A stretch of 64,000 bases of DNA from the NCBI GenBank assembly GCA_947488435.1, contig CANKZG010000001.1:2658308-2722307 (forward strand), in the 5' to 3' direction. How positions within the stretch are numbered: the first letter of the stretch is position 1; each line of letters starts with the position of its first letter. Source of the stretch: an uncultured Flavobacteriaceae bacterium. Lineage in GTDB: Bacteria; Bacteroidota; Bacteroidia; Flavobacteriales; Flavobacteriaceae. Both the position numbers and the translations under genes were made by a program. Below are positions 1-64,000 of this stretch, piece after piece. The notes beneath the pieces are model-generated. The model worked only from the letters and a program-made list of their open reading frames with translations, searched no databases and was not told the origin of the DNA.

Positions 1-1
1 A

Positions 2-472
2 AGCTATACAGATCAGGGTAATAATTCTATAAAGCCACTAACAGGATCAAAATCTATAGCACTTTCAAGTAGTGCTATGACTTTTACAGGAACGGAGAAA
101 AAAGAAGGTTTCATGCAAATGAAATTTAATGGAACAGAAGTCCTAATATTTCCAACAGATTCAGGTTGGTTTGCATTAGAAAATATTGATTTAACTGGAG
201 TTAGTTCGGCAATGCTTATGGCAGGATGGCAAGGAGATTTAGCTTTTGGATTAACTTTTGAAGTACATATAGATGCTCCTGATGGACCCGTTATAGGAAA
301 AGGCAGTATGCCTAAACCCCCGAAGGGACAGCCTGGAGGAGCGATCTTTGTTCCCTTGAAACCAGTGACGGACGGTCAACAGCATGAGTTGTATTTTACT
401 TATACGACTCAAGATCCAAATAAACAAGGAATTACAGGTGCCATTGTAGGCGTAACCTTTGGAGGGCAATAA
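2..472 (+). CDS. C-terminal part of a secreted protein, probable beta-sandwich (CBM6-like) domain (5' truncated)
   Basis: The frame is open from base 2, so the gene starts before the window; 156 residues are visible, ending in TAA. An internal ATG at base 77 is probably not the start, because similar Ser/Thr/Gly-rich sequence continues upstream of it. The visible part has alternating hydrophobic and polar residues and phrases such as FALENIDLTGVSSAMLMAGW and LTFEVHIDAPDGPVIGKG, which resemble the beta-sandwich carbohydrate-binding-like domains at the C-terminus of secreted sugar dehydrogenase, cytochrome c or ThuA proteins in Bacteroidota. The family call comes from memory of the pattern, and the catalytic part lies outside the window. 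A strong terminator for this gene lies at 502-541, inside the convergent gene. Confidence 0.6.
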   Translation, partial: SYTDQGNNSIKPLTGSKSIALSSSAMTFTGTEKKEGFMQMKFNGTEVLIFPTDSGWFALENIDLTGVSSAMLMAGWQGDLAFGLTFEVHIDAPDGPVIGKGSMPKPPKGQPGGAIFVPLKPVTDGQQHELYFTYTTQDPNKQGITGAIVGVTFGGQ

Positions 473-474
473 TT

Positions 475-1053
475 TTAACGTGTTCCTCTAGATTTAATAT
501 TCGCATCGCAGAGTTTAATTATTTCTGCGATGCGTTTTTTTCTAGTTTCATCTCGCTTGGCCTGATTTAGCCAGTATAAATAGTTCTTTTGATAACTTCT
601 ACTAAAGGCTTTATAGTTGGTAAAAGCAACAGGAGCTTTATGAAACGCACTTTCAAGATCGTTTGGTATAATACCCTCTTCCACAGCATCTAAAATAGTC
701 CAGGAACCATCTTCTTTGGCAGCTGTTATTTTTTCCAACCCACTGGAATGCATTAAACCTTCTTTGGTCAACGCAGTAATATAGGTTTTGTTGAGTTTAC
801 TCCAAACACTTTTTGGTTTTCTTGGACAAAAGTACTGACGCCTTTTCCCATTGCCAAGACTTTTTACCGTACTATCGATCCAACCGTAACAAATCGCGAC
901 TTTTACAGCTTCTTCCCAACGCATACTAGGTACCTGAGTCTCTATTTTATACATTATCAAGTAAATACCAGAGCTAGAACTGTAATTTTCATGTAACCAA
1001 TTTCGCCACTCCTTATCGCTCTTGAAATATATTTCAGGTTTTTCTACATTCAT
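475..1053 (-). CDS. YdeI/OmpD-associated (OmdA) family protein
   Basis: A 192-residue protein matching the YdeI/OmdA family, sometimes annotated as bacteriocin-protection proteins; the biochemical role is not established. Family-type features are the N-terminal SDKEWRNWLHENY segment, the central WEEAVKVAICYGWIDSTVK motif, the FCPRKPKSVWSKLNK motif, and a basic C-terminal part with YLYWLNQAKRDETRKKR. No signal peptide is seen, so it is likely cytosolic. It is the last gene of the long leftward run, 30 bases after the cupin gene. Its 3' end converges on the preceding gene with a 2-base gap and encodes that gene's terminator. Start ATG at 1053. Confidence 0.85.
   Translation of the reverse strand: MNVEKPEIYFKSDKEWRNWLHENYSSSSGIYLIMYKIETQVPSMRWEEAVKVAICYGWIDSTVKSLGNGKRRQYFCPRKPKSVWSKLNKTYITALTKEGLMHSSGLEKITAAKEDGSWTILDAVEEGIIPNDLESAFHKAPVAFTNYKAFSRSYQKNYLYWLNQAKRDETRKKRIAEIIKLCDANIKSRGTR
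502..541 (+). terminator. Intrinsic terminator inside the convergent YdeI-like gene
   Basis: Arms CGCATCGCAGA (502-512) and TCTGCGATGCG (524-534) pair perfectly over 11 bp around an 11-base loop and are followed on the + strand by seven T residues. On the - strand no T-run follows, so the signal is directional and would stop the transcript of the gene ending at 472. The hairpin lies within codons of the gene at 475-1053. Confidence 0.85.
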
Positions 1054-1083
1054 GATAAAAACGTACGTACATATTTTAGTGAT

Positions 1084-1587
1084 TTATACTCTTGTAAACT
1101 GTTTAATAAGCAATTGATGTGCTGGAAATAGTTGTATTAAATTGGTGCTATCAGCTAATTCAAAATCTGCAAAATCAAAACCAGGAGAAACGGTGCAACC
1201 TACAAACCCGAAATTCCCATTTCCAATAACCTCAGCTGCAAACCAATGACCTCCAGGGACCACGTATTGCGGTACTTCTCCTTTTTTAATAGCCATTCCT
1301 AGAATAATCTTGCTATATATTCCAGAAGGTGAAATACTGTGAATACAAATGGGATTACCCTCGTAAAAGTGCCAAATCTCATCCTGTTTAATCCTATGAA
1401 ATGCAGAAAAGGCTTCTGAAGTAAGTAAGAAGTAGATACTGGTAGCATAATTTCTTGAACCAGAATAATAACCATCCAAAGCTGAAGAACTTATTTGACC
1501 AGCACTTCGATAGGTTTCTTTGTAAAATCCACCTTCGGGATGGGGCTGTAAATCAAATTTCCCAATAATATCCTTTGCAGTTAACAT
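1084..1587 (-). CDS. DUF985-type cupin domain protein
   Basis: A 167-residue protein of the DUF985 (cupin_5, YML079-like) family. The N-terminal DLQPHPEGGFYKETYRS is the family hallmark, and the beta-barrel core shows SAFHRIKQDEIWHFYEGNP, VPGGHWFAAEV and the family-type ending VGCTVSPGFDFADFELAD. Members are small cytosolic cupins of uncertain substrate; a sugar or isomerase-like role has been proposed for relatives. The length is typical and the start at 1587 leads directly into the conserved motif. It lies 44 bases downstream of the TPR lipoprotein gene and may share its transcript. Confidence 0.88.
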   Translation of the reverse strand: MLTAKDIIGKFDLQPHPEGGFYKETYRSAGQISSSALDGYYSGSRNYATSIYFLLTSEAFSAFHRIKQDEIWHFYEGNPICIHSISPSGIYSKIILGMAIKKGEVPQYVVPGGHWFAAEVIGNGNFGFVGCTVSPGFDFADFELADSTNLIQLFPAHQLLIKQFTRV

Positions 1588-1631
1588 AAAACGGTCTTAA
1601 AATAAATTAGTATGAATGATATGCATATTCA

Positions 1632-2477
1632 TTATAATGGAACACTTTCTAATTGCTGATCAATTTTAGTTTTTATTCTGCTGGCATCTAAATTTCGAGG
1701 ATCTAATTGAAATGCCTTATCTGCATATGATTTAGCTTTTTGTAGGCTATCCATTTTAAAATAGATTGCAGCCAATACTGCATAAGGTTTTGGGGTTTTG
1801 TAGGATTGCATCAGCTTTTCAAGTTCTTGAGCTTTTTGAATAGCTGCTTTAAAATTACCTACTTCTGCTTCCATTTCTGCTTCATAACCTAAAAGAAAAG
1901 GATTTACCAATTGATCTTCTTTTGTTAATGCGTTAAGCGAATCTAAGGTTGTTTCTGCACCGTATAAACTATGTAAAACTTCGATATACTCCGCTTTTAA
2001 ATAAACTTCATTGGAGTAACGATGTACAATCTCTTTCAAATTCTTTTCAGCAATTACAAAAACACTATCTAAAGTAGTTTTTGCCTTTTCTGGGGTTTGT
2101 TCTCTTACATTGGTAAAATAGGTAAGTGCTTTGTAAACTTCAAATATTTTACGCTCATCACCGGTTAAAGTTTCCTTTTCCGCTTCTAACTCATGATAGA
2201 GGTTTAATCGCTCTTCTAAGTCACTTGTAAGACGCGCTAAAACACTTTTCCCTAATAAAAAATTGGGATCAAAGCGTAGCGCTTTTCTATACGAAACTTC
2301 GGCATCTGCATAAGCACCTAGATCCATAATTTGTTTCCAACCTTTTTTGTAGTAATATAGCGTGGAATCGCTTGAGGTACTATACTGCACTGTTGTCAAC
2401 TCACTATGAGAATTGGAACAAGATAGTATCAATAAAGAGATGACAATACCTAAGATTAGTGTTCTATTTATTATCAT
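1632..2477 (-). CDS. TPR-containing lipoprotein
   Basis: A 281-residue protein with a signal peptide and lipobox ending in ILSC (Cys20), predicting a lipid-anchored envelope protein. Tetratricopeptide-like helices follow: AYADAEVSYRKALRFDPNF near residues 55-75, and a second block, AVLAAIYFKMDSLQKAKSYADKAFQLDPRN, near the C-terminus. The segment between is helical and charged (DLEERLNLYHELEAEKETL). TPR proteins act as protein-protein scaffolds; no partner can be named. It starts 9 bases after the alcohol dehydrogenase stop, so it is probably cotranscribed with the nitrilase/dehydrogenase pair. Confidence 0.8.
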   Translation of the reverse strand: MIINRTLILGIVISLLILSCSNSHSELTTVQYSTSSDSTLYYYKKGWKQIMDLGAYADAEVSYRKALRFDPNFLLGKSVLARLTSDLEERLNLYHELEAEKETLTGDERKIFEVYKALTYFTNVREQTPEKAKTTLDSVFVIAEKNLKEIVHRYSNEVYLKAEYIEVLHSLYGAETTLDSLNALTKEDQLVNPFLLGYEAEMEAEVGNFKAAIQKAQELEKLMQSYKTPKPYAVLAAIYFKMDSLQKAKSYADKAFQLDPRNLDASRIKTKIDQQLESVPL

Positions 2478-2486
2478 TTTTTAAGG

Positions 2487-3524
2487 TTAAAAGCGATCGA
2501 TCACAGAAACACCTTGGTGTTGAAATTGATTCATTGCAGGAAGTGCCTCTGCGGCTTCTTCTAAAGTTAAAGTGCTATTGATAAGTTTTTGTGGTTGTAG
2601 TTTCCCTTTTGCAATGAGCTTAAGCATTTTTGGATAAGCATGGGCCTGCATGCCATGACTTCCTAAAATTTCTAACTCTTTCGCAATTACCATATCCATC
2701 GGAATTTTTGGATATTGATCCTTACCCGTCATCAAACCTACTTGAATATGCTTCCCCCGTTTACGCAAGTTACTAATGGAATTGAAACAGGTAATAGCGC
2801 TTCCCAATGCATCTAAAGATATATGAACTCCGCCATCGGAAGCTTCTTTTATTTCTGTAATAATATCCGAACTTTCGGCGGCATTTACAGTAATGGCTCC
2901 TAAATTTTTAGCTATGGCTAAAGCCTTCGTATTTATGTCTATTGCAATAGGTTGTGCTCCATAAGCTTTAGCAATCATAATAGCCGATAGGCCTACACCA
3001 CCACAACCATGTACGGCAACGAATTGATTTTTGGTCACATTTCCTTGTGCAACTAAGGCACGATAAGAAGTGATAAAACGGCACCCCAAAGTAGCTGCGG
3101 TAGCATCATCTATAGTATCGGGTAGTTTAACCAAGTTGGTATCTGCATAATCTAATGCTACATATTCTGCAAAAGATCCCCAATGGGTAAAACCAGGTTG
3201 CGATTGAAAATCACAGATTTGATGATTACCAGAATGACATTGCGAACAATCGCCACAACCACAAACAAAAGGTACGGTAACTCGATCTCCGATGGTAAAT
3301 TTTTTCACTTCTTTACCCAGCGCAACAATTTCTCCCGCAAGCTCATGACCAGGTACATGGGGCAACACAATATCCGTATCATGTCCCATCCATCCATGCC
3401 AATCACTTCTGCAGAGTCCAGTAGCATTTACTTTTAATACAACTCCTGCCGGTTTTGGTTTAGGATCTGGAAGTTGCTCAACCATTAATGGTCCCTGAAA
3501 AGAACGAAATACCAATGCTTTCAT
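2487..3524 (-). CDS. Zinc-dependent alcohol dehydrogenase (MDR superfamily)
   Basis: A 345-residue medium-chain dehydrogenase. The catalytic zinc site is suggested by [10 protein letters not shown] and [12 protein letters not shown], the structural zinc site by the four cysteines of [17 protein letters not shown], and NAD(P) binding by [20 protein letters not shown]. It should oxidise an alcohol or reduce an aldehyde in the cytosol; the substrate is unknown. Its start overlaps the nitrilase stop by four bases (ATGA), implying translational coupling and perhaps a shared pathway for a nitrile or aldehyde intermediate; this last point is inference. Length and domain order are normal. Confidence 0.92.
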
Positions 3525-4456
3525 TTCTTAAATATATTTTCTTCTTTAATTTTTGGCTGCTCCGAAACGGTTAAATTAAAAATATCATTGCGCGCATAAT
3601 GTCCGATTACATCAAAATCCAATTTACTTTTAGCAATGGTATTTAAATCTAAATCGGCAATCAAAGCTCCAGATTCCCCAAAAAGAGGCCCAGCAATTAT
3701 TTCGCCTAGAGGAGAAACAATGATACTACCTCCGGGACATAAATTTTCCGGTTCATCGCTAACGGTTGTTTTAAAATCTTCGGGATACATAGATTTGGTG
3801 TAGTACTGGTTACTACCCAACACATAACAGCGCCCCTCTAAAGCAATGTGTTTCATAGTAGCTGTCCATGCTTCTCTAGAATCTGCCGTGGGTGCTAAAT
3901 ATATTTCTACTCCTTTTTGGTACATCGCCATTCGTGCTAGAGGCATATAATTTTCCCAACAAATGAGTCCTCCTAATTTTCCAATTGAAGTCTTGAACGT
4001 AGTTAAGGACTCCCCTCCAGCTTCTGCCCAAATAATACGTTCGCTCCCAGTTGGTTTAATTTTACGATGCACTCCCAATAACCCATCTGTAGGGGAGATG
4101 TACAACATGCTACAATATAAGCTACCGTTAGTTTCTTGTTTTTCGGTAATACCAATAACGATATAAATATTTTGTTCTTTAGCAAGTAATTCCAAACGAA
4201 ATTGATCCTTTCCACCTAGTGCGATGCTGTTCTCATAATATTGGGCATATTGGGTACGTCCTTTATCTGATCTACTACCTACAACGGCTCCAAAACTGAA
4301 ACCTCGTGGATATCCAGGAACAAAAGATTCTGGAAATAAGATAAGTTGACACCCTTTTTTGGCGTGTAATTTGGTAAGTTCTTCAACTTTTTCTAAGGTT
4401 TTTTCTTTATCAAAAAAAACAGGACTATCTTGAATTACCGCTACCTTTACCTTCAT
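3521..4456 (-). CDS. Nitrilase (carbon-nitrogen hydrolase family)
   Basis: A 311-residue nitrilase-superfamily protein. The catalytic triad is visible: Glu43 in [13 protein letters not shown], Lys132 in [13 protein letters not shown] and Cys166 in [18 protein letters not shown]. The ICWEN and PxGYPRG contexts are those of true (branch 1) nitrilases, which convert a nitrile to a carboxylic acid and ammonia, rather than amidases. No signal peptide, so cytosolic. The gene is translationally coupled to the downstream zinc alcohol dehydrogenase (overlap 3521-3524) and starts 14 bases after the SIMPL-domain gene. Substrate unknown. Confidence 0.92.
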
Positions 4457-4470
4457 AAGTTGAGATATAA

Positions 4471-5166
4471 TTATTCTAATTTAAAAGTAACATTAACTTC
4501 GGTTTGTACTTTTATTTTTTGAAATTCAACATCTATAGGTTGCGCCTGATCGGCCTCGTAGTTCGCTTTTCTAGAAAAAATAGCTTGGGCAGCACCACCT
4601 CGGTCATAGAAGGTATTTAAGTCGGAAATAAAGAGTGCATTCCCAACTTTTTGATCTATAGCATTTGCCATTGCTAATGCTTGTTGCTTTGCTTTTTTAA
4701 CCGCTTTGGCTTTTAGCAGCAGTTGTAAACTTTCTATTTTACTATACGTAGTGCGGGCAATGGAAACGTTGGAAATAGCTATTCTCTCGAGTGCCTGAAT
4801 TACCTTAGCAGCGGTTAGCGCATCGTAAACTTCTAAAGTAAAAGATTTGCTTTTTTGCACATCTTGCCCTCTTAAAAAATATTTTCTAAAATTGCTGGAC
4901 AAATCCGCGAGCTTTAGCTGTTTGTCAATATCAATACCTAGCGTTTTCAGTGCTCTAGCCATGTTATTTTCCTGAACTTCAACCGACACTCTTCCTTTAG
5001 TATCTTTTTCAGCAATAAAAATATTCATATATATTCTATCAGGAGCTACTAAAGTATCCACTTTGGCTTTAGTTTCCAGATAGGGTAGATCGATAAAATT
5101 TTTGCTCTGCCCACAGGTATAAGCAGAAACCATAAAAATTAAAATAACGGATAATACGGACTTCAT
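4471..5166 (-). CDS. SIMPL domain (DUF541) periplasmic protein
   Basis: A 231-residue protein with an N-terminal signal peptide (MKSVLSVILIFMVSAYTCGQ) and a DUF541/SIMPL domain. Typical features are the early strand TLVAPDRIYMNIFIAEKD, the central segment ALTAAKVIQALERIAISNVSI, the helix LQLLLKAKAVKKAKQQALAMANAI, and the late strand VNVTFKLE. Members of this family (YggE, BP26, IRAK-binding SIMPL) are periplasmic or outer-membrane-associated and linked to stress tolerance, but their molecular activity is unclear. It lies between the TraB-like lipoprotein gene (43-base gap) and the nitrilase gene. Confidence 0.85.
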   Translation of the reverse strand: MKSVLSVILIFMVSAYTCGQSKNFIDLPYLETKAKVDTLVAPDRIYMNIFIAEKDTKGRVSVEVQENNMARALKTLGIDIDKQLKLADLSSNFRKYFLRGQDVQKSKSFTLEVYDALTAAKVIQALERIAISNVSIARTTYSKIESLQLLLKAKAVKKAKQQALAMANAIDQKVGNALFISDLNTFYDRGGAAQAIFSRKANYEADQAQPIDVEFQKIKVQTEVNVTFKLE

Positions 5167-5209
5167 AGGTGTTGATTTTAAATTAAGATCTTTATAAAGT
5201 TACATATTA

Positions 5210-6004
5210 TTATTTCGTTACTTCATCTAAAAAAGGTGCCATATCCATAAGTTCAATATCGTCTCTTTTTCGTAACTGCCGTAAAAACCAACCTTTGTGT
5301 CCTGCTCCATAGATAATAAGCATGCGCTTCCCCTTGTACCGATGTTTTTCTAACGCCTTTTCAATATTCCAATAGTGGGCAATGTTTATGTTTTCCCAAC
5401 CTCCGAGACCCAATTCAACATTAAAAAGCTTATTGTAAACCTGAAGACTAATATCTTGAATACTGTCATAGGTATGGGTATGAATAAAATAAGGATCGTT
5501 GACTTTTCCGGTGGCCTTATATGCAGCATCAGACTGTTGATTGGCTAAGGTATATGCCTCCCAATCTGCAGTTCTTGTACTATCATCACGTATAGCACGT
5601 AATTTCTGACTTCTTTCCTGTGCCATGGGCTGGGTCCAACCCGCTGTTGGAATTATTTCAAAATTCATTTCCTTGGTTAGAGGAAAGACAACATCTACGT
5701 ATTCTGGAAAACGCCGTACACGTGCTTCAGAAATACTATCATCTCTTTTAAAACCCTCCATAGCCTCCTCCATACGATCTGGCGGTATCTCTGCTAAAAT
5801 ATAATCTGGCTTTATGGCACGGATCAATTTATCTAAAAATGCCGTGTTGTAAATACTGTCTGTAAGATGCCCTCCATGAATTGCTCCCAACACCAAAACT
5901 TCATTTTTAAGTTTATGGTCAGCATTGTTTTCTGCACAAGGGTTGCAGCTCATAATCGTAATAAGCATCGTTAAGGATAGTGCTATTTTTTTAAATGAAA
6001 ACAT
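5210..6004 (-). CDS. Lipoprotein with TraB/ChaN (EreA-like) fold, DUF5694-like
   Basis: A 264-residue protein with a lipobox at Cys20 (LITIMSC). The mature part begins with VLVLGAIHGGH and continues with IKPDYILAEIPPDRMEEAM; near the end is MLIIYGAGHKGWFLRQLRKR. The first His-rich loop, the Glu after the following strand and the late GAGH motif are the pattern of the TraB/TIKI/ChaN/EreA superfamily, whose members include metal-dependent hydrolases and peptidases. I would place it near DUF5694, without certainty. Its ATG overlaps the arginase-family stop by one base (TAATG, 6002-6006), implying coupled translation. Confidence 0.75.
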   Translation of the reverse strand: MFSFKKIALSLTMLITIMSCNPCAENNADHKLKNEVLVLGAIHGGHLTDSIYNTAFLDKLIRAIKPDYILAEIPPDRMEEAMEGFKRDDSISEARVRRFPEYVDVVFPLTKEMNFEIIPTAGWTQPMAQERSQKLRAIRDDSTRTADWEAYTLANQQSDAAYKATGKVNDPYFIHTHTYDSIQDISLQVYNKLFNVELGLGGWENINIAHYWNIEKALEKHRYKGKRMLIIYGAGHKGWFLRQLRKRDDIELMDMAPFLDEVTK

Positions 6005-6816
6005 TAGTTTGTTTTTAGTAATAAATTTAAAATACCAGTTATTGGCACAAGTTCAGTAGGCTCAGTAGTCACGGATTCTAGAACACTGCTACCTACTATA
6101 TCAAAATTTTCCTTTAAGGCAAGTATGGTTTGCTCTGCAGTAGCAATAGAAACACCGTTGGCTACCTGATAATATGTTTTATCGTATTCGTTAGGTTCCA
6201 GACAATCAAAATCAAAATGAATATATAGCTGCTTTAACCTTTTTTTCTTGAGCGTTTTTACCAAATCCATAGGATCTGTTTCTCTAGGATGATAAATACC
6301 CCCTGCATTCAGTCGTTCTTGCTCTGCAGCATCAATATCTCGCAGACCAACATAATGAATTTGTTCTTCCGTTATTGTACTAAATAACAAATGGTCCATG
6401 TTAGGTTCCCCTTCTCCAAGAAGTGTCCTCAAGGGCATGCCATGAAAGTTACAACTCGCAGAATCGCAAGGGCGGTTAATATCGGCATGTGCATCAAACC
6501 AAATAATCCCAATAGCATTATATTTTTTGTTTAGATAGGATACCGGCACAATTTCTAAGCCGCAATCTCCACCAATGATCCGTATCGTTTCTGGTTTATC
6601 TTCAGCAATTACTTTTTTTAAACGACTTAATTGTTCTACAATAGCGTCGTAATTATTAATACAATGGTGCTGCGTTGCACCTGCTCCTGCCTTTATTGCA
6701 GATAATGGTACATTTAAATATTCTGAGTCATTCACATAATCTAGAACTGTTTTTGCTCCGGGAGCAATGTTAGATCCTACCCCAGATCCCTGCCATTGTG
6801 GAAAATAAATTTTCAT
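6004..6816 (-). CDS. Arginase/agmatinase (ureohydrolase) family protein
   Basis: A ureohydrolase-fold protein. I take ATG 6816 (start MKIYFPQWQG, 270 residues) as the start because it overlaps the M1 peptidase stop as ATGA (6813-6816); the ATG at 6897 would add 27 residues lying inside that gene. Metal-site motifs are IIGGDCGLE, IWFDAHADINRP, NFHGMPLR and HFDFDCLEPNEYD. The normal first motif is GGDH, whose His binds Mn; here it is GGDC. The other DAHAD and DxD ligands are kept. The family hydrolyses guanidino compounds (arginine, agmatine) to urea, but the Cys change makes the substrate and even the activity uncertain. Confidence 0.85.
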   Translation of the reverse strand: MKIYFPQWQGSGVGSNIAPGAKTVLDYVNDSEYLNVPLSAIKAGAGATQHHCINNYDAIVEQLSRLKKVIAEDKPETIRIIGGDCGLEIVPVSYLNKKYNAIGIIWFDAHADINRPCDSASCNFHGMPLRTLLGEGEPNMDHLLFSTITEEQIHYVGLRDIDAAEQERLNAGGIYHPRETDPMDLVKTLKKKRLKQLYIHFDFDCLEPNEYDKTYYQVANGVSIATAEQTILALKENFDIVGSSVLESVTTEPTELVPITGILNLLLKTN

Positions 6817-8447
6817 TTGAGTTGCTTCGTTTTGATATAGAAGTTTTGATTCAATTCCAGGGTTTGGTTGTTTGTTGTATGCTCCATCGTTTTCCATTCA
6901 TGGTTGGGAAATAACCATTGTTCTTTGGTATTAACCGTCACGAGAATTGGCATATCAAAATCGGCTACAATATTACTGTAGCGATATTGCATTTGGTTAT
7001 TTTCAAATTTGTATTCCAAAGTAGGAATTTTAACGGTTCTTAAATATTGATTAAAGAATGCAGAAAAATCAATCCCTGCGGCCTTACTAATATAATTTTC
7101 CACCTGAGCTGTGGTTACCGTTTGATGGTAAAATTCACTATTAAGACCTCTTAGAATTTTTCTCCAAAGGGTATCATTTTCAAGAAGGGTTCGTATCATA
7201 TGCAGAATATTAGCTCCTTTATAATACATATCACCACTACCTCTTTTATTTACGTTGTAGCTGCCTATAATGGGTTGATCGTTTCTAATATTTGCACGGG
7301 TGCCGATTACGTAGGCGGCAGAAGCCTCCTTCCCAAAATGATAATCCAGATATAAATTTTCAGAATAGGCTGTAAATCCTTCATGCAACCACATATCGGC
7401 AACATCCTTATTGGTGATATTATTGGCAAACCATTCATGGCCGGCTTCATGGATAATAATAAAATCGAATTTCAATCCCCATCCACTTCCCGATAGATCT
7501 CGTCCTAAATATCCATTTCCATAGTTATTCCCATAGGTAACCGAACTCTGATGTTCCATCCCCAAATATGGTGCTTCTACCAGCTTAAAACTATCTTCAT
7601 AAAAGGGGTAGGGACCAAACCAATGTTCAAAGGCTTGCATCATCATGGGAGCCTGTTTAAACTGTGTTTTCGCTTTTTCAAGATTTTCGCGCAACACCCA
7701 ATAATCTAGCAGTAAGTCTCCTTTTTCCCCGTCATACGTCTCACTAAAATTGACATAATCACCTATATTCAGATTTACTCCGTAATTATTAATTGGATTT
7801 TTAACGGTCCAATGGAACGTACTTGTGGTTTCTGAATGATCTATACCTACTAAGCGGCCGTTGGAAATATCCATAAGTCCTTTAGGAACCGTAACATGCA
7901 TATCTAAACTATCTACTTCATCATAAGGGATGTCTTTATTAGGCCACCATATACTGGAACCAATACCTTGATTAGAGGTTGCAATAAAGTGTTTGCCATT
8001 GCTATCTTTCACCCAGGTAAAACCTCCATCCCAAGGTGGTCTTTTTGCAATTTGAGGATTCCCTTTCCAAAAAACAGTAAGCTCTTGTTGAGAACCTTTT
8101 TTTTGCTTTTTTTTAAGCTGAATAAAATGTGCGTTCCCGAGATGTTGTATTTCTAATTCTTTCCCATCTTGCATTACCTTGGTAATTTGCATCGGCTTTT
8201 GAAGGTCTATTTGCAAAACATCGTGCGGTTGAAGCACAGTGTAGGAAATACTATTCTCCCCAACAATAGATTTTGATTCCGGATCTACATTTACGGAAAG
8301 ATCATAGTGATTGAGATCCCACCATGCCCTTTCTGGAGTTATACTTCCCCGTAGGGTATCTTGTTGTGTAAAAGCATTTTGCGCTCCTATTGTTCCAATA
8401 CATAAGAAGGTAAGAGTAAATATCAGAAATTTTAAATTCCACATCAT
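6813..8447 (-). CDS. M1 family metallopeptidase (aminopeptidase), exported
   Basis: A 544-residue protein with signal peptide MMWNLKFLIFTLTFLCIGTIGA. After a beta-rich N-terminal domain (HYDLSVNVDPESKSIVGENS) comes the exopeptidase region with APYLGMEHQSSVTYG in place of the GAMEN motif, then the zinc site HEAGHEWFANNIT near residue 333 and WLHEGFTAYSENLYL with the third zinc ligand Glu 19 residues later. It lacks the long C-terminal helical domain of PepN and is a short secreted form. It probably releases N-terminal amino acids from peptides in the periplasm. Its stop overlaps the arginase-family start. Confidence 0.92.
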   Translation of the reverse strand: MMWNLKFLIFTLTFLCIGTIGAQNAFTQQDTLRGSITPERAWWDLNHYDLSVNVDPESKSIVGENSISYTVLQPHDVLQIDLQKPMQITKVMQDGKELEIQHLGNAHFIQLKKKQKKGSQQELTVFWKGNPQIAKRPPWDGGFTWVKDSNGKHFIATSNQGIGSSIWWPNKDIPYDEVDSLDMHVTVPKGLMDISNGRLVGIDHSETTSTFHWTVKNPINNYGVNLNIGDYVNFSETYDGEKGDLLLDYWVLRENLEKAKTQFKQAPMMMQAFEHWFGPYPFYEDSFKLVEAPYLGMEHQSSVTYGNNYGNGYLGRDLSGSGWGLKFDFIIIHEAGHEWFANNITNKDVADMWLHEGFTAYSENLYLDYHFGKEASAAYVIGTRANIRNDQPIIGSYNVNKRGSGDMYYKGANILHMIRTLLENDTLWRKILRGLNSEFYHQTVTTAQVENYISKAAGIDFSAFFNQYLRTVKIPTLEYKFENNQMQYRYSNIVADFDMPILVTVNTKEQWLFPNHEWKTMEHTTNNQTLELNQNFYIKTKQLK

Positions 8448-8469
8448 AGTTCATTAAATTTTAGTGCAA

Positions 8470-9807
8470 CTATCGATTTCGTAAAATTGCATTAGGAAAA
8501 ACAACGGGACTTTCATGACCATCTTTACCTACAGCGGCAACCCCAAAGAAATAATTATCAATAACAATACCTTCTAAGGTAAAAGAAGTAAGGTCTCCAA
8601 CATATCTACTATTATCCCAGGTAGGCGATGTAGTATCTCTCCAGTATATTTTATAGCCAACAGCACCTTCTACTTTGGACCATTCAAATTTCGCTGAAGG
8701 TTCAACAATACCACCTATTTTAACCTCAGTAGGCGCCGGTGGTGCCCAAGCAATACTAGCAAGGCTAATGGCATTGACCGCAGTTAATTTTTTGGCATAC
8801 GGAAAGTTGACATGCTCTAATACATCTCCATAGGCGATTCCATTTTCTACGCGAATATCTTGATGCTGTTGTGTATAGTTTTCATGTGATTCCATGATAC
8901 GAATCCCAGCAAAACCTGCATCGTTGAAAGGGCGATGATGTCCTCCTCTTCCAAAACGATCTAAGCGATAAATCATGGTAGGGTTCATCTCTGGCATATA
9001 TGTTTTTGTAGTTTTATGCACATAACGTGCTAATTGACGTGAAATACCATCAACCTCGCCACCATAAAATCGTCGTGCTCTACGCTGTTGTTCAGTTTCT
9101 GTTGCTGGTACTGGTTCGGAGAAGATTCTAAAATCACGATTACTGATTACACCGTCCACACCTTTAATGTTTCCGATCATATCATTGTTTAATATCCCCA
9201 CAATATCCCAACCTTTCTCTTTGGCATAGCCCACCAGACCAGCACCTCCAAAAAGACCTTGTTCCTCTCCTGAAATTCCTAAATAAATAATACTACTCTC
9301 AAATTGATACTTAGAGAGTACCCGTGCGGCTTCTATAGTACCGGCCATACCACTAGCATTATCATTAGCTCCTGGGGAATCTGAGGTAAAATTTGCTGGA
9401 TCGCTCACTCTAGAATCGATATCACCGCTCATTATTATAAAGCGATTGGGATATTTTGTACCTCGTTGGATCGCTACCACATTTACCACCCAAACATCTT
9501 TTGTAATACGCCGATTTGTCCCTTCTTTAACCAAATCCTTTTGATAAAAAACTTCCAAGCAATTGTTACAAGCCGCTGAGGTTTTGTCGAATTCACTTTT
9601 GATCCACCTTCGTGCTGCACCAATACCTCTGGTTTGGGATACCGTATCGCTTAAGGTATGTCGAGTTCCGAAATTGGCTAAAGTAGTGACGTCATTTTTT
9701 ATGCGATCTTCGGAAACTGCCGCTATAATATCATAAATTCGAGCATCCGTTTGAGAAAAACCTAAGCCACTAATACAACATACTACGATGATTAAAATTT
9801 TTTTCAT
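8470..9807 (-). CDS. M28 family zinc peptidase with C-terminal fibronectin type III-like domain, secreted
   Basis: A 445-residue protein with signal peptide MKKILIIVVCCISGLGFSQ. The M28 core shows the zinc-ligand series IMSGDIDSR (where the usual GHxD His is Asp-like), SPGANDNASGMAG, YLGISGEEQGLFG (catalytic and ligand Glu pair), LNNDMIGN and, late, GHHRPFNDAGFAGIRI. The last 90 residues (PTEVKIGGIVEPSAKFEWSK to SFTLEGIVIDNYFFGVAAVG) form a fibronectin III-like module. It should cleave peptides outside the cytoplasm, together with the M1 peptidase 22 bases downstream. In the first motif GD replaces GH; whether this alters metal binding is unknown. Confidence 0.9.
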   Translation of the reverse strand: MKKILIIVVCCISGLGFSQTDARIYDIIAAVSEDRIKNDVTTLANFGTRHTLSDTVSQTRGIGAARRWIKSEFDKTSAACNNCLEVFYQKDLVKEGTNRRITKDVWVVNVVAIQRGTKYPNRFIIMSGDIDSRVSDPANFTSDSPGANDNASGMAGTIEAARVLSKYQFESSIIYLGISGEEQGLFGGAGLVGYAKEKGWDIVGILNNDMIGNIKGVDGVISNRDFRIFSEPVPATETEQQRRARRFYGGEVDGISRQLARYVHKTTKTYMPEMNPTMIYRLDRFGRGGHHRPFNDAGFAGIRIMESHENYTQQHQDIRVENGIAYGDVLEHVNFPYAKKLTAVNAISLASIAWAPPAPTEVKIGGIVEPSAKFEWSKVEGAVGYKIYWRDTTSPTWDNSRYVGDLTSFTLEGIVIDNYFFGVAAVGKDGHESPVVFPNAILRNR

Positions 9808-9849
9808 ATAAGTGTTATTAATTAAATTGTTTTTATGATTCTTAACTTT

Positions 9850-10473
9850 TTAAATTACCCCATACTTTTTTATAAACCATTGTGAGTGAAAATAACAGAA
9901 TGGCCCCAAAAGACCATACATAAAACCCGGGAAACCGAAGGATAAACCAATTCTACTGATCGATATTAGTATGGATAAAGCAGCCACAATTACAAAAATA
10001 AAATAATGACGTTGGTAAAATAAAAGTACCAATTTGTTATTCTTTTCTGAAGTCTTTTGTTTGACTCTATAGTACATTAAGGCAATACATAGAAAAATCA
10101 GCAGAAAAGCCAATCCATAAAGCTCAAACAAAGCTGCCAGTTTTTCGGGGGTCATTTGTAAAGCTCCGAACCAAGAATTAATCATCGACTTCAAAGGAAA
10201 TACAAAATATAGTACTACAAAAAGTAGAATAGAATTTAACGCAATTACCCAATTATCAATATAATCGGTACGCCGAAAGAAATTATAATGGACTTTCCAA
10301 AGCAATACTAAAACAAAAAAACTAATCAAAAACGCTGCAAAATTGACCAAATCAATCTTTAATACAGAAATGGTGTTTTCATCATTTAAGGAAATTACAA
10401 GCAAAGTGGCTGCAAAAGCAAATACAGCATCACTAAAAGCCTCTATTCTGCCAATGTTATGTAAAAATTTCAT
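9850..10473 (-). CDS. TMEM175-like (DUF1211) six-helix membrane protein, putative K+ channel
   Basis: A 207-residue integral membrane protein. The first helix carries RIEAFSDAVFAFAATLLVIS, the RxxxFSD signature of the TMEM175/DUF1211 family. About six hydrophobic helices follow, the usual number for bacterial members, which assemble as tetramers; animal TMEM175 has two such repeats in one chain. Characterised members are potassium-selective leak channels. No other K+ transport gene is beside it. The gaps of 42 bases to the M28 gene and 73 to the MFS gene allow cotranscription. Confidence 0.85.
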   Translation of the reverse strand: MKFLHNIGRIEAFSDAVFAFAATLLVISLNDENTISVLKIDLVNFAAFLISFFVLVLLWKVHYNFFRRTDYIDNWVIALNSILLFVVLYFVFPLKSMINSWFGALQMTPEKLAALFELYGLAFLLIFLCIALMYYRVKQKTSEKNNKLVLLFYQRHYFIFVIVAALSILISISRIGLSFGFPGFMYGLLGPFCYFHSQWFIKKYGVI

Positions 10474-10546
10474 ATCAAAATTTACCTTGAGCGCGTTTTT
10501 TTACCGATCTAAGATACTAATAAGGGTTTAATCTCAACTACAAATA

Positions 10547-11731
10547 TTAAGATCTCTTTTTGGCCAAACTATATAGTCCAAAAAGGGGACCTATAACTAA
10601 AGGGAGAAACAAAAAACTAGGGTTTATTTTATCAACCAGATAGGAGAGGAGTTGAATGCTTAGAATACTGATAGCAAAACCAATACTGTTAACTAGAGTT
10701 AGTGCTGTTCCTTTAATTTCTGCCGGAGCCGCTCCAGCAACCAATGTTGAAAATTGAGCAGAATCTGTGATCACCGCCATTCCCCAGACAATAAAAATTA
10801 TTAAAAATAAAAATGAGGGAAGCTGAAAAATTAAAGGCGAAAACAGACAGCAGATACCAGAAATAAGTAAGGCATAAAAACTTATTTTATAGCTTCCCCA
10901 TTTAAGCGATAATAGACCACCAATAGCACATGCAATGCTTCCTACGGCAATGATTGCAAAAGTCCACCATTCTATTATTAGATTACTCTGGTGTTGCGTA
11001 TTATATGCTTTAAGTGCAAAAGGTACGAAAGCCCAAAAAGCATAGAGTTCCCACATATGTCCAAAATACCCAAAAGCTGCTTTGCGAAAGGCAGCGTGCT
11101 TAAATACCGTAATACCTGTTTTTAAGTTTAATTTCTTACTAGCTTTTCTAAAGGGACCATCCGGAATGGTGATACATAATAGTATACCACCTGCAGCCGC
11201 TAATAAAGAAGTAACTTTAATTACGATATCGTAATTATCACCCCAATGCATACTTTTTACCAAATAGGGAAAAGCTTTTCCTAGAACCAGCGCTCCCACC
11301 AGCAAACCTAAGGCTTTACCTAATCCTTTCTCGTAATAATCTGCCGCAATCTTCATCCCAACCGGATAAATACCTGCAAGAAAGAAACCAGTCCCAAAAC
11401 GCGTAATGAGAAGTAAAGACGGAGAAATGTTATGGATTAGCATGCCCCAATTACAAATGGCTGCAAAGATGGCACTTATCATAAATACCCTAGATGGTGA
11501 AAAACGATCTGCTATCATAAGGAGTGCAAACGTAAAGGTCCCTATAATGAAACCAAATTGTACGGAAGAAAGCACATAGCCAACAATTTCAATACCCAAA
11601 CCGGTTTGCAACATCAACTCGTCTACAATAGCATTACCAGCAAACCAAACGCTGGTGCCCGCGAATTGGGCGAGTATAATAATAGGTAGAATATGCGTTT
11701 TTGGTTTAATAATTAGTATGTTAGATGGCAC
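10547..11731 (-). CDS. MFS family transporter
   Basis: A 394-residue protein with about twelve hydrophobic segments and the MFS loop features FTFALLMIADRFSPSRVFMISA (loop 2-3) and TRFGTGFFLAGIYPVGMKIAADYYEKGLGKALG (helices 4-5), resembling the cyanate/nitrate-type branch of the superfamily. It lies in the inner membrane and probably carries a small solute; the substrate cannot be read from the sequence. The length is normal. It sits in the leftward gene run between DUF1684 and the TMEM175-like gene. Confidence 0.85.
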   Translation of the reverse strand: MPSNILIIKPKTHILPIIILAQFAGTSVWFAGNAIVDELMLQTGLGIEIVGYVLSSVQFGFIIGTFTFALLMIADRFSPSRVFMISAIFAAICNWGMLIHNISPSLLLITRFGTGFFLAGIYPVGMKIAADYYEKGLGKALGLLVGALVLGKAFPYLVKSMHWGDNYDIVIKVTSLLAAAGGILLCITIPDGPFRKASKKLNLKTGITVFKHAAFRKAAFGYFGHMWELYAFWAFVPFALKAYNTQHQSNLIIEWWTFAIIAVGSIACAIGGLLSLKWGSYKISFYALLISGICCLFSPLIFQLPSFLFLIIFIVWGMAVITDSAQFSTLVAGAAPAEIKGTALTLVNSIGFAISILSIQLLSYLVDKINPSFLFLPLVIGPLFGLYSLAKKRS

Positions 11732-11786
11732 AAATAACGCTACAGAATGTTCTTAGGTAGTAAGACGAGATTCTTGTGGCGTACTT

Positions 11787-12386
11787 TCATAGTTTCAAGT
11801 TTTTTACCCCAGCCTTCACTTTTAATTGTAAATCATTGGTTTCGGGAGGGATGGGACATGAAAATCCTTTGTTATAAGCACAGCTTGGACTATAGGCTTT
11901 ATTGAAGTCAACAACGATCTCTTCTCCATCAGGAATACTAAGGTCAATATACCTGCCACCGCCATAAGTTTCTTCGCCATTGGTTAAATCGGTAAATGGC
12001 AGAAATAGATAATCTCGATACTCTTCTGTTTCCCGCAAGCGATGGTTTTGATAAACGGCTAATTCATATTCCACACCTAGTAAACTAAACTTTAGTACTC
12101 CATAGATGTCGTAGGTAGAAAGTCTGCTGGTAGTTGTTTGCATTTGAAAGGCAATGGGTTCTAATGATTTTACAAATGTCGCCGTGACTTTATAATTTTC
12201 ATCGATCGGAAAATAATTATGTCCTTTAAATAGTTGTTGCTCGGCTGTTGTTAAAGGAGATTTTTCGGGATTACGGAATTCTGCGTTGAGTTGACTTTGG
12301 AATTCTAGAATCTCATTTTCGTAGGCATCTTGAGCATTTAGCAATCCAATAGTAATGCAAAGAAATAAGGAAACAATATCTTTCAT
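11787..12386 (-). CDS. DUF1684 domain protein, exported
   Basis: A 199-residue protein with a short signal peptide (MKDIVSLFLCITIGLLNAQ). The mature region begins with FQSQLNAEFRNPEKSPLTT and ends with the DUF1684 hallmark, DFNKAYSPSCAYNKGFSCPIPPETNDLQLKVKAGVK: a Tyr/Pro-rich double-Cys segment. Members also carry a YGGGRYIDL-like strand, seen here. The family is common in Bacteroidota and Actinobacteria; its function is unknown. Its gaps of 55 and 68 bases leave cotranscription with neighbours possible but unproven. Confidence 0.85.
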   Translation of the reverse strand: MKDIVSLFLCITIGLLNAQDAYENEILEFQSQLNAEFRNPEKSPLTTAEQQLFKGHNYFPIDENYKVTATFVKSLEPIAFQMQTTTSRLSTYDIYGVLKFSLLGVEYELAVYQNHRLRETEEYRDYLFLPFTDLTNGEETYGGGRYIDLSIPDGEEIVVDFNKAYSPSCAYNKGFSCPIPPETNDLQLKVKAGVKNLKL

Positions 12387-12454
12387 GGTGGCGCGGATTT
12401 GTAATTACGGGTAAGTTATAAAATCCTGAGAAGAAGTAATGTCTGATCGTTAGT

Positions 12455-12874
12455 TTAATCTATTATCTTTTCAAAAGTTTGATAAACAAATGTTGTTGAT
12501 AGCGAATCTTGTTGTATATAAAATTTCAAATTTGTAAACTGAGCCCCATAGTAAGAATTCCCTTTTTTATCTCTTACGTGCTCTAATTTATGCCAATTCT
12601 TCATGGTTAATACGAGTGTTGCACACAAGTCATCACCTTGCACATAAAAGTGTAGAAACTCATTTCCATTTTGCTGTTCATATTTTTGAAACCAGTAACT
12701 TAGTTTTGACTGATCCACATTCGCCAGTTGTTTTACCAATTCATCTTTATAGGTTTTAGATTCTGGTAGATTAGTTTCGAATACCGCATTTTGATTGTTA
12801 CAATTTGGTCGATCACAGGAAACAATTCCCAAAAATAAAAAGAATGCGATGCAGTTTAGTTGAATTAATTTCAC
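12455..12874 (-). CDS. Small lipoprotein of unknown function
   Basis: A 139-residue protein that I do not recognise. It has a lipobox, LFLGIVSC (Cys20), followed by DRPNCNNQN with one more Cys, and one further Cys in QGDDLCATLVLTMKNW. The mature part is a mix of helices (TYKDELVKQLANVDQSKLSYWFQKY) and strands (FLHFYVQ, GAQFTNLKFYIQQDSLSTTFVYQTF). The two mature Cys residues could form a disulfide in the periplasm. Its coding character (third-position AT, no odd codons) fits its neighbours, and it starts 30 bases after the hexosaminidase stop. Confidence 0.65.
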   Translation of the reverse strand: MKLIQLNCIAFFLFLGIVSCDRPNCNNQNAVFETNLPESKTYKDELVKQLANVDQSKLSYWFQKYEQQNGNEFLHFYVQGDDLCATLVLTMKNWHKLEHVRDKKGNSYYGAQFTNLKFYIQQDSLSTTFVYQTFEKIID

Positions 12875-12904
12875 GCTTAGGTATAAAAATTAAGTGAGCA
12901 GTTC

Positions 12905-14551
12905 TTATTTATCGTTAATGCTGTGTTTTGCATAGTTATAGTCAAGAACATCGTATCGTTTTACGATATGTTGTAAACGATTTTGAAAATCTTCCCAATC
13001 TCTATTTTTCTTAGACGACCATACTACTTCTGATAAAGCTGTCATTCTCGGTAATACCCGATATTCCACCACATCCCAGGTTGGCATATATTCGGTCCAA
13101 ACATTTCCCTGCGCTCCTAAAATATATTTAGCTTCTTCCGAAGTTAGGGATTCGGGCGTTGGTTCGTAAGCATACACCTTTTCTACACTAGTATGTCGTT
13201 TACTTCCCGTAAGGGGTTCTTCTCCTTGTTTTTCCTCATCTACCTGATAATAATCAAAATAGCAATGCGTTCCTGGGGTCATTATTACCGGATGACTTTG
13301 TTTTGCTGCAGCAATACCACCTTCAACACCTCGCCATGACATTACCGTTGCATTTGGCGCTAAGCCTCCTTCAAGAATTTCATCCCACCCAATAATATTC
13401 CGTCCGTTTTTATTTACGAATTTTTCAATTCGCCTTATAAAATAACTTTGCAGTTCATGTTCATTTTTAAGCCCTTCTCTTTGTATCACTTCTTGAGCAT
13501 ATGCACTTTCTTCCCATTCTTTTTTTAAGACTTCATCTCCACCAATATGAATATACTTGCTTGGAAAAAGAGCCATTACCTCATTTAGAACATCCTCTAA
13601 AAAGCCAAATGTTTCCTCTGTGGGAGCATATATTTCCTTGAAAATCCCCCATCTTTTTGCTACCTCATAGGGGCCTCCACCATTACCAAATTGTGGGTAT
13701 GCAGCTAAAGCTGCCAGGGAATGTCCGGGAAGTTCTATTTCTGGAATTATGGTAATATGTTTTGCAGCTGCATAAGCTATCACTTCTTTTATTTCTTCCT
13801 GCGTATAAAACCCTCCATAAGGAACATCATTATAGGTGTATGGTGCGTTTCTTGTTCCTGCAAGGCCAATAGCAGTACCTTTCCTAAAAGCACCAATCTC
13901 CGTTAATCGAGGATACTTTTTTATTTCTATTCGCCAACCCTGATCTTCTGTTAAATGCCAATGAAAGGTATTCATTTTATGCATGGCTATTAGATCTATG
14001 TATTTCTTAACTGAGGTTACGGGAAAGAAATGCCGTCCAACATCTAAGTGCATGCCTCTATAGGCATATCGAGGACTATCCTCTATGGTTACTGCTGGAA
14101 TTGTTAACTCCTTTAAATTATTGGCTTTCTCAATTTCGGCAGGTAATAATTGTCGTAACGATTGTATACCATAAAATACTCCGGCTGCTGTTTTTCCGGA
14201 AATCAGAATTGCATCATGCGCAACAGATAAGGTATATCCTTCTTTATGATCTATTGTGGGATCAAGTTCTAATAGGATATTCCCATTCTCGGTATCTAAT
14301 GAACCAATGCTAAGATCAATATCCAATACTGTAGCGAACAAGTCTGATAAGTATTCCGCTTCTTGAACTAAACTGGTATCATAAACAATTTTTGTATCCT
14401 CATTTACGAGAAAACGACCTTTAGCAATGGTTAAATTTTCAGGTATTGGAATGATTTGATACTCATCCTTCGAGTTTACTATTTCCTGATATTTGTCAGA
14501 ACAAGAAGTCAACAGTATACAGGTTGCTACAAAAAATATATTTTTCACCAT
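12905..14551 (-). CDS. Beta-N-acetylhexosaminidase, GH20 family lipoprotein
   Basis: A 548-residue protein with a lipobox (LLTSC). The N-terminal part is a GH20b-like domain (IIPIPENLTIAKGRFLV). The TIM-barrel follows: YRGMHLDVGRHFFPV, the substrate His in NTFHWHLTEDQGWRIEIKKYP, PEIELPGHSLAALAAYP, and the catalytic Asp-Glu pair in HIGGDEVLKKEWEES about 60% along; IIGWDEILEGG and MSWRG come later. It removes terminal GlcNAc or GalNAc from glycans or chitin oligosaccharides, presumably at the outer membrane or in the periplasm. The catalytic residues look intact and the length is typical for Bacteroidota. Confidence 0.95.
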   Translation of the reverse strand: MVKNIFFVATCILLTSCSDKYQEIVNSKDEYQIIPIPENLTIAKGRFLVNEDTKIVYDTSLVQEAEYLSDLFATVLDIDLSIGSLDTENGNILLELDPTIDHKEGYTLSVAHDAILISGKTAAGVFYGIQSLRQLLPAEIEKANNLKELTIPAVTIEDSPRYAYRGMHLDVGRHFFPVTSVKKYIDLIAMHKMNTFHWHLTEDQGWRIEIKKYPRLTEIGAFRKGTAIGLAGTRNAPYTYNDVPYGGFYTQEEIKEVIAYAAAKHITIIPEIELPGHSLAALAAYPQFGNGGGPYEVAKRWGIFKEIYAPTEETFGFLEDVLNEVMALFPSKYIHIGGDEVLKKEWEESAYAQEVIQREGLKNEHELQSYFIRRIEKFVNKNGRNIIGWDEILEGGLAPNATVMSWRGVEGGIAAAKQSHPVIMTPGTHCYFDYYQVDEEKQGEEPLTGSKRHTSVEKVYAYEPTPESLTSEEAKYILGAQGNVWTEYMPTWDVVEYRVLPRMTALSEVVWSSKKNRDWEDFQNRLQHIVKRYDVLDYNYAKHSINDK

Positions 14552-14571
14552 AGGAATTTAAATGTTCGAAA

Positions 14572-16098
14572 TTATTGAATAAACGTAACTTTACTAATCT
14601 TGCCTTCTGTTACCTCATAAATAGCAATAGCACCAAAACTTTGATCATTAGCGGTAACCCATTCCTGGTCAATAATCTTATTTCCAATAATCATTCTATT
14701 TCTTATAGCTGCATTTAAATTAGGCGTAGTTTCAAAAAAACGTTGATACCCTTCTCGCATGGCCTGCTTGCCTTCCGAAAATAATTGATCGGGATACCTG
14801 TACAACTTAATATCATCGCTATAGGTTGCCATAAAGGCATCAATATCTTTTGCGTTATAAGCATCTAATTGTTTCTGTACAATAGTTTTTGTTTGCTCGG
14901 AATTACCCTTATTCGAAAAAATAAAGGTCATACTCAAAATGAAATTCTCCTCAGTTTCATAAATCGCAATTTGATGATTTTTAGCCCCATCTGTTGTATC
15001 TAATTCCTCATCTACTACAACAGATCCTAATACCATACGATTTATAACGGCCACTTTTGGCGTTTCCACGTTGTCATAAAATTGTTGGTATCGTCTTCTC
15101 ATTTCCGTTCTTCCTACGTACATGGTATCGCTGGGAAAACGTTTTACTAATACGTTGGGAGCAAAACAAGAAACAAAGGCACTTAAATCTTTAGCATTAA
15201 AAGAATTTACTTGTTTATTGATAAGTTGTTCCAGCGAAACTTCTGCTACAATGGCAATTTTTGAAGAAATGGCATTGGTGGTAATACGCGTAATATTATC
15301 GATTCCATTAGATTTAAAATCCTTTACAAGTATCCAATCCGAATCTTTTCCTGGGGTATATTTATAGAGTTTACTTCCTTTAGCTGAAAGGATACTTCCA
15401 TTAATAAGCCAACACATGTCCTCAACTTGGGGAAGCATTGTACCGATCTTTTTAGTTGCACCTGAAACGGGATTTAGCGATTTAATTTCCCAGGAATCTT
15501 GTTCCTTACTGATATAACTTACTAAATTAGTGTTTGGAATTTTATGCAATGACCGCCCTACTTTTTGCTGAAAAGTACGATTGGAATTATCCTTTAGATT
15601 AGAAACTACCAAATCCATCCGATCTTCTACAAGAACGGAGGCTACCAGAACTGTGGGTTTGTGCCAAACATGATACCCTACTTTTAAGCCTTTTACCACT
15701 GTTCTTGGGTTTCCACTATCTAAATTGTAACGATAGAGTAACTGTGTGCCATCCGTATCTAAACGAATAGCTGATATTTCTTTAGTATTTGGAATTTTTA
15801 GGGGAGAATATTCTCCACCGTCTGTAGTATTAGAAACCCACGAGATTACTTTGTCTCTAACATTGTATTTTGCAATATCAGTTTGTCCATTTCGTGTAGA
15901 AGCAAACAAGATAAGATTGTCATTGTAAAACGAGGGTTGGTTGTCATACCCAGGATTGTTAGAAATATTTAAAGGGCTTGAAAAGCTTATATTACCATCT
16001 TTTACTTCAAGATCCATTAAAAACACCTCAGTATTGGATTGCGCACAGGCAACACTCATATATAAACCTAAACCAAATAATAAAATTTTATTTTTCAT
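14572..16098 (-). CDS. TolB/WD40-like beta-propeller fused to two NTF2-like (SnoaL-type) domains, exported
   Basis: A 508-residue protein with signal peptide MKNKILLFGLGLYMSVACAQ. Residues of about 25-290 have propeller-like repeats (YDNQPSFYNDNLILFASTRN, GQTDIAKYNVRDKVISWVS). The rest is a tandem of two NTF2-like domains, each with the same frame: VNSFNAKDLSAFVSCFAPNV, EMRRRYQQFYDN and VINRMVLGSVVVDEE in the first; LDAYNAKDIDAFMATYSDDI, AMREGYQRFFET and IRNRMIIGNKIIDQEW in the second. Twin NTF2 units may form an intramolecular dimer. Function unknown. It lies 14 bases after the trehalose synthesis gene and 20 before the hexosaminidase gene. Confidence 0.75.
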   Translation of the reverse strand: MKNKILLFGLGLYMSVACAQSNTEVFLMDLEVKDGNISFSSPLNISNNPGYDNQPSFYNDNLILFASTRNGQTDIAKYNVRDKVISWVSNTTDGGEYSPLKIPNTKEISAIRLDTDGTQLLYRYNLDSGNPRTVVKGLKVGYHVWHKPTVLVASVLVEDRMDLVVSNLKDNSNRTFQQKVGRSLHKIPNTNLVSYISKEQDSWEIKSLNPVSGATKKIGTMLPQVEDMCWLINGSILSAKGSKLYKYTPGKDSDWILVKDFKSNGIDNITRITTNAISSKIAIVAEVSLEQLINKQVNSFNAKDLSAFVSCFAPNVLVKRFPSDTMYVGRTEMRRRYQQFYDNVETPKVAVINRMVLGSVVVDEELDTTDGAKNHQIAIYETEENFILSMTFIFSNKGNSEQTKTIVQKQLDAYNAKDIDAFMATYSDDIKLYRYPDQLFSEGKQAMREGYQRFFETTPNLNAAIRNRMIIGNKIIDQEWVTANDQSFGAIAIYEVTEGKISKVTFIQ

Positions 16099-16112
16099 TA
16101 TACTTGTTCAAT

Positions 16113-18323
16113 TTAATTGGTTGTAAACTTTTTTAAAAGTGCTCTTACTTTTTTCGTGTTTTCCACAAAATATTTAGCTTGTGTTTTCTGCAGACCTACT
16201 TTAACAGTTAAAGTACTTTTTGGTAATTCTTGAAACATAAATTCGTCCGTCCAATCATCCCCAATAGCGAATACAAAATCATAGTCATCTTCGGCTAGGA
16301 CGCGCTGTGCGGCTCTTCCTTTATTAATACCACTGTTCTTAATTTCCAACACCTTATTTCCGGAAAGAACACTAAGATTATCGTTAGCAATTAGACTGGT
16401 AAGTACCGTAGTAAGTTCGGTAGCACGTTGTTTTCCAAAATCAGGATCTGTATTTCGATAATGCCATGCTAGCGAATAGTCTTTCTCTTCAATAAAAGAA
16501 CCGGGGGTACGATCTACAAAGGATTCCAGTACAGGTCTAATGTTGGTCATCCAATCATTTTTAACCTTTTCCAATAATTTAAAGGGCTCTCCTTGCGTCG
16601 AAATCCATACACCATGCTCTACAATCATATTGTATTTTTTGGGTAAGAACCAGCGGGTAAAGGTATCTCTATCTCGTCCACTAATCAAGTATACATCTGT
16701 ATTCTTTTGCGCACTCATGTGATCAAGTAAGTCATATAGTTCCTTATCGGGAGAGGCTTTTTGCGGATCATTATGGAAACCTTTTAGCGTACCGTCATAA
16801 TCTAAGAACAACAACCTTTTCTTTGCCTTTTGGTAGGTTGTTACCATGGTATTCATCAAATCATCTGAAAGTTTTCTGGAAATATTGGTTCGCGATGTGG
16901 TTTGATGGTTTTGTAAGGAATGCATAAAATCGTTGGCCCACTTCTCCACATTGTAGCGCTCTAAACGTTTTTGTAGTATCATATTTCGTGCTATTTGCTC
17001 TGCTTTGGGCATGTTTAATGCAGTATAAATGGTATCCGCTATTTGTTCAAAATTATTAGGATTTATTAGTAGCGATTCATTCATTTCATTTGCAGAACCC
17101 GCCATTTCACTTAAAATCAATACTCCAGTTTTATCGGTTCGCGTAGCAATATATTCTTTTGCTACCAGGTTCATACCATCTCGAATAGGGGTCAACCAGG
17201 CAATATCACTATTAATATAGAGTGTAATAAGATTTTCAAAAGGCATCGAACGATAAAAATACCAAATTGGGGTCCAATTTACCGTAGAAAGTTCTCCATT
17301 TATTCTACCCACTAATTCATCAATTTCCTTTTTTAAGAGTCGATACTGCGGCACATTCGAACGTGAAGGAACCGCGAGAATAATAAGCCGGACCTTTTCC
17401 TTATATTCCGGATACTTGTTTAAAAAGTACTCAAATGCATTCAACCGTTTGGCAATGCCTTTGGAATAGTCTAAGCGATCGATAGAAAGGAGTAGTTTTG
17501 TATCAGGAGTATGCTTTTTATGATTTGCAATACTGCGTTGCAGTTGAGAAAGTTCAGTTTCTTTCCGTTTATGGTGTGCCAAGGCAGCGCTGCTAAATTT
17601 TTTATAGTCTATTCCCATGGGAAAAGAATCTACCTTTACCATTCGTTCTTCGATATAAATTTCATTTAGACTCACTTCAAGGCCTAATAATCTGCGAACA
17701 GAACTTAAAAAATGGCGCTCATAATCGTAAATATGAAAACCCACCAAATCAGCGCCCAAAAGTCCATGTAAAATTTCTTCACGCCAAGGTAGGGTTCTGA
17801 AAATTTCGAAAGAAGGGAAGGGGATATGCAAAAAGAACCCAATGGCAATGTTAGGTCTTTTTTTTCGCACCATTTGCGGTACCAGCATTAGTTGGTAATC
17901 ATGCACCCAAATAGTATCATCATCTGAAGCACTTTCCAAAATTGCATCTGCAAATTTTTGATTTACGGCTTTGTAGGTATTCCAATTGTGCAATTCGAAT
18001 TCTGAGTATTCTAAGAAATAATGAAAAAGCGGCCAAACGGTTCTATTGCTAAATCCAAAATAAAAACCTTCAACTTCATCTTCATTTAAATCAACCTTAG
18101 CACAACCATGCTCGGCAAGTGCCTCATCAATGCGTGGAGAGAGCTTTTTTGGTATTTCCTCGTTGGTAAGTCCGCTCCACCCAATCCAAAGGCTTTCACC
18201 CCCTGAATGGACCGACTTCATTCCAGTAGCAAGCCCCCCCACACTGGGCGTTGCCGTAATAGCGCCATCTTTAATTTGTAATTGAACGGGAAGTCGGTTA
18301 GAAATGATAATTGTTTTACCCAT
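16113..18323 (-). CDS. otsAB: Bifunctional trehalose-6-phosphate synthase/phosphatase
   Basis: A 736-residue fusion. Residues 1 to about 465 are a GT20 trehalose-6-phosphate synthase: SNRLPVQLQI, GGLATGMKSV, WVHDYQLMLVPQMVR, SIDRLDYSKGIAKRL and the loop IRDGMNLVAKEYIA. Residues of about 480-736 are a HAD phosphatase with LLFLDYDGTLKGF (nucleophile DYDGT), YLISGRDRDTFTRWF and AIGDDWTDEFMF. It makes trehalose 6-phosphate from a nucleotide-glucose and glucose 6-phosphate and then dephosphorylates it. Such fusions are usual in Bacteroidota. It is the first gene of the leftward run and is transcribed away from the GH15 gene (94-base gap), which probably degrades the product. Confidence 0.95.
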   Translation of the reverse strand: MGKTIIISNRLPVQLQIKDGAITATPSVGGLATGMKSVHSGGESLWIGWSGLTNEEIPKKLSPRIDEALAEHGCAKVDLNEDEVEGFYFGFSNRTVWPLFHYFLEYSEFELHNWNTYKAVNQKFADAILESASDDDTIWVHDYQLMLVPQMVRKKRPNIAIGFFLHIPFPSFEIFRTLPWREEILHGLLGADLVGFHIYDYERHFLSSVRRLLGLEVSLNEIYIEERMVKVDSFPMGIDYKKFSSAALAHHKRKETELSQLQRSIANHKKHTPDTKLLLSIDRLDYSKGIAKRLNAFEYFLNKYPEYKEKVRLIILAVPSRSNVPQYRLLKKEIDELVGRINGELSTVNWTPIWYFYRSMPFENLITLYINSDIAWLTPIRDGMNLVAKEYIATRTDKTGVLILSEMAGSANEMNESLLINPNNFEQIADTIYTALNMPKAEQIARNMILQKRLERYNVEKWANDFMHSLQNHQTTSRTNISRKLSDDLMNTMVTTYQKAKKRLLFLDYDGTLKGFHNDPQKASPDKELYDLLDHMSAQKNTDVYLISGRDRDTFTRWFLPKKYNMIVEHGVWISTQGEPFKLLEKVKNDWMTNIRPVLESFVDRTPGSFIEEKDYSLAWHYRNTDPDFGKQRATELTTVLTSLIANDNLSVLSGNKVLEIKNSGINKGRAAQRVLAEDDYDFVFAIGDDWTDEFMFQELPKSTLTVKVGLQKTQAKYFVENTKKVRALLKKFTTN

Positions 18324-18349
18324 AAAAGTTTTTTTGATGACGAATGGAC

Positions 18350-18357
18350 TAAATTTG
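18350..18357 (+). promoter_or_regulatory. Possible Bacteroidota -7 element before the GH15 gene
   Basis: TAAATTTG matches the TAnnTTTG consensus and lies 60 bases before the GH15 start in the divergent gap. No TTG at the expected distance upstream was found, so this is tentative. Confidence 0.3.
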
Positions 18358-18417
18358 TTTAAAGTTCGTTAAAATTGTAAGTAAAACCAACAAAATGGTA
18401 TTAAAGAGGTATAAGAT

Positions 18418-20220
18418 ATGGATAATTTAGATTACGGAATCATAGGAAATTGCCGAAGTGCTGCGTTAATTTCTAAATACGGTTCTATAGAGTGGTGTTG
18501 TCTCCCAGAATTCGACTCTACTTCAGTTTTTGCCAAGATTTTAGATGATAAAATTGGAGGAAGTTTTGAATTCATTGTAGACGAAAGGTATACCATATCT
18601 CAGGCCTATACACCAAATACAAACATATTAGTTACCAGATTTTCGGACGGAAAAAATATATTTGAGGTTCATGATTTTATGCCGCGATATTACAATGAGA
18701 GTGGAGGGTACTATTCTCCACCTGAAATAGTTCGCTATATTAAACACATTTCTGGAAGTCCTAAGTTTATTGCTAAATACGATCCTAAATTAGAGTATGC
18801 ATTGGGAAAGACTCGGAGCTATGCTAAAGATGACTTTATTGTAAGTCTTACCGGGAAAAAGAAGTTTGATACCCTGTTTTTATATACCTCATTTGATAAA
18901 AAATCGATAATCAAAGGAAAAGCCATAACCCTAAAGGAGGATGGTTACTTTTTAATTGGATATAACGAAAAGATTTTTGTTCCAACACAAAACAAGGTTT
19001 ATTTAGAATTGGAGCGCACCAAAGTATATTGGTTAAACTGGGTGAACAAAACACCTGCCTATAAGAAATTTAATAAGGAAATTACGCGTAGCGCATTAAC
19101 ATTAAAGTTGTTAAGTTATGATAAAACTGGAGCGGTTCTGGCTGCTGCAACAACCTCATTACCAGAAACTATAGGTGAAGTTCGCAATTGGGATTATCGT
19201 TTTTGCTGGATCAGAGATGCATCTATGGTAATTAAAGTGGTGTCCGAACTGGGACATAAAAATATGGCCCGACGGTACCTGCAATTTATCATTGATCTTA
19301 TCCCAGATAAGGATGAGAAATTGCAAATCATGTATGGGATAAATAAGGAAAAAAAACTCACGGAGATCACCTTAAAACATCTCGCTGGTTATAAAGGATC
19401 TAAACCTGTGCGCATCGGAAATGCAGCATACAAACAGCAGCAGAATGATATTTATGGTATCCTAATGGATGTGATCTATGAACAACTTGATAAATTTAGC
19501 AATGATATCGAGAATGGAGAAGCCCTTTGGACCATCACCAAAGGTATTGTATGGGTGGTAGATCATCATTGGGAAGAACCTGATAAGGGGATCTGGGAGT
19601 TTAGAGCGGAGGATCGACATTTTACGTTCTCAAAAGTGCTGTGTTGGGTGGCTTTAGACAGGGCCATTAAGATTGCAAAGCTTTTTAATAAGAAGCACAA
19701 GGTAGAAAAGTGGATACCTTTAGAACAAAGAATTAAAAAAGACATTATGGACAATGCTTGGAACGAAGAAGTGCAGGCATTTACCCAATCTTATGGATCT
19801 AAGGATTTAGATGCTTCTGTATTGCTTATGGAATCGTATGGATTTATTCCTGCTAGAGATCCTAAGTTTATAAGTACTGTAAAAGCTATTGAGCGGGAAT
19901 TAAGTAATGATGGTCTTATGTATCGCTACAAAAATGAAGATGATTTTGGCTTACCTTCTTCTTCCTTTACGATCTGTACATTCTGGTTTATAAATAGTTT
20001 GTTTAAAATAGGGGAAGAGAAAAAGGCCGAGGAGCAATTTGAAAAACTGTTAAGTTATAGCAATCATTTGGGTCTTTTTAGTGAAGATATTCATTTTAAA
20101 AGTAAACGTTTATTGGGGAATTTCCCTCAGGCATACTCGCATTTAGCCTTAATTGAATGCGCCATTAATTTCTCTAAAAAACATAGCGAAGCTGTTATTT
20201 TAGAGTCTATGCAAGAATAG
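18418..20220 (+). CDS. Glycoside hydrolase family 15 protein (trehalase or glucoamylase-like)
   Basis: A 600-residue cytosolic protein without signal peptide. The N-terminal beta-domain begins GIIGNCRSAALISKYGSIEW. The (alpha/alpha)6 barrel shows WDYRFCWIRDASMVIKV, the general-acid motif DKGIWEFRAEDRHFTFSK with MCWVALDR-like VLCWVALDRA, and GLPSSSFTICTFWF; GLFSEDIHFKSKRLLGNFPQAYSH carries the general base. GH15 includes glucoamylases, dextranases and bacterial trehalases; the divergent trehalose synthase/phosphatase gene makes intracellular trehalase the best guess, by context only. The length is normal. Confidence 0.88.
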   Translation: MDNLDYGIIGNCRSAALISKYGSIEWCCLPEFDSTSVFAKILDDKIGGSFEFIVDERYTISQAYTPNTNILVTRFSDGKNIFEVHDFMPRYYNESGGYYSPPEIVRYIKHISGSPKFIAKYDPKLEYALGKTRSYAKDDFIVSLTGKKKFDTLFLYTSFDKKSIIKGKAITLKEDGYFLIGYNEKIFVPTQNKVYLELERTKVYWLNWVNKTPAYKKFNKEITRSALTLKLLSYDKTGAVLAAATTSLPETIGEVRNWDYRFCWIRDASMVIKVVSELGHKNMARRYLQFIIDLIPDKDEKLQIMYGINKEKKLTEITLKHLAGYKGSKPVRIGNAAYKQQQNDIYGILMDVIYEQLDKFSNDIENGEALWTITKGIVWVVDHHWEEPDKGIWEFRAEDRHFTFSKVLCWVALDRAIKIAKLFNKKHKVEKWIPLEQRIKKDIMDNAWNEEVQAFTQSYGSKDLDASVLLMESYGFIPARDPKFISTVKAIERELSNDGLMYRYKNEDDFGLPSSSFTICTFWFINSLFKIGEEKKAEEQFEKLLSYSNHLGLFSEDIHFKSKRLLGNFPQAYSHLALIECAINFSKKHSEAVILESMQE

Positions 20221-20256
20221 TATGAGACTTAAATATTACTTGTTCAATTTTTAATT

Positions 20257-21690
20257 TTAAAGCGATAAAACCTTAGCTTTCTGTTTTACATTTTTCAGCA
20301 GTATCTTCAAATGTGTTAGGGTAGTAAAAGGATTCATAATAGTGGTTCTTAGGTAGTATTTATCTCCTAAAGTAGTCTGTACAATATAAAATGTTCCTTC
20401 TTCTAAAATCTGCTGACGAATTTGTGTATTTAGTTGATTGGTTGCTGTTGTATCTAATGCTATATCTATATAGCGAAAACATACAATATTCGATTCCGGT
20501 ACTACGGCCACTTCAAAATCGGTATCGGCAGTTAATATGGCGTTAAAGTCTTGGGTAATATCATATAATGTATCAATAGAAGTTTCGAAAACCTCTTCTC
20601 CATAATTTTTAAGCAATACGTACCAGTGCAAACACATCATGTATTTGGTACATTCAAAAGTACGACGTCCTGAATTGTACCATTCCTGTTCCTTAGAGGC
20701 AGAAAGCAAATAATCGGCATGCAACATAAATGTTTCGTACGATTGTTGACCGTTTTTAAATAATAAAGCGGTAGTAATCATAGGCATCATAAGCATTTTA
20801 TGTCCATCTAAGACAATAGAATCTGCATATTGAATACCTTTTAGTAAATGTTTGTATTTGTTAGAGAAAATAGCAGCACCTCCGTGGGCAGCATCGGCGT
20901 GAAACCATATCTTTTTTTGCTTTGCAAAGTGGGCAATTTCTTCTAAGTTATCATGCATTCCAGTAGCCGTGCAAGGGGCGCTACCAACAATTGCAAAAAT
21001 TTCTATTCCAGCTTCTTGCGCATCCTCATAATAGGTTTCTAATAAAGCTGTATTCATGGTGTAATCCTCGTTCACAGGAATTTTAATCACTCCTTTTTCT
21101 CCTAAGCCCATAATTTTAGCCGCTCTATCAACACAATAATGTGCCTGATCGCTAACCATAATTCCCAAAGGTTTTGTACTTCCATTTTTCCAAATATCCT
21201 CACTTGCTACCGCCCTTCTGGCTGCCAATAAAGCGGTAAGATTTCCTAGGGTTCCTCCAGAAGTTAAAAAGCCATTAGCATTTTGCGTGTATCCCATACG
21301 TTTGCAAAGGAGGTCGGTTATAATACGTTCAATTGCATTTGGTGCCATACCCATCTCGTATACGGCCATGCCATTGTTCAGCAATCCGCTAATTAGGTTG
21401 GTTAGAACCGTAACGGGTGCGGTGGGAGAGGCTTGATGCCCTATGTATCGAGGATGATGAATGTGTGTGGTGTGCGCTAAGATGTTTTGAAAAAAATTAG
21501 CTTCGTCGCCATTGACTAAAAACTCCTGCCAGAACTTGAGTTCCTTTTCAGGAAGGTTCCAATGCAATACTTTTTCTGATTTTTCTTGCGTGGTATTTCC
21601 AAGATGATCGGCCAGAAGATCGATGAGTTCATGTCCTTTGGAACGAAATTCTTCGGGATCATAGACCGACTGAAGGAGGCTTTTTTTCAT
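20257..21690 (-). CDS. Pyridoxal-phosphate-dependent amino-acid decarboxylase (group II/DDC family)
   Basis: A 477-residue fold-type I PLP enzyme. Family motifs: HHPRYIGHQASPTAPVTVL, GFLTSGGTLGNLTALLAARR, VSDQAHYCVDRAAKIMG, the cofactor Asp in WFHADAAHGG and the Schiff-base Lys in VLDGHKMLMMPM. It decarboxylates an L-amino acid, possibly aromatic, glutamate-like or diaminobutyrate; substrate specificity cannot be fixed from these motifs. It runs convergent to the GH15 gene (36-base gap) and downstream of the fad operon terminator, so it should have its own promoter in 21691-21739. Confidence 0.92.
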   Translation of the reverse strand: MKKSLLQSVYDPEEFRSKGHELIDLLADHLGNTTQEKSEKVLHWNLPEKELKFWQEFLVNGDEANFFQNILAHTTHIHHPRYIGHQASPTAPVTVLTNLISGLLNNGMAVYEMGMAPNAIERIITDLLCKRMGYTQNANGFLTSGGTLGNLTALLAARRAVASEDIWKNGSTKPLGIMVSDQAHYCVDRAAKIMGLGEKGVIKIPVNEDYTMNTALLETYYEDAQEAGIEIFAIVGSAPCTATGMHDNLEEIAHFAKQKKIWFHADAAHGGAAIFSNKYKHLLKGIQYADSIVLDGHKMLMMPMITTALLFKNGQQSYETFMLHADYLLSASKEQEWYNSGRRTFECTKYMMCLHWYVLLKNYGEEVFETSIDTLYDITQDFNAILTADTDFEVAVVPESNIVCFRYIDIALDTTATNQLNTQIRQQILEEGTFYIVQTTLGDKYYLRTTIMNPFTTLTHLKILLKNVKQKAKVLSL

Positions 21691-21739
21691 TCCCTAAAAT
21701 TACAGGTTTGCTAGGAGTATTACAATACTGTTCGGGGAT

Positions 21740-21768
21740 AAAAAAAACCGCTCCTGATGGGGAACGGT
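21740..21768 (-). terminator. Intrinsic terminator of the marR-fad operon
   Basis: Read leftward: ACCGTTCC, a six-base loop CCATCA, GGAGCGGT, then a run of at least seven T. The 8-bp stem has a single G-U wobble. It lies 38 bases after the acyl-CoA dehydrogenase stop and separates the fad operon from the decarboxylase gene. Confidence 0.85.
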
Positions 21769-21806
21769 CTCAAAATTCACTTTGTTTTCACAAAGTTTTA
21801 TTTGAA

Positions 21807-23618
21807 CTAGTCAAAGGTATACCCAGAATCTGCAGCTACTTTATCCGCAATTTGTGTGCGTAAAGCCACCACATTAGGGTGATTTGTATATTTTGTAAAA
21901 CGTTTTAGCCCCATTAGCATCATGCGTTGTTCGTCGCCTTCTGCAAAGGAAACTATAGCTTCTTTTCCTTTTTGTAGAATGATGTCTACCGCATTGTAAA
22001 GATAGAGACGCGACATGGCAATTTGCGTTGCCTGTGTATCCTCTCCATAACGCTTGGCATTCTTTTCTGTTCGTAAGATAGTGGATTCTGCCATATAAAT
22101 TTCAATAAGAATGTCAGAAGCTGCCATTAAAAGTTGTTGATGACCTTCTAAATCAGGTCCAAATTTCTGCACAGCACTTCCTGCTACCATTAAAAGCACT
22201 TTTTTTAGACGTGCTATTAGATCTTTTTCCTCTGCAAATAATACTGAAAAGTCTGGAGCATCAAAAGAAGGAATACCCATTAGTTCTTCCCCAACTGCCG
22301 TTGCAGGCCCCAATAGATCTACATGTCCTTTCAACGCTTTTTTAATTAGCATTCCAACAGCTAACATTCTATTAATCTCATTGGTACCTTCGTAGATACG
22401 TGCAATTCTAGAATCTCTCCAAGCGGATTCCATTGGCGTATCTGCACTAAAGCCCATTCCTCCAAAAATTTGAATTCCTTCATCTGTGGTACTCTGGCAA
22501 TCTTCGGAAACCGCAACTTTTAAAATAGAACATTCGATGGCATATTCTTCTACACCTTTTAATTCCGCTTCCTGATGCGAATTTCCTGCAGCTTCTCGCA
22601 AAGCAATACGATCTTCAATATTCTTGGCGGCGCGATAACTAGCCGATTCTCCGGCATAGGCATTAGTAGCCATGGTAGCTATCTTCGCTTTTATCGCTCC
22701 AAAATTAATAATAGGAGTTTTAAACTGTAAACGTTCGTTAGCATATTTTACGGCTTCTCCAATTACTCTTCGCTGTGCATCCAAACAAGCAGCAGCCAAT
22801 TTAATACGTCCTACATTAAGTGCGTTCATGGCGATTTTAAAACCGTTTCCACGCTCAGAAAGCATGTTTTCTACAGGAACCTTAGTCTCATTAAAAAATA
22901 CCTGACGGGTAGAGGAGGAGTGTATACCTAACTTTTTTTCCTCATCTCCTAAGGTAATGCCATTGGAAGGATCGTTTTCTACAATAAACCCAGTAATATT
23001 TTTATCATCTTCAATACGGGCAAATACAATAAATAAATTGCAAAAACCTGCATTTGAAATCCACATTTTCTGTCCAGAAATGCTGTAATGTTTTCCATCA
23101 TCAGATAATACCGCTTTGGTTTTTCCAGAATTGGCATCCGATCCGGCACCAGGTTCCGTGAGGCAATAAGCACCAAACCATTCTCCGGTGGCTAATTTAG
23201 GGACGTATTTCTGTTTTTGCTCTTCATTTCCATATAGGGTTATCGGCATGGTTCCGATTCCGGTATGCGCTCCAAAAGCAGTACTAAATGAACCTGTTGC
23301 TCCCGAGATATAATCGCATACCAACATGGTGGAAACAAACCCCATTCCTAAACCTCCATAGGCTTCAGGAACTGCAATACCCAAAAGCCCAAGCTCTCCA
23401 GCATGGCGCATGGTTTCTTCAGTATAACCGTAATCTTTGCTTTCAAAGCGTTCCCAATGCGCCCATAGTTCTCTATCTACAAACTCTTTGGTACTTTCAC
23501 GCATCATTTTTTGCTCTTCCGATAAGTCTTCGAGCGTAAATACATCTTCACACTGCGTTTCTTTAACTAAAAACTGTCCTCCACGTAGTAGGTCATTTTG
23601 TAGGGTCTCTGTACTCAT
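21807..23618 (-). CDS. fadE: Acyl-CoA dehydrogenase, FadE type
   Basis: A 603-residue flavoprotein of beta-oxidation, catalysing the first oxidation of acyl-CoA to trans-2-enoyl-CoA. Motifs: YCLTEPGAGSDANSGKTKAV (flavin and substrate loop), QKMWISNAGFCNLFIVFAR, GRIKLAAACLDAQRRVIGEA, QIFGGMGFSADTPMESAWRDSRIARIYEGTNEINRML with the catalytic-region Glu. The extra 150 C-terminal residues match the long form found in Bacillus FadE and in Bacteroidota. It is the last gene of the operon, 92 bases after the thiolase gene, with a terminator behind it. Confidence 0.95.
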   Translation of the reverse strand: MSTETLQNDLLRGGQFLVKETQCEDVFTLEDLSEEQKMMRESTKEFVDRELWAHWERFESKDYGYTEETMRHAGELGLLGIAVPEAYGGLGMGFVSTMLVCDYISGATGSFSTAFGAHTGIGTMPITLYGNEEQKQKYVPKLATGEWFGAYCLTEPGAGSDANSGKTKAVLSDDGKHYSISGQKMWISNAGFCNLFIVFARIEDDKNITGFIVENDPSNGITLGDEEKKLGIHSSSTRQVFFNETKVPVENMLSERGNGFKIAMNALNVGRIKLAAACLDAQRRVIGEAVKYANERLQFKTPIINFGAIKAKIATMATNAYAGESASYRAAKNIEDRIALREAAGNSHQEAELKGVEEYAIECSILKVAVSEDCQSTTDEGIQIFGGMGFSADTPMESAWRDSRIARIYEGTNEINRMLAVGMLIKKALKGHVDLLGPATAVGEELMGIPSFDAPDFSVLFAEEKDLIARLKKVLLMVAGSAVQKFGPDLEGHQQLLMAASDILIEIYMAESTILRTEKNAKRYGEDTQATQIAMSRLYLYNAVDIILQKGKEAIVSFAEGDEQRMMLMGLKRFTKYTNHPNVVALRTQIADKVAADSGYTFD

Positions 23619-23710
23619 TGTATTGTTATTAATAATTTAAAATTGATTTGTAGTTTATGTTGTAAAAACTGTCATGAACATGTTGGTTACAACACTAAAA
23701 TCGAATTGTT

Positions 23711-24904
23711 CTAGTTTAAAAACTCATAAATACCTGCCGCTCCTTGGCCTGTACCAACGCACATGGTTACCATTCCATATTTTCCTTGCATATTGCGCTT
23801 GCGCATCTCATCAAAGAGCTGCACGGAAAGTTTGGCTCCTGTACATCCCAATGGATGTCCTAAAGAAATGGCACCACCATTTACGTTTACGATATCGCCG
23901 TTTAATCCCACTTCTCTGATTACCGCAAGAGATTGTGAGGCAAAGGCTTCATTTAACTCTATCAACTCAACATCATCTTGTTTTAGACCTGCCTGCTTCA
24001 ATGCTTTTGGAATTGCTTTTACAGGACCAATACCCATAATACGGGGTTCCACACCTGCTGCGGCATAATTTACCAAACGTGCTACAGGTTCAAGGTTTAG
24101 TTCTTTAACCATTTCCTCGCTCATAACCATCACAAAAGCTGCCCCATCACTCATTTGTGATGAATTTCCAGCAGTAACGCTACCTCCAGCAGCAAAAACC
24201 GGACGTAATTTATTTAACACAGCTACTGAGGTACCTTTACGAGGTCCTTCATCTTTAGTAACGGTATATTTTTTGCTCGCTTTTTTTCCATTTTCATCTA
24301 CATAGGTTTGCGTTACCTCGATCGGAACAATTTGATCTTGAAAACGATCTTCGGCTTGTGCCTTTAAAGCTTTCATATGCGAGTTATAGGCAAACTCATC
24401 CTGATCTTCTCTAGATACCTTAAACTGATTTGCTACAGCTTCTGCTGTATTTCCCATTCCCCAGTAATAATCTTCATTCCCTGCCTTTACGATTGCATCA
24501 TAATTCAATTCTGGTTTAAATCCAGTCATGGGAACTGCACTCATGCTTTCTGCTCCTCCCGCGATAATACAATCGGCCATTCCCGCTTGTATTTTAGCAG
24601 TGGCCATTCCAATAGTTTCTATTCCTGAAGAACAAAAACGATTTACCGTAACACCGGGAACATCAACAATATCGAGTCCCATTAAAGATATTAAGCGTGC
24701 CATATTAAGGCCTTGCGAACCTTCAGGCATTGCATTACCTACAATAACGTCATCAATACGTTTGGGATCTAAATTTGGAAGCTCCTTCATCATATGTTTG
24801 ATGGTTTCTGCTGCCAGTTCATCTGTTCTTTTAAATCGAAACACCCCCTTTGGAGCCTTTCCTACGGCGGTTCTATATCCTTTAACTATATATGCTGTTT
24901 TCAT
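23711..24904 (-). CDS. fadA: Acetyl-CoA acyltransferase (3-ketoacyl-CoA thiolase)
   Basis: A 397-residue thiolase. The acyl-accepting Cys is in VNRFCSSGIETIG; LIELNEAFASQSLAV and NVNGGAISLGHPLGCTGAKL contain the Asn/His catalytic region; MVTMCVGTGQGAAGIYEF near the C-terminus contains the second catalytic Cys. It cleaves 3-ketoacyl-CoA with CoA to release acetyl-CoA in beta-oxidation. It lies 28 bases after fadN and 92 before fadE, the order seen in the Bacillus fadNAE operon. All catalytic residues are present. Confidence 0.95.
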   Translation of the reverse strand: MKTAYIVKGYRTAVGKAPKGVFRFKRTDELAAETIKHMMKELPNLDPKRIDDVIVGNAMPEGSQGLNMARLISLMGLDIVDVPGVTVNRFCSSGIETIGMATAKIQAGMADCIIAGGAESMSAVPMTGFKPELNYDAIVKAGNEDYYWGMGNTAEAVANQFKVSREDQDEFAYNSHMKALKAQAEDRFQDQIVPIEVTQTYVDENGKKASKKYTVTKDEGPRKGTSVAVLNKLRPVFAAGGSVTAGNSSQMSDGAAFVMVMSEEMVKELNLEPVARLVNYAAAGVEPRIMGIGPVKAIPKALKQAGLKQDDVELIELNEAFASQSLAVIREVGLNGDIVNVNGGAISLGHPLGCTGAKLSVQLFDEMRKRNMQGKYGMVTMCVGTGQGAAGIYEFLN

Positions 24905-24932
24905 CTGTTTTTATAGTATTACGTACTCCGTA

Positions 24933-27338
24933 CTAATTCCTTAATGGTTTTCCAGTCTTCAACATATGTTGAATACGCTCTAAAGTCTTTTTTTCTGTAC
25001 ATAAAGACAAAAAGGCTTCCCGTTCTAAATCCAATAGATAGCGTTCACTTACTTTAGTTTCCTCAGAAAGATCTCCCCCAGCCATAACATAGGCTAATTT
25101 ATTGGCTATTTTATGATCATGGGCACTGATGTAGTTACTAGCTTCCATTGCGTCTGTACCTACCATAAACATTCCAAGCGCTTGTTTCCCTAGAACTTTT
25201 ACATCTTTGCGCTTAGGCGGTTGCGTGTAACCGGCTTCTGCCATAAGCTTAGCATGTGCTTTTGCGGTAGCTATCTGTCGATCTTTATTTACTACAACAA
25301 TATCTTTTCCCTTTTGAAGCAGACCAAGATCATAAGCTTCGTATGCAGAAGTAGATACTTTTGCCATTCCTATGGTGAGGAAATATTCTTGCAATACATT
25401 AAGTTCTACATCATCTTTGCGGAAGGTATCCGAAGCACGCATGGCCATTTCTTTAGAACCTCCACCACCTGGAATAACACCTACGCCAAATTCTACAAGT
25501 CCCATATAGGTTTCTGCTGCAGCAACTACTTTATCTGCATGAAGCGATAGTTCGCAACCACCTCCCAGCGTCATCCCATGAGGAGCTGAAACAGTAGGAA
25601 TAGCAGAATAACGCATACGCATCATAGTGTCCTGAAACATTTTTATGGCCATATTAAGCTCATCGTATTCCTGCTCCACGGCCATCATAAAAATCATCCC
25701 AATATTTGCTCCCACAGAAAAATTGGCCGCCTGATTTCCTACAACCAAACCTTGAAAATCCTTTTCTGCTAGATCAAGACCTTTATTTAAACCAGCCAAG
25801 ACATCTCCGCCGATCGTATTCATTTTGGATTGAAATTCTACATTGAGAATACCATCACCTAAATCTTCAATAACTACACCGCTGTTTTTAAATACTTCCG
25901 AAGATTTTCTAATGTTGTCTAGGATAATAAAAGCATCCTGCCCCGGAATCTTCTCTGAAGCTTTTTTAGGAATATCATAAAAGTAAGAAGCTCCATCTTT
26001 TACGCTATAAAAGGAAGTTACTCCAGCTGTTGCCATTTCGCCAACCCATTTCGCAGGGGTTAACCCTTCGGCTTCTATTAAAGCTAGACCTTCTTTAAAA
26101 CCAATAGCATCCCATATTTGAAAGGGACCGTGTTCCCATCCAAAACCAGCCTTCATAGCATCATCTATTTTATAAAGCTCATCCGTAATTTCGGGAATAC
26201 GATGTGATACATAAGCAAACAAGGCCGCAAAGCTTTTACGATAAAATTCACCTGCTTTATCTTTTCCAGCAACTAGAATTTTAAAGCGATCAATAACATT
26301 ATCCACCGTTTTTGTCAACTCTAAAGTCGCAAATTTTGCACGTTTCTTAGAACGATACTCCAGTGTATTCAAATCCAAGGATAGAATCTCACTTTTACCC
26401 CCTTCCCCTCTTACTTTTTTATAAAAACCTTGTCCAGATTTACTGCCCAACCATTTGTTTTCCATCATGGTTTTAATAAAATCCGGCAATTGAAATAACT
26501 CGTGGCGCTCGTCATCCTTACAATTTTCGGCTATTCCATTGGCCACATGAACCAATGTATCCAAACCAACAACATCTACAGTTCTAAAGGTAGCAGACTT
26601 TGGTCTTCCAATTAGCGGTCCTGTAAGTTTATCTACCTCTTCAATAGTTAAATCCATAGCTTTAACTGCGTGGAAAAGACTCTGAATACTAAAAATTCCA
26701 ATTCTATTCCCGATAAAAGCGGGAGTATCTTTAGCAACTACTGATGTTTTACCTAAAAATTGTTCTCCATAACCATTTAAAAAATCCAAAACTGCAGGAT
26801 CGGTTTTAGGTCCTGGTATAATTTCAAATAATTTTAAGTAACGAGCAGGATTAAAAAAGTGTGTTCCACAAAAATGTTTTTGGAAATCGTCACTTCTTCC
26901 TTCACTCATGAATTTTATGGGAATTCCTGATGTGTTCGAGGTGATTAATGTTCCTGGTGTTCTGTGTTTTTCTAAACTCTCAAACACTTTTTGTTTTATG
27001 TCTAAACGTTCTACCACTACTTCGATAATCCAATCGACCTTGGCTACCTTTGCAATATCATCTTCCAAATTTCCGGTGGTAATGCGCTGGGCAAAGTTTT
27101 TATGATAAATCGGAGAAGGTTTTGATTTTAGCGCAGCAGTAAGGGAATCGTTTACCAAACGATTACGTACCAATTTATGCTCTAAGGTAAGTCCCTTCGC
27201 CTTTTCCTTATCATTAAGTTCGCGGGGAACAATATCTAAAAGTAGTACTTCTACTCCAATATTAGCGAAATGACAGGCAATACCGCTACCCATTATTCCA
27301 GAGCCTATTACAGCTACACTTTTTATATGCTTGTTCAT
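24933..27338 (-). CDS. fadN: 3-hydroxyacyl-CoA dehydrogenase / enoyl-CoA hydratase, FadN type
   Basis: An 801-residue bifunctional enzyme. The NAD-binding dehydrogenase domain comes first (VAVIGSGIMGSGIACHFANI; SNTSGIPIKFMSE; GTHFFNPARYLKLFEIIPG), then two HADH C-terminal-like domains to about residue 430, then a crotonase/enoyl-hydratase domain (LVVGNQAANFSVGANIGMIF; PHGMTLGGGCELSLHAD; GVGVIPGGGGSKEMAMR). This order, dehydrogenase before hydratase, is that of Bacillus FadN and opposite to E. coli FadB. It carries out hydration and the second oxidation of beta-oxidation. It starts 18 bases after marR and 28 before fadA. Confidence 0.95.
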   Translation of the reverse strand: MNKHIKSVAVIGSGIMGSGIACHFANIGVEVLLLDIVPRELNDKEKAKGLTLEHKLVRNRLVNDSLTAALKSKPSPIYHKNFAQRITTGNLEDDIAKVAKVDWIIEVVVERLDIKQKVFESLEKHRTPGTLITSNTSGIPIKFMSEGRSDDFQKHFCGTHFFNPARYLKLFEIIPGPKTDPAVLDFLNGYGEQFLGKTSVVAKDTPAFIGNRIGIFSIQSLFHAVKAMDLTIEEVDKLTGPLIGRPKSATFRTVDVVGLDTLVHVANGIAENCKDDERHELFQLPDFIKTMMENKWLGSKSGQGFYKKVRGEGGKSEILSLDLNTLEYRSKKRAKFATLELTKTVDNVIDRFKILVAGKDKAGEFYRKSFAALFAYVSHRIPEITDELYKIDDAMKAGFGWEHGPFQIWDAIGFKEGLALIEAEGLTPAKWVGEMATAGVTSFYSVKDGASYFYDIPKKASEKIPGQDAFIILDNIRKSSEVFKNSGVVIEDLGDGILNVEFQSKMNTIGGDVLAGLNKGLDLAEKDFQGLVVGNQAANFSVGANIGMIFMMAVEQEYDELNMAIKMFQDTMMRMRYSAIPTVSAPHGMTLGGGCELSLHADKVVAAAETYMGLVEFGVGVIPGGGGSKEMAMRASDTFRKDDVELNVLQEYFLTIGMAKVSTSAYEAYDLGLLQKGKDIVVVNKDRQIATAKAHAKLMAEAGYTQPPKRKDVKVLGKQALGMFMVGTDAMEASNYISAHDHKIANKLAYVMAGGDLSEETKVSERYLLDLEREAFLSLCTEKKTLERIQHMLKTGKPLRN

Positions 27339-27356
27339 CAGAATAATTCCAATTAG

Positions 27357-27806
27357 TTAATTGTTGTGTTCTTTTATGTAGACTTTCTTTTCTACAATTA
27401 ATTTATTTATAGTATCAATAACTTCAAAAAAGTTTTGAAGCTTATCATCAGATACATTTTCTTTTACTACCTCATTGAAACGAAGCACTACCTCTTTGGA
27501 GATTTCTCTTTTTTTGAGTCCTAAAGCTGTTAGATGAATAATTACGCCACGGCCATCGTTAGGATTAGGTCTTCGTTCTATGAATCCTTTTTCTTCGATA
27601 CTTTTAAGTATTCTGGAAAGACTTGTGGCTTCCATTCCCATTTTTGGACCGAGTGCGGTAGAGGCCGTACCTGTTTTGGGATCGATACTTAATAAGGTAA
27701 ATCCCAAGGCCATAGTCAATTCAAAATGCTTTGCTTCTTCATTATACATCCGAGTTACGGCTTGCCATGTGGCTCGAAGTGCATAGTCAATTGTGCTGTC
27801 TCTCAT
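27357..27806 (-). CDS. MarR family transcriptional regulator, probable repressor of the fad operon
   Basis: A 149-residue winged-helix regulator. The recognition-helix region is MGMEATSLSRILKSIEEKGFIERRPNPNDGRG followed by VIIHLTALGLKKREI: the MarR wing with the conserved Asp/Arg of the DxRG motif. It is the first gene of the marR-fadN-fadA-fadE operon (18-base gap). A 30-base perfect palindrome at 27834-27863, at its own promoter, is the expected operator, so it probably represses its own operon until an acyl-CoA or fatty-acid ligand binds; ligand and mode are inferred. The length is typical. Confidence 0.92.
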   Translation of the reverse strand: MRDSTIDYALRATWQAVTRMYNEEAKHFELTMALGFTLLSIDPKTGTASTALGPKMGMEATSLSRILKSIEEKGFIERRPNPNDGRGVIIHLTALGLKKREISKEVVLRFNEVVKENVSDDKLQNFFEVIDTINKLIVEKKVYIKEHNN

Positions 27807-27823
27807 AAAAACTGAATTCGTAC

Positions 27824-27831
27824 CAAATATA
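27824..27831 (-). promoter_or_regulatory. Bacteroidota -7 element of the marR-fad promoter
   Basis: On the - strand the sequence is TATATTTG, matching TAnnTTTG, 18 bases before the marR start. The triplet at the -33 position (19 bases further) reads ATG rather than TTG; that spacer is filled by the palindrome at 27834-27863. Confidence 0.65.
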
Positions 27832-27833
27832 GT

Positions 27834-27863
27834 AAAATTTATTATGCATGCATAATAAATTTT
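27834..27863. promoter_or_regulatory. 30-base perfect palindrome, probable MarR operator
   Basis: The two 15-base half-sites mirror each other exactly about the centre between 27848 and 27849; the core is TTATTATGCATGCATAATAA. It starts 3 bases upstream of the -7 element and spans the spacer and the -33 region, so a bound dimer would block RNA polymerase. I saw no second copy with this core elsewhere in non-coding DNA of the window. Confidence 0.75.
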
Positions 27864-27924
27864 TTTATTTTTAATAAAATTTTATCACTGATTTGTTTTA
27901 CGAAAACTTTAAAAAGTACGGAAT

Positions 27925-29715
27925 TTAATGTCCATAAATACTATCGTACAGTGCTTTGTATTTCTCTTTAATAATTTTTCGTTTTAGCTTAAGCGTCGGG
28001 GTTACGTGACCTGCTTCAATGCTCCAAACATCTGGGGTTAATCGGAATTGTTTTACTTTTTCCCATTTAGCAAAATTGGTATTAGCATCATCCACTTCTT
28101 CTTGAAAACGGGCCAGTACCTTTTCATCTGTAACCATGGTTTCGGGGTCACCCACTTCCAAATTATGACGTGCGGCCCATTCGGCTACAAATTCAAAATT
28201 GGGTTGAATGAGTGCCGCGGGCATTTTTTCACCTTCACCAACAACCATAATTTGTTCAATAAAGCGCGATTGCTTAAAACGATTTTCCAACAACTGTGGC
28301 GCCACATATTTCCCCCCGGAAGTTTTAAACATTTCCTTTTTACGATCTGTAATTTTTAGAAAACCTTCCTCGTCAATCACACCAATATCACCAGTATGAA
28401 AATAACCATCAACAAGTACTTCTGCTGTTTTATCAGGATCTTTATAATATCCCATCATTACCTGTGGCCCTTTTGCACAGATTTCGCCATCTTCCGCAAT
28501 TTTAACTTCCGTACGTTCCAATAATTTTCCTACGGTCCCAATTTTAAAACCATTATTACGAACGTCATTTACAGATAGTACAGGAGAGGTTTCAGTAAGT
28601 CCATAACCTTCCATAACGTTCATTTCTGCAGCATTAAAAATACGCGCTAAACGGGGTTGGAGGGCAGCACTACCGGATGAAATTGAGCACAAATTCCCGC
28701 CCAAACCTTCTTTCCATTTACTAAAAATAAGTTTCCGTGCCAAGGCCAATTTTTTCTCGTACCACCAGCCATTTTGACCATATGGTTCATACTTTAAACC
28801 CAGCTCAACAGCCCAAAAGAAGAGTTTCTTTTTTATTCCAGTAAGCTCTGTTCCTTTAGCAATTATTTTATCATATACTTTTTCTAAGAGCCTTGGGACT
28901 GCCGTCATCACCTGTGGCTTTACTTCTTTAAGATTATCGCTGATTTTATCCATAGATTCCGCAAAATATACCGACACCCCATTGTATTGATACAAATACA
29001 TCATCATACGTTCATAAATATGGCAAACCGGTAAAAAACTAAGGGCTCGTAATTGGTCTCCTTCTATAAAGAGACGTTTGGAACTTTCTATGGCATTACT
29101 TACCACATTATTGTGGGATAACATCACTCCTTTAGGGCGCCCAGTGGTACCTGAAGTATAAATAATAGTAGCTAAATCTTCTGGTTTTACACTCGCTTTC
29201 AATTGCTCTACCTCTTCTTGGTTGCTTGTATCGGCACCGAGCTCTAAAACTTCGATCCAATTACTGCAATCTTCCAATTGATCAAAAGAGTATACCTTTT
29301 TTAAACTGGGAACGTTATCCTGAATCGCTTTTACTTTTTCAAACACATCGGTACAGGAAACAAAACAGTGGGTAGATTCCGAATGGTTGAGCACGTACTC
29401 ATAATCTTCCTGCGAAATAGTGGGGTAAATAGGTACATTTTGTGCACCTATTTGCAAGATGCCAATATCCATAATATTCCATTCCGTACGATTGGTCATC
29501 GCAATAAGGGCAATTTTATCGTTAGGTTTTACACCTAGCCGTAATAAACCACGACTAATGGCATTGGCCTTATCTACGTATTCCTGACTCGAAGTTGCCA
29601 CCCATTTACCATCGTATTTGGTAACAAGTGCATCCTTTTGGTTAAATTTTTCCAGTTGATAATAGGGGAAATCGAATAATCGAGTGACTTCTTGCATCGT
29701 GTTATTTTTCGTCAT
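27925..29715 (-). CDS. fadD: Long-chain fatty acid-CoA ligase (AMP-forming)
   Basis: A 596-residue adenylate-forming enzyme that activates fatty acids to acyl-CoA with ATP. Motifs: TIIYTSGTTGRPKGVMLSHN (P-loop), MEGYGLTETSPVLSVN, YFHTGDIGVIDEEGFLKITD and RKKEMFKTSGGKYVAPQ, with the catalytic C-terminal Lys region in LKLKRKIIKEKY. It is the long-chain, FadD15/FAA-like form. It lies upstream of the marR-fad operon in the same orientation (118-base gap that holds the palindrome), and no clear terminator separates them. It supplies the substrate for the fad enzymes. Confidence 0.94.
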   Translation of the reverse strand: MTKNNTMQEVTRLFDFPYYQLEKFNQKDALVTKYDGKWVATSSQEYVDKANAISRGLLRLGVKPNDKIALIAMTNRTEWNIMDIGILQIGAQNVPIYPTISQEDYEYVLNHSESTHCFVSCTDVFEKVKAIQDNVPSLKKVYSFDQLEDCSNWIEVLELGADTSNQEEVEQLKASVKPEDLATIIYTSGTTGRPKGVMLSHNNVVSNAIESSKRLFIEGDQLRALSFLPVCHIYERMMMYLYQYNGVSVYFAESMDKISDNLKEVKPQVMTAVPRLLEKVYDKIIAKGTELTGIKKKLFFWAVELGLKYEPYGQNGWWYEKKLALARKLIFSKWKEGLGGNLCSISSGSAALQPRLARIFNAAEMNVMEGYGLTETSPVLSVNDVRNNGFKIGTVGKLLERTEVKIAEDGEICAKGPQVMMGYYKDPDKTAEVLVDGYFHTGDIGVIDEEGFLKITDRKKEMFKTSGGKYVAPQLLENRFKQSRFIEQIMVVGEGEKMPAALIQPNFEFVAEWAARHNLEVGDPETMVTDEKVLARFQEEVDDANTNFAKWEKVKQFRLTPDVWSIEAGHVTPTLKLKRKIIKEKYKALYDSIYGH

Positions 29716-29918
29716 AATTGCAAATTAACAAAAGGAAATGGTTTTTTAAACAAAGATTCCTAAGAATTGCTAGCACTTTTTGATAAATCAATAGTTTCTT
29801 AAGAGATTATCTTTTTAGCCGAGGAAATATTTAGAGCCTTACAATATTGGTTAACTACTCATTTAGAATAAAAATAACATGGTATAATATTTGATTATAA
29901 TATCTAAACTAATTCAAA

Positions 29919-30695
29919 ATGAGAACCAACCTGTTTATATTATTATTCTATTCTACTTATGTGTTTTCACAAGAAATCAATGTTAAACTATTTGATTGCG
30001 AGCTAAGTATCGAAGAAAGTACTCAGATCCAAAGAGTATATGAATTGGAGCGAGACTACTACCATTCTATATTTGGAAGGCGTAATAGTACTGTAAATAT
30101 TGAAGTCTACGGAGATTTTAAGGAATATAAGCGCTATCAAAACCTAATTTCGAAGAGTTCCAAATCAAATAGCGGATTTACTTCTTCAATAACAAATGCA
30201 GCGATAGTTTATAAAAAAAAAGACTACATAAATGTTATAAATCACGAGCTGAGTCACCTAATTCTACATGAAAGAATCATTAATAGCCCAAAATGGTTAG
30301 ATGAAGGTATGGCCGAATACTTTGAATATTTTCAATTTAAAGAGAACCAATATCAATTGAGAGTGCAATTTCAAAAAACTGGCCGTATGATTAAATGGTT
30401 AGATAAAGGAGCAGTTAATTTAAAAAAGTTTCTTAAGCAAACTAATGCTGATTGGAATAGCAATAACAATAAGCCGAATTTTTATTCAAGCTCAGTTTCA
30501 TACAGTTTAGTTCTTTTTCTTCAAGAAAAAGAACCAGAACTTTTAAAACAAATATTGTTAAATACAGCGGCAGGAAAACCTGTGTTAAAAACCATAAAGA
30601 AATCTCATACAGGAGGTGTTGAAGCATTGGAATTGGGTTTCGAAAAATACTGTCGCGAGAGAAACGAGTCCCCTATAAAGGTTTTAAAATTTTAG
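29919..30695 (+). CDS. Putative exported zinc metalloprotease (HExxH, DUF1570/MA-like)
   Basis: A 258-residue protein with signal peptide MRTNLFILLFYSTYVFSQ. The zinc site NVINHELSHLILHERI is followed by WLDEGMAEYFEYFQF, giving an HExxH and a downstream Glu, as in peptidase MA-like families. Before it comes an immunity-like charged region (YELERDYYHSIFG); after it a basic helical region (LLKQILLNTAAGKPVLKTIKKSH). It is a lone gene in an AT-rich stretch, divergent from fadD and convergent with purL. The role could be processing of envelope proteins; substrate unknown. Start ATG 29919 gives a clean signal peptide. Confidence 0.72.
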   Translation: MRTNLFILLFYSTYVFSQEINVKLFDCELSIEESTQIQRVYELERDYYHSIFGRRNSTVNIEVYGDFKEYKRYQNLISKSSKSNSGFTSSITNAAIVYKKKDYINVINHELSHLILHERIINSPKWLDEGMAEYFEYFQFKENQYQLRVQFQKTGRMIKWLDKGAVNLKKFLKQTNADWNSNNNKPNFYSSSVSYSLVLFLQEKEPELLKQILLNTAAGKPVLKTIKKSHTGGVEALELGFEKYCRERNESPIKVLKF

Positions 30696-30812
30696 TCTAT
30701 CACCTAAAAAATATTGAAAATTAGAAGTAATTGTTCAAAGATTTAGACTTAAAGCTTTGCATTTGCGAATGTAGTTTGTCAAATGCTTCTCCCAACTTTT
30801 GTATTAGGAAGA

Positions 30813-33800
30813 TTACGTATTTTTCTTCAATAACCACTTCCTCGCATTGACAAAAGCTTCCAACCACGGCGAAACGGCATCTTTTCGTCCTTTAGGGTAG
30901 TGTGCCCAGTTCCACGGAAAAGTTGAACGTTCTATATGTGGCATGGTCACCAAATGCCGTCCTGTTTTATCACATAGCATCGCCGTATTAAAATTACTTC
31001 CATTGGGATTAGCAGGATAGTTTTCATATCCATATTTACCTACAATATCATATTTCCCTTCTTCATAAGGGAGGTTAAATTTCCCTTCCCCATGCGAAAT
31101 CCAAACTCCCAATGTAGCCCCCTCCAAATTGGATAGCATTACAGAATTGTTTGGTTGTATCGTAACCGAGGTAAAACTACTTTCGTGTTTGTACGATTCA
31201 TTAAAAATAATTTTCCCATGGGTCTCATGATCCGGATTGATGAGATCCAATTCCATAAATAGCTGGCATCCATTACAAATCCCAACAGATAGGGTATCCG
31301 GTCGTGCAAAAAAGTTTTGCAAGGCGGTATTCGCCTTTTTATTATACTTAAAGGCACCAGCCCAACCTTTGGCACTTCCCAATACATCAGAATTAGAAAA
31401 ACCACCTACAGCTCCAATAAACTGAATGCCCTCTAGGGTTTCTCGTCCGGAAATTAAATCCGTCATATGTACATCTTTCACGTCAAAGCCCGCCAAGTAC
31501 ATAGCGTTGGCCATTTCACGCTCCGAATTGCTACCTTTTTCACGTAAGACTGCTGCTTTAGGTCGTCCCGATGTTAATTTGGGAATAGCCGCTCCCGTGA
31601 AATGTTCCGGAAAGCTATATTGTAAAGGCTGTTTTTTATAATTGTTAAAGCGCTCTTCGGCCAAATTATTGGAAGTCTGCTGTTGATCGAGCAAATACGA
31701 AGTTGTATACCAAGTATCCCGTAACGAAGCTATAGGTAAACCTATTTCTACTGTATTGTTTTTTAAGGTTAGCATGCCATCCGAAGTCACTTGACCTAAA
31801 TTAAAAACTTCAATACCGTCTTGAATAAGACTGTCTACAGCTGCAGTTTCTGTGGTTTGGAAAACGATCCCCACATTTTCGGCAAAAAGAAGTTTAATGG
31901 TATCAGCTTCTCCCAAAGCAGTAAGGTCTAGATTAGCCCCTAAATCAGTATCCGCAAAGCAAAGTTCTAAAAGCGTTGTTATCAATCCTCCGGAAGCTAC
32001 ATCATGCCCAGCTAAAATCTGATCTTTTCGGATTAGGTTTTGGATAGCGTTAAAAACTTTATTTAAGTAATTTGCATCTTGTACAGTTGGAGCTACTGTT
32101 CCAATGCTATTTAGTACCTGCCCAAAAGAAGATCCGCCTAATTTATAATTGTCCTGTGATAGGTTGATATAATAGATCGCTCCTCCATCTTTTTGAAATA
32201 CCGGTTCTACGACTTGGGAAATAGCATCACAATGCCCAGTAGCCGATATAATTACGGTTCCGGGAGCGATTACTTCTTCCTGAGGATATTTTTGCTTCAT
32301 CGAAAGCGAATCTTTTCCTGTAGGAACATTAATACCCAAAGCAATCGAAAACTCAGAAACTGCCTTTACCGCCTCATACAAACGTGCATCTTCACCTTCA
32401 TTTTTACAAGGCCACATCCAATTTGCGGAAAGGGAAACGGATTGTAACCCATCTTTTAAAGGCGCCCATATGATGTTGGTAAGTGCTTCGGCAATACTAT
32501 TTCTACTTCCAGCAACAGGATCGATCAATCCCGAGATAGGGGAGTGCCCTATGGAAGTAGCAATCCCTTCTTTTCCTTTATAATCCAATGCCATTACGCC
32601 ACAATTATTAAGAGGTAATTGTAAGGGGCCTGCACATTGTTGCTTGGCCACCAACCCACCTACACAACGATCTACTTTATTAGTAAGCCAGTCTTTACAG
32701 GCTACTGCTTCCAATTGTAAAATACTTTCCAAATAGGTTTGAAAATGTTCCAAACTGTATGTAGCATCTTTATAGTTTCGTTCGATATGACGATCTGTAA
32801 GCACAGTTTTAGGAGAACTTCCGAACATATCAGAAAGTTCCAAATCCATCGGCTTTTCTGCTGTGGTAGCAGAAGCAAAAGTGAAACGCTGATCTCCGGT
32901 GACATCACCTACAGTAAACATCGGAGAGCGCTCACGTTCGGCAATACGTTGGAGAAGTGCAACATCGGCTTCACCAATCACTAACCCCATGCGTTCCTGA
33001 GATTCGTTTCCTATAATTTCTTTGGCAGAAAGGGTAGGATCTCCAACAGGAAGCTTATCTAAGTCAATGAGTCCTCCTTCTTCTTCTACAAGTTCTGAAA
33101 GGCAATTTAAATGTCCACCTGCCCCATGATCATGAATGGATACAATTCTATCGCTATGATTTTCAACCATAGCACGGACGGCATTGGCGGCACGTTTTTG
33201 CATTTCAGGATTGGAACGCTGTATGGCATTGAGTTCTAAAGCAGAACCAAATTCTCCAGTATCAGCACTTGATACTGCTGCACCACCCATTCCGATGCGA
33301 TAATTGTCTCCTCCAAGAATTACAATCTTATCCCCTTTTTCAGGACGATCTTTAAGTGCGGTAGCCGATTTACCATAACCAATACCTCCAGCCAACATGA
33401 TTACCTTGTCATACCCTAATTTTTGGGGTTTTTCCTGCTTTTTTTCTTCATGCTCAAACGTCAGTACCGATCCAGAGATTAAAGGTTGCCCGAATTTATT
33501 CCCAAAGTCAGAAGCCCCATTGGAAGCTTTTATTAAAATATCCATAGGAGTTTGGTACAACCAATCTCGTTTGTTCATCCCTTTTTCCCAATCGCGACCA
33601 GTGTTAGACAAACGGGAATACGAGGTCATGTAAACGGCGGTACCTGCTAAGGGAATGGAACCTTTACCTCCAGCAAGGCGATCCCGAATTTCTCCACCAG
33701 ATCCGGTTGCAGCTCCATTAAAAGGTTCTACCGTAGTAGGGAAATTATGAGTTTCGGCTTTTAGTGAAATTACAGATTCGAAGGTGTTTTCCTCGTAAAA

Positions 33801-34493
33801 ATCAGGCTTATCAGCACTTTTTGGTGCAAATTGTACAATTTCTGGCCCTTTTACAAAAGCTACATTGTCTTTATAAGCAGAAACAATGGTATTTGGATTT
33901 TCTTGTGATGTTTTTTTGATAAGTTTAAAAAGCGAAGATGGCATTTCTTCTCCATCAATAATAAACTTACCATTAAATATTTTGTGCCTACAATGTTCCG
34001 AATTTACCTGACTGAATCCAAAAACTTCAGAGTCCGTGAGTTTCCGACCGATTTTCTTGGAAACCTGTTCCAAATAAACGACTTCTTCTTCATTTAATGC
34101 TAAGCCTTCCTGTTGGTTATAAGCGCCAATATCTTCAATATCCAAAACCGCTTCAGGCGTTACCGTTACGGTAAAAATATCTTGAGTAAGGGCTGTATAT
34201 TTTTGAAGGAGCATAGGATCGAAATCTGTTGCTTCCCGCGAACTTGTAGTAAACGCTTCAATCCGAAGAATCCCAGAAATACCCATGTTTTGCGTAATCT
34301 CAGTAGCATTAGTACTCCAAGGCGTAATCATAGCCGCTCTTGGACCAACAAAAAAGGCGTCTATAGACGCCGCGTTTATCTGAGGTTGGTTGCCAAACAA
34401 CCAAGTGAGCTTTGTTGTTGTAGTTGCTGAAATTTCGTTCGTAGTTTGGACGGCAAAAACTTTAACATTGGGATCCCCGAAAAAATGAATCAT
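30813..34493 (-). CDS. purL: Phosphoribosylformylglycinamidine synthase
   Basis: A 1226-residue large-form PurL, the fourth step of purine synthesis: FGAR plus glutamine and ATP gives FGAM. It has an N-terminal PurS-like part, the linker with EQVSKKIGRKLTDSEVFGFSQVNSEHCRHKIF, two AIRS-like ATP-binding halves (KAETHNFPTTVEPFNGAATGSGGEIRD; HDHGAGGHLNCLSELVEEEGG; GHDVASGGLITTLLELC) and a C-terminal glutaminase domain with Cys near residue 1070 in SVGICNGCQLFME and a late PHIERSTFPWNW. Length and domain order are normal (E. coli 1295). It stands alone, not in a pur operon. Confidence 0.97.
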   Translation of the reverse strand: MIHFFGDPNVKVFAVQTTNEISATTTTKLTWLFGNQPQINAASIDAFFVGPRAAMITPWSTNATEITQNMGISGILRIEAFTTSSREATDFDPMLLQKYTALTQDIFTVTVTPEAVLDIEDIGAYNQQEGLALNEEEVVYLEQVSKKIGRKLTDSEVFGFSQVNSEHCRHKIFNGKFIIDGEEMPSSLFKLIKKTSQENPNTIVSAYKDNVAFVKGPEIVQFAPKSADKPDFYEENTFESVISLKAETHNFPTTVEPFNGAATGSGGEIRDRLAGGKGSIPLAGTAVYMTSYSRLSNTGRDWEKGMNKRDWLYQTPMDILIKASNGASDFGNKFGQPLISGSVLTFEHEEKKQEKPQKLGYDKVIMLAGGIGYGKSATALKDRPEKGDKIVILGGDNYRIGMGGAAVSSADTGEFGSALELNAIQRSNPEMQKRAANAVRAMVENHSDRIVSIHDHGAGGHLNCLSELVEEEGGLIDLDKLPVGDPTLSAKEIIGNESQERMGLVIGEADVALLQRIAERERSPMFTVGDVTGDQRFTFASATTAEKPMDLELSDMFGSSPKTVLTDRHIERNYKDATYSLEHFQTYLESILQLEAVACKDWLTNKVDRCVGGLVAKQQCAGPLQLPLNNCGVMALDYKGKEGIATSIGHSPISGLIDPVAGSRNSIAEALTNIIWAPLKDGLQSVSLSANWMWPCKNEGEDARLYEAVKAVSEFSIALGINVPTGKDSLSMKQKYPQEEVIAPGTVIISATGHCDAISQVVEPVFQKDGGAIYYINLSQDNYKLGGSSFGQVLNSIGTVAPTVQDANYLNKVFNAIQNLIRKDQILAGHDVASGGLITTLLELCFADTDLGANLDLTALGEADTIKLLFAENVGIVFQTTETAAVDSLIQDGIEVFNLGQVTSDGMLTLKNNTVEIGLPIASLRDTWYTTSYLLDQQQTSNNLAEERFNNYKKQPLQYSFPEHFTGAAIPKLTSGRPKAAVLREKGSNSEREMANAMYLAGFDVKDVHMTDLISGRETLEGIQFIGAVGGFSNSDVLGSAKGWAGAFKYNKKANTALQNFFARPDTLSVGICNGCQLFMELDLINPDHETHGKIIFNESYKHESSFTSVTIQPNNSVMLSNLEGATLGVWISHGEGKFNLPYEEGKYDIVGKYGYENYPANPNGSNFNTAMLCDKTGRHLVTMPHIERSTFPWNWAHYPKGRKDAVSPWLEAFVNARKWLLKKNT

Positions 34494-34525
34494 GAATTAT
34501 TGGATTGATTTTTATTAAGAAAAAG

Positions 34526-34533
34526 CAAATTTA
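34526..34533 (-). promoter_or_regulatory. Possible -7 element of the purL promoter
   Basis: On the - strand the sequence is TAAATTTG, matching TAnnTTTG, 32 bases before the purL start. No TTG is present 19 bases further upstream, so the assignment is tentative. Confidence 0.35.
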
Positions 34534-34647
34534 AGTTATTATAAACTATTTTTTGTAGAGAATTCGAAACAGTTATTCAACGAATTATTAACTTGTTGGA
34601 CCGAACGTAAATTAGTTTACCAACTTATTCACTAAAAACCATCCATC

Positions 34648-36255
34648 ATGAAAATTACAATCAAAATACTACAGCGCAATGGATTAGTATGCCTTTGCAG
34701 TCTTCTTAGTTTTGTTCTTCTTGGACAGAAACGTATGTCTAAAAAACAAGTAGAGAAATTGAAAACTGAAGTTGCAGCTATTGTGGAAGCAAATAAAAAG
34801 CAAACACAGGTAATGGTTGATAAAATTTTTAGTTTTTCGGAGTTGGGTTTTCAAGAATATGAATCATCAAAGTATCTTACTGGAATTTTGGCCGAAAATG
34901 ACTTTACAATTGAAAATTCCATTTCGGGTATCCCAACTGCCTGGTTTGCGAAATGGAGCAATGGTGAGGGGCCTGTAATCGCATTAGGTAGCGATGTAGA
35001 TTGTATTCCAAAAGCTTCGCAATATCCAGGTGTAGCCTACCATAAACCTATTGTAGCTGGAGCACCAGGACATGGAGAAGGACATAACTCCGGAATTCCT
35101 TTAAATATTACAGCCGCTTTGGCTGTTAAGCAATTGATGGAGCGGGAAAATATTCAAGGTACGCTTATTATATGGCCAGGAATTGCCGAAGAGTTGGTAG
35201 CGGCAAAAGCCTGGTATGTACGCGATGGTTTATTTGATGCTATTGATATGTGTATTTTCACCCATGTAAGTAGTAATCTTGGGGTTTCATATGGAGCTAC
35301 TAGAGGTACGGGTTTAATATCCGTAGAATACGCATTTGAAGGCGAAGCAGCACATTCGGCCGGTGCACCTTGGCGAGGACGAAGTGCGTTGGATGCTGCA
35401 GAGCTGATGAATATTGGTTGGAACTATAAACGTGAACATTTACATCCACTAAAACGATCTCATTCTATTTTTACTGATGCCGGAGATCAACCCAATGTCG
35501 TGCCCTCCAAAGCGGCAATCTGGTTTTATTTTAGAGATATAAAATTTGAAGGAATCATGGAAATGTATGAGGAAGCTAATGATATTGCAAAAGGAGCGGC
35601 TTTAATGACTGGAACAAAAGTCAAATCTCGTATTTTAGGAACGGCCTGGCCAAGGCATTTTAATAAGGTAATTGCAGAAGAGATGTACGAGAATATTAAA
35701 ACCGTAGGATTACCCGAATGGTCCGAAGCAGATCAATCGCTGGCTATTGCCGTACAAAAAGAGGTGAATTCTAATACTACAGATGGACTAAAGAAAGAAT
35801 TAGGTCCTTTGGGATTGCCGGTAAAGGTTCCTGTTAGTGGGGGTTCGGATGATATTGGTGATGTTTCTTGGAAAGTACCTACGGTAACTTTACGTTACCC
35901 TTCAAATATTCCTGGTTTACAAGGACATCATTGGAGTAATGCTATTACTATGGCCACACCTATTGCACATAAAGGAGTTACCTCTGGCGCACAGGTAGAA
36001 GCGATGACTATTCTGGATTTTCTGTTAAAACCTAATTTGATGGCCGCTGCATGGGATTATTTTAATAGCGAGCAGAGCAAGGAAACCACCTATGAACCCA
36101 TGATTTCTGCTGAAGATTTACCTCCTATTTATTTAAATAAAGACAAGCAAGATCAGTTTCGATCTGCTTTGGAAGCCTTTTATTACGACGAGACCAAATA
36201 CGATACTTATCTGGAACAATTAGGCGTGGAATACCCTACGCTAAAGAAAGAGTAA
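34648..36255 (+). CDS. Exported M20-type amidohydrolase (AbgB-like)
   Basis: A 535-residue protein with a hydrophobic N-terminus (GLVCLCSLLSFVLLGQ) suggesting export. The rest matches the M20D amidohydrolase group including p-aminobenzoyl-glutamate hydrolase subunit B: FSFSELGFQEYESSKYL, LGSDVDCIPKASQYPG, the metal loop GAPGHGEGHNSGIPLN, GEAAHSAGAPWRGRSALDAAELM and VSGGSDDIGDVSWKVPTVTLRYP. In many relatives the metal loop reads GHGCGHN; here Cys is replaced by Glu. It likely hydrolyses an N-acyl amino acid or aromatic amide in the periplasm. It is divergent from purL (154-base gap). Confidence 0.88.
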   Translation: MKITIKILQRNGLVCLCSLLSFVLLGQKRMSKKQVEKLKTEVAAIVEANKKQTQVMVDKIFSFSELGFQEYESSKYLTGILAENDFTIENSISGIPTAWFAKWSNGEGPVIALGSDVDCIPKASQYPGVAYHKPIVAGAPGHGEGHNSGIPLNITAALAVKQLMERENIQGTLIIWPGIAEELVAAKAWYVRDGLFDAIDMCIFTHVSSNLGVSYGATRGTGLISVEYAFEGEAAHSAGAPWRGRSALDAAELMNIGWNYKREHLHPLKRSHSIFTDAGDQPNVVPSKAAIWFYFRDIKFEGIMEMYEEANDIAKGAALMTGTKVKSRILGTAWPRHFNKVIAEEMYENIKTVGLPEWSEADQSLAIAVQKEVNSNTTDGLKKELGPLGLPVKVPVSGGSDDIGDVSWKVPTVTLRYPSNIPGLQGHHWSNAITMATPIAHKGVTSGAQVEAMTILDFLLKPNLMAAAWDYFNSEQSKETTYEPMISAEDLPPIYLNKDKQDQFRSALEAFYYDETKYDTYLEQLGVEYPTLKKE

Positions 36256-36260
36256 TTCAT

Positions 36261-37472
36261 TTATTTTCGTTCTAACAGCGCCATATAGAAACCGTCGAAT
36301 CCACTTTGCGAAGCAAAGATTTTGTTTTCTTTTGTCAAGCTAAAATCTTTACCTTCTTCTGAAGTTAAAAAGGCAGTTACTTGGTCGCTATTTTCCTGAG
36401 GAAGTATGGAGCAGGTAGCGTATACGAGTTTTCCACCAACTTTTACCATTTTGCTATAACTGCGAAGGATTTCCTGTTGCGTCTGTATAATTTTGTCTAG
36501 AAACTCGGGTTGTAACTTCCATTTGCTATCCGGATTTCTTCGCAAGACACCCAGACCGGTACAGGGAGCATCTATTAATACACGATCGGCACTGCCGTAT
36601 AGTTTTTTAATCACCTTTGTTGAGGTAATTTCTCGCGGTTCAATATTATGTGCTCCATTTCTTCTTGCGCGACGTTTCAACTCTTTTAGTTTACTTCCGT
36701 AGATATCCATAGCAATAAGTTGCCCTTTGTTTTCCATTAAGGCTGCTAAGTGCAGTGTTTTACCACCTGCACCAGCACAGGTATCAACTACTCGTTGCCC
36801 TGGTTTTACATCCAAATACGCTGCTACTAATTGTGAGCTGGCATCTTGTACTTCGAAGTTCCCATTTTTAAAAGCTTCAGTAACAAAAACGTTGGCACGT
36901 TCTGGCAGGATAAGCGCACTGGGATATCCTTTTATAGGATCTACAACGATTCCTTCTTCCAGGAGCATTTTTTGTAACGCTTCTTTGCTTGTTTTCAAGG
37001 TATTGGTGCGTAAAATAACATCAGCTTTTTTATTCAAAGCTGTCAATTCTTTCGACCAAAATTCTTCTCCTAATGCGGTAGCGAATAGAGCATCGATCCA
37101 ATCCGGAATTGCTTCCCTAAATTTTCTGATTTTAGAAAGTTCATCAAACTTTCCTTTAATTCGACGTTCTGGTGTGGGTTCTATTTGTTTCCAATCGGGA
37201 AGTGGAATACCTTTTAGTACTGCCCATACCGCCCAAATCCGAAATAAATCTGGTCTACTGTAAGGTGCTTTAACACCAGAAATTTCTGTGTACAGCCTTT
37301 TATAACGTACAATTTCATAAGTAGTTTCCGCTATAAAGCCGCGATCTCTAGCTCCCCAGCGTTTATCAAATTTTAATACTTTTTGTACTACTTTATCGGC
37401 ATATTCCCCTTCATTAAATATTAAATGAAGCGCATCAATAACGGCAAATACTAAATTTCTGTGTAATCGCAT
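36261..37472 (-). CDS. RsmB/NOP-type rRNA (cytosine-5) methyltransferase
   Basis: A 403-residue SAM-dependent methyltransferase. The SAM-binding motif is VVDTCAGAGGKTLHLAALM; the two catalytic cysteines are in LIDAPCTGLGVLRRNPDSKW (motif IV) and LVYATCSILPQEN (motif VI), with the binding/proline-rich and NPDSKW features of the RsmB/Sun class. The N-terminal 90 residues are an NusB-like helical domain. The likely role is m5C formation in 16S rRNA, or a related RNA. It converges on the amidohydrolase gene (5-base gap) and diverges from the next lipoprotein gene. Confidence 0.92.
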   Translation of the reverse strand: MRLHRNLVFAVIDALHLIFNEGEYADKVVQKVLKFDKRWGARDRGFIAETTYEIVRYKRLYTEISGVKAPYSRPDLFRIWAVWAVLKGIPLPDWKQIEPTPERRIKGKFDELSKIRKFREAIPDWIDALFATALGEEFWSKELTALNKKADVILRTNTLKTSKEALQKMLLEEGIVVDPIKGYPSALILPERANVFVTEAFKNGNFEVQDASSQLVAAYLDVKPGQRVVDTCAGAGGKTLHLAALMENKGQLIAMDIYGSKLKELKRRARRNGAHNIEPREITSTKVIKKLYGSADRVLIDAPCTGLGVLRRNPDSKWKLQPEFLDKIIQTQQEILRSYSKMVKVGGKLVYATCSILPQENSDQVTAFLTSEEGKDFSLTKENKIFASQSGFDGFYMALLERK

Positions 37473-37491
37473 GTTTAAAAAAATCAGTGGG

Positions 37492-37499
37492 CAAAGGTA
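37492..37499 (-). promoter_or_regulatory. Possible -7 element of the RsmB-like gene
   Basis: On the - strand the sequence is TACCTTTG, matching TAnnTTTG, 19 bases before the start codon, within the 71-base divergent gap. There is no good TTG at the -33 position, so this is tentative. Confidence 0.4.
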
Positions 37500-37543
37500 T
37501 TGTTTTGGACTGAAATGGGTTTACTTTTATAAAAAATAATAAC

Positions 37544-38587
37544 ATGCGTCTCCTGTCTCTTCTTTTTTTAGGTTTCATCTTTTTCAGTTCGTGTACGAGC
37601 GAGCCTAAGATTTCGTCCCATAACTTTTCCCAAGTTTCTATAGATGTGATTTATGAGGATTCTGTAAGCATTCGAGCGATTGAATTTATGAATGATGGAA
37701 GTCTTGCATTTGCCGGAAGTAATGGTATTTACGGACTAGTAGATACAGTCAATGATATGGTAAAGACCAATGTCCAAAGGCAAGATAGTTTGGTTCCTGA
37801 ATTTAGAGCGATAGGGCATACTGCTACAGACTTTTTTATGCTTTCGGTTGCTACTCCGGCATTGCTCTATAAAACGGGCATCTCAGGACAGATGGAATTG
37901 GTGTATCAGGAGGATGGAGAAGGTGTATTTTATGATGCCTTGGCTTTTTGGAATGATAAAGAAGGACTTGCAATCGGAGATGCAATAGACGGATGTTTGT
38001 CTATTCTAATTACAAGAGATGGCGGAAAACAATGGAAAAAAATAGAGTGTGATGATTTACCGGAAGCCAAAGTTGGTGAAGGAGCTTTTGCCGCAAGCAA
38101 TACGAATATTGAAATACAAGGAAATAATGCTTGGATTGCTACAACCTCAGGTACATTATTATTTTCTTCAGACAAAGGCAAAAACTGGAGGTATATTCAG
38201 ACCCCAATGCGGAATGAAGCAGCCACGGAGGGTATTTATTCCATTGATTTTTATGATGCGGATATGGGTTTTGCCATCGGGGGAGACTTTACAAAACCAG
38301 ATAATACGCATGCGAATAAGGCAATTACTATTGATGGCGGAGTAACTTGGAATCTTGTAGCGGATAATGTCGCTCCAGGATATAAAAGTTGTGTGCAGTA
38401 TGTGCCAAATGCAGGAGGTAAAGATCTTGTGGTTATAGGATTTACTGGGATTTCATATTCAAACGACGCAGGGTTATCTTGGAAAGAACTCTCCAAAGAA
38501 TCGTTTTACACCATCCGATTTATGAACGATTCCGTTGCTTATGCTGCAGGGAAAAATAGGATTGCGAAGCTGACTCTTAAAAAGTAA
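37544..38587 (+). CDS. Beta-propeller lipoprotein (Ycf48/BNR-like)
   Basis: A 347-residue lipoprotein (lipobox GFIFFSSC). It contains BNR/Asp-box-like strands, including ITRDGGKQWKKIE, SSDKGKNWRYIQTP, ITIDGGVTWNLVADN and SNDAGLSWKELSKESF, as in Ycf48-like photosystem assembly and sialidase-fold propellers. In Bacteroidota such proteins are annotated as oxidoreductases or glycosyl hydrolases without proof. About six or seven blades would fit the length. It is probably an extracytoplasmic binding or assembly factor. A strong bidirectional terminator follows at 38589-38628. Confidence 0.82.
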   Translation: MRLLSLLFLGFIFFSSCTSEPKISSHNFSQVSIDVIYEDSVSIRAIEFMNDGSLAFAGSNGIYGLVDTVNDMVKTNVQRQDSLVPEFRAIGHTATDFFMLSVATPALLYKTGISGQMELVYQEDGEGVFYDALAFWNDKEGLAIGDAIDGCLSILITRDGGKQWKKIECDDLPEAKVGEGAFAASNTNIEIQGNNAWIATTSGTLLFSSDKGKNWRYIQTPMRNEAATEGIYSIDFYDADMGFAIGGDFTKPDNTHANKAITIDGGVTWNLVADNVAPGYKSCVQYVPNAGGKDLVVIGFTGISYSNDAGLSWKELSKESFYTIRFMNDSVAYAAGKNRIAKLTLKK

Positions 38588-38588
38588 T

Positions 38589-38628
38589 AAGGGTATTAAG
38601 CATAATTTTAGCTATGCCTAATACCCTT
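38589..38628. terminator. Bidirectional terminator-like hairpin
   Basis: Arms AAGGGTATTAAGCATA (38589-38604) and TATGCCTAATACCCTT (38613-38628) pair over 15 of 16 positions around an eight-base loop. It lies between the convergent genes ending at 38587 and 38643. The T-runs after the stem are short on both sides, but the stem is strong. Confidence 0.75.
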
Positions 38629-38642
38629 TATAAATGATCTAC

Positions 38643-38990
38643 CTATACGGTCACAACTACAAAAGCCTTTTTATTTTTTTTGTACCATACGCCTTTGTAT
38701 TTATATAGTTTTCTTCCCTTATATCGAACAACACGATATCCTTTCGGCAGTCGTTTAATAGCTACTCCCTTGGGGGCAGCACAAACTACATATTTCTTTC
38801 CACGAGTCTTATACCAAACACCATCTGCATAATGAAAAGAACTACCTTTATGCAAAACAACGGTTGGTTTGTGAATCTTGGTAACTACCAAACCATGTTT
38901 GGGATATACTTTAACAACTTTCTGCGCATTTACGGAAAGTAATCCTCCTAATAGCACAATTACGATAAGAAAATTTCTAACTGTTTTCAT
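38643..38990 (-). CDS. Small basic exported protein with two GVWYK repeats (DUF6515-like)
   Basis: A 115-residue protein with signal peptide MKTVRNFLIVIVLLGGLLSVNA. The mature protein is very basic and contains two similar repeats: HYADGVWYKTRGKKYVV and YKYKGVWYKKNKKAFVV, separated by CAAPKGVAIKRLPKGYRVVRYKG. Y-x-GVWY repeats followed by a P-GYxVV segment are the pattern of DUF6515-type proteins of Bacteroidota, of unknown function. It is likely a small periplasmic or surface protein binding an acidic polymer. It converges on the propeller gene and lies in the same direction as the downstream end of the sigma operon. Confidence 0.72.
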   Translation of the reverse strand: MKTVRNFLIVIVLLGGLLSVNAQKVVKVYPKHGLVVTKIHKPTVVLHKGSSFHYADGVWYKTRGKKYVVCAAPKGVAIKRLPKGYRVVRYKGRKLYKYKGVWYKKNKKAFVVVTV

Positions 38991-39107
38991 CTTTCTTTTT
39001 TTATGGGGTTATACTATTAAGACTGTGGTTTTAAAAGAAAGTTTAATGCAAAAGGAAGCACCTTGGCTTCCTTTTTACGTATTTGATCGATTTTGATATA
39101 AATTCTA

Positions 39108-39548
39108 CTATTTCTTTCGATACTGTCGAAGCAAACGCCTTTTAAAATCCTCCTCTGAGCGAAGTAATATGAATATTTTTTTTGCTGATAAGACTTGTTT
39201 TAAATCATCAATTAAATCACTATGCGCACGATGCTTTTCTCCTGCAAGTTCTAATTTTACAGTTAATAAACGATTTGCTTCGCTCTCGGATAAATTTTCG
39301 AAATCTCGAAGTTTTCCACCAATCTCAGAGCGCTCTTTTCTTCGTAGTTTATTCATTGCCTCTTCATGGGCATTGTATATGGGCCAAAATTGTTGCGCCT
39401 CAGTACTATTTAAACTCAAACGTTCGGTTATAAAAGCAACTTTTAAAGCCTTTATCTTTTCTCTTCCCGGCTTTTCCTGTCCGTACGATGCAACAATACA
39501 GCATAAGACTATACAAAGCGTTGCTATTTTATTTTTAATATTCATCAT
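39108..39548 (-). CDS. Periplasmic Spy/CpxP-like (LTXXQ) protein linked to an ECF sigma operon
   Basis: A 146-residue protein with signal peptide MNIKNKIATLCIVLCCIVASYGQ. The mature helical part, ITERLSLNSTEAQQFWPIYNAHEEAMNKLRRKER, matches the Spy/CpxP-like LTxxQ type, seen in flavobacteria next to ECF sigma factors and often annotated as a sensor of ECF sigma. The pattern SLNSTEAQQFW and the later LLRSEEDFKRRLLRQYRKK fit. A chaperone or sensor role in the periplasm is inferred. Its start overlaps the anti-sigma-like gene by 14 bases, so it is the third gene of sigma, anti-sigma-like, Spy-like. Confidence 0.8.
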   Translation of the reverse strand: MMNIKNKIATLCIVLCCIVASYGQEKPGREKIKALKVAFITERLSLNSTEAQQFWPIYNAHEEAMNKLRRKERSEIGGKLRDFENLSESEANRLLTVKLELAGEKHRAHSDLIDDLKQVLSAKKIFILLRSEEDFKRRLLRQYRKK

Positions 39549-40044
39549 CGTCTAAATTTAATTCATTTAAATTATCAATTTCATTATCCAAATAATCTAT
39601 GATCAAGTTTTCGTTAAGCGGAGTATCTAAAATATCACTAACCTCTACATTTTCTACCGGTAACACTTCCGCTAGTTCATAGGAAGACAAACCAAATTCA
39701 TACTCGTCAAAATAATTTTCAATATCCGTTTCTGCTAAATTATCAATACTTAAGGCTTCGGTATTGTTCCATTGCCAACCCATTACCATAATAAGAATTG
39801 CAGTAATTGCAGCAGCTACCATATAGTAACGGCGTTTTGGGAACAAATGAACGACCTTAATGGGTGTGCTTTCTAATTGCCTTTGTATTTTTTCATTTAA
39901 ACCATCAAAATATCCTTCCGGTATAGCAAACCCTTCTTTTTTATCAGTATCATCTAGGATTAATCGTTCTGATAGTTTGTCTTTGAAATTTTCAAAATAA
40001 CCTTCAGGAACCTTAAAGTGTTTGTTTGACGTCTTTTTCTCCAT
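39535..40044 (-). CDS. Membrane protein with duplicated PEGYF motif, probable anti-sigma factor
   Basis: A 169-residue protein starting at ATG 40044; a TTG six bases upstream is possible but overlaps the sigma stop. The N-terminal cytosolic part has two copies of a motif, VPEGYFENF (residues 12-20) and IPEGYFDGL (41-49), each followed by an amphipathic helix. One membrane helix follows (YYMVAAAITAILIMVMGWQW, about 70-88), then an acidic C-terminal tail in the periplasm. The location between an ECF sigma gene and a Spy-like gene makes it the likely anti-sigma factor, with the PEGYF segments as the probable sigma-binding part; this is inferred. Confidence 0.75.
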   Translation of the reverse strand: MEKKTSNKHFKVPEGYFENFKDKLSERLILDDTDKKEGFAIPEGYFDGLNEKIQRQLESTPIKVVHLFPKRRYYMVAAAITAILIMVMGWQWNNTEALSIDNLAETDIENYFDEYEFGLSSYELAEVLPVENVEVSDILDTPLNENLIIDYLDNEIDNLNELNLDDDEY

Positions 40045-40046
40045 AA

Positions 40047-40589
40047 TCAACTTTGCGTTAAATGGGTTTCAATTTTTTTTACGGCCAAATGATAGGAAGC
40101 CTTTAAAGCTCCAACAGAAGTGTCCAATACTTCGGAAATTGTTTCGTATTTCATTGCTTGAAAATACTTCATTTGAAAAACCAAACGTTGTTTTTCGGGA
40201 AGTTCAGCAATTGCTTTTTGAAGCGCCAATTCAATTGCATTTCCTTCAAAATACACATCTGCCTCTAAACTATCTATCATTTTATCCTGTAAAGCCTCAC
40301 TAGTAATACCTAATTTTTTACGTTTGTTGTTTAAAAAAGAGATAGCTTCGTTAGTTGCAATACGATACATCCAGGAGTATAATTTACTTTCTTCCTTAAA
40401 ATTATGAATACTTCGGAATACTTTAATAAAAGTATTTTGCAGCACATCATCAGCATCGTCATGGTTTAAAACAATTCTACGTACATGCCAATACAAACGC
40501 TCTTTATACGTGTCTATAAGCAATTCAAAAGCTTTAGACTGCGTGCGTGTATCTTTCAATTCCTTTACTAAAACTGTTTCAGAAATCAA
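40047..40589 (-). CDS. ECF-type RNA polymerase sigma factor
   Basis: A 180-residue sigma-70 family factor. Region 2 spans about residues 25-95, with IVLNHDDADDVLQNTFIKVF and ESKLYSWMYRIATNEAISFL; region 4 is near the C-terminus, LPEKQRLVFQMKYFQAMKYETISEVLDTSVGALKASYHLAVKKIE, with the helix-turn-helix. It should direct transcription of an envelope stress or similar regulon. It is the first gene of a three-gene operon with the PEGYF membrane protein (2-base gap to its ATG) and the Spy-like protein. The target promoters cannot be read here. Confidence 0.93.
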   Translation of the reverse strand: MISETVLVKELKDTRTQSKAFELLIDTYKERLYWHVRRIVLNHDDADDVLQNTFIKVFRSIHNFKEESKLYSWMYRIATNEAISFLNNKRKKLGITSEALQDKMIDSLEADVYFEGNAIELALQKAIAELPEKQRLVFQMKYFQAMKYETISEVLDTSVGALKASYHLAVKKIETHLTQS

Positions 40590-40615
40590 TGATTCTACCT
40601 TTTGTTCTTCTATAA

Positions 40616-40661
40616 GACACTAAAAAGAGCAAATGGTTTAATTGCTATTATTTTAAGTGTC
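40616..40661 (-). terminator. Bulged hairpin after the ABC transporter stop, possible terminator
   Basis: On the - strand outer arms GACACT and AGTGTC and an inner hairpin AGCAA-(9)-TTGCT followed by CTTTTT can fold together; A/T pairs join them. It begins 3 bases after the ABC gene stop and ends 27 bases before the sigma start. It could end the envelope operon, although the T-run is inside the outer stem, so the call is weak. Confidence 0.45.
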
Positions 40662-40663
40662 CG

Positions 40664-42490
40664 TTATGCCTCTAGGGATTGCATAGCGACTAATTTTTTA
40701 TAGACGCCATTTGCAGCTAGGAGTTGGGCGTGTGATCCTTGTTCCACGATTTCTCCTTTTTGCAAGACAACAATAGTGTCAGCCTTTTGAATGGTTGAAA
40801 GCCTATGGGCAATAACTAAGGAGGTTCTATTTTGCATCATTTTGTCCAGTGCATCTTGCACCAAACGCTCACTTTCGGTATCCAAAGCAGAGGTAGCTTC
40901 ATCCAAAACCATTATAGGAGGGTTTTTGAGTACTGCTCGGGCAATAGAAAGTCGTTGTTTTTGTCCTCCGCTTAGTTTGTTTCCGCTATCTCCAATATTG
41001 GTATCATAACCTTTAGGAAGGTCGGAAATAAATTCATGGGCATTTGCAATTTTTGCTGCAGCTTTAACTTCTTCAAGAGATGCATCAGGCTTTCCTAATA
41101 GGATATTGTTTTTTATGGTGTCATTAAAAAGTATAGAATCTTGAGTAACTAAACCAATAAGATTACGAAGGGATGTCTTGCTTAAGTCTTTTATATCGAT
41201 ACCATCAATTTGTATTTCCCCTTTGTTTACATCGTAAAAGCGGGTAACCAAATTTGCAATGGTACTCTTACCACTTCCCGATTGCCCTACCAAGGCCACT
41301 GTATGCCCCTTTGGCACTTGTAAAGAGAAGTTCTTTAATACAAGTTCCTCTTCATATTTAAACGAAATATTTTGAATCGCAATGTGTTCGGTAAAATTTT
41401 CTTTTGTTTTTGGATACTCATTTTCTGCAATTGGATTTACCGTATCCAGAACCTCTAAAACACGTTCTGCAGCGGCGTTACCCTTTTTTACAGCATAGGA
41501 TGCCTTACTAATGGCCTTTGCAGGGGTTAAAATATTATAAGCCAATCCCATATAGGCTATAAAAGCCGATCCTTTTAAAGTTTCATCAACCAATACCATT
41601 TGTCCTCCAAACCAAAGCAATACTCCAATGACTAGGATCCCTAGAAACTCACTAGTGGGAGATGCTAAGTTTTGCCGGTTGAGCAATTTATTCGAAAATC
41701 TAAAAAAACGATATGTTGAATTTGAAAAGGTTTTATAAAACCGAGATTCCGCATTAAAAGCTTTGATTACGCGAAGCCCTCCTAAAGTTTCCTCAACAAT
41801 GGATAAAAACTCACCCTGTTCCTTTTGTACTTGATCGGATTTCTTTTTTAAAGATTTCCCAATACGAGATATAAGAAAACCAGCTACTGGTATAAATACA
41901 AATACAAATATGGTAAGCTTTGTACTTATTAAAAACATTAAAATAATAGTAAATAATATGGTAAGAGGCTCCCTTACAATAAGCTCTAAGATTGATAGAA
42001 AAGAATGTTGTATTTCGAGCACATCAGAAGTGATTCGTGCTATAATATCCCCTTTACGTTTTTCGGAGTAAAACGAAATAGGTAAATCCGTTATCTTGCG
42101 ATACAGCGCATTTCGAACATCTTTCAAGACTCCATTTCTTAAAAAAGTAATGAAATACATGGCTAGATAATTGAAAATGTTTTTTAGAAAAAAAAGCACC
42201 AGCACCAATCCGATAACCAAAACCAATCCTTTCATAGGATCATCAGCAGAATATTCCGTTACCCGATAATTCATATAATCTTGAATATACTTCTGCGCAC
42301 TTCCAATTCCTGAATAAACAGGCTTTTGAAGCACTTTTTCGCCTTGCTTAAAAATCACATCCAGCATGGGAATTAAAGCTGCAAAAGACAATGCGCTAAA
42401 CAAGGCATAGAGGATATTGAAAAATATATTTAAAAAGCCGTATTTGCGATACGGCTTTGCAAAGAATAAAATCTTTTTAAAATACTCCAT
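40664..42490 (-). CDS. MsbA-like ABC transporter, ATPase plus permease
   Basis: A 608-residue half-transporter with an N-terminal six-helix domain and a C-terminal ATPase. The nucleotide-binding domain has Walker A GQSGSGKST, Q-loop LVTQDSILF, signature LSGGQKQRL, Walker B IMVLDEATSAL and the His loop AHRLST. The membrane part carries the ITDLPISFYSEKRKGDIIARIT coupling segment. Such exporters move lipids, lipid A or peptides across the inner membrane; MsbA-like lipid flipping is likely but not proven. Its ATG overlaps the stop of the phosphosugar mutase gene by one base (TAATG), suggesting coupled expression. Confidence 0.92.
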   Translation of the reverse strand: MEYFKKILFFAKPYRKYGFLNIFFNILYALFSALSFAALIPMLDVIFKQGEKVLQKPVYSGIGSAQKYIQDYMNYRVTEYSADDPMKGLVLVIGLVLVLFFLKNIFNYLAMYFITFLRNGVLKDVRNALYRKITDLPISFYSEKRKGDIIARITSDVLEIQHSFLSILELIVREPLTILFTIILMFLISTKLTIFVFVFIPVAGFLISRIGKSLKKKSDQVQKEQGEFLSIVEETLGGLRVIKAFNAESRFYKTFSNSTYRFFRFSNKLLNRQNLASPTSEFLGILVIGVLLWFGGQMVLVDETLKGSAFIAYMGLAYNILTPAKAISKASYAVKKGNAAAERVLEVLDTVNPIAENEYPKTKENFTEHIAIQNISFKYEEELVLKNFSLQVPKGHTVALVGQSGSGKSTIANLVTRFYDVNKGEIQIDGIDIKDLSKTSLRNLIGLVTQDSILFNDTIKNNILLGKPDASLEEVKAAAKIANAHEFISDLPKGYDTNIGDSGNKLSGGQKQRLSIARAVLKNPPIMVLDEATSALDTESERLVQDALDKMMQNRTSLVIAHRLSTIQKADTIVVLQKGEIVEQGSHAQLLAANGVYKKLVAMQSLEA

Positions 42491-44199
42491 TAAGCTATAT
42501 TCATTTCCTTAAGAATACGTTCTATTTTGGCATCGAGTTCTTGCGATACTTTTTTGAAGTTATCGGTATGATCCAATGGAGCATTGATACTGAAATAGAA
42601 TTTTATCTTTGGTTCGGTACCACTTGGGCGCGCAGCTACACGTGTTCCATCTTGGGCTTTATAGATAAGTACGTTTGAGGTTGGAATATCTATGGCTATT
42701 TCTTCTCCTGTTAATACATTTTTGGCTGTGGCCGTATTATAATCTTCAATCCACTCAACCTTAGATCCATCCATAGCTACTAAAGGATTTTCCTTAAAAT
42801 CAATCATCATTTGTTTGATCTCTGCAGCACCGCTCATTCCCTTTTTTGTTAAGGAAATCAATTTTTCTTTATAAAAACCATAATTTACATAACAATCTAA
42901 TAAAGCCTTATAAAAAGAACCTCCCTTAGCTTTTGCAGCAGCTCCAATTTCACAAGCCAATAGAGTAGAGGTTACCGCATCTTTATCACGAACAAAATCA
43001 CCTACCATAAAACCAAAACTTTCTTCTCCACCTCCCACAAAGTGTTGCTCAGGAAAATCTTTAATCATTTTAGCGATCCATTTGAAACCGGTAAGTGCAA
43101 CTTTACATTCTACCCCATAGGCCGCCGCAAGATTATTCATCATTGGAGTAGAAACGATGGTACTTGCAATATATTCGTTGCCTGTAATTCCTTTACTTTT
43201 GGCCTGATCTAACAAAAACTTAGTCATAAGAATCATCGTCTGATTTCCATTCAATAATTCAATTTTTCCATCTAAATTTCGAACAGCAATCCCCAAACGA
43301 TCACTATCAGGATCAGTACCTATGACCATATCAGCACCAATTTCTTCCGCTTTTTTAATAGCTAGGGTTAATGCCTCGGGTTCTTCAGGGTTTGGCGATT
43401 TAACTGTAGGGAAATTTCCATCAGGAACAGCCTGTTCTTCGATAATAGTTACATTGGTATAACCTGCCCGTTTAAGAACCTCGGGAATGGCCGTTATAGA
43501 TGTACCATGAAGTGACGTAAATACGATACTAAAGTTGTCTTTTCCTGCTGCATCAAAATTCCCATTCGCTACGGAGGCATTAATAAACGCTTCATCCACT
43601 TCCGTATTGATAAGTTGAATAAGATCGGGATTTGCAGTAAAGTTAATATCTTCAAACGATAGGAGATTAATTTCTGCAATAATTTCTTTATCCTGAGGCG
43701 GTACAATTTGTCCTCCATCAGTCCAATACACTTTATAACCGTTATATTCTGGAGGATTATGGGAAGCCGTAAGTACAATTCCCGCATGACAACCTAAGTG
43801 CTTTACTGCAAACGAAAGCTCTGGAGTAGTTCGGAGTTCCGAAAACAAGTAGACTTGAATTCCGTTTGCGGCAAAAACATCTGATACCACCCGCGCAAGG
43901 CTATCACTGTTGTGTCTACAATCATAGGCGATGACGACTTTAACTTCCTCACCTGCATAGGTTTTATTTAGATAATTGGACAGCCCTTGGGTGTTTTTAC
44001 CTAAGGTATATTTATTAATTCTATTGGTGCCAACACCCATGATACCTCGCATTCCTCCAGTACCAAATTCTAAGTCTTTATAAAAGGCATCTTTTAGACC
44101 TTCAGCATCGTTTTGCAATAGGTGTTGAACCTCTTTTTTAGTATCGGCATCGAAAAAATCAGCTAACCATTTTTTTGCTGAAGTAAGAATTGCATCCAT
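42490..44199 (-). CDS. Phosphohexomutase (phosphoglucomutase/phosphomannomutase)
   Basis: A 569-residue alpha-D-phosphohexomutase. The active-site serine is in VLTASHNPPEYNGYK, the Mg-binding loop is GTDPDSDRLGIAV, the sugar-specificity loop is GGGEESFGFMVGD, and the phosphate-binding loop is RPSGTEPKIKFYFS. It interconverts hexose 1- and 6-phosphates (glucose, perhaps mannose or glucosamine), supplying sugar nucleotides and perhaps glucose 6-phosphate for trehalose and the pentose phosphate pathway. The length is that of the long PgcA-like form. It lies between the glycosyltransferase gene (53-base gap) and the ABC gene. Confidence 0.95.
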   Translation of the reverse strand: MDAILTSAKKWLADFFDADTKKEVQHLLQNDAEGLKDAFYKDLEFGTGGMRGIMGVGTNRINKYTLGKNTQGLSNYLNKTYAGEEVKVVIAYDCRHNSDSLARVVSDVFAANGIQVYLFSELRTTPELSFAVKHLGCHAGIVLTASHNPPEYNGYKVYWTDGGQIVPPQDKEIIAEINLLSFEDINFTANPDLIQLINTEVDEAFINASVANGNFDAAGKDNFSIVFTSLHGTSITAIPEVLKRAGYTNVTIIEEQAVPDGNFPTVKSPNPEEPEALTLAIKKAEEIGADMVIGTDPDSDRLGIAVRNLDGKIELLNGNQTMILMTKFLLDQAKSKGITGNEYIASTIVSTPMMNNLAAAYGVECKVALTGFKWIAKMIKDFPEQHFVGGGEESFGFMVGDFVRDKDAVTSTLLACEIGAAAKAKGGSFYKALLDCYVNYGFYKEKLISLTKKGMSGAAEIKQMMIDFKENPLVAMDGSKVEWIEDYNTATAKNVLTGEEIAIDIPTSNVLIYKAQDGTRVAARPSGTEPKIKFYFSINAPLDHTDNFKKVSQELDAKIERILKEMNIA

Positions 44200-44252
44200 A
44201 TATTTTGTTGTGTTATTTTGACTAGAACTTAAAGTTAAAAATTAAATTACAA

Positions 44253-45206
44253 TTATTGATCGGTTATAGTTTCTTCTGAAATGATATAACGCATTTCTTC
44301 TTTTTTGGAACGTACCAATAGTTCTCCAAGAAAACCTGCTAAAAAAAACTGTATTCCCATGAGCATCGCTGTTAATGCGATATAAAATTGTGGTCTATTC
44401 GTTATTAAACGCCCTTCGATATGAATAAATAATTTATCAATACCCAAATAAATTGAAAAACCAAATCCAATGATAAACATAAGTACACCTAAAGCTCCAA
44501 AAAGGTGCATGGGGCGTCTTCCAAATCGTGATACAAAAGAAATCGTGATAAGGTCTAGAAAACCATTAATGAAACGCTCAGCACCAAACTTGGTTTTTCC
44601 ATATTTTCTGGCCTGATGTTGTACAATCTTTTCGCTAATTTTCGAAAACCCAGCAGCCTTTGCAAGAACCGGAATATAACGGTGCATTTCCCCAGAAACT
44701 TCAATATTTTTAACTACTATATTTTTATACGCTTTAAGACCGCAATTGAAATCGTGCAAAGAGAGCCCCGAAGTTCTTCGAGCGGCCCAATTGAATAACT
44801 TTGAAGGAATGTTTTTTGAAAATAATGAATCATAGCGCTTTTTCTTCCAACCTGAAACCAAATCAAAACCTTCATTTGCAATAAGGGCGTACAACTCGGG
44901 AATTTCTTCTGGATTATCCTGTAAATCAGCATCCATAGTGATAATTACTTCTCCTTTTGCTTTTCGAAAACCAGCATGCAACGCTTGTGATTTTCCAAAA
45001 TTCTGAAGAAAACGAAGTCCTTTTACCCGGGAGTCTTGTTTTGCGATAGCTGTAATAATTTCCCAGGAATTATCCGTACTCCCATCATCAATAAAAAGTA
45101 TTTCATACAAAAAATGATTGGACTGCATAACCTTTGCAATCCAATCATAAAGTTCTTTTATAGACTCCTCTTCATTTAAGAGAGGGATAACTACGGAAAT
45201 TTGCAT
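44253..45206 (-). CDS. Family 2 glycosyltransferase, GtrB/DPM1-like
   Basis: A 317-residue glycosyltransferase. The catalytic domain has VVIPLLNEEESIKELYDW, IDDGSTDNSWEIITAI, the DxD-type metal motif in ITMDADLQDNPEEIPELY and HDFNCGLKAYKN. Two C-terminal hydrophobic segments (HLFGALGVLMFIIGFGFSIYLG; FYIALTAMLMGIQFFLAGFLGELLV) anchor it in the inner membrane. GtrB-type enzymes transfer a sugar from a nucleotide donor to polyprenyl phosphate. It belongs to a short envelope gene set with a phosphosugar mutase and an ABC exporter. Confidence 0.93.
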   Translation of the reverse strand: MQISVVIPLLNEEESIKELYDWIAKVMQSNHFLYEILFIDDGSTDNSWEIITAIAKQDSRVKGLRFLQNFGKSQALHAGFRKAKGEVIITMDADLQDNPEEIPELYALIANEGFDLVSGWKKKRYDSLFSKNIPSKLFNWAARRTSGLSLHDFNCGLKAYKNIVVKNIEVSGEMHRYIPVLAKAAGFSKISEKIVQHQARKYGKTKFGAERFINGFLDLITISFVSRFGRRPMHLFGALGVLMFIIGFGFSIYLGIDKLFIHIEGRLITNRPQFYIALTAMLMGIQFFLAGFLGELLVRSKKEEMRYIISEETITDQ

Positions 45207-45240
45207 ATGGTATTTCTGAATTTCTCTTCAAAAATACAAA

Positions 45241-45762
45241 TTAGATTCCTTGGTCTTTCTTCTTTTTTACAATTAAACCTACAATTAAAGATACTACAAG
45301 TCCAAATAACAGACCAATAACAAGCTGAATAGGATATCCAATCCATGCAAAATCTTTAGCTGCTTTTAACTGAATATCCAATTGATCTTGTGATATCGTT
45401 CCATTTGCAATAGCATCTTGTAAACGGTATTCGGTTGATTTTCTTATAAAATCAGGATCCAGAACATTAGACATAACTCCGAAGTAAATAAGACCAATAA
45501 TACTTGAAATAAGAGCTACACCTACCCCAACTTTAAGTGCTTCGGAAATACTAATAAAACCGCCATTAGCTTTTTTAAATTGAACAATAGCAAAAGCCAT
45601 AAATCCAGCAGATAGTACAACGTTTATTACAACGATTGGCCAATCGTTTTGATAATGTAAATCTTGTGTATATAGCATTATGCCAAATACAACGGCGACA
45701 ATACCCAAGATTAGCCCATATTTCATGGCAAATTTTCCAGTTTTTGCTTGAATTTCTTCCAT
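45241..45762 (-). CDS. DUF4199 domain membrane protein
   Basis: A 173-residue protein with four hydrophobic segments; the first (YGLILGIVAVVFGIMLYTQ) and the motif FISISEALKVGVGVALISSIIGLIYFGVMSNVLDPDF are those of DUF4199, a Bacteroidota family of unknown function. The last helix is followed by a Lys-rich tail (VKKKKDQGI). It is the first gene of the envelope set, 34 bases before the glycosyltransferase gene, and this order is one I remember from other flavobacteria. No catalytic residues can be pointed out. Confidence 0.85.
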   Translation of the reverse strand: MEEIQAKTGKFAMKYGLILGIVAVVFGIMLYTQDLHYQNDWPIVVINVVLSAGFMAFAIVQFKKANGGFISISEALKVGVGVALISSIIGLIYFGVMSNVLDPDFIRKSTEYRLQDAIANGTISQDQLDIQLKAAKDFAWIGYPIQLVIGLLFGLVVSLIVGLIVKKKKDQGI

Positions 45763-45992
45763 TTTTTTAAGTTTTAGTTGATATACAAGGTTAGTTAACT
45801 TTTTTAGTATTTTGTTACATTTTTTTTATAACTATCCATAAAATTCCAAAAAAACTAAACTAACTATCTGATAAACATGTATTTACTACATGTAAAAGCT
45901 AAAATTTATTCGTAATAACAAGGAGGAATTTTAAGAAGTAATGAGGGCTATTTTAGTAACGTCAATAAAAGCTATATTTTTTTTATTTGATC

Positions 45993-46022
45993 TTGTTCTT
46001 TTATAAAAAATATGTAAATTTG
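45993..46022 (+). promoter_or_regulatory. Promoter of the L31 gene
   Basis: TTG at 45993-45995, a 19-base spacer and TAAATTTG at 46015-46022 give an exact match to the Bacteroidota TTG-N19-TAnnTTTG promoter, 35 bases before the L31 start. The remaining part of the 295-base gap to the left (45763-45992) is AT-rich and shows only a short inverted repeat, ACATGTA/TACATGT (45875-45893), of unknown use. Confidence 0.85.
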
Positions 46023-46057
46023 CAGGCTGAAAATGCATTTATATTAAAGATTACACC

Positions 46058-46324
46058 ATGAAAAAAGATATACATCCAGAAAATTATAGATTAGTTGCTT
46101 TTAAAGATATGTCTAATGACGATGTATTTCTTACGAAGTCTACGGCAGATACCAAAGAAACTTTAGAAGTAAATGGTGTTGAATATCCTTTAGTAAAATT
46201 AGAGATATCAAGAACTTCGCACCCTTTTTATACAGGGAAAGCGAAATTGGTTGATACCGCAGGTCGTATCGATAAGTTTAAAAACAAATACAAGAAATTT
46301 AATAAAGAAGATAAAAAGGAGTAG
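46058..46324 (+). CDS. rpmE2: 50S ribosomal protein L31, type B
   Basis: An 88-residue ribosomal protein. [20 protein letters not shown] and [24 protein letters not shown] are the type B L31 signatures. There are no cysteines, so it is the zinc-free form, which in many bacteria replaces the zinc form during zinc shortage but in Bacteroidota is often the only L31. The C-terminus is Lys-rich. It is a single-gene transcript with its own promoter at 45993-46022 and terminator at 46353-46386. Confidence 0.96.
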
Positions 46325-46352
46325 TAATCTTCTTTGTAATCCTAATAAACTT

Positions 46353-46386
46353 ACGTCTCCAATAGTCATTGGGGGCGTTTTTTTTT
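46353..46386 (+). terminator. Intrinsic terminator of the L31 gene
   Basis: ACGTCTCCAAT, a four-base loop AGTC and ATTGGGGGCGT pair over 11 bp with two G-U wobbles and are followed by nine T. It lies between the L31 stop and the GlmU-like gene start. Confidence 0.9.
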
Positions 46387-46409
46387 ATTTTTATTCAAAA
46401 TAGCGAACT

Positions 46410-47585
46410 ATGAACTATATTCTTTTTGATGGCCCCGTGCGTGACGCTTTACTGCCTTTTACCTACACCAGACCGGTTGCCGATATTAGAATTGGAATAC
46501 TCACCATTCGTGAAAAATGGGAGAAATATTTAGGGAACACCATTACAACAATTACGGAAGATTATCTATCAGAAAAATACCCTTTAGTCGAACTGGAAGA
46601 AAATGTATTGCTCAACGCTTCTTTTTTACCAAACCCTACTTTAGTTAAACAAATCCAGAGTTTAAAGGAAAATGAGGCTATTTTTCAGGGAGAAGAAGTT
46701 ATCGCGTTTTATACCAAAGAATCTCAGGAAGAAGTGGACCTAGCGCAATATACCGCTATTGAATATGAAGCTGCAACTTTACGAGTAGAACATACTTGGG
46801 ATATTTTTGAAAAGAATGGAGAAGCGATGCAGGCAGATTTTGATCTACTAACAAAGGGTCGTAAAAGTGCACCGATATCTAAGACCAATAACTTAATATC
46901 TGCAGAAAATATCTTTTTAGAGGAAGGGGCAGAAGTTGAATATAGCATGTTAAATGCAACCAATGGTCCTATTTATCTTGGAAAAAACGCCAAAATTTTG
47001 GAAGGAAATTTAATTCGTGGTGGGTTTGCGCTTTGTGAAAACGCCGTGGTAAAAATGGGTGCAAAAATTTATGGACCAACAACGGTAGGACCGCATGGTA
47101 AGGTTTGTGGTGAAATTAACAATTCTGTTATTTTCGGTTATTCTAGTAAAGGTCATGATGGATATTTAGGAAATTCAGTTCTGGGTGAGTGGTGTAATAT
47201 TGGCGCTGACTCCAACAATTCCAATCTAAAAAACAATTATGATAAAGTACGATTATGGGATTACAAAACAGAGAGTTTTGCTCGAACTGGACTTCAATTT
47301 TGTGGCCTTATGATGGGAGATCATAGTAAAACAGCAATTAATACCATGTTTAATACAGGAACAGTTATAGGTGTAAATTGTAATATTTACACTCCTGGCT
47401 TTCCTCGAAATTTTGTACCAAGTTTTAGTTGGGGTGGAGCAACAGGGTTTACGGCTTATTTGCCTAAAAAAGCATTTGAAGCTGCTAGGGTAATGATGGC
47501 TCGAAGAGGTGTGGAGTTTGATGCGAAAGAAGCTGCAATTTTAAACCATGTATTTGAAGTAACAAAAAAGTATAGAAAGTATTAA
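46410..47585 (+). CDS. GlmU-like sugar nucleotidyltransferase family protein
   Basis: A 391-residue protein of the Bacteroidota GlmU-like family. It starts YILFDGPVRDALLPFTYTRPVADIRIGI, where standard GlmU would have an NTP-binding loop; the C-terminal part is a left-handed beta-helix of hexapeptide repeats (ILEGNLIRGGFALCENAVVKMGAKIYGPTTVGPHGKVCGEI). The N-terminal motif differs from the usual LAAGxGTRM, so the nucleotidyltransferase activity is uncertain. It probably works in amino-sugar or nucleotide-sugar metabolism. It lies 37 bases upstream of mtaB and may share its transcript. Confidence 0.85.
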   Translation: MNYILFDGPVRDALLPFTYTRPVADIRIGILTIREKWEKYLGNTITTITEDYLSEKYPLVELEENVLLNASFLPNPTLVKQIQSLKENEAIFQGEEVIAFYTKESQEEVDLAQYTAIEYEAATLRVEHTWDIFEKNGEAMQADFDLLTKGRKSAPISKTNNLISAENIFLEEGAEVEYSMLNATNGPIYLGKNAKILEGNLIRGGFALCENAVVKMGAKIYGPTTVGPHGKVCGEINNSVIFGYSSKGHDGYLGNSVLGEWCNIGADSNNSNLKNNYDKVRLWDYKTESFARTGLQFCGLMMGDHSKTAINTMFNTGTVIGVNCNIYTPGFPRNFVPSFSWGGATGFTAYLPKKAFEAARVMMARRGVEFDAKEAAILNHVFEVTKKYRKY

Positions 47586-47622
47586 CGATACTAAGCATAA
47601 GTAACGCTATTAATGCCATTTC

Positions 47623-48960
47623 ATGAAGAAGAAAGTAGCATTTTATACACTCGGTTGCAAACTTAATTTCTCAGAAACATCTACCATAGCAAGAAACTTT
47701 GTAGATGAAGGTTTTGAACGGGTAGATTTTTCGGAAGTGGCAGACATGTATGTGATTAATACCTGTTCTGTTACCGAAAATGCTGATAAACGTTTTAAAA
47801 CAGTAGTGAAACAAGCATTAAAAAATAATGCAGAAGCTTTCGTTGCAGCTGTAGGATGTTATGCCCAATTAAAACCTGAAGCATTAGCGGCAGTAGATGG
47901 TGTTGACCTAGTATTAGGCGCTACCGAAAAGTTTAAAATTACAGACTATATAGACGACCTTACCAAGAATGAATTGGGAGAAGTACATTCCTGTGAAATT
48001 GAAGATGCCAATTTTTATGTAGGAAGTTATGCCGTGGGCGATCGAACAAGGGCTTTTTTAAAGGTACAAGATGGCTGTGATTATAAATGTACTTATTGCA
48101 CTATTCCATTGGCAAGAGGTATCTCACGAAGTGACACTGTCGCTAACGTATTGAAAAATGCAGCAGAAATAGCCGCAAAAGGAATTAAAGAAATTGTACT
48201 CACCGGTGTTAATATAGGGGATTATGGAAAGGGGGAATTTGGAAACAAAAAACACGAACATACCTTTTTCGATTTAATACAAAAACTGGATGAAGTTGAA
48301 GGGATTAATCGGTTGCGAATATCTTCAATTGAACCAAATTTGCTAAAAAACGAAACTATTAATTTTGTTGCGCAAAGCAGCGCTTTTGTTCCGCACTTCC
48401 ATATTCCCTTGCAAAGTGGTAGTGATATACTTTTAAAAGCAATGAAGCGCAGGTATTTGACCAATTTGTATCGAAATAGAGTTGCACAAATTAAACGTGT
48501 GCTACCACATGCATGCATTGGTGTGGATGTTATTGTTGGATTTCCGGGAGAAACGGATGCGCTGTTCTTGGAGACCTATAATTTTTTGAATGAGCTGGAC
48601 ATTTCGTATTTGCATGTTTTTACCTATTCTGAAAGGCAAAATACAGAAGCCGTAACCATGGATGGGGTGGTACCTAAAAATGTAAGAACGAAACGTAGTA
48701 AGATGCTTCGTGGATTATCGGTCAAAAAAAGAAGAGCATTTTATGAAAGCCAATTGGGGACGTTTAGAAAAGTACTTTTTGAAGCAGAAAATAAACAGGG
48801 TTATATTTTAGGGTTTACCGAAAATTATATTAAGGTAAAAGCTCCATGGGATCCTTCATTAGTAAATACGATACATGACGTACAATTAAAATCTATTGAT
48901 GGAGATGGATTGGTTAGGTTTGAATTTGTAATGGATGGAGTTGTTGGCGTGAAGGCATAA
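47623..48960 (+). CDS. mtaB: tRNA (t6A37) methylthiotransferase MtaB
   Basis: A 445-residue radical-SAM methylthiotransferase that converts t6A to ms2t6A at position 37 of tRNAs. The N-terminal UPF0004 domain carries the first cluster cysteines in YTLGCKLNFSE, INTCSVTENADKRFK and AAVGCYAQLKPE; the radical-SAM cysteines are in QDGCDYKCTYCTIPLARG; a TRAM domain closes the protein (GYILGFTENYIKVKAPWD). The sequence GCKLNFSE and the CxxxC spacing fit MtaB rather than MiaB or RimO. A terminator follows the stop directly. Confidence 0.95.
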   Translation: MKKKVAFYTLGCKLNFSETSTIARNFVDEGFERVDFSEVADMYVINTCSVTENADKRFKTVVKQALKNNAEAFVAAVGCYAQLKPEALAAVDGVDLVLGATEKFKITDYIDDLTKNELGEVHSCEIEDANFYVGSYAVGDRTRAFLKVQDGCDYKCTYCTIPLARGISRSDTVANVLKNAAEIAAKGIKEIVLTGVNIGDYGKGEFGNKKHEHTFFDLIQKLDEVEGINRLRISSIEPNLLKNETINFVAQSSAFVPHFHIPLQSGSDILLKAMKRRYLTNLYRNRVAQIKRVLPHACIGVDVIVGFPGETDALFLETYNFLNELDISYLHVFTYSERQNTEAVTMDGVVPKNVRTKRSKMLRGLSVKKRRAFYESQLGTFRKVLFEAENKQGYILGFTENYIKVKAPWDPSLVNTIHDVQLKSIDGDGLVRFEFVMDGVVGVKA

Positions 48961-48986
48961 AAAAACCTCTCGTAATGAGAGGTTTT
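48961..48986. terminator. Bidirectional intrinsic terminator
   Basis: CCTCTC (48966-48971) and GAGAGG (48977-48982) around a five-base loop GTAAT, flanked by A5 on the left and T4 on the right, so the A/T stretch extends the stem to 10 bp. It lies between the convergent mtaB and GNAT-like genes and can serve both. Confidence 0.85.
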
Positions 48987-48995
48987 AAATATTGT

Positions 48996-49289
48996 TTAGA
49001 TGCGTATTCCCACCGGGAGCATCTCTTTGTATTGTCGATTTTTTCTAAGAAACCCTGCTATCTGAGGGCTAGTAGGAACTACGCGAACATTTTTCTCTTG
49101 TATGTGATGTAAAACTGCTTTTATAAAATCTTCCTTAAAGCTTTCATCGGTAATTTCTTCAGGAATGACAAGTTTCGTTAAAAAAACTTTTCTTTCTTGC
49201 GAGGAATATTCAATTTTAGCTAGATGTCCGTCCACCTTAGTTTCAAATTGACGCAAGAAACTATTGTCATTAATTACTACTGCATTCAT
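48996..49289 (-). CDS. Small GNAT-type acetyltransferase-like protein (YjdJ family)
   Basis: A 97-residue protein of the minimal GNAT (GNAT_YjdJ) family: FETKVDGHLAKIEYSS, FLTKLVIPEEITDESFKEDFIKAVLHHIQEKNVRVVPTSPQIAGFLRKN. This is the short form with only the C-terminal half of the fold; members bind acetyl-CoA in structural studies but their substrates are not well known. No signal peptide; cytosolic. It converges on mtaB at a shared terminator and lies divergent to the alpha/beta hydrolase gene. The 163-base gap 49290-49452 holds no further recognisable gene. Confidence 0.85.
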   Translation of the reverse strand: MNAVVINDNSFLRQFETKVDGHLAKIEYSSQERKVFLTKLVIPEEITDESFKEDFIKAVLHHIQEKNVRVVPTSPQIAGFLRKNRQYKEMLPVGIRI

Positions 49290-49452
49290 ATAGTTTGATT
49301 TTAATATTGACGTGTTTGCGAGATTAGTTGTATGGCATTTGAAATCTCGATTTTGTTAAGTTCTTGATTTGGTAAGTCACATTTAACATTAAGATAACAA
49401 AAGTAGTAAAAAAAAAAGAGAATTCCTACCTTAGCTTTGTTCTTATACTAAA

Positions 49453-50115
49453 ATGGCCACTTCTAAAATTCATATTTATCTTATGCCAGGAATGGCAGCT
49501 AACCCTTCTATTTTTCAAAACCTTAGGTTTGCGGAAGAACTATTTGAGACACATAGTTTAGAATGGTTTGTTCCGGAGAAGGGAATGAGTTTAGAAGCCT
49601 ACGCAAGGGCAATGAACAAACGCATAAAGCATGAAAACCCTGTATTGTTAGGTGTTTCCTTTGGTGGTTTTTTAGTACAGGAAATGGCTAAGTATATTCC
49701 CACACGCAAAGTCATTATTGTATCTAGCGTAAAGCATAAGGATGAATTGCCAAGAAGAATGTTATTTGCTAAATATACCAAAGTACATAAATTACTTCCT
49801 ACGGGTCTTGTGAATAATGTAGAATTATTGGCTAAATATGCTTTTGGAGAAACGGTAAATAAAAGATTAGAGCTTTACGAACAGTATTTATCGATTAGAG
49901 ACAAGTATTATATTGACTGGGCTATTGATCAGATTGTTAATTGGGAACAAACCGAGCCCCTTCCAGGATTGGTGCATATCCATGGAGATAAAGATGCGGT
50001 GTTCCCGTCACATTATATTACCGATTATATTCCCGTTAAAGATGGTACCCACACCATGATTATACATAGATATCGTTGGTTTAATGAAAACCTTCCTACA
50101 ATTATTTTAGAATAA
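49453..50115 (+). CDS. Alpha/beta hydrolase
   Basis: A 220-residue protein of the alpha/beta hydrolase fold. The nucleophile elbow is LLGVSFGGFLVQEMA (Ser), the Asp is in HIHGDKDAVFPSHY and the His in KDGTHTMIIHRY, so the catalytic triad is present. There is no signal peptide. The substrate cannot be told from sequence; thioesterase or carboxylesterase activity is possible. The start is ATG 49453, with TAGCTTTG (a TAnnTTTG -7-like box) 14 bases before it but no clear -33 element. Confidence 0.82.
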   Translation: MATSKIHIYLMPGMAANPSIFQNLRFAEELFETHSLEWFVPEKGMSLEAYARAMNKRIKHENPVLLGVSFGGFLVQEMAKYIPTRKVIIVSSVKHKDELPRRMLFAKYTKVHKLLPTGLVNNVELLAKYAFGETVNKRLELYEQYLSIRDKYYIDWAIDQIVNWEQTEPLPGLVHIHGDKDAVFPSHYITDYIPVKDGTHTMIIHRYRWFNENLPTIILE

Positions 50116-50266
50116 AGCAGTTCTATTTTATACCTTTATGAATGTAATAGGGGTAAATAGACGATTTTATAGGTGTTTGTTCTTATATGTTTTAGACACG
50201 TAATATATTAAGTTATATTTAATAGGAGCTGTTTAAGTCGTCCATTTAAAAATAAATAGAAATAGC

Positions 50267-51208
50267 ATGAAGTTTTTAAAGAATGTATTGATGTTTTTAG
50301 GAGTGTTATTTGTGGTAGGGACATTAATTTTTGCCGTGCAAAATACTTCGGATACAACAACTGAGGTAGCAACAGAAGCAGAAGTTAAAAGTGATGGATA
50401 TCGCATTTCTGCTATTGCAATTCCGGAGGATCTGAATTTTGCGGGAGAGGTAGTGCCCCAAGAGGATCCTGAAGTTATGGAGCGAATTGATCGTGAATTC
50501 CTGGTTAATACCTATTGGCAATCCAATGCACTCTTACTTATGAAAAGAGCAAATAAATACTTTCCTATTATAGAACCAATCTTGGCAAAAAATGGAGTTC
50601 CTGATGATTTTAAGTATTTAGCTGTTGCAGAAAGTGGATTACAAAATGTAGTCTCACCAGCGGGGGCAACTGGTTTTTGGCAAATTTTAAGAACAACAGG
50701 CAGGGAGTATGGTTTGGAGGTAAATGCAAATGTGGATGAACGCTACCATATTGAAAAGTCCACGGAGGTTGCCTGTAGATATTTAAAAAAATCCAAAGAG
50801 AAATTTGGAAGTTGGACGCTTGCTGCAGCTTCATATAATGCAGGACCTGGTGCCATTAATAAATTTTTAGGCATACAAAAAGCAGAGACGTATTACGATT
50901 TACTTTTGGGTCAGGAAACCGGAAGGTATTTGTTCCGAATTATGGCAATTAAAGAAATTGTTTCTAATCCAGACAAATATGGTTTTGATATCAGCAAAGA
51001 AGATCTGTACACCCCTGCACCAACTTTTAATGTGGAAATAGATACCGCTGTAGCTAATTTTGCAGATTTTGCAGCGGCTTATGAGATTAACTATAAAATC
51101 TTAAAAAGACATAATCCATGGTTGCGGGAAGCACACTTAAATAATGCTTCCAGAAAAAAATATACGATTGAAATACCGTTGAAGGGCTATTACAATACGT
51201 CGCGATAA
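50267..51208 (+). CDS. Membrane-anchored lytic transglycosylase (SLT domain, MltD-like)
   Basis: A 313-residue protein with one N-terminal membrane helix (VLMFLGVLFVVGTLIFAVQN). The SLT domain contains the catalytic Glu in LAVAESGLQNVVSPAGATGFWQI, then EYGLEVNANVDERYHIEKST, CRYLKKSKEKFGSWTLAAASYNAGPG and GQETGRYLFRIMAIKEI. It cleaves the glycan strand of peptidoglycan with 1,6-anhydro-MurNAc formation. No LysM repeat is seen, but the last 60 residues (AAYEINYKILKRHNPWLREA) resemble a degenerate one. It is followed by a convergent TPR-like gene with a 7-base gap. Confidence 0.9.
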   Translation: MKFLKNVLMFLGVLFVVGTLIFAVQNTSDTTTEVATEAEVKSDGYRISAIAIPEDLNFAGEVVPQEDPEVMERIDREFLVNTYWQSNALLLMKRANKYFPIIEPILAKNGVPDDFKYLAVAESGLQNVVSPAGATGFWQILRTTGREYGLEVNANVDERYHIEKSTEVACRYLKKSKEKFGSWTLAAASYNAGPGAINKFLGIQKAETYYDLLLGQETGRYLFRIMAIKEIVSNPDKYGFDISKEDLYTPAPTFNVEIDTAVANFADFAAAYEINYKILKRHNPWLREAHLNNASRKKYTIEIPLKGYYNTSR

Positions 51209-51215
51209 CTTCGAC

Positions 51216-51740
51216 TTATATTTTTTTCATTTGTTGCTGAAGCATCTTGATTTGATCCGTCAACATATTTTGTTTGTCTAGCTTTTTAGCTTCTTTCAAT
51301 AGCATAGTGGCTTCGCGCTTACGACGCTTTTGCATTGCAATTCCAGCTAAACTTAATTTGGCCATAGCAATATCATAGTCCATCGTAAGGCCAAGCTTTA
51401 ATGCTCTTTTAAAAAACTTTTCTGCTTTGGTAAGATTTGTTTGAGAATGAATTATGCCATGTAAATAGTTAAAGTAACCTTGTTGCTTAGTAGTTAATGC
51501 ACTTTCTGGGTTCTTAATTTTTTTAAGCCAGTTTTCTGTTCCAGCCATATCCTGCTTTCGCATTCTTAGAAAAGCCAAAAGGATAATCTCGTTTCTAAAA
51601 TATAAAAACACAAAAATTAGGGCAAGTAAGGTTAAAAATATCGCATTTCCGATATAACCTTCAAATTTTGCTATGACTTGATAAATAGCAAAGGCAATTA
51701 TTAAAGTCGCTATAACTAGTTTAATGTTCTTGTTAAACAT
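51216..51740 (-). CDS. Membrane protein with TPR-like domain, conserved in flavobacteria
   Basis: A 174-residue protein with two N-terminal membrane helices (IKLVIATLIIAFAIYQVIA; AIFLTLLALIFVFLYF) and a helical, basic cytosolic part with TPR-like spacing: GYFNYLHGIIHSQTNLTKAEKFFKRALKLGLTMDYDIAMAKLSLAGIAMQKRRKREATMLLKEAKKLDKQ. It was possibly kept next to the DUF6263 gene, 3 bases upstream of it in the same direction. A scaffold role in the envelope is plausible. No motif gives an enzymatic function. Confidence 0.75.
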   Translation of the reverse strand: MFNKNIKLVIATLIIAFAIYQVIAKFEGYIGNAIFLTLLALIFVFLYFRNEIILLAFLRMRKQDMAGTENWLKKIKNPESALTTKQQGYFNYLHGIIHSQTNLTKAEKFFKRALKLGLTMDYDIAMAKLSLAGIAMQKRRKREATMLLKEAKKLDKQNMLTDQIKMLQQQMKKI

Positions 51741-51743
51741 ATT

Positions 51744-52631
51744 TTATTCTTGAATTAATTGGTACGTTATTGTTGTTTTTAATGTAGTTGGGATTTGTTG
51801 ATTTCCCCATTGTTTAATTGTAGAATTTCCTTCAGCATGACCAATAACATTCATTCGCTTTACAAAACCCGTAGCGTCGTCGGCTTGAATCATGGTGGTT
51901 TGTGAACCTGCAAGATTCATACTTGTATGTTCATCTACTACTTCTATAAGTAGGGTAGAAGATCCCGATATTATATATTCTTCTTTTTCCTGAGCCGCAA
52001 GTGTCCACTTATTTTGTGTTTCAAATTTTCCTGTATAGCTATTTTCCCAGCTATCTCCAATCCCAATATTTGTAGTATCTGGATAGAAATAGGTCATTTG
52101 CTTATAATTGTTTGTAAGCGCTTCGGATCCAAACTCCTCTTCTAGAGAGGCTTTCATTATTGCTACCGTAAACTCATCCTCAATATCGGAAGCAGCAATC
52201 ATGCGCTCAATGAGTTTTTCGCCACCCTTAACCGCTATGATGTTTCCGGTTTTGGCCAATTTTATTGTTACGGGATAATTTAAAATACTGTGAAAAATTT
52301 TTGATTGTGCATCAGTTTCATTCAAATCCTTAGCATTGACATCAATTAAATTCCCTTGTAAATTTGATGTCATTTTCATTCTCAAATCTTCAAAACTAAG
52401 GGATACCTGATAGCTTTCTTTAGAGACAGAAAGTACTTCAAACTTTAGAATACCATCCACGGTATTTGAAAGTTCATGGCTGGTTTCTCCCATTTTTTGA
52501 ATAGTAAGTTGGTGTACATTTTGCTTAACTAGATAAATATCTCCAACTTTTAAATTGTATTGTAGCTTAGATTGTGCAAAAAAAGTAGTACTGCTTAAAA
52601 GTATTAAGAGAAGACCCCAACTACATTTCAT
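51744..52631 (-). CDS. DUF6263-like exported protein
   Basis: I take ATG 52631 (295 residues) as the start, since it begins the signal peptide MKCSWGLLLILLSSTTFFAQ; the ATG at 52679 would put 16 extra residues before it. The mature protein is strand-rich: LQYNLKVGDIYLVKQNVHQL, FEVLSVSKESYQVSLSFEDLRMKMTSNLQG, YFYPDTTNIGIGDSWENSYTG and ATGFVKRMNVIGHAEGNSTI, resembling DUF6263. The role is unknown. It ends 3 bases before the TPR-like gene, so the two are probably one transcript. Confidence 0.75.
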   Translation of the reverse strand: MKCSWGLLLILLSSTTFFAQSKLQYNLKVGDIYLVKQNVHQLTIQKMGETSHELSNTVDGILKFEVLSVSKESYQVSLSFEDLRMKMTSNLQGNLIDVNAKDLNETDAQSKIFHSILNYPVTIKLAKTGNIIAVKGGEKLIERMIAASDIEDEFTVAIMKASLEEEFGSEALTNNYKQMTYFYPDTTNIGIGDSWENSYTGKFETQNKWTLAAQEKEEYIISGSSTLLIEVVDEHTSMNLAGSQTTMIQADDATGFVKRMNVIGHAEGNSTIKQWGNQQIPTTLKTTITYQLIQE

Positions 52632-52657
52632 CTTTTTCTGCCATTTATTTAATGTTG

Positions 52658-52665
52658 CAAAAGTA
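52658..52665 (-). promoter_or_regulatory. Possible -7 element of the DUF6263-like gene
   Basis: On the - strand the sequence is TACTTTTG, matching TAnnTTTG, 27 bases before the ATG at 52631. No TTG lies at the ideal -33 distance. It supports the shorter start, since the longer ORF would begin upstream of this box. Confidence 0.4.
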
Positions 52666-52847
52666 GTAAAACTATTCAAAATTTTGTCACAAAAAAAACG
52701 GAAGAATTTGGATTAAATCCAGATATTAGTGATAACGCGACGGTTTCGAATAGATATAAAATAATATTACGTTTTTATAGATTTGCTTAAGAATACCACA
52801 AATCGAAATAAGGAAAATAAAGTTTCATTACTTTTTTTTGAAATGAT

Positions 52848-52877
52848 TTGTCAAAGAAAAAAGTCTTCGTATATTTG
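52848..52877 (+). promoter_or_regulatory. Promoter of the L34 gene
   Basis: TTG at 52848-52850, a 19-base spacer and TATATTTG at 52870-52877 match the Bacteroidota promoter exactly, 61 bases before the rpmH start. The rest of the 306-base gap 52632-52937 is AT-rich with no further gene seen. Confidence 0.85.
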
Positions 52878-52937
52878 CGCCCAGATTTTGCACACGTTAT
52901 TGCAAAGTTTCTTTTAAAGTTATATAAACACACTGGG

Positions 52938-53096
52938 ATGAAAAGAACGTATCAACCTTCAAAAAGAAAAAGAAGGAATAAGCATGGATTTAGAGAGCGC
53001 ATGATGTCTGCAAATGGTAGAAAAGTTCTTGCTAGAAGAAGAGCTAAAGGAAGAAAGAAATTGAGTGTATCTTCAGAGCCCAGACATAAAAAATAA
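52938..53096 (+). CDS. rpmH: 50S ribosomal protein L34
   Basis: A 52-residue, very basic protein starting at ATG 52938: [20 protein letters not shown] continues into [22 protein letters not shown], the invariant L34 sequence. An ORF from 52848 adds 30 unrelated residues that overlap the promoter and is not the start. The gene has its own promoter and a terminator at 53123-53157; it lies before carB rather than beside rnpA. L34 sits in the large ribosomal subunit. Confidence 0.97.
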
Positions 53097-53122
53097 ATGA
53101 TACAATTGTATTCGAAATAATT

Positions 53123-53157
53123 AGGTGTTACTTTTTTTAAAGTAGCACCTTTTTTTT
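53123..53157 (+). terminator. Intrinsic terminator after the L34 gene
   Basis: AGGTGTTACTTT and AAAGTAGCACCT pair over 12 bp with one G-U wobble and a short T loop, followed by eight T. It lies between rpmH and carB, so carB needs another promoter or partial readthrough; none of the TAnnTTTG type is evident in the 35 bases before carB. Confidence 0.88.
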
Positions 53158-53192
53158 GTTTAGTAATTAATTTAAATACCGCTGAGAAAAAC

Positions 53193-56045
53193 ATGCCTAA
53201 AAGAAAAGATTTAAAATCTATTTTAATTATTGGATCAGGTCCTATCATAATTGGTCAAGCTTGCGAATTTGACTATTCTGGATCACAAGCACTAAGATCT
53301 TTACGAGAAGATGGAATAGAAACTGTTTTAATTAATAGCAACCCTGCTACCATTATGACAGACCCTTCCATGGCAGATCATGTTTACCTATTACCGCTAA
53401 CTACAAAATCAATTATTCAAGTTTTAAAAAACCACCCGAATATTGATGCTGTTTTACCAACGATGGGAGGACAAACGGCATTGAACCTATGTATAGAAGC
53501 TGACGAAAAAGGGATTTGGGAAGATTTTGGAATTGAAATCATCGGTGTTGATATCGATGCGATTAATATTACTGAAGATCGTGAAAAGTTCCGAGAACTA
53601 ATGCTTAAAATCGGCATTGGAATGGCGCCGCAGGCTACAGCTACTTCTTTTCTTAAAGGAAAAGAAATAGCACAAGAATTTGGATTTCCCTTAGTGATTC
53701 GAGCTTCTTATACCTTGGGAGGTGCAGGGGCAAGTATTGTCTATAAACCCGAAGATTTTGATGAGTTACTTAGTAGAGGATTGGAAATTTCTCCGATTCA
53801 TGAGGTAATGATCGATAAAGCCATGATGGGCTGGAAAGAATATGAATTGGAATTGTTGCGGGATAAGAACGATAATGTAGTAATTATTTGTGCGATTGAA
53901 AATATGGATCCTATGGGAATTCATACCGGAGATTCTATTACTGTTGCCCCAGCAATGACCCTGTCAGACAGCACTTATCAGCGGATGCGTGACATGGCAA
54001 TTAAAATGATGCGTAGCATTGGAGATTTTGCGGGAGGGTGTAACGTGCAGTTTGCCGTAAGTCCAGATGAAAAAGAAGACATTATCGCGATTGAAATCAA
54101 CCCTAGAGTATCACGTTCTTCTGCTTTGGCTTCTAAAGCAACCGGATACCCTATTGCAAAAATAGCGTCAAAGCTAGCCATCGGATATAATTTGGATGAA
54201 TTGGATAATCAGATTACCAAATCGACCTCTGCATTATTTGAACCAACCTTAGACTATGTAATCGTTAAGATTCCGAGATGGAATTTTGATAAATTTGAAG
54301 GATCCGATAGAACATTGGGTCTCCAAATGAAGTCTGTTGGAGAAGTAATGGGTATTGGACGTTCTTTTCAAGAAGCACTACATAAAGCAACGCAGTCCTT
54401 AGAAATTAAAAGAAATGGATTAGGAGCAGATGGAAAGGGTTACAAGAACTACGATCAAATAATTTCCAAACTTACGGTACCGAGTTGGGATCGCGTTTTT
54501 GTAATTTATGATGCTATTCAATTAGGTATACCTTTGAGTAGAATTCATGAAATCACCAAAATTGATATGTGGTTCTTAAAGCAATATGAAGAACTACACT
54601 TTTTAGAAAAAGAAATCGCAACCCATGAAATTGCAACCGTCACTAAAGACCTCCTTTTAGAAGCAAAACAAAAAGGATTTGCAGATCGGCAGATTGCTCA
54701 TATGTTGGATTGTTATGAGAGTGAGGTGCATAAAAAACGTACCGCTTTAAATATAAATCGGGTTTACAAATTAGTAGATACCTGTGCTGCAGAGTTTAAG
54801 GCGATGACGCCGTATTACTACTCAACTTTCGAGGAGGAAATAGAAACCGCAGATGGACAGCGTTATGTAGCAAATGATAGTGTTGTTAATGACCGCAAGA
54901 AAATTGTAGTATTGGGCTCAGGGCCAAATAGAATAGGGCAGGGGATTGAGTTTGATTATTGCTGTGTACATGGGGTGCTAGCTGCTGCGGAGTGTGATTA
55001 TGAAACTATTATGATCAATTGCAACCCCGAAACAGTTTCAACAGATTTTGACACGGCAGATAAGTTGTATTTTGAACCGGTTTTCTGGGAACATATTTAT
55101 GATATCATCCTGCATGAAAAGCCGGAAGGTGTAATAGTACAATTAGGAGGACAGACGGCATTAAAACTTGCTGAGAAGCTAGATAAGTACGGGATAAAAA
55201 TTATTGGGACGAGTTATAAATCTCTTGATTTAGCGGAAGATCGAGGAAGCTTTTCGAAACTGTTGAAAGAGAATAATATTCCCTACCCAAGATTTGGTGT
55301 TGCCGAAACCGCCGATGAAGCATTACAGCTGGCAGATGAGTTAAATTTTCCATTGTTAGTTCGACCTTCCTATGTTCTTGGCGGGCAGGGGATGAAAATC
55401 GTAATTAATAAGGAAGAACTAGAGCAACATGTGGTTGATTTACTGCGTAAAATACCAAATAACAAATTGTTATTAGATCACTATTTAGATGGAGCAATTG
55501 AAGCTGAAGCAGACGCCATTTGCGATGGTAAAGATGTATACATTATTGGAATAATGGAACATATAGAGCCTTGTGGAATTCATTCCGGAGATTCTAATGC
55601 TACGCTACCTCCTTTTAACCTTGGGGAATTTGTAATGCAACAAATTAAAGATCATACCAAAAAGATAGCCTTAGCACTGAATACGGTAGGTCTTATTAAT
55701 ATCCAATTCGCTATTAAAGATGACATGGTGTATATTATTGAAGCAAACCCTAGAGCTTCTAGAACTGTGCCATTTATTGCGAAGGCCTACAAAGAACCGT
55801 ACGTAAATTATGCTACGAAAGTAATGTTGGGAGAAAAGAAGGTTTCAGATTTTAACTTTGCACCGGAATTGGAAGGTTTTGCTATTAAACAACCCGTTTT
55901 TTCATTCAATAAATTTCCAAATGTAAATAAGAATCTTGGACCGGAAATGAAAAGTACTGGTGAAAGTATTTTGTTTATTGATGATCTTAAAGATGACGAG
56001 TTTTATAACTTGTACTCACGACGTAAAATGTATCTTAGTAAATAA
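53193..56045 (+). CDS. carB: Carbamoyl-phosphate synthase large subunit, lacking the C-terminal regulatory domain
   Basis: A 950-residue protein making carbamoyl phosphate for arginine and pyrimidine synthesis together with CarA (not in the window). Two ATP-grasp halves are seen: the first with LIIGSGPIIIGQACEFDYSGSQA and MGGQTALNLC, the second with VLGSGPNRIGQGIEFDYCCVH and QLGGQTALKLAEKL, and a middle oligomerisation part. The chain ends soon after the second synthetase half (DDLKDDEFYNLYSRRKMYLS). E. coli CarB has 1073 residues, its last 130 or so forming the allosteric domain for UMP, IMP and ornithine; that domain is missing here. This short form is, to my memory, the usual one in flavobacteria. 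Confidence 0.95.
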   Translation: MPKRKDLKSILIIGSGPIIIGQACEFDYSGSQALRSLREDGIETVLINSNPATIMTDPSMADHVYLLPLTTKSIIQVLKNHPNIDAVLPTMGGQTALNLCIEADEKGIWEDFGIEIIGVDIDAINITEDREKFRELMLKIGIGMAPQATATSFLKGKEIAQEFGFPLVIRASYTLGGAGASIVYKPEDFDELLSRGLEISPIHEVMIDKAMMGWKEYELELLRDKNDNVVIICAIENMDPMGIHTGDSITVAPAMTLSDSTYQRMRDMAIKMMRSIGDFAGGCNVQFAVSPDEKEDIIAIEINPRVSRSSALASKATGYPIAKIASKLAIGYNLDELDNQITKSTSALFEPTLDYVIVKIPRWNFDKFEGSDRTLGLQMKSVGEVMGIGRSFQEALHKATQSLEIKRNGLGADGKGYKNYDQIISKLTVPSWDRVFVIYDAIQLGIPLSRIHEITKIDMWFLKQYEELHFLEKEIATHEIATVTKDLLLEAKQKGFADRQIAHMLDCYESEVHKKRTALNINRVYKLVDTCAAEFKAMTPYYYSTFEEEIETADGQRYVANDSVVNDRKKIVVLGSGPNRIGQGIEFDYCCVHGVLAAAECDYETIMINCNPETVSTDFDTADKLYFEPVFWEHIYDIILHEKPEGVIVQLGGQTALKLAEKLDKYGIKIIGTSYKSLDLAEDRGSFSKLLKENNIPYPRFGVAETADEALQLADELNFPLLVRPSYVLGGQGMKIVINKEELEQHVVDLLRKIPNNKLLLDHYLDGAIEAEADAICDGKDVYIIGIMEHIEPCGIHSGDSNATLPPFNLGEFVMQQIKDHTKKIALALNTVGLINIQFAIKDDMVYIIEANPRASRTVPFIAKAYKEPYVNYATKVMLGEKKVSDFNFAPELEGFAIKQPVFSFNKFPNVNKNLGPEMKSTGESILFIDDLKDDEFYNLYSRRKMYLSK

Positions 56046-56053
56046 TATAAGGC

Positions 56054-56089
56054 AATTCAACTTCCAGATTTTTCTCTGGAAGTTGAATT
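56054..56089. terminator. Perfect 15-bp hairpin between carB and the convergent beta-helix gene
   Basis: AATTCAACTTCCAGA (56054-56068) and TCTGGAAGTTGAATT (56075-56089) pair perfectly around a six-base loop. The T-run on the + side is short (TTT after the stem's TT), so it is a strong stem with a weak U-tract; it probably ends both transcripts. Confidence 0.8.
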
Positions 56090-56098
56090 TTACAGCTT

Positions 56099-57106
56099 CT
56101 AATTTTCTATAATAATTCCAGCTTTAACCTTATCACTTGGGATGTGTAAATGTTGTCTACCGAAGAGAACAGCATTATTTTCGATAATTTTAGATTTCTC
56201 CAATTTTTCTATATTCCGAAGTTTGATATTTGGTTTTTTTATTGCAACTACTTTTTGATCCGATCTTGACCAATAGCCTACAAAAGCCTCATTCTCTGAA
56301 ATAATGCTATTTGAAAAATAGGAACTGTATACTAAGTTTTCTGGACCTACCAGAAAATTAGAATTACGTATGATTATATTATTTACAAAAGTAAATTTCA
56401 CATCGTCGGGACCAAACCAGAAGGCACTCTCATAGGCTCCATAAACAATAGAATTTTTTATGGTAAAACCCGCTACATTGTTAAAAAATAATACCGCATT
56501 TCTACATTCATAAAAAATGCAATTCGCAATGGTATTTTTTGGACCATGCGCCCAGACCCCACCTTGTATAGGAGCTGATTCCTTAGCACCAATGAAATAG
56601 CATTGACTAATATGCAGATCTTCTAAACTGGAATCTTCTTTGGTAATTGGATAGTAGTATTGAACATTAGGATTGGCATTTCCTAAAAATTTTAAACCTT
56701 GGATAGTCACATGATTTGTAGCAATTAATAAACCAGTAGCATGATTGAATTGTGTTTTAGAATTGTTTGAGGATGTTGATTGTATAATAGGCATTTGATC
56801 TGGAGTCCAACTCTCGGTATTCGGTAAATAAACTGCTTCAATAAAATATCGAGTAGTATCTGTCATAATACGTACGGGATTGATAGATACTTTATCTGAT
56901 AATGTATATAAACCCGGGAATAATTTAATACGAATTGCCCCAGAGCCTGTTAAAGAATTAGCAGCGGTAACGGCTCTTTTTAAAGATTGATAAGGAGCTG
57001 TTTTACTACCAGTATTTAAGTCTTTTCCCAATAAAGGATCGACGTAAATCTCTTGACTGAAAGCTAAACTACTAAGCAACAATAAAAGAAAGAATCGGTA
57101 TTTCAT
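56099..57106 (-). CDS. Right-handed parallel beta-helix protein, exported
   Basis: A 335-residue protein with signal peptide MKYRFFLLLLLSSLAFSQ. The opening EIYVDPLLGKDLNTGSKTAPYQSLKRAVTAAN is the DUF1565-type start of right-handed beta-helix proteins (pectate lyase fold), and repeating short strands follow (ISQCYFIGAKESAPIQGGVW, IANCIFYECRNAVLFF, IKNSIVYGAYESAFWF, FVNNIIIRNSNFLV), about one turn each 20-25 residues. Polysaccharide binding or cleavage is likely, but no catalytic set is recognised. It stands alone; 57107-57271 holds no gene. Confidence 0.8.
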   Translation of the reverse strand: MKYRFFLLLLLSSLAFSQEIYVDPLLGKDLNTGSKTAPYQSLKRAVTAANSLTGSGAIRIKLFPGLYTLSDKVSINPVRIMTDTTRYFIEAVYLPNTESWTPDQMPIIQSTSSNNSKTQFNHATGLLIATNHVTIQGLKFLGNANPNVQYYYPITKEDSSLEDLHISQCYFIGAKESAPIQGGVWAHGPKNTIANCIFYECRNAVLFFNNVAGFTIKNSIVYGAYESAFWFGPDDVKFTFVNNIIIRNSNFLVGPENLVYSSYFSNSIISENEAFVGYWSRSDQKVVAIKKPNIKLRNIEKLEKSKIIENNAVLFGRQHLHIPSDKVKAGIIIEN

Positions 57107-57271
57107 TTTATGATCTATTTATAATTAAGAGACCACAATTTAAAATAGTAATCGTTGAATGATATTATATTAACCGTACATAATCGTTCATTCTTGTTCA
57201 AATTCATTCAAACAATAAAAAACTATAAAAAGAAAATAGTTAAGGTCGAGCTTCCCTTTTTTTAAGGGCTA

Positions 57272-57655
57272 TCAATTTGCCGCTTTTAAAAGATCATTAT
57301 TCGTAACTAGTTTTGCTAGTGAAAACGCAGCAATACTCATTACTACATCTCGAATAGCAACATCAATAAAAGAACCACTAACAATTAGAGTAATTGCAAT
57401 TAAAAGTAACCATGCTGCAACAATGAATGCACCGAGCTTAGTTTTGAACAATACTAGTGCACCAGCTGCAATTTCTATTACACCAACAATTGTCATAAAA
57501 ACTCCAATTTCAAATGGCAGTAGTTCTACAAAACCTGTAAAGGCATATTGAGACCAATCGGTTAGCAAATTTGTAAACTTGTCGAGACCAGCTACTATAG
57601 GAACAAGACCAAATGTATATTTTAATAAATTAATAGATAAAGTTGTGTTTGACAT
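57272..57655 (-). CDS. DoxX-like small membrane protein
   Basis: A 127-residue protein with four hydrophobic helices: ISINLLKYTFGLVPIVAGLDKFTNLL, FEIGVFMTIVGVIEIAAGALVLF, LGAFIVAAWLLLIAITLIVSG and VVMSIAAFSLAKLV. The pattern (GLDKF at the end of helix 1 and a Glu in helix 2, GVIEIAAG) is that of DoxX/DoxD-like proteins, whose function in most bacteria is unclear and is sometimes linked to redox stress. It is divergent from an ECF sigma gene (104-base gap that contains a terminator-like hairpin), and may be controlled by it. Confidence 0.72.
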   Translation of the reverse strand: MSNTTLSINLLKYTFGLVPIVAGLDKFTNLLTDWSQYAFTGFVELLPFEIGVFMTIVGVIEIAAGALVLFKTKLGAFIVAAWLLLIAITLIVSGSFIDVAIRDVVMSIAAFSLAKLVTNNDLLKAAN

Positions 57656-57705
57656 GATAATTTGATTTAATTTTAGTTTGTATGGCTTTTTGATGTGGTA
57701 TTGTT

Positions 57706-57734
57706 AAAAAGGATACAATTTTTGTATCCTTTTT
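57706..57734. promoter_or_regulatory. Perfect 13-bp hairpin with T-runs in the divergent gap
   Basis: AAAAAGGATACAA (57706-57718), loop TTT, TTGTATCCTTTTT (57722-57734), symmetrical with T-runs on both sides. It lies between two divergent starts (57655 and 57760), where no gene ends. It could be a leader attenuator for the sigma gene or a regulator site; see findings. Confidence 0.7.
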
Positions 57735-57759
57735 TTGAATTGCTCATCTAATGCTATAA

Positions 57760-58437
57760 ATGGGTAGTATGAAAGAATCACAGATAGCAATTATTAGAAA
57801 TAGCAAGGTTTCGGACGAGAAGATTGTGGAGCGCGTTTTATTAGGTGAAAAAGAGTTGTATGAGCTTTTAATTCGCCGGTACAACCAAAAACTATACCGT
57901 CTAATTGTTGGATATTTATCAAGTCCTGATGATATTGCTGATGTAATGCAAGACACCTACCTAAAAGCTTATGAAAAATTGTATCAATTTAAATTCAATT
58001 CTAGTTTTTCTACTTGGTTAATTCGGATTGGAATAAACGAAGCCCTAGCAAAAATCCGCTATAAAATTAGGTATGTACAATTGAATAAAATGGATCCAGA
58101 AATACAAAACAATTTATTAGAAAAAGCGACGCCATCTCAATTAAACCCTGAGAAAAAGGTTATTCAAAAGGAAACCAAGCGCATGTTAGAAGAAAGTATT
58201 TCAAATTTGGAATCGAAATACCGCGTAATTTATATTTTAAAAGAAATCGAAGGTATGAAACTAAGTGCAATTAGCGAATGCCTAGATATCTCCATTCCCA
58301 ATGTTAAGGTGCGTTTGCACAGAGCCAAACATATGATTAAAGATGAATTGTATAAAATATCAGCAGATCCTGATATTTTTGAATTTGGATCTTCTAAATG
58401 TGATGTGCTTACCCGAAATGTAATGCAACTAATCTAG
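57760..58437 (+). CDS. ECF-type RNA polymerase sigma factor, orphan
   Basis: A 225-residue sigma-70 family factor. Region 2: LYELLIRRYNQKLYRLIVGYLSSPDDIADVMQDTYLKAYEKLYQFKFNSSFSTWLIRIGINEALAKI; region 4: RVIYILKEIEGMKLSAISECLDISIPNVKVRLHRAKHMIKDEL. A C-terminal tail (PDIFEFGSSKCDVLTRNVMQLI) with one Cys follows, as seen in some ECF groups. No anti-sigma gene is adjacent; the next gene, gnd, is convergent with an 8-base gap. The start could also be ATG 57769. The hairpin at 57706-57734 precedes it. Confidence 0.92.
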   Translation: MGSMKESQIAIIRNSKVSDEKIVERVLLGEKELYELLIRRYNQKLYRLIVGYLSSPDDIADVMQDTYLKAYEKLYQFKFNSSFSTWLIRIGINEALAKIRYKIRYVQLNKMDPEIQNNLLEKATPSQLNPEKKVIQKETKRMLEESISNLESKYRVIYILKEIEGMKLSAISECLDISIPNVKVRLHRAKHMIKDELYKISADPDIFEFGSSKCDVLTRNVMQLI

Positions 58438-58445
58438 ACCTAGAC

Positions 58446-59861
58446 TCATGCTCCCCATTCGGTATGGAAGATACCTTCCATATCAACACGCTCATAGGTA
58501 TGTGAACCAAAATGATCTCTTTGCGCTTGAATTAAGTTCAAAGGCAGATGGCTAGACGTATAGGCATCAAAATATGTCAGAGCATTAGAAAGTCCAGGCA
58601 TCGGAATTCCACTTTGAGCAGCATAAGAGACTAGGGCTCTAACTCTACTAACCGTTGCTTGTACTTTTTCTACAAAGATTGGGGAAGCCAATAGATTTCC
58701 TAATTTACGATCTCTGTTATAGGCCTCCATAATATCTTCTAAAAGCCCTGCACGAATAATACAACCTGCTCTCCAAATTTTTGCTATAACCCCTAGATCT
58801 AAATCGTAACCATATTCGTTGGAAGCGTCGGCAAGTTGGTGCAACCCTTGGGCGTAAGCCATAATAAAGGAAAAGAATAAAGCTTCTTCCGCTTTATTGA
58901 TCAATTCATTTTTATCAATGGCAGCAGGTGTAGGTCTGTCATATAGCTTATCTGCTAAAACACGTTCTTCTTTTAGGGCCGAAATTTCCCGCATGCTAAC
59001 AGCAATGTCAATAGTAGGTACAGGGATTCCTAAATCCATTGCATTTTGAGAGGTCCATTTACCGGTACCTTTTTGCTTAGCCTTATCCAGGATTTTATCG
59101 ACCAATCTGCCATTACCCTTGTCGTCATCTTGTTTAAATATTTCGGCCGTAATTTCCACTAGAAAAGACTGCAAGCGTCCTTGATTCCATGTGTTATATA
59201 CTTCATGAAGTTCATCATTATCTAATTTTCCAGCTTTACGAAGCAAATCATAAATTTCGGAGGTGAGTTGCATCATTCCATATTCGATACCATTATGCAC
59301 CATTTTAACGTAGTTACCTGCGGATTTTGGACCTAAATAGGCAACACAAGGTTCTCCTTTAAATTTTGCTGCTACAGCTTCAAAAACTGGTTGTACTTCT
59401 GCATATGCAGATTTTGACCCCCCTGGCATAATGCTAGGGCCTTTGCGAGCTCCTTTAGCTCCCCCAGAAACTCCTGCGCCAAAAAAGTGTAACCCTTTTT
59501 CCTTTAAGTAGGCTTCTCTGCGATCTGTGTCGGTAAAGAAAGAATTTCCACCATCAATAATAATATCATCTTTACTCAAATGCGGAATAAGATTATCGAT
59601 TACGATATCGACCACTTTTCCCGCTGGAACCAAAAGCATTATTTTTCTTGGAGTAGCCAAAGCAGCAACAAAAGTGGCTATATCTGTTGCAGCATTAACT
59701 TTTTCAGTATCTCCTCCTTCTTTTTTTAGTGCGGCTACTTTTTCTTCATCCAAATCATAACCAAAAGCCTTAAAACCATTGTCTGCTACGTTCAAAATAA
59801 AATTACGTCCCATTACACCTAGGCCTACTAATCCGAAATCATATCTATTCTGCTGTTCCAT
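58446..59861 (-). CDS. gnd: 6-Phosphogluconate dehydrogenase, decarboxylating
   Basis: A 471-residue long-form enzyme giving ribulose 5-phosphate, CO2 and NADPH. The NADP-binding start is FGLVGLGVMGRNFILNVADNG; the substrate region has GAGVSGGAKGARKGPSIMPGG, GNYVKMVHNGIEYGMMQLTSEIYDLL and SLSRVRALVSYAAQSGIPMPGLSNALTYFDAY, ending with FGSHTYERVDMEGIFHTEW. All active-site motifs look normal. It is divergent from zwf across a 211-base gap and convergent with the sigma gene. Confidence 0.96.
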   Translation of the reverse strand: MEQQNRYDFGLVGLGVMGRNFILNVADNGFKAFGYDLDEEKVAALKKEGGDTEKVNAATDIATFVAALATPRKIMLLVPAGKVVDIVIDNLIPHLSKDDIIIDGGNSFFTDTDRREAYLKEKGLHFFGAGVSGGAKGARKGPSIMPGGSKSAYAEVQPVFEAVAAKFKGEPCVAYLGPKSAGNYVKMVHNGIEYGMMQLTSEIYDLLRKAGKLDNDELHEVYNTWNQGRLQSFLVEITAEIFKQDDDKGNGRLVDKILDKAKQKGTGKWTSQNAMDLGIPVPTIDIAVSMREISALKEERVLADKLYDRPTPAAIDKNELINKAEEALFFSFIMAYAQGLHQLADASNEYGYDLDLGVIAKIWRAGCIIRAGLLEDIMEAYNRDRKLGNLLASPIFVEKVQATVSRVRALVSYAAQSGIPMPGLSNALTYFDAYTSSHLPLNLIQAQRDHFGSHTYERVDMEGIFHTEWGA

Positions 59862-60072
59862 GTATTTGCTGTTGCTATTATTATTAGAGTTACTTATGTT
59901 TGGTATTTAAATTTGCTGTAAATATCAATTAATATACTTTATCTTCGTCACTGGATATTTTGCGTCTAAATTAAACCAAAATGTCGAGTTATGGGACGAT
60001 AGTTTTTAGAAAAAAAATAAGGGTCACATTTTAAGTTAGAATTGATATTAATAGTGGTATAATTATCTTTTT

Positions 60073-61605
60073 ATGAATAAGACATCAAATCAAATGCTTA
60101 TTATTTTTGGGGCCTCTGGGGATTTAACGGCGCGAAAATTAATTCCTGCACTATATAACTTATATCAGGAAGAACATCTGCCTGAAAATTTCATTGTTCT
60201 TGGAGCGAGTAGAAGTGATTTAACGGATAAAGAATTTAGAAATAAAGTTGTTCATGAAAGTAAGTACCTCAAAGAGAGATTAAAGGGGAAAGCAGAAGAT
60301 TTTGTTAACTTTTTTGCAGATCGACTCTTTTATGAAGATCTCGGAAAAGAGTATGACTCAAATTATGAAAGGCTAGGGAAACGAATCTCAGACCTAAACA
60401 CCAAGTTTCATACCGAAAACAATTACATTTTTTATTTGTCTACCCCTCCTCGAATTTATGAGGTTATTGCTAAAAACCTTTCTGCTCAAGGGTTAAATGA
60501 TGAAAGTGAAGGCAGTAAACGACTTATTGTAGAAAAACCATTTGGCTATAGCTTAGCTACAGCAAAAAGCTTAAATAAAGGTCTACAACAGTATTTTAAG
60601 GAATCTCAAATTTTTAGAATCGATCATTATCTGGGAAAAGAAACAGTTCAAAACCTTTTAGTGACTCGTTTTTCGAATAGTATTTTTGAACCGCTATGGA
60701 ATCGAAACTATATCCATCATGTAGAGATTACTAATGCAGAAAGTGTAGGGGTAGAAAAACGCGGAGGTTACTATGATAAATCTGGTGCTTTAAGAGATAT
60801 GTTCCAAAATCACTTATTACAAATTGTATCGCTTATTGTTATGGAACCACCTATTGGTGCAGCAGCAGAAGAAATTCGTAACGAGAAAGTAAAGGCTTTA
60901 AAGTCGTTACGCATTATGAATGACCCTGTTACCTTATCTAAAAATACGATTCGTGGACAATATGTTTCCTCAGTTATAAATGGAGAAAAGGTAAAGGGGT
61001 ATCGAGAGGAAGAAGGTGTTGATCCGGATTCTACAACGGAAACCTATGCCGCTATTAAGTTTTTTGTTGATAATTGGAGGTGGAAAGATGTCCCTTTTTA
61101 TGTACGGACCGCTAAGCGAATGCCAACCAAGGTTACCGAAGTAGTAATTCATTTTAAATCTCCCCATCACAATATTTTTAAAGATAACGATGTAGCCAAT
61201 AAGGACAATAAACTCATTATTCGCATTCAACCAGATGAAGGGATCTTGATAAAATTTGGCGTTAAAGTACCCGGACAAGGATTTAAAGTTGAACGTGCTA
61301 ATTTAGACTTTTACTACTCCAATTTGGTTGAAACTCATGTTATGGAAGCATATGAAAGATTGTTATTGGATGCAATGCAAGGCGATGCAACCTTATATGC
61401 CAGAGCTGATGAAGTGGAAGCTGCTTGGGAGTTTGTAGATCCTATTATAGATTATTGGAAAAATGGAAAAGAAGTAAGCACCTATGGTTATTCCGCAGGA
61501 GTGTGGGGCCCAAGTAATGCCGACGACCTTATTGATGGTCTTAGTATGTGGCGAAATCCTGGTGCTAATCTCGCCGATGACCCTGGCTTTTGTGTCATTT
61601 CTTAA
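60073..61605 (+). CDS. zwf: Glucose-6-phosphate 1-dehydrogenase
   Basis: A 510-residue enzyme that oxidises glucose 6-phosphate to 6-phosphogluconolactone with NADP. It opens with the nucleotide motif IIFGASGDLTARKLIPALYNL and has the active-site signature RIDHYLGKETVQNL (His catalytic, Lys binding) and NIFKDNDVANKDNKLIIRIQPDEGI. The start at 60073 gives the expected length. It is in one transcript with pgl (8-base gap to its ATG) and divergent from gnd. In the gap 59862-60072 a TAAATTTG box at 59908-59915 is the only -7-like match I found. Confidence 0.97.
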   Translation: MNKTSNQMLIIFGASGDLTARKLIPALYNLYQEEHLPENFIVLGASRSDLTDKEFRNKVVHESKYLKERLKGKAEDFVNFFADRLFYEDLGKEYDSNYERLGKRISDLNTKFHTENNYIFYLSTPPRIYEVIAKNLSAQGLNDESEGSKRLIVEKPFGYSLATAKSLNKGLQQYFKESQIFRIDHYLGKETVQNLLVTRFSNSIFEPLWNRNYIHHVEITNAESVGVEKRGGYYDKSGALRDMFQNHLLQIVSLIVMEPPIGAAAEEIRNEKVKALKSLRIMNDPVTLSKNTIRGQYVSSVINGEKVKGYREEEGVDPDSTTETYAAIKFFVDNWRWKDVPFYVRTAKRMPTKVTEVVIHFKSPHHNIFKDNDVANKDNKLIIRIQPDEGILIKFGVKVPGQGFKVERANLDFYYSNLVETHVMEAYERLLLDAMQGDATLYARADEVEAAWEFVDPIIDYWKNGKEVSTYGYSAGVWGPSNADDLIDGLSMWRNPGANLADDPGFCVIS

Positions 61606-61613
61606 TCACATTT

Positions 61614-62324
61614 ATGAATCTAAATATCCTTGCTACGAAACAAGAAGTAGCTACTGTTTTTTCTGAATACTTTGCGGAACTTGTAGCAACAAATGAAACG
61701 CTTCATATTGCGCTATCAGGAGGTAGTACACCAAAAATAGTTTTTGATCATTTAGCGGAGACTTATACTACTGCAATTGATTGGAGTAAAGTACATTTGT
61801 ACTGGGGTGATGAACGCTGTGTTCCTCCAGAAGATGATGAGAGCAATTATAAAATGACGGTTACTCATTTGCTTCAAAAAGTAAATATCCCTGAGGAGAA
61901 TATACATCGTATTTTAGGGGAAGAGAATCCCACGACAGAAGCTATTCGTTATGGAAAAGTTTTGGGAAGCCAATTGCCTTTAGTGGCTAACGTGCCACAA
62001 TTTGATTTGGTGATTTTGGGCATGGGAGATGACGGTCACACAGCGTCCATATTTCCACATGAAATTACTTTGTGGGACGCCGACGACAATTGCGTAGTAG
62101 CAACGCATCCAGATTCTGGTCAACAACGTGTGAGTATTACTGGAAAAGTCATCAATGCGGCAAAAGAAGTTGCTTTTTTAGTAACAGGAACAGGCAAGGC
62201 ACCTAAAGTAAAGGCAATTGTAGAATTAGGAAATGAAACCTATCCAGCAGCTTTAGTAGCTCCTATATCAGGTCAATTGCATTGGTTTTTAGATCGTGAC
62301 GCCGCTTCAGAGATTATTTCTTAA
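61614..62324 (+). CDS. pgl: 6-Phosphogluconolactonase
   Basis: A 236-residue lactonase of the DevB/Pgl type. ATG 61614 (MNLNILATKQ) is chosen because the upstream in-frame ATG at 61590 lies inside zwf. Motifs: LHIALSGGSTPKIVFDHLA, WSKVHLYWGDERCVPPEDDESN, VILGMGDDGHTASIFPHE, and VAFLVTGTGKAPKVKAI, typical of the sugar-phosphate isomerase/lactonase fold. It hydrolyses the product of Zwf. It overlaps the convergent thioesterase gene by 11 bases (62314-62324). Confidence 0.95.
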   Translation: MNLNILATKQEVATVFSEYFAELVATNETLHIALSGGSTPKIVFDHLAETYTTAIDWSKVHLYWGDERCVPPEDDESNYKMTVTHLLQKVNIPEENIHRILGEENPTTEAIRYGKVLGSQLPLVANVPQFDLVILGMGDDGHTASIFPHEITLWDADDNCVVATHPDSGQQRVSITGKVINAAKEVAFLVTGTGKAPKVKAIVELGNETYPAALVAPISGQLHWFLDRDAASEIIS

Positions 62325-62862
62325 GCGCTACTTTTACATTTTCAGGAACAATCGTTTCCAAGTAGGCCTCCATTTTAAATTTGGAAGCATCAAATTGAGA
62401 ATCTCGAATCAATGCTTCTATTTTACGTTGCTTACTTCTTGCAAAACGCCGTACCCCTATTTTATCCTTAATTAACAAACCTGGTACAGGAATATTTTTT
62501 CCATTCTCATCTTTTGCTACCATAGTAAAATAGGAAGAGTTGCAGTGTTTCCGTGATCCCGAAGTAACATTTTCCGATTCTACACGCACCCCAACTACCA
62601 TTGAAGTTTTTCCAGTATAATTAATTGATGCTTTAAGCGTCACCAATTCACCAACCTCGATGGGGTTTAAAAAATCCACACGATTAACCGAAGCTGTTAC
62701 ACAGTAACTCTGCGAATGTTTAGAAGCACAAGCAAAGGCAATCTGATCCATTAAGCTTAAAATATAACCTCCATGAATTTTTCCACTAAAATTGGAATGG
62801 GAGGGAAGCATTAACTCGGTAATTGCTACGCGTGATTGTTTTGCTGATTTAAACTTTTCCAT
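62314..62862 (-). CDS. Acyl-CoA thioesterase, hotdog fold (YciA-like)
   Basis: A 182-residue hotdog-fold protein. The HotDog motif is LPSHSNFSGKIHGGYILSLMDQIAFACASKH, followed by VDFLNPIEVGELVTLKASINYTGKTSMVVGVRVES and SSYFTMVAKDENGKNIPVP, as in the BFIT/YciA-type thioesterases that hydrolyse acyl-CoA. A helical C-terminal extension of about 45 residues (VRRFARSKQRKIEALIRDS) is longer than E. coli YciA. It overlaps the convergent pgl gene by 11 bases and follows rmuC in the same direction (50-base gap). Confidence 0.92.
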   Translation of the reverse strand: MEKFKSAKQSRVAITELMLPSHSNFSGKIHGGYILSLMDQIAFACASKHSQSYCVTASVNRVDFLNPIEVGELVTLKASINYTGKTSMVVGVRVESENVTSGSRKHCNSSYFTMVAKDENGKNIPVPGLLIKDKIGVRRFARSKQRKIEALIRDSQFDASKFKMEAYLETIVPENVKVALKK

Positions 62863-62912
62863 GGTATTAAGGTCGATTTAAAAACCTTTTGTTTACAAGA
62901 AATTGAACAGAT

Positions 62913-64000
62913 TTACGAATTTAATTGGTCTGGAGTTTCCTCAAAATCATCTTCCTGAGCTCTTTTTAAAATAGGGTCGGGAATCGCTTTTTTAGCTTTG
63001 GCTCCCATTTTCTTGAGTTTTTCAATGCTAATAACAATATTACCTCTTCCTTCTACCAATTTATTCATTGCCCCTCGATACTCAGATTTTGCCTCGTCCA
63101 TTTTTTTACCAACCTTAGTTAAATCAGCCACAAAACCTTCGAATTTATCATACAGTGCACCAGCTTGCCGCGCAATTTCAATGGCATTACGCTGTTGTTT
63201 TTCATTATTCCACATACTATCGATAGTTCGTAAAGTGGCCAATAAAGTTGCAGGAGTAACAATGACAATATTTTGTTCAAATGCTTTATTATATAAGGTC
63301 GGATCTGTATTTATTGCAATTGCAAAAGCAGGTTCGATAGGTACGAACATCAAAACAAAATCTGGACTTTCCATAGCGTATAAATCCTCATATTTCTTAG
63401 CTGAAAGCTGCTCCACATGTTTCCGTAAACTATTGATATGATCCTTTAAAAATTTCTCCTTAAGGTCTTCTGCACCATTTACATAACGCTCGTAATCTGT
63501 TAATGAAACTTTAGAATCGACAATCATTTTTTTACCATCAGGTAAATTGATGATAACATCGGGTAAAACCCGACTGCCATCTTCCTGAGTAAAACTCTGC
63601 TGTACAGTATATTCCCTATCTTTTTCTAAACCGGATTTTTCTAAAACACGTTCCAATACCAATTCCCCCCAATTTCCTTGCATTTTACTATCTCCTTTTA
63701 AGGCTTTGGTAAGGTTTTCGGCTTCCTGAGTAATTTTTAAATTCTGATTTTGAAGGTGTAAAAGTTGCTCTTTTAGCGCCGCATGCATACCTACACTTTC
63801 TTTCTGTGATTTTTCAACCTTATCTTCAAAAGTTTTTATTTTTTCTTGAAGCGGCGACAAGATGGTTTTAATGTTTTCCTTATTTTGCTCCGTAAACTTG
63901 GTGCTTTTTTCTTCTAATATCTTATTTGCTAAGTTTTCAAATTCCTTTGTAAACTTCTGTTGTAGTTGTTCAACTTCTTCCTTTTGTTCCCTGTTTTTTA
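62913..64000 (-). CDS. rmuC: DNA recombination protein RmuC (5' part beyond the window)
   Basis: The frame is open from 62913 to the end of the window; no start lies inside. The TTG at 63858-63860 is internal, because similar coiled-coil sequence (EEKSTKFTEQNKENIKTILSP) continues upstream through 63998. The visible part has a long N-terminal coiled coil (LQNQNLKITQEAENLTKALK) and then the RmuC core: MQGNWGELVLERVLEKSGL, GSRVLPDVIINLPDGKKMIVDSKVSLTDYERYV and FVPIEPAFAIAINTDPTLYNKAFEQNIVIVTPATLLATLRTI. RmuC limits inversions and is a predicted nuclease-related protein of the PD-(D/E)xK type. Its gene is followed by the thioesterase gene. Confidence 0.95.
   Translation of the reverse strand, partial: KNREQKEEVEQLQQKFTKEFENLANKILEEKSTKFTEQNKENIKTILSPLQEKIKTFEDKVEKSQKESVGMHAALKEQLLHLQNQNLKITQEAENLTKALKGDSKMQGNWGELVLERVLEKSGLEKDREYTVQQSFTQEDGSRVLPDVIINLPDGKKMIVDSKVSLTDYERYVNGAEDLKEKFLKDHINSLRKHVEQLSAKKYEDLYAMESPDFVLMFVPIEPAFAIAINTDPTLYNKAFEQNIVIVTPATLLATLRTIDSMWNNEKQQRNAIEIARQAGALYDKFEGFVADLTKVGKKMDEAKSEYRGAMNKLVEGRGNIVISIEKLKKMGAKAKKAIPDPILKRAQEDDFEETPDQLNS

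Follow-up and report, generated by a model that had tools for sequence, protein, structure and literature searches.

MarR-family regulators bind as dimers that place their recognition helices in consecutive major grooves of palindromic sites; those of catabolic pathways mostly repress and are often released by the CoA esters of the pathway, and autoregulation through a palindrome in the regulator's own promoter is the usual arrangement (PMC5487221). FabT of streptococci and enterococci is a MarR protein of fatty-acid metabolism whose gene heads the operon under its control (PMC5487221; PMC13046290). In Proteobacteria, fatty-acid degradation is controlled by FadR (GntR family) and by PsrA and FadP (TetR family), each a single regulator placed over fad genes and, in several lineages, also over fadL and synthesis genes, with lineage-specific expansion of the regulon (PMC5343134). 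Our literature search, which took in few subscription journals and did not extend to RegPrecise, found no named β-oxidation regulator in Bacteroidota and no earlier description of the motif reported here or of a flavobacterial MarR fatty-acid regulon, and the regulon appears to be undescribed so far. We present evidence that in Flavobacteriaceae and their relatives a MarR protein very probably represses its own β-oxidation operon together with a fatty-acid-utilisation regulon.

The window, the whole stretch of 64,000 nucleotides that was analysed, contains at 27834-27863 the sequence AAAATTTATTATGCATGCATAATAAATTTT, which is its own reverse complement and hence the perfect 30-bp palindrome that the original prediction had described. 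No other perfect palindrome in the window is as long, and the maximum in 60 windows shuffled under a dinucleotide model was 22 bp. The runner-up, TAATTACGATATCGTAATTA at 11218-11237, has 20 bp and is at chance level. All four genes that had been placed downstream do follow on the minus strand: marR, encoding a regulator of 149 residues and the proposed operator binder (27357-27806); a fadN-like gene for a 3-hydroxyacyl-CoA dehydrogenase/enoyl-CoA hydratase (24933-27338; assigned by Pfam and NCBIfam); a fadA-like thiolase gene (23711-24904; Pfam); and fadE, encoding an acyl-CoA dehydrogenase (21807-23618; NCBIfam NF058590, above its cut-off). To these we add a fadD-like acyl-CoA synthetase gene that the original prediction had omitted, located directly upstream of the palindrome on the same strand (27925-29715; Pfam AMP-binding domain and synteny).

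The −7 promoter element of the marR operon, TATATTTG (TAnnTTTG; 27824-27831, minus strand), is recognised from the sequence, from 80 orthologous loci and from the published consensus (PMC6847099). In the numbering used for F. johnsoniae the −7 box extends from −12 to −5 (PMC6847099), which puts the predicted start near 27819 and leaves marR a leader of about 13 nt. On this scale the palindrome occupies about −15 to −44 and the 20-bp core within it (27839-27858) about −20 to −39, so that it overlaps both the spacer and the −33 region, as had been claimed. In this group any −33 motif is less clear than the AT-rich motifs centred at −18 and −28 (PMC6847099), so what the operator covers is the promoter stretch expected to matter.

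Absence of the palindrome upstream of orthologous operons had been named as a finding that would count against it. Instead, the operator is present at all of the 80 closest marR orthologues (72-79% identical; Muricauda, Maribacter, Arenibacter, Cellulophaga, Eudoraea and others), no more than 80 bp from the start codon, with ATGCATGCAT exact in 77 and changed by one base in the remaining three; only one further match, a weak one, occurs in the 587 kb of these 80 loci. TAnnTTTG adjoins the operator in 80/80 loci and lies 17-18 bp from the operator centre in 77 of them (17 bp in 69 and 18 bp in eight). Gene order is also retained, with fadN downstream in 79/80, fadA downstream in 75/80 (some loci end at contig ends) and fadD upstream in 79/80; a matrix scan of the 80 loci found no separate operator for the fadD-like gene. 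A phylum-wide draw supplied 29 more Flavobacteriaceae orthologues, and the 28 of these whose upstream region is intact all have the site. The variant ATnnTATGCATGCATAGTAT is the form used in one large genus of the Flavobacteriaceae. Among 20 MarR homologues from other families (36-48% identity), TATGC/GCATA is intact in 13, one base off in three and absent in four, three of which belong to one family. The homologues of family f3 (L194-L196, 36-40% identity) lack the motif; either their operator is altered or they form a separate subfamily.

The site had been put forward as an unusually complete operator candidate. An operator is indeed what the comparisons point to, at a smaller size than the 30 bp proposed. 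The core TTATTATGCATGCATAATAA (27839-27858), with half-sites TTAYTATGC and GCATARTAA, was delimited from 80 + 28 marR sites, 51 etfB sites and the further copies in the source genome. Positions ±1.5 to ±5.5 (TATGC/GCATA) are invariant across the marR and etfB sites, the two central bases vary (AT, GT, AC or GC), and at ±6.5 one side is mostly T or C and the other A or G. Symmetric co-variation is evident at ±9.5, where 65 of 73 distinct sites are paired against 51 expected under independence, and perhaps at ±10.5. Because pairing equals expectation from ±13.5 outwards, the selected operator appears to be about 20 bp, TTAYTATGC-RY-GCATARTAA, and we rejected a 30-bp operator: selection does not maintain the symmetry of the outermost A/T bases. 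At the family level the downstream TTTT is conserved and the upstream arm is not, and the ten additional bases of the window's copy are mostly A/T-rich promoter surroundings. Its perfection over 30 bp is thus partly luck and not unusual in the group, in which perfect palindromes at the marR sites of relatives range from 12 to 38 bp.

We carried out the suggested genome-wide search of the source genome by pattern matching. The pattern WNNTATGCRTGCATANNW gave six sites, compared with 0-1 for the reversed-pattern control. They lie before marR-fad; before etfB, divergent from pdhB; between a 4HBT thioesterase gene and a divergent gene for a FabK/NMO-like flavoprotein; before a GDSL-type esterase gene; before a FabH-like synthase gene; and before a TonB-dependent receptor gene beside glmS. 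The targets are mostly fatty-acid genes, and with five of six sites at marR-fad or lipid-related genes the motif serves as the searchable signature of a fatty-acid regulon that had been anticipated. At etfB, 26-29 bp separate the operator centre (near −40) from the −7 box, about one helical turn more than at marR, an offset that fits a protein required to sit in phase with the polymerase.

Several copies of the operator have neighbours of their own interest. The etfB operator of the source genome (L005 1501-1520) has on its other side the divergent pdhB, which encodes pyruvate dehydrogenase E1 beta, and might affect both genes. The copy between the TonB-dependent receptor gene and glmS is found in two genera (L296 3211-3230 in the source genome; L292 2013-2032), which suggests that this receptor is lipid-related. 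The FabK/NMO-like flavoprotein (L298 2861-4446 in the source genome; L372-L397) is among the commonest further targets and is paired with a 4HBT thioesterase in the source genome and in G032, where a site is also found at a probable 2,4-dienoyl-CoA reductase gene (fadH-like; L294, identified by eye from the start of the sequence). Four genera encode a small exported protein of about 166 residues beside the operator, with the flavoprotein gene adjacent or close by (L271 1535-2035; L273 2331-2834; L274 2117-2620; L280 2127-2627), and the L271 copy has no NCBIfam match. In G039 the operator is found 66 bp upstream of a gene for pyruvate carboxylase (L277 2073-2092), through which anaplerosis could possibly be tied to fatty-acid use.

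In part of the Flavobacteriaceae the MarR operator also occurs between rpmF and fabH-accBC. A weaker form of the motif, GTATTATGCATGCATATAAT, lies about 170-183 bp before fabH in 13/30 genomes (L300-L329) and is absent from the source genome (L328); in G014 (L300, about 1320-1340) it directly follows the stop codon of rpmF and precedes a hairpin resembling a terminator. That one MarR protein keeps the breakdown and synthesis of fatty acids in balance, as a MarR-based equivalent of E. coli FadR with an independent origin in Bacteroidota, is a tentative idea that we consider rather doubtful.

The regulator has a MarR winged-helix domain (PF01047, E = 9e-11, 42 bits, cut-off 24.6). Its AlphaFold2 model (pLDDT 82) has the MarR fold, in which dimerisation helices surround a winged helix-turn-helix, and matches SlyA, MarR and MepR with Z of 15-16 over 134-141 residues, and the top structural matches are the SlyA-DNA complex, MarR, the MepR-DNA complex and the CouR-coumaroyl-CoA complex (Z 15-16). 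The putative palindromic operator in the promoter of the regulator's own gene, in 80/80 orthologues, is what is expected of the family. We infer that the adjacent MarR binds it directly as a homodimer, with one recognition helix on each TTAYTATGC half-site, and represses rather than activates. Bound over −20 to −39 of a sigma-A promoter, the dimer would keep RNA polymerase off, and marR-fadN-fadA-fadE would be repressed by its own MarR. The same dimer would act at unlinked promoters, those of etfBA (whose product accepts electrons from acyl-CoA dehydrogenases), the FabK/NMO-like flavoprotein, the 4HBT thioesterase, and the FadL/GDSL-esterase and FabH-like genes. The likely inducer would be long-chain acyl-CoA made by FadD, releasing MarR from the operator, a proposal that follows from the operon content and from the precedent of catabolic MarR proteins (PMC5487221).

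The same protein on the same site could instead activate, or could be a repressor that acyl-ACP or acyl-CoA strengthens rather than releases. An activator would fit the etfB promoter too, given the operator centre near −40 there; acyl-ACP enhances repression by the MarR protein FabT (PMC5487221); and some genera have a site far upstream of fabH. However, the marR operator at −20 to −39 is within the polymerase footprint, and substrate induction is sensible for a degradation operon. In the fish pathogen F. psychrophilum, mucus and plasma of the host, which are lipid sources, strongly induce the β-oxidation genes (PMC9723704, in passages that name no regulator), a response that a switch of this type would give. 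We therefore regard activation or FabT-like corepression as unlikely and favour acyl-CoA-released repression by the adjacent MarR.

Distribution among genomes bears on which protein uses the operator. We trained a matrix on marR sites alone and applied it to other genes in 60 Flavobacteriaceae, one per genus. A site at etfB (score >8; best shuffled score 6.5) was found in 51/55 MarR-positive and 0/4 MarR-negative genomes, four MarR-positive genomes lacking it, and sites with at most two mismatches in 47/55 and 0/5, respectively, comparisons in which Fisher values are only indicative, the MarR-negative genomes being few, related and mostly small or incomplete. A site at the FabK/NMO-like flavoprotein gene was found in 20/25 MarR-positive genomes, the other five lacking a good one, and at fadL in 9/11 MarR-positive and 0/1 MarR-negative genomes. 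An unrelated control gene (RsmB-like; window 36261-37472) had a site in 0/30 (best score −10.7). One genome counted as MarR-negative, G015, has the flavoprotein site, and because it is 84% complete its MarR was probably missed. Outside the Flavobacteriaceae, all genomes of f2 (five), f10 (two) and f7 (one) have an intact etfB site; f8 and f3 lack it, f9 has at most a degenerate form, and an intact core was found at etfB in 0/10 MarR-negative genomes. Family f8 retains the marR site. Because it is kept in families without the etfB site, the marR site is the most lasting, as would be expected where autoregulation persists and the other targets change.

These data weigh against a different regulator, for example a global lipid or redox factor encoded elsewhere, that would bind the operator and have the adjacent marR merely as one of its targets. 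In its favour, binding by MarR is itself deduced from context and the motif is also present at unlinked genes. Such a factor would, however, leave unexplained that the marR promoter site outlasts the one at etfB and that etfB sites, and sites with at most two mismatches, occur with MarR and in none of the few genomes scored there as lacking it, while a palindrome in its own promoter is the ordinary autoregulatory arrangement for a MarR protein (PMC5487221). We consider a different regulator improbable, and less credible than a different mode of action of MarR.

The palindrome might also act as RNA, as a terminator of fadD or a leader structure, since the end of fadD is just upstream and the minus-strand RNA can form a hairpin of 13 pairs that outdoes almost every shuffled version. 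But the palindrome lies upstream of the predicted start, what would be the loop, ATGC, shows the same degree of conservation as the stem, and the distance from motif to promoter is fixed at two different genes. An intrinsic terminator would have a G+C-rich hairpin followed by a T-run; here the stem is A-T-rich, the terminator scan makes no call, and the same motif occurs between the divergent etfB and pdhB. We judge an RNA hairpin very improbable. A chance product of AT-rich sequence is ruled out for practical purposes: although the 118-bp intergenic region is AT-rich and 28 bp was reached in two of 20,000 Markov versions of it, 30 bp was reached in none, and the site is conserved in all 80 orthologues and at unlinked genes.

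Repression by the adjacent MarR thus remains the preferred reading, and now that a regulator, an operator of 20 bp and a set of targets have been proposed, fatty-acid control in Bacteroidota becomes directly testable. The motif can serve regulon annotation across many genomes, and it suggests a place in lipid metabolism for little-studied genes, such as those for the FabK/NMO-like flavoprotein and the TonB receptor beside glmS.

The operator is real and well conserved, and its mechanism is ordinary, of the known MarR type. Its nearest parallels are CouR and FerC, catabolic MarR repressors induced by CoA thioesters, which likewise have a palindromic operator and an adjacent catabolic operon for CoA-linked substrates. 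CouR and the flavobacterial MarR share the MarR fold, as judged from the predicted model, but are distant in sequence (E = 0.006); CouR and FerC, moreover, respond to aromatic-acid substrates in Proteobacteria and Actinobacteria, whereas here the ligand would be an acyl-CoA. FabT represses synthesis with acyl-ACP as corepressor and is the first gene of a fab operon, whereas this MarR heads the β-oxidation operon marR-fadN-fadA-fadE and is not FabT. FadR, PsrA and FadP do the same job in a different phylum with unrelated DNA-binding families; Pfam matches only MarR and related winged-helix families in the present protein, which is thus neither a GntR nor a TetR regulator. The regulon does a job of the FadR/PsrA/FadP type with a protein of the FabT-like family.
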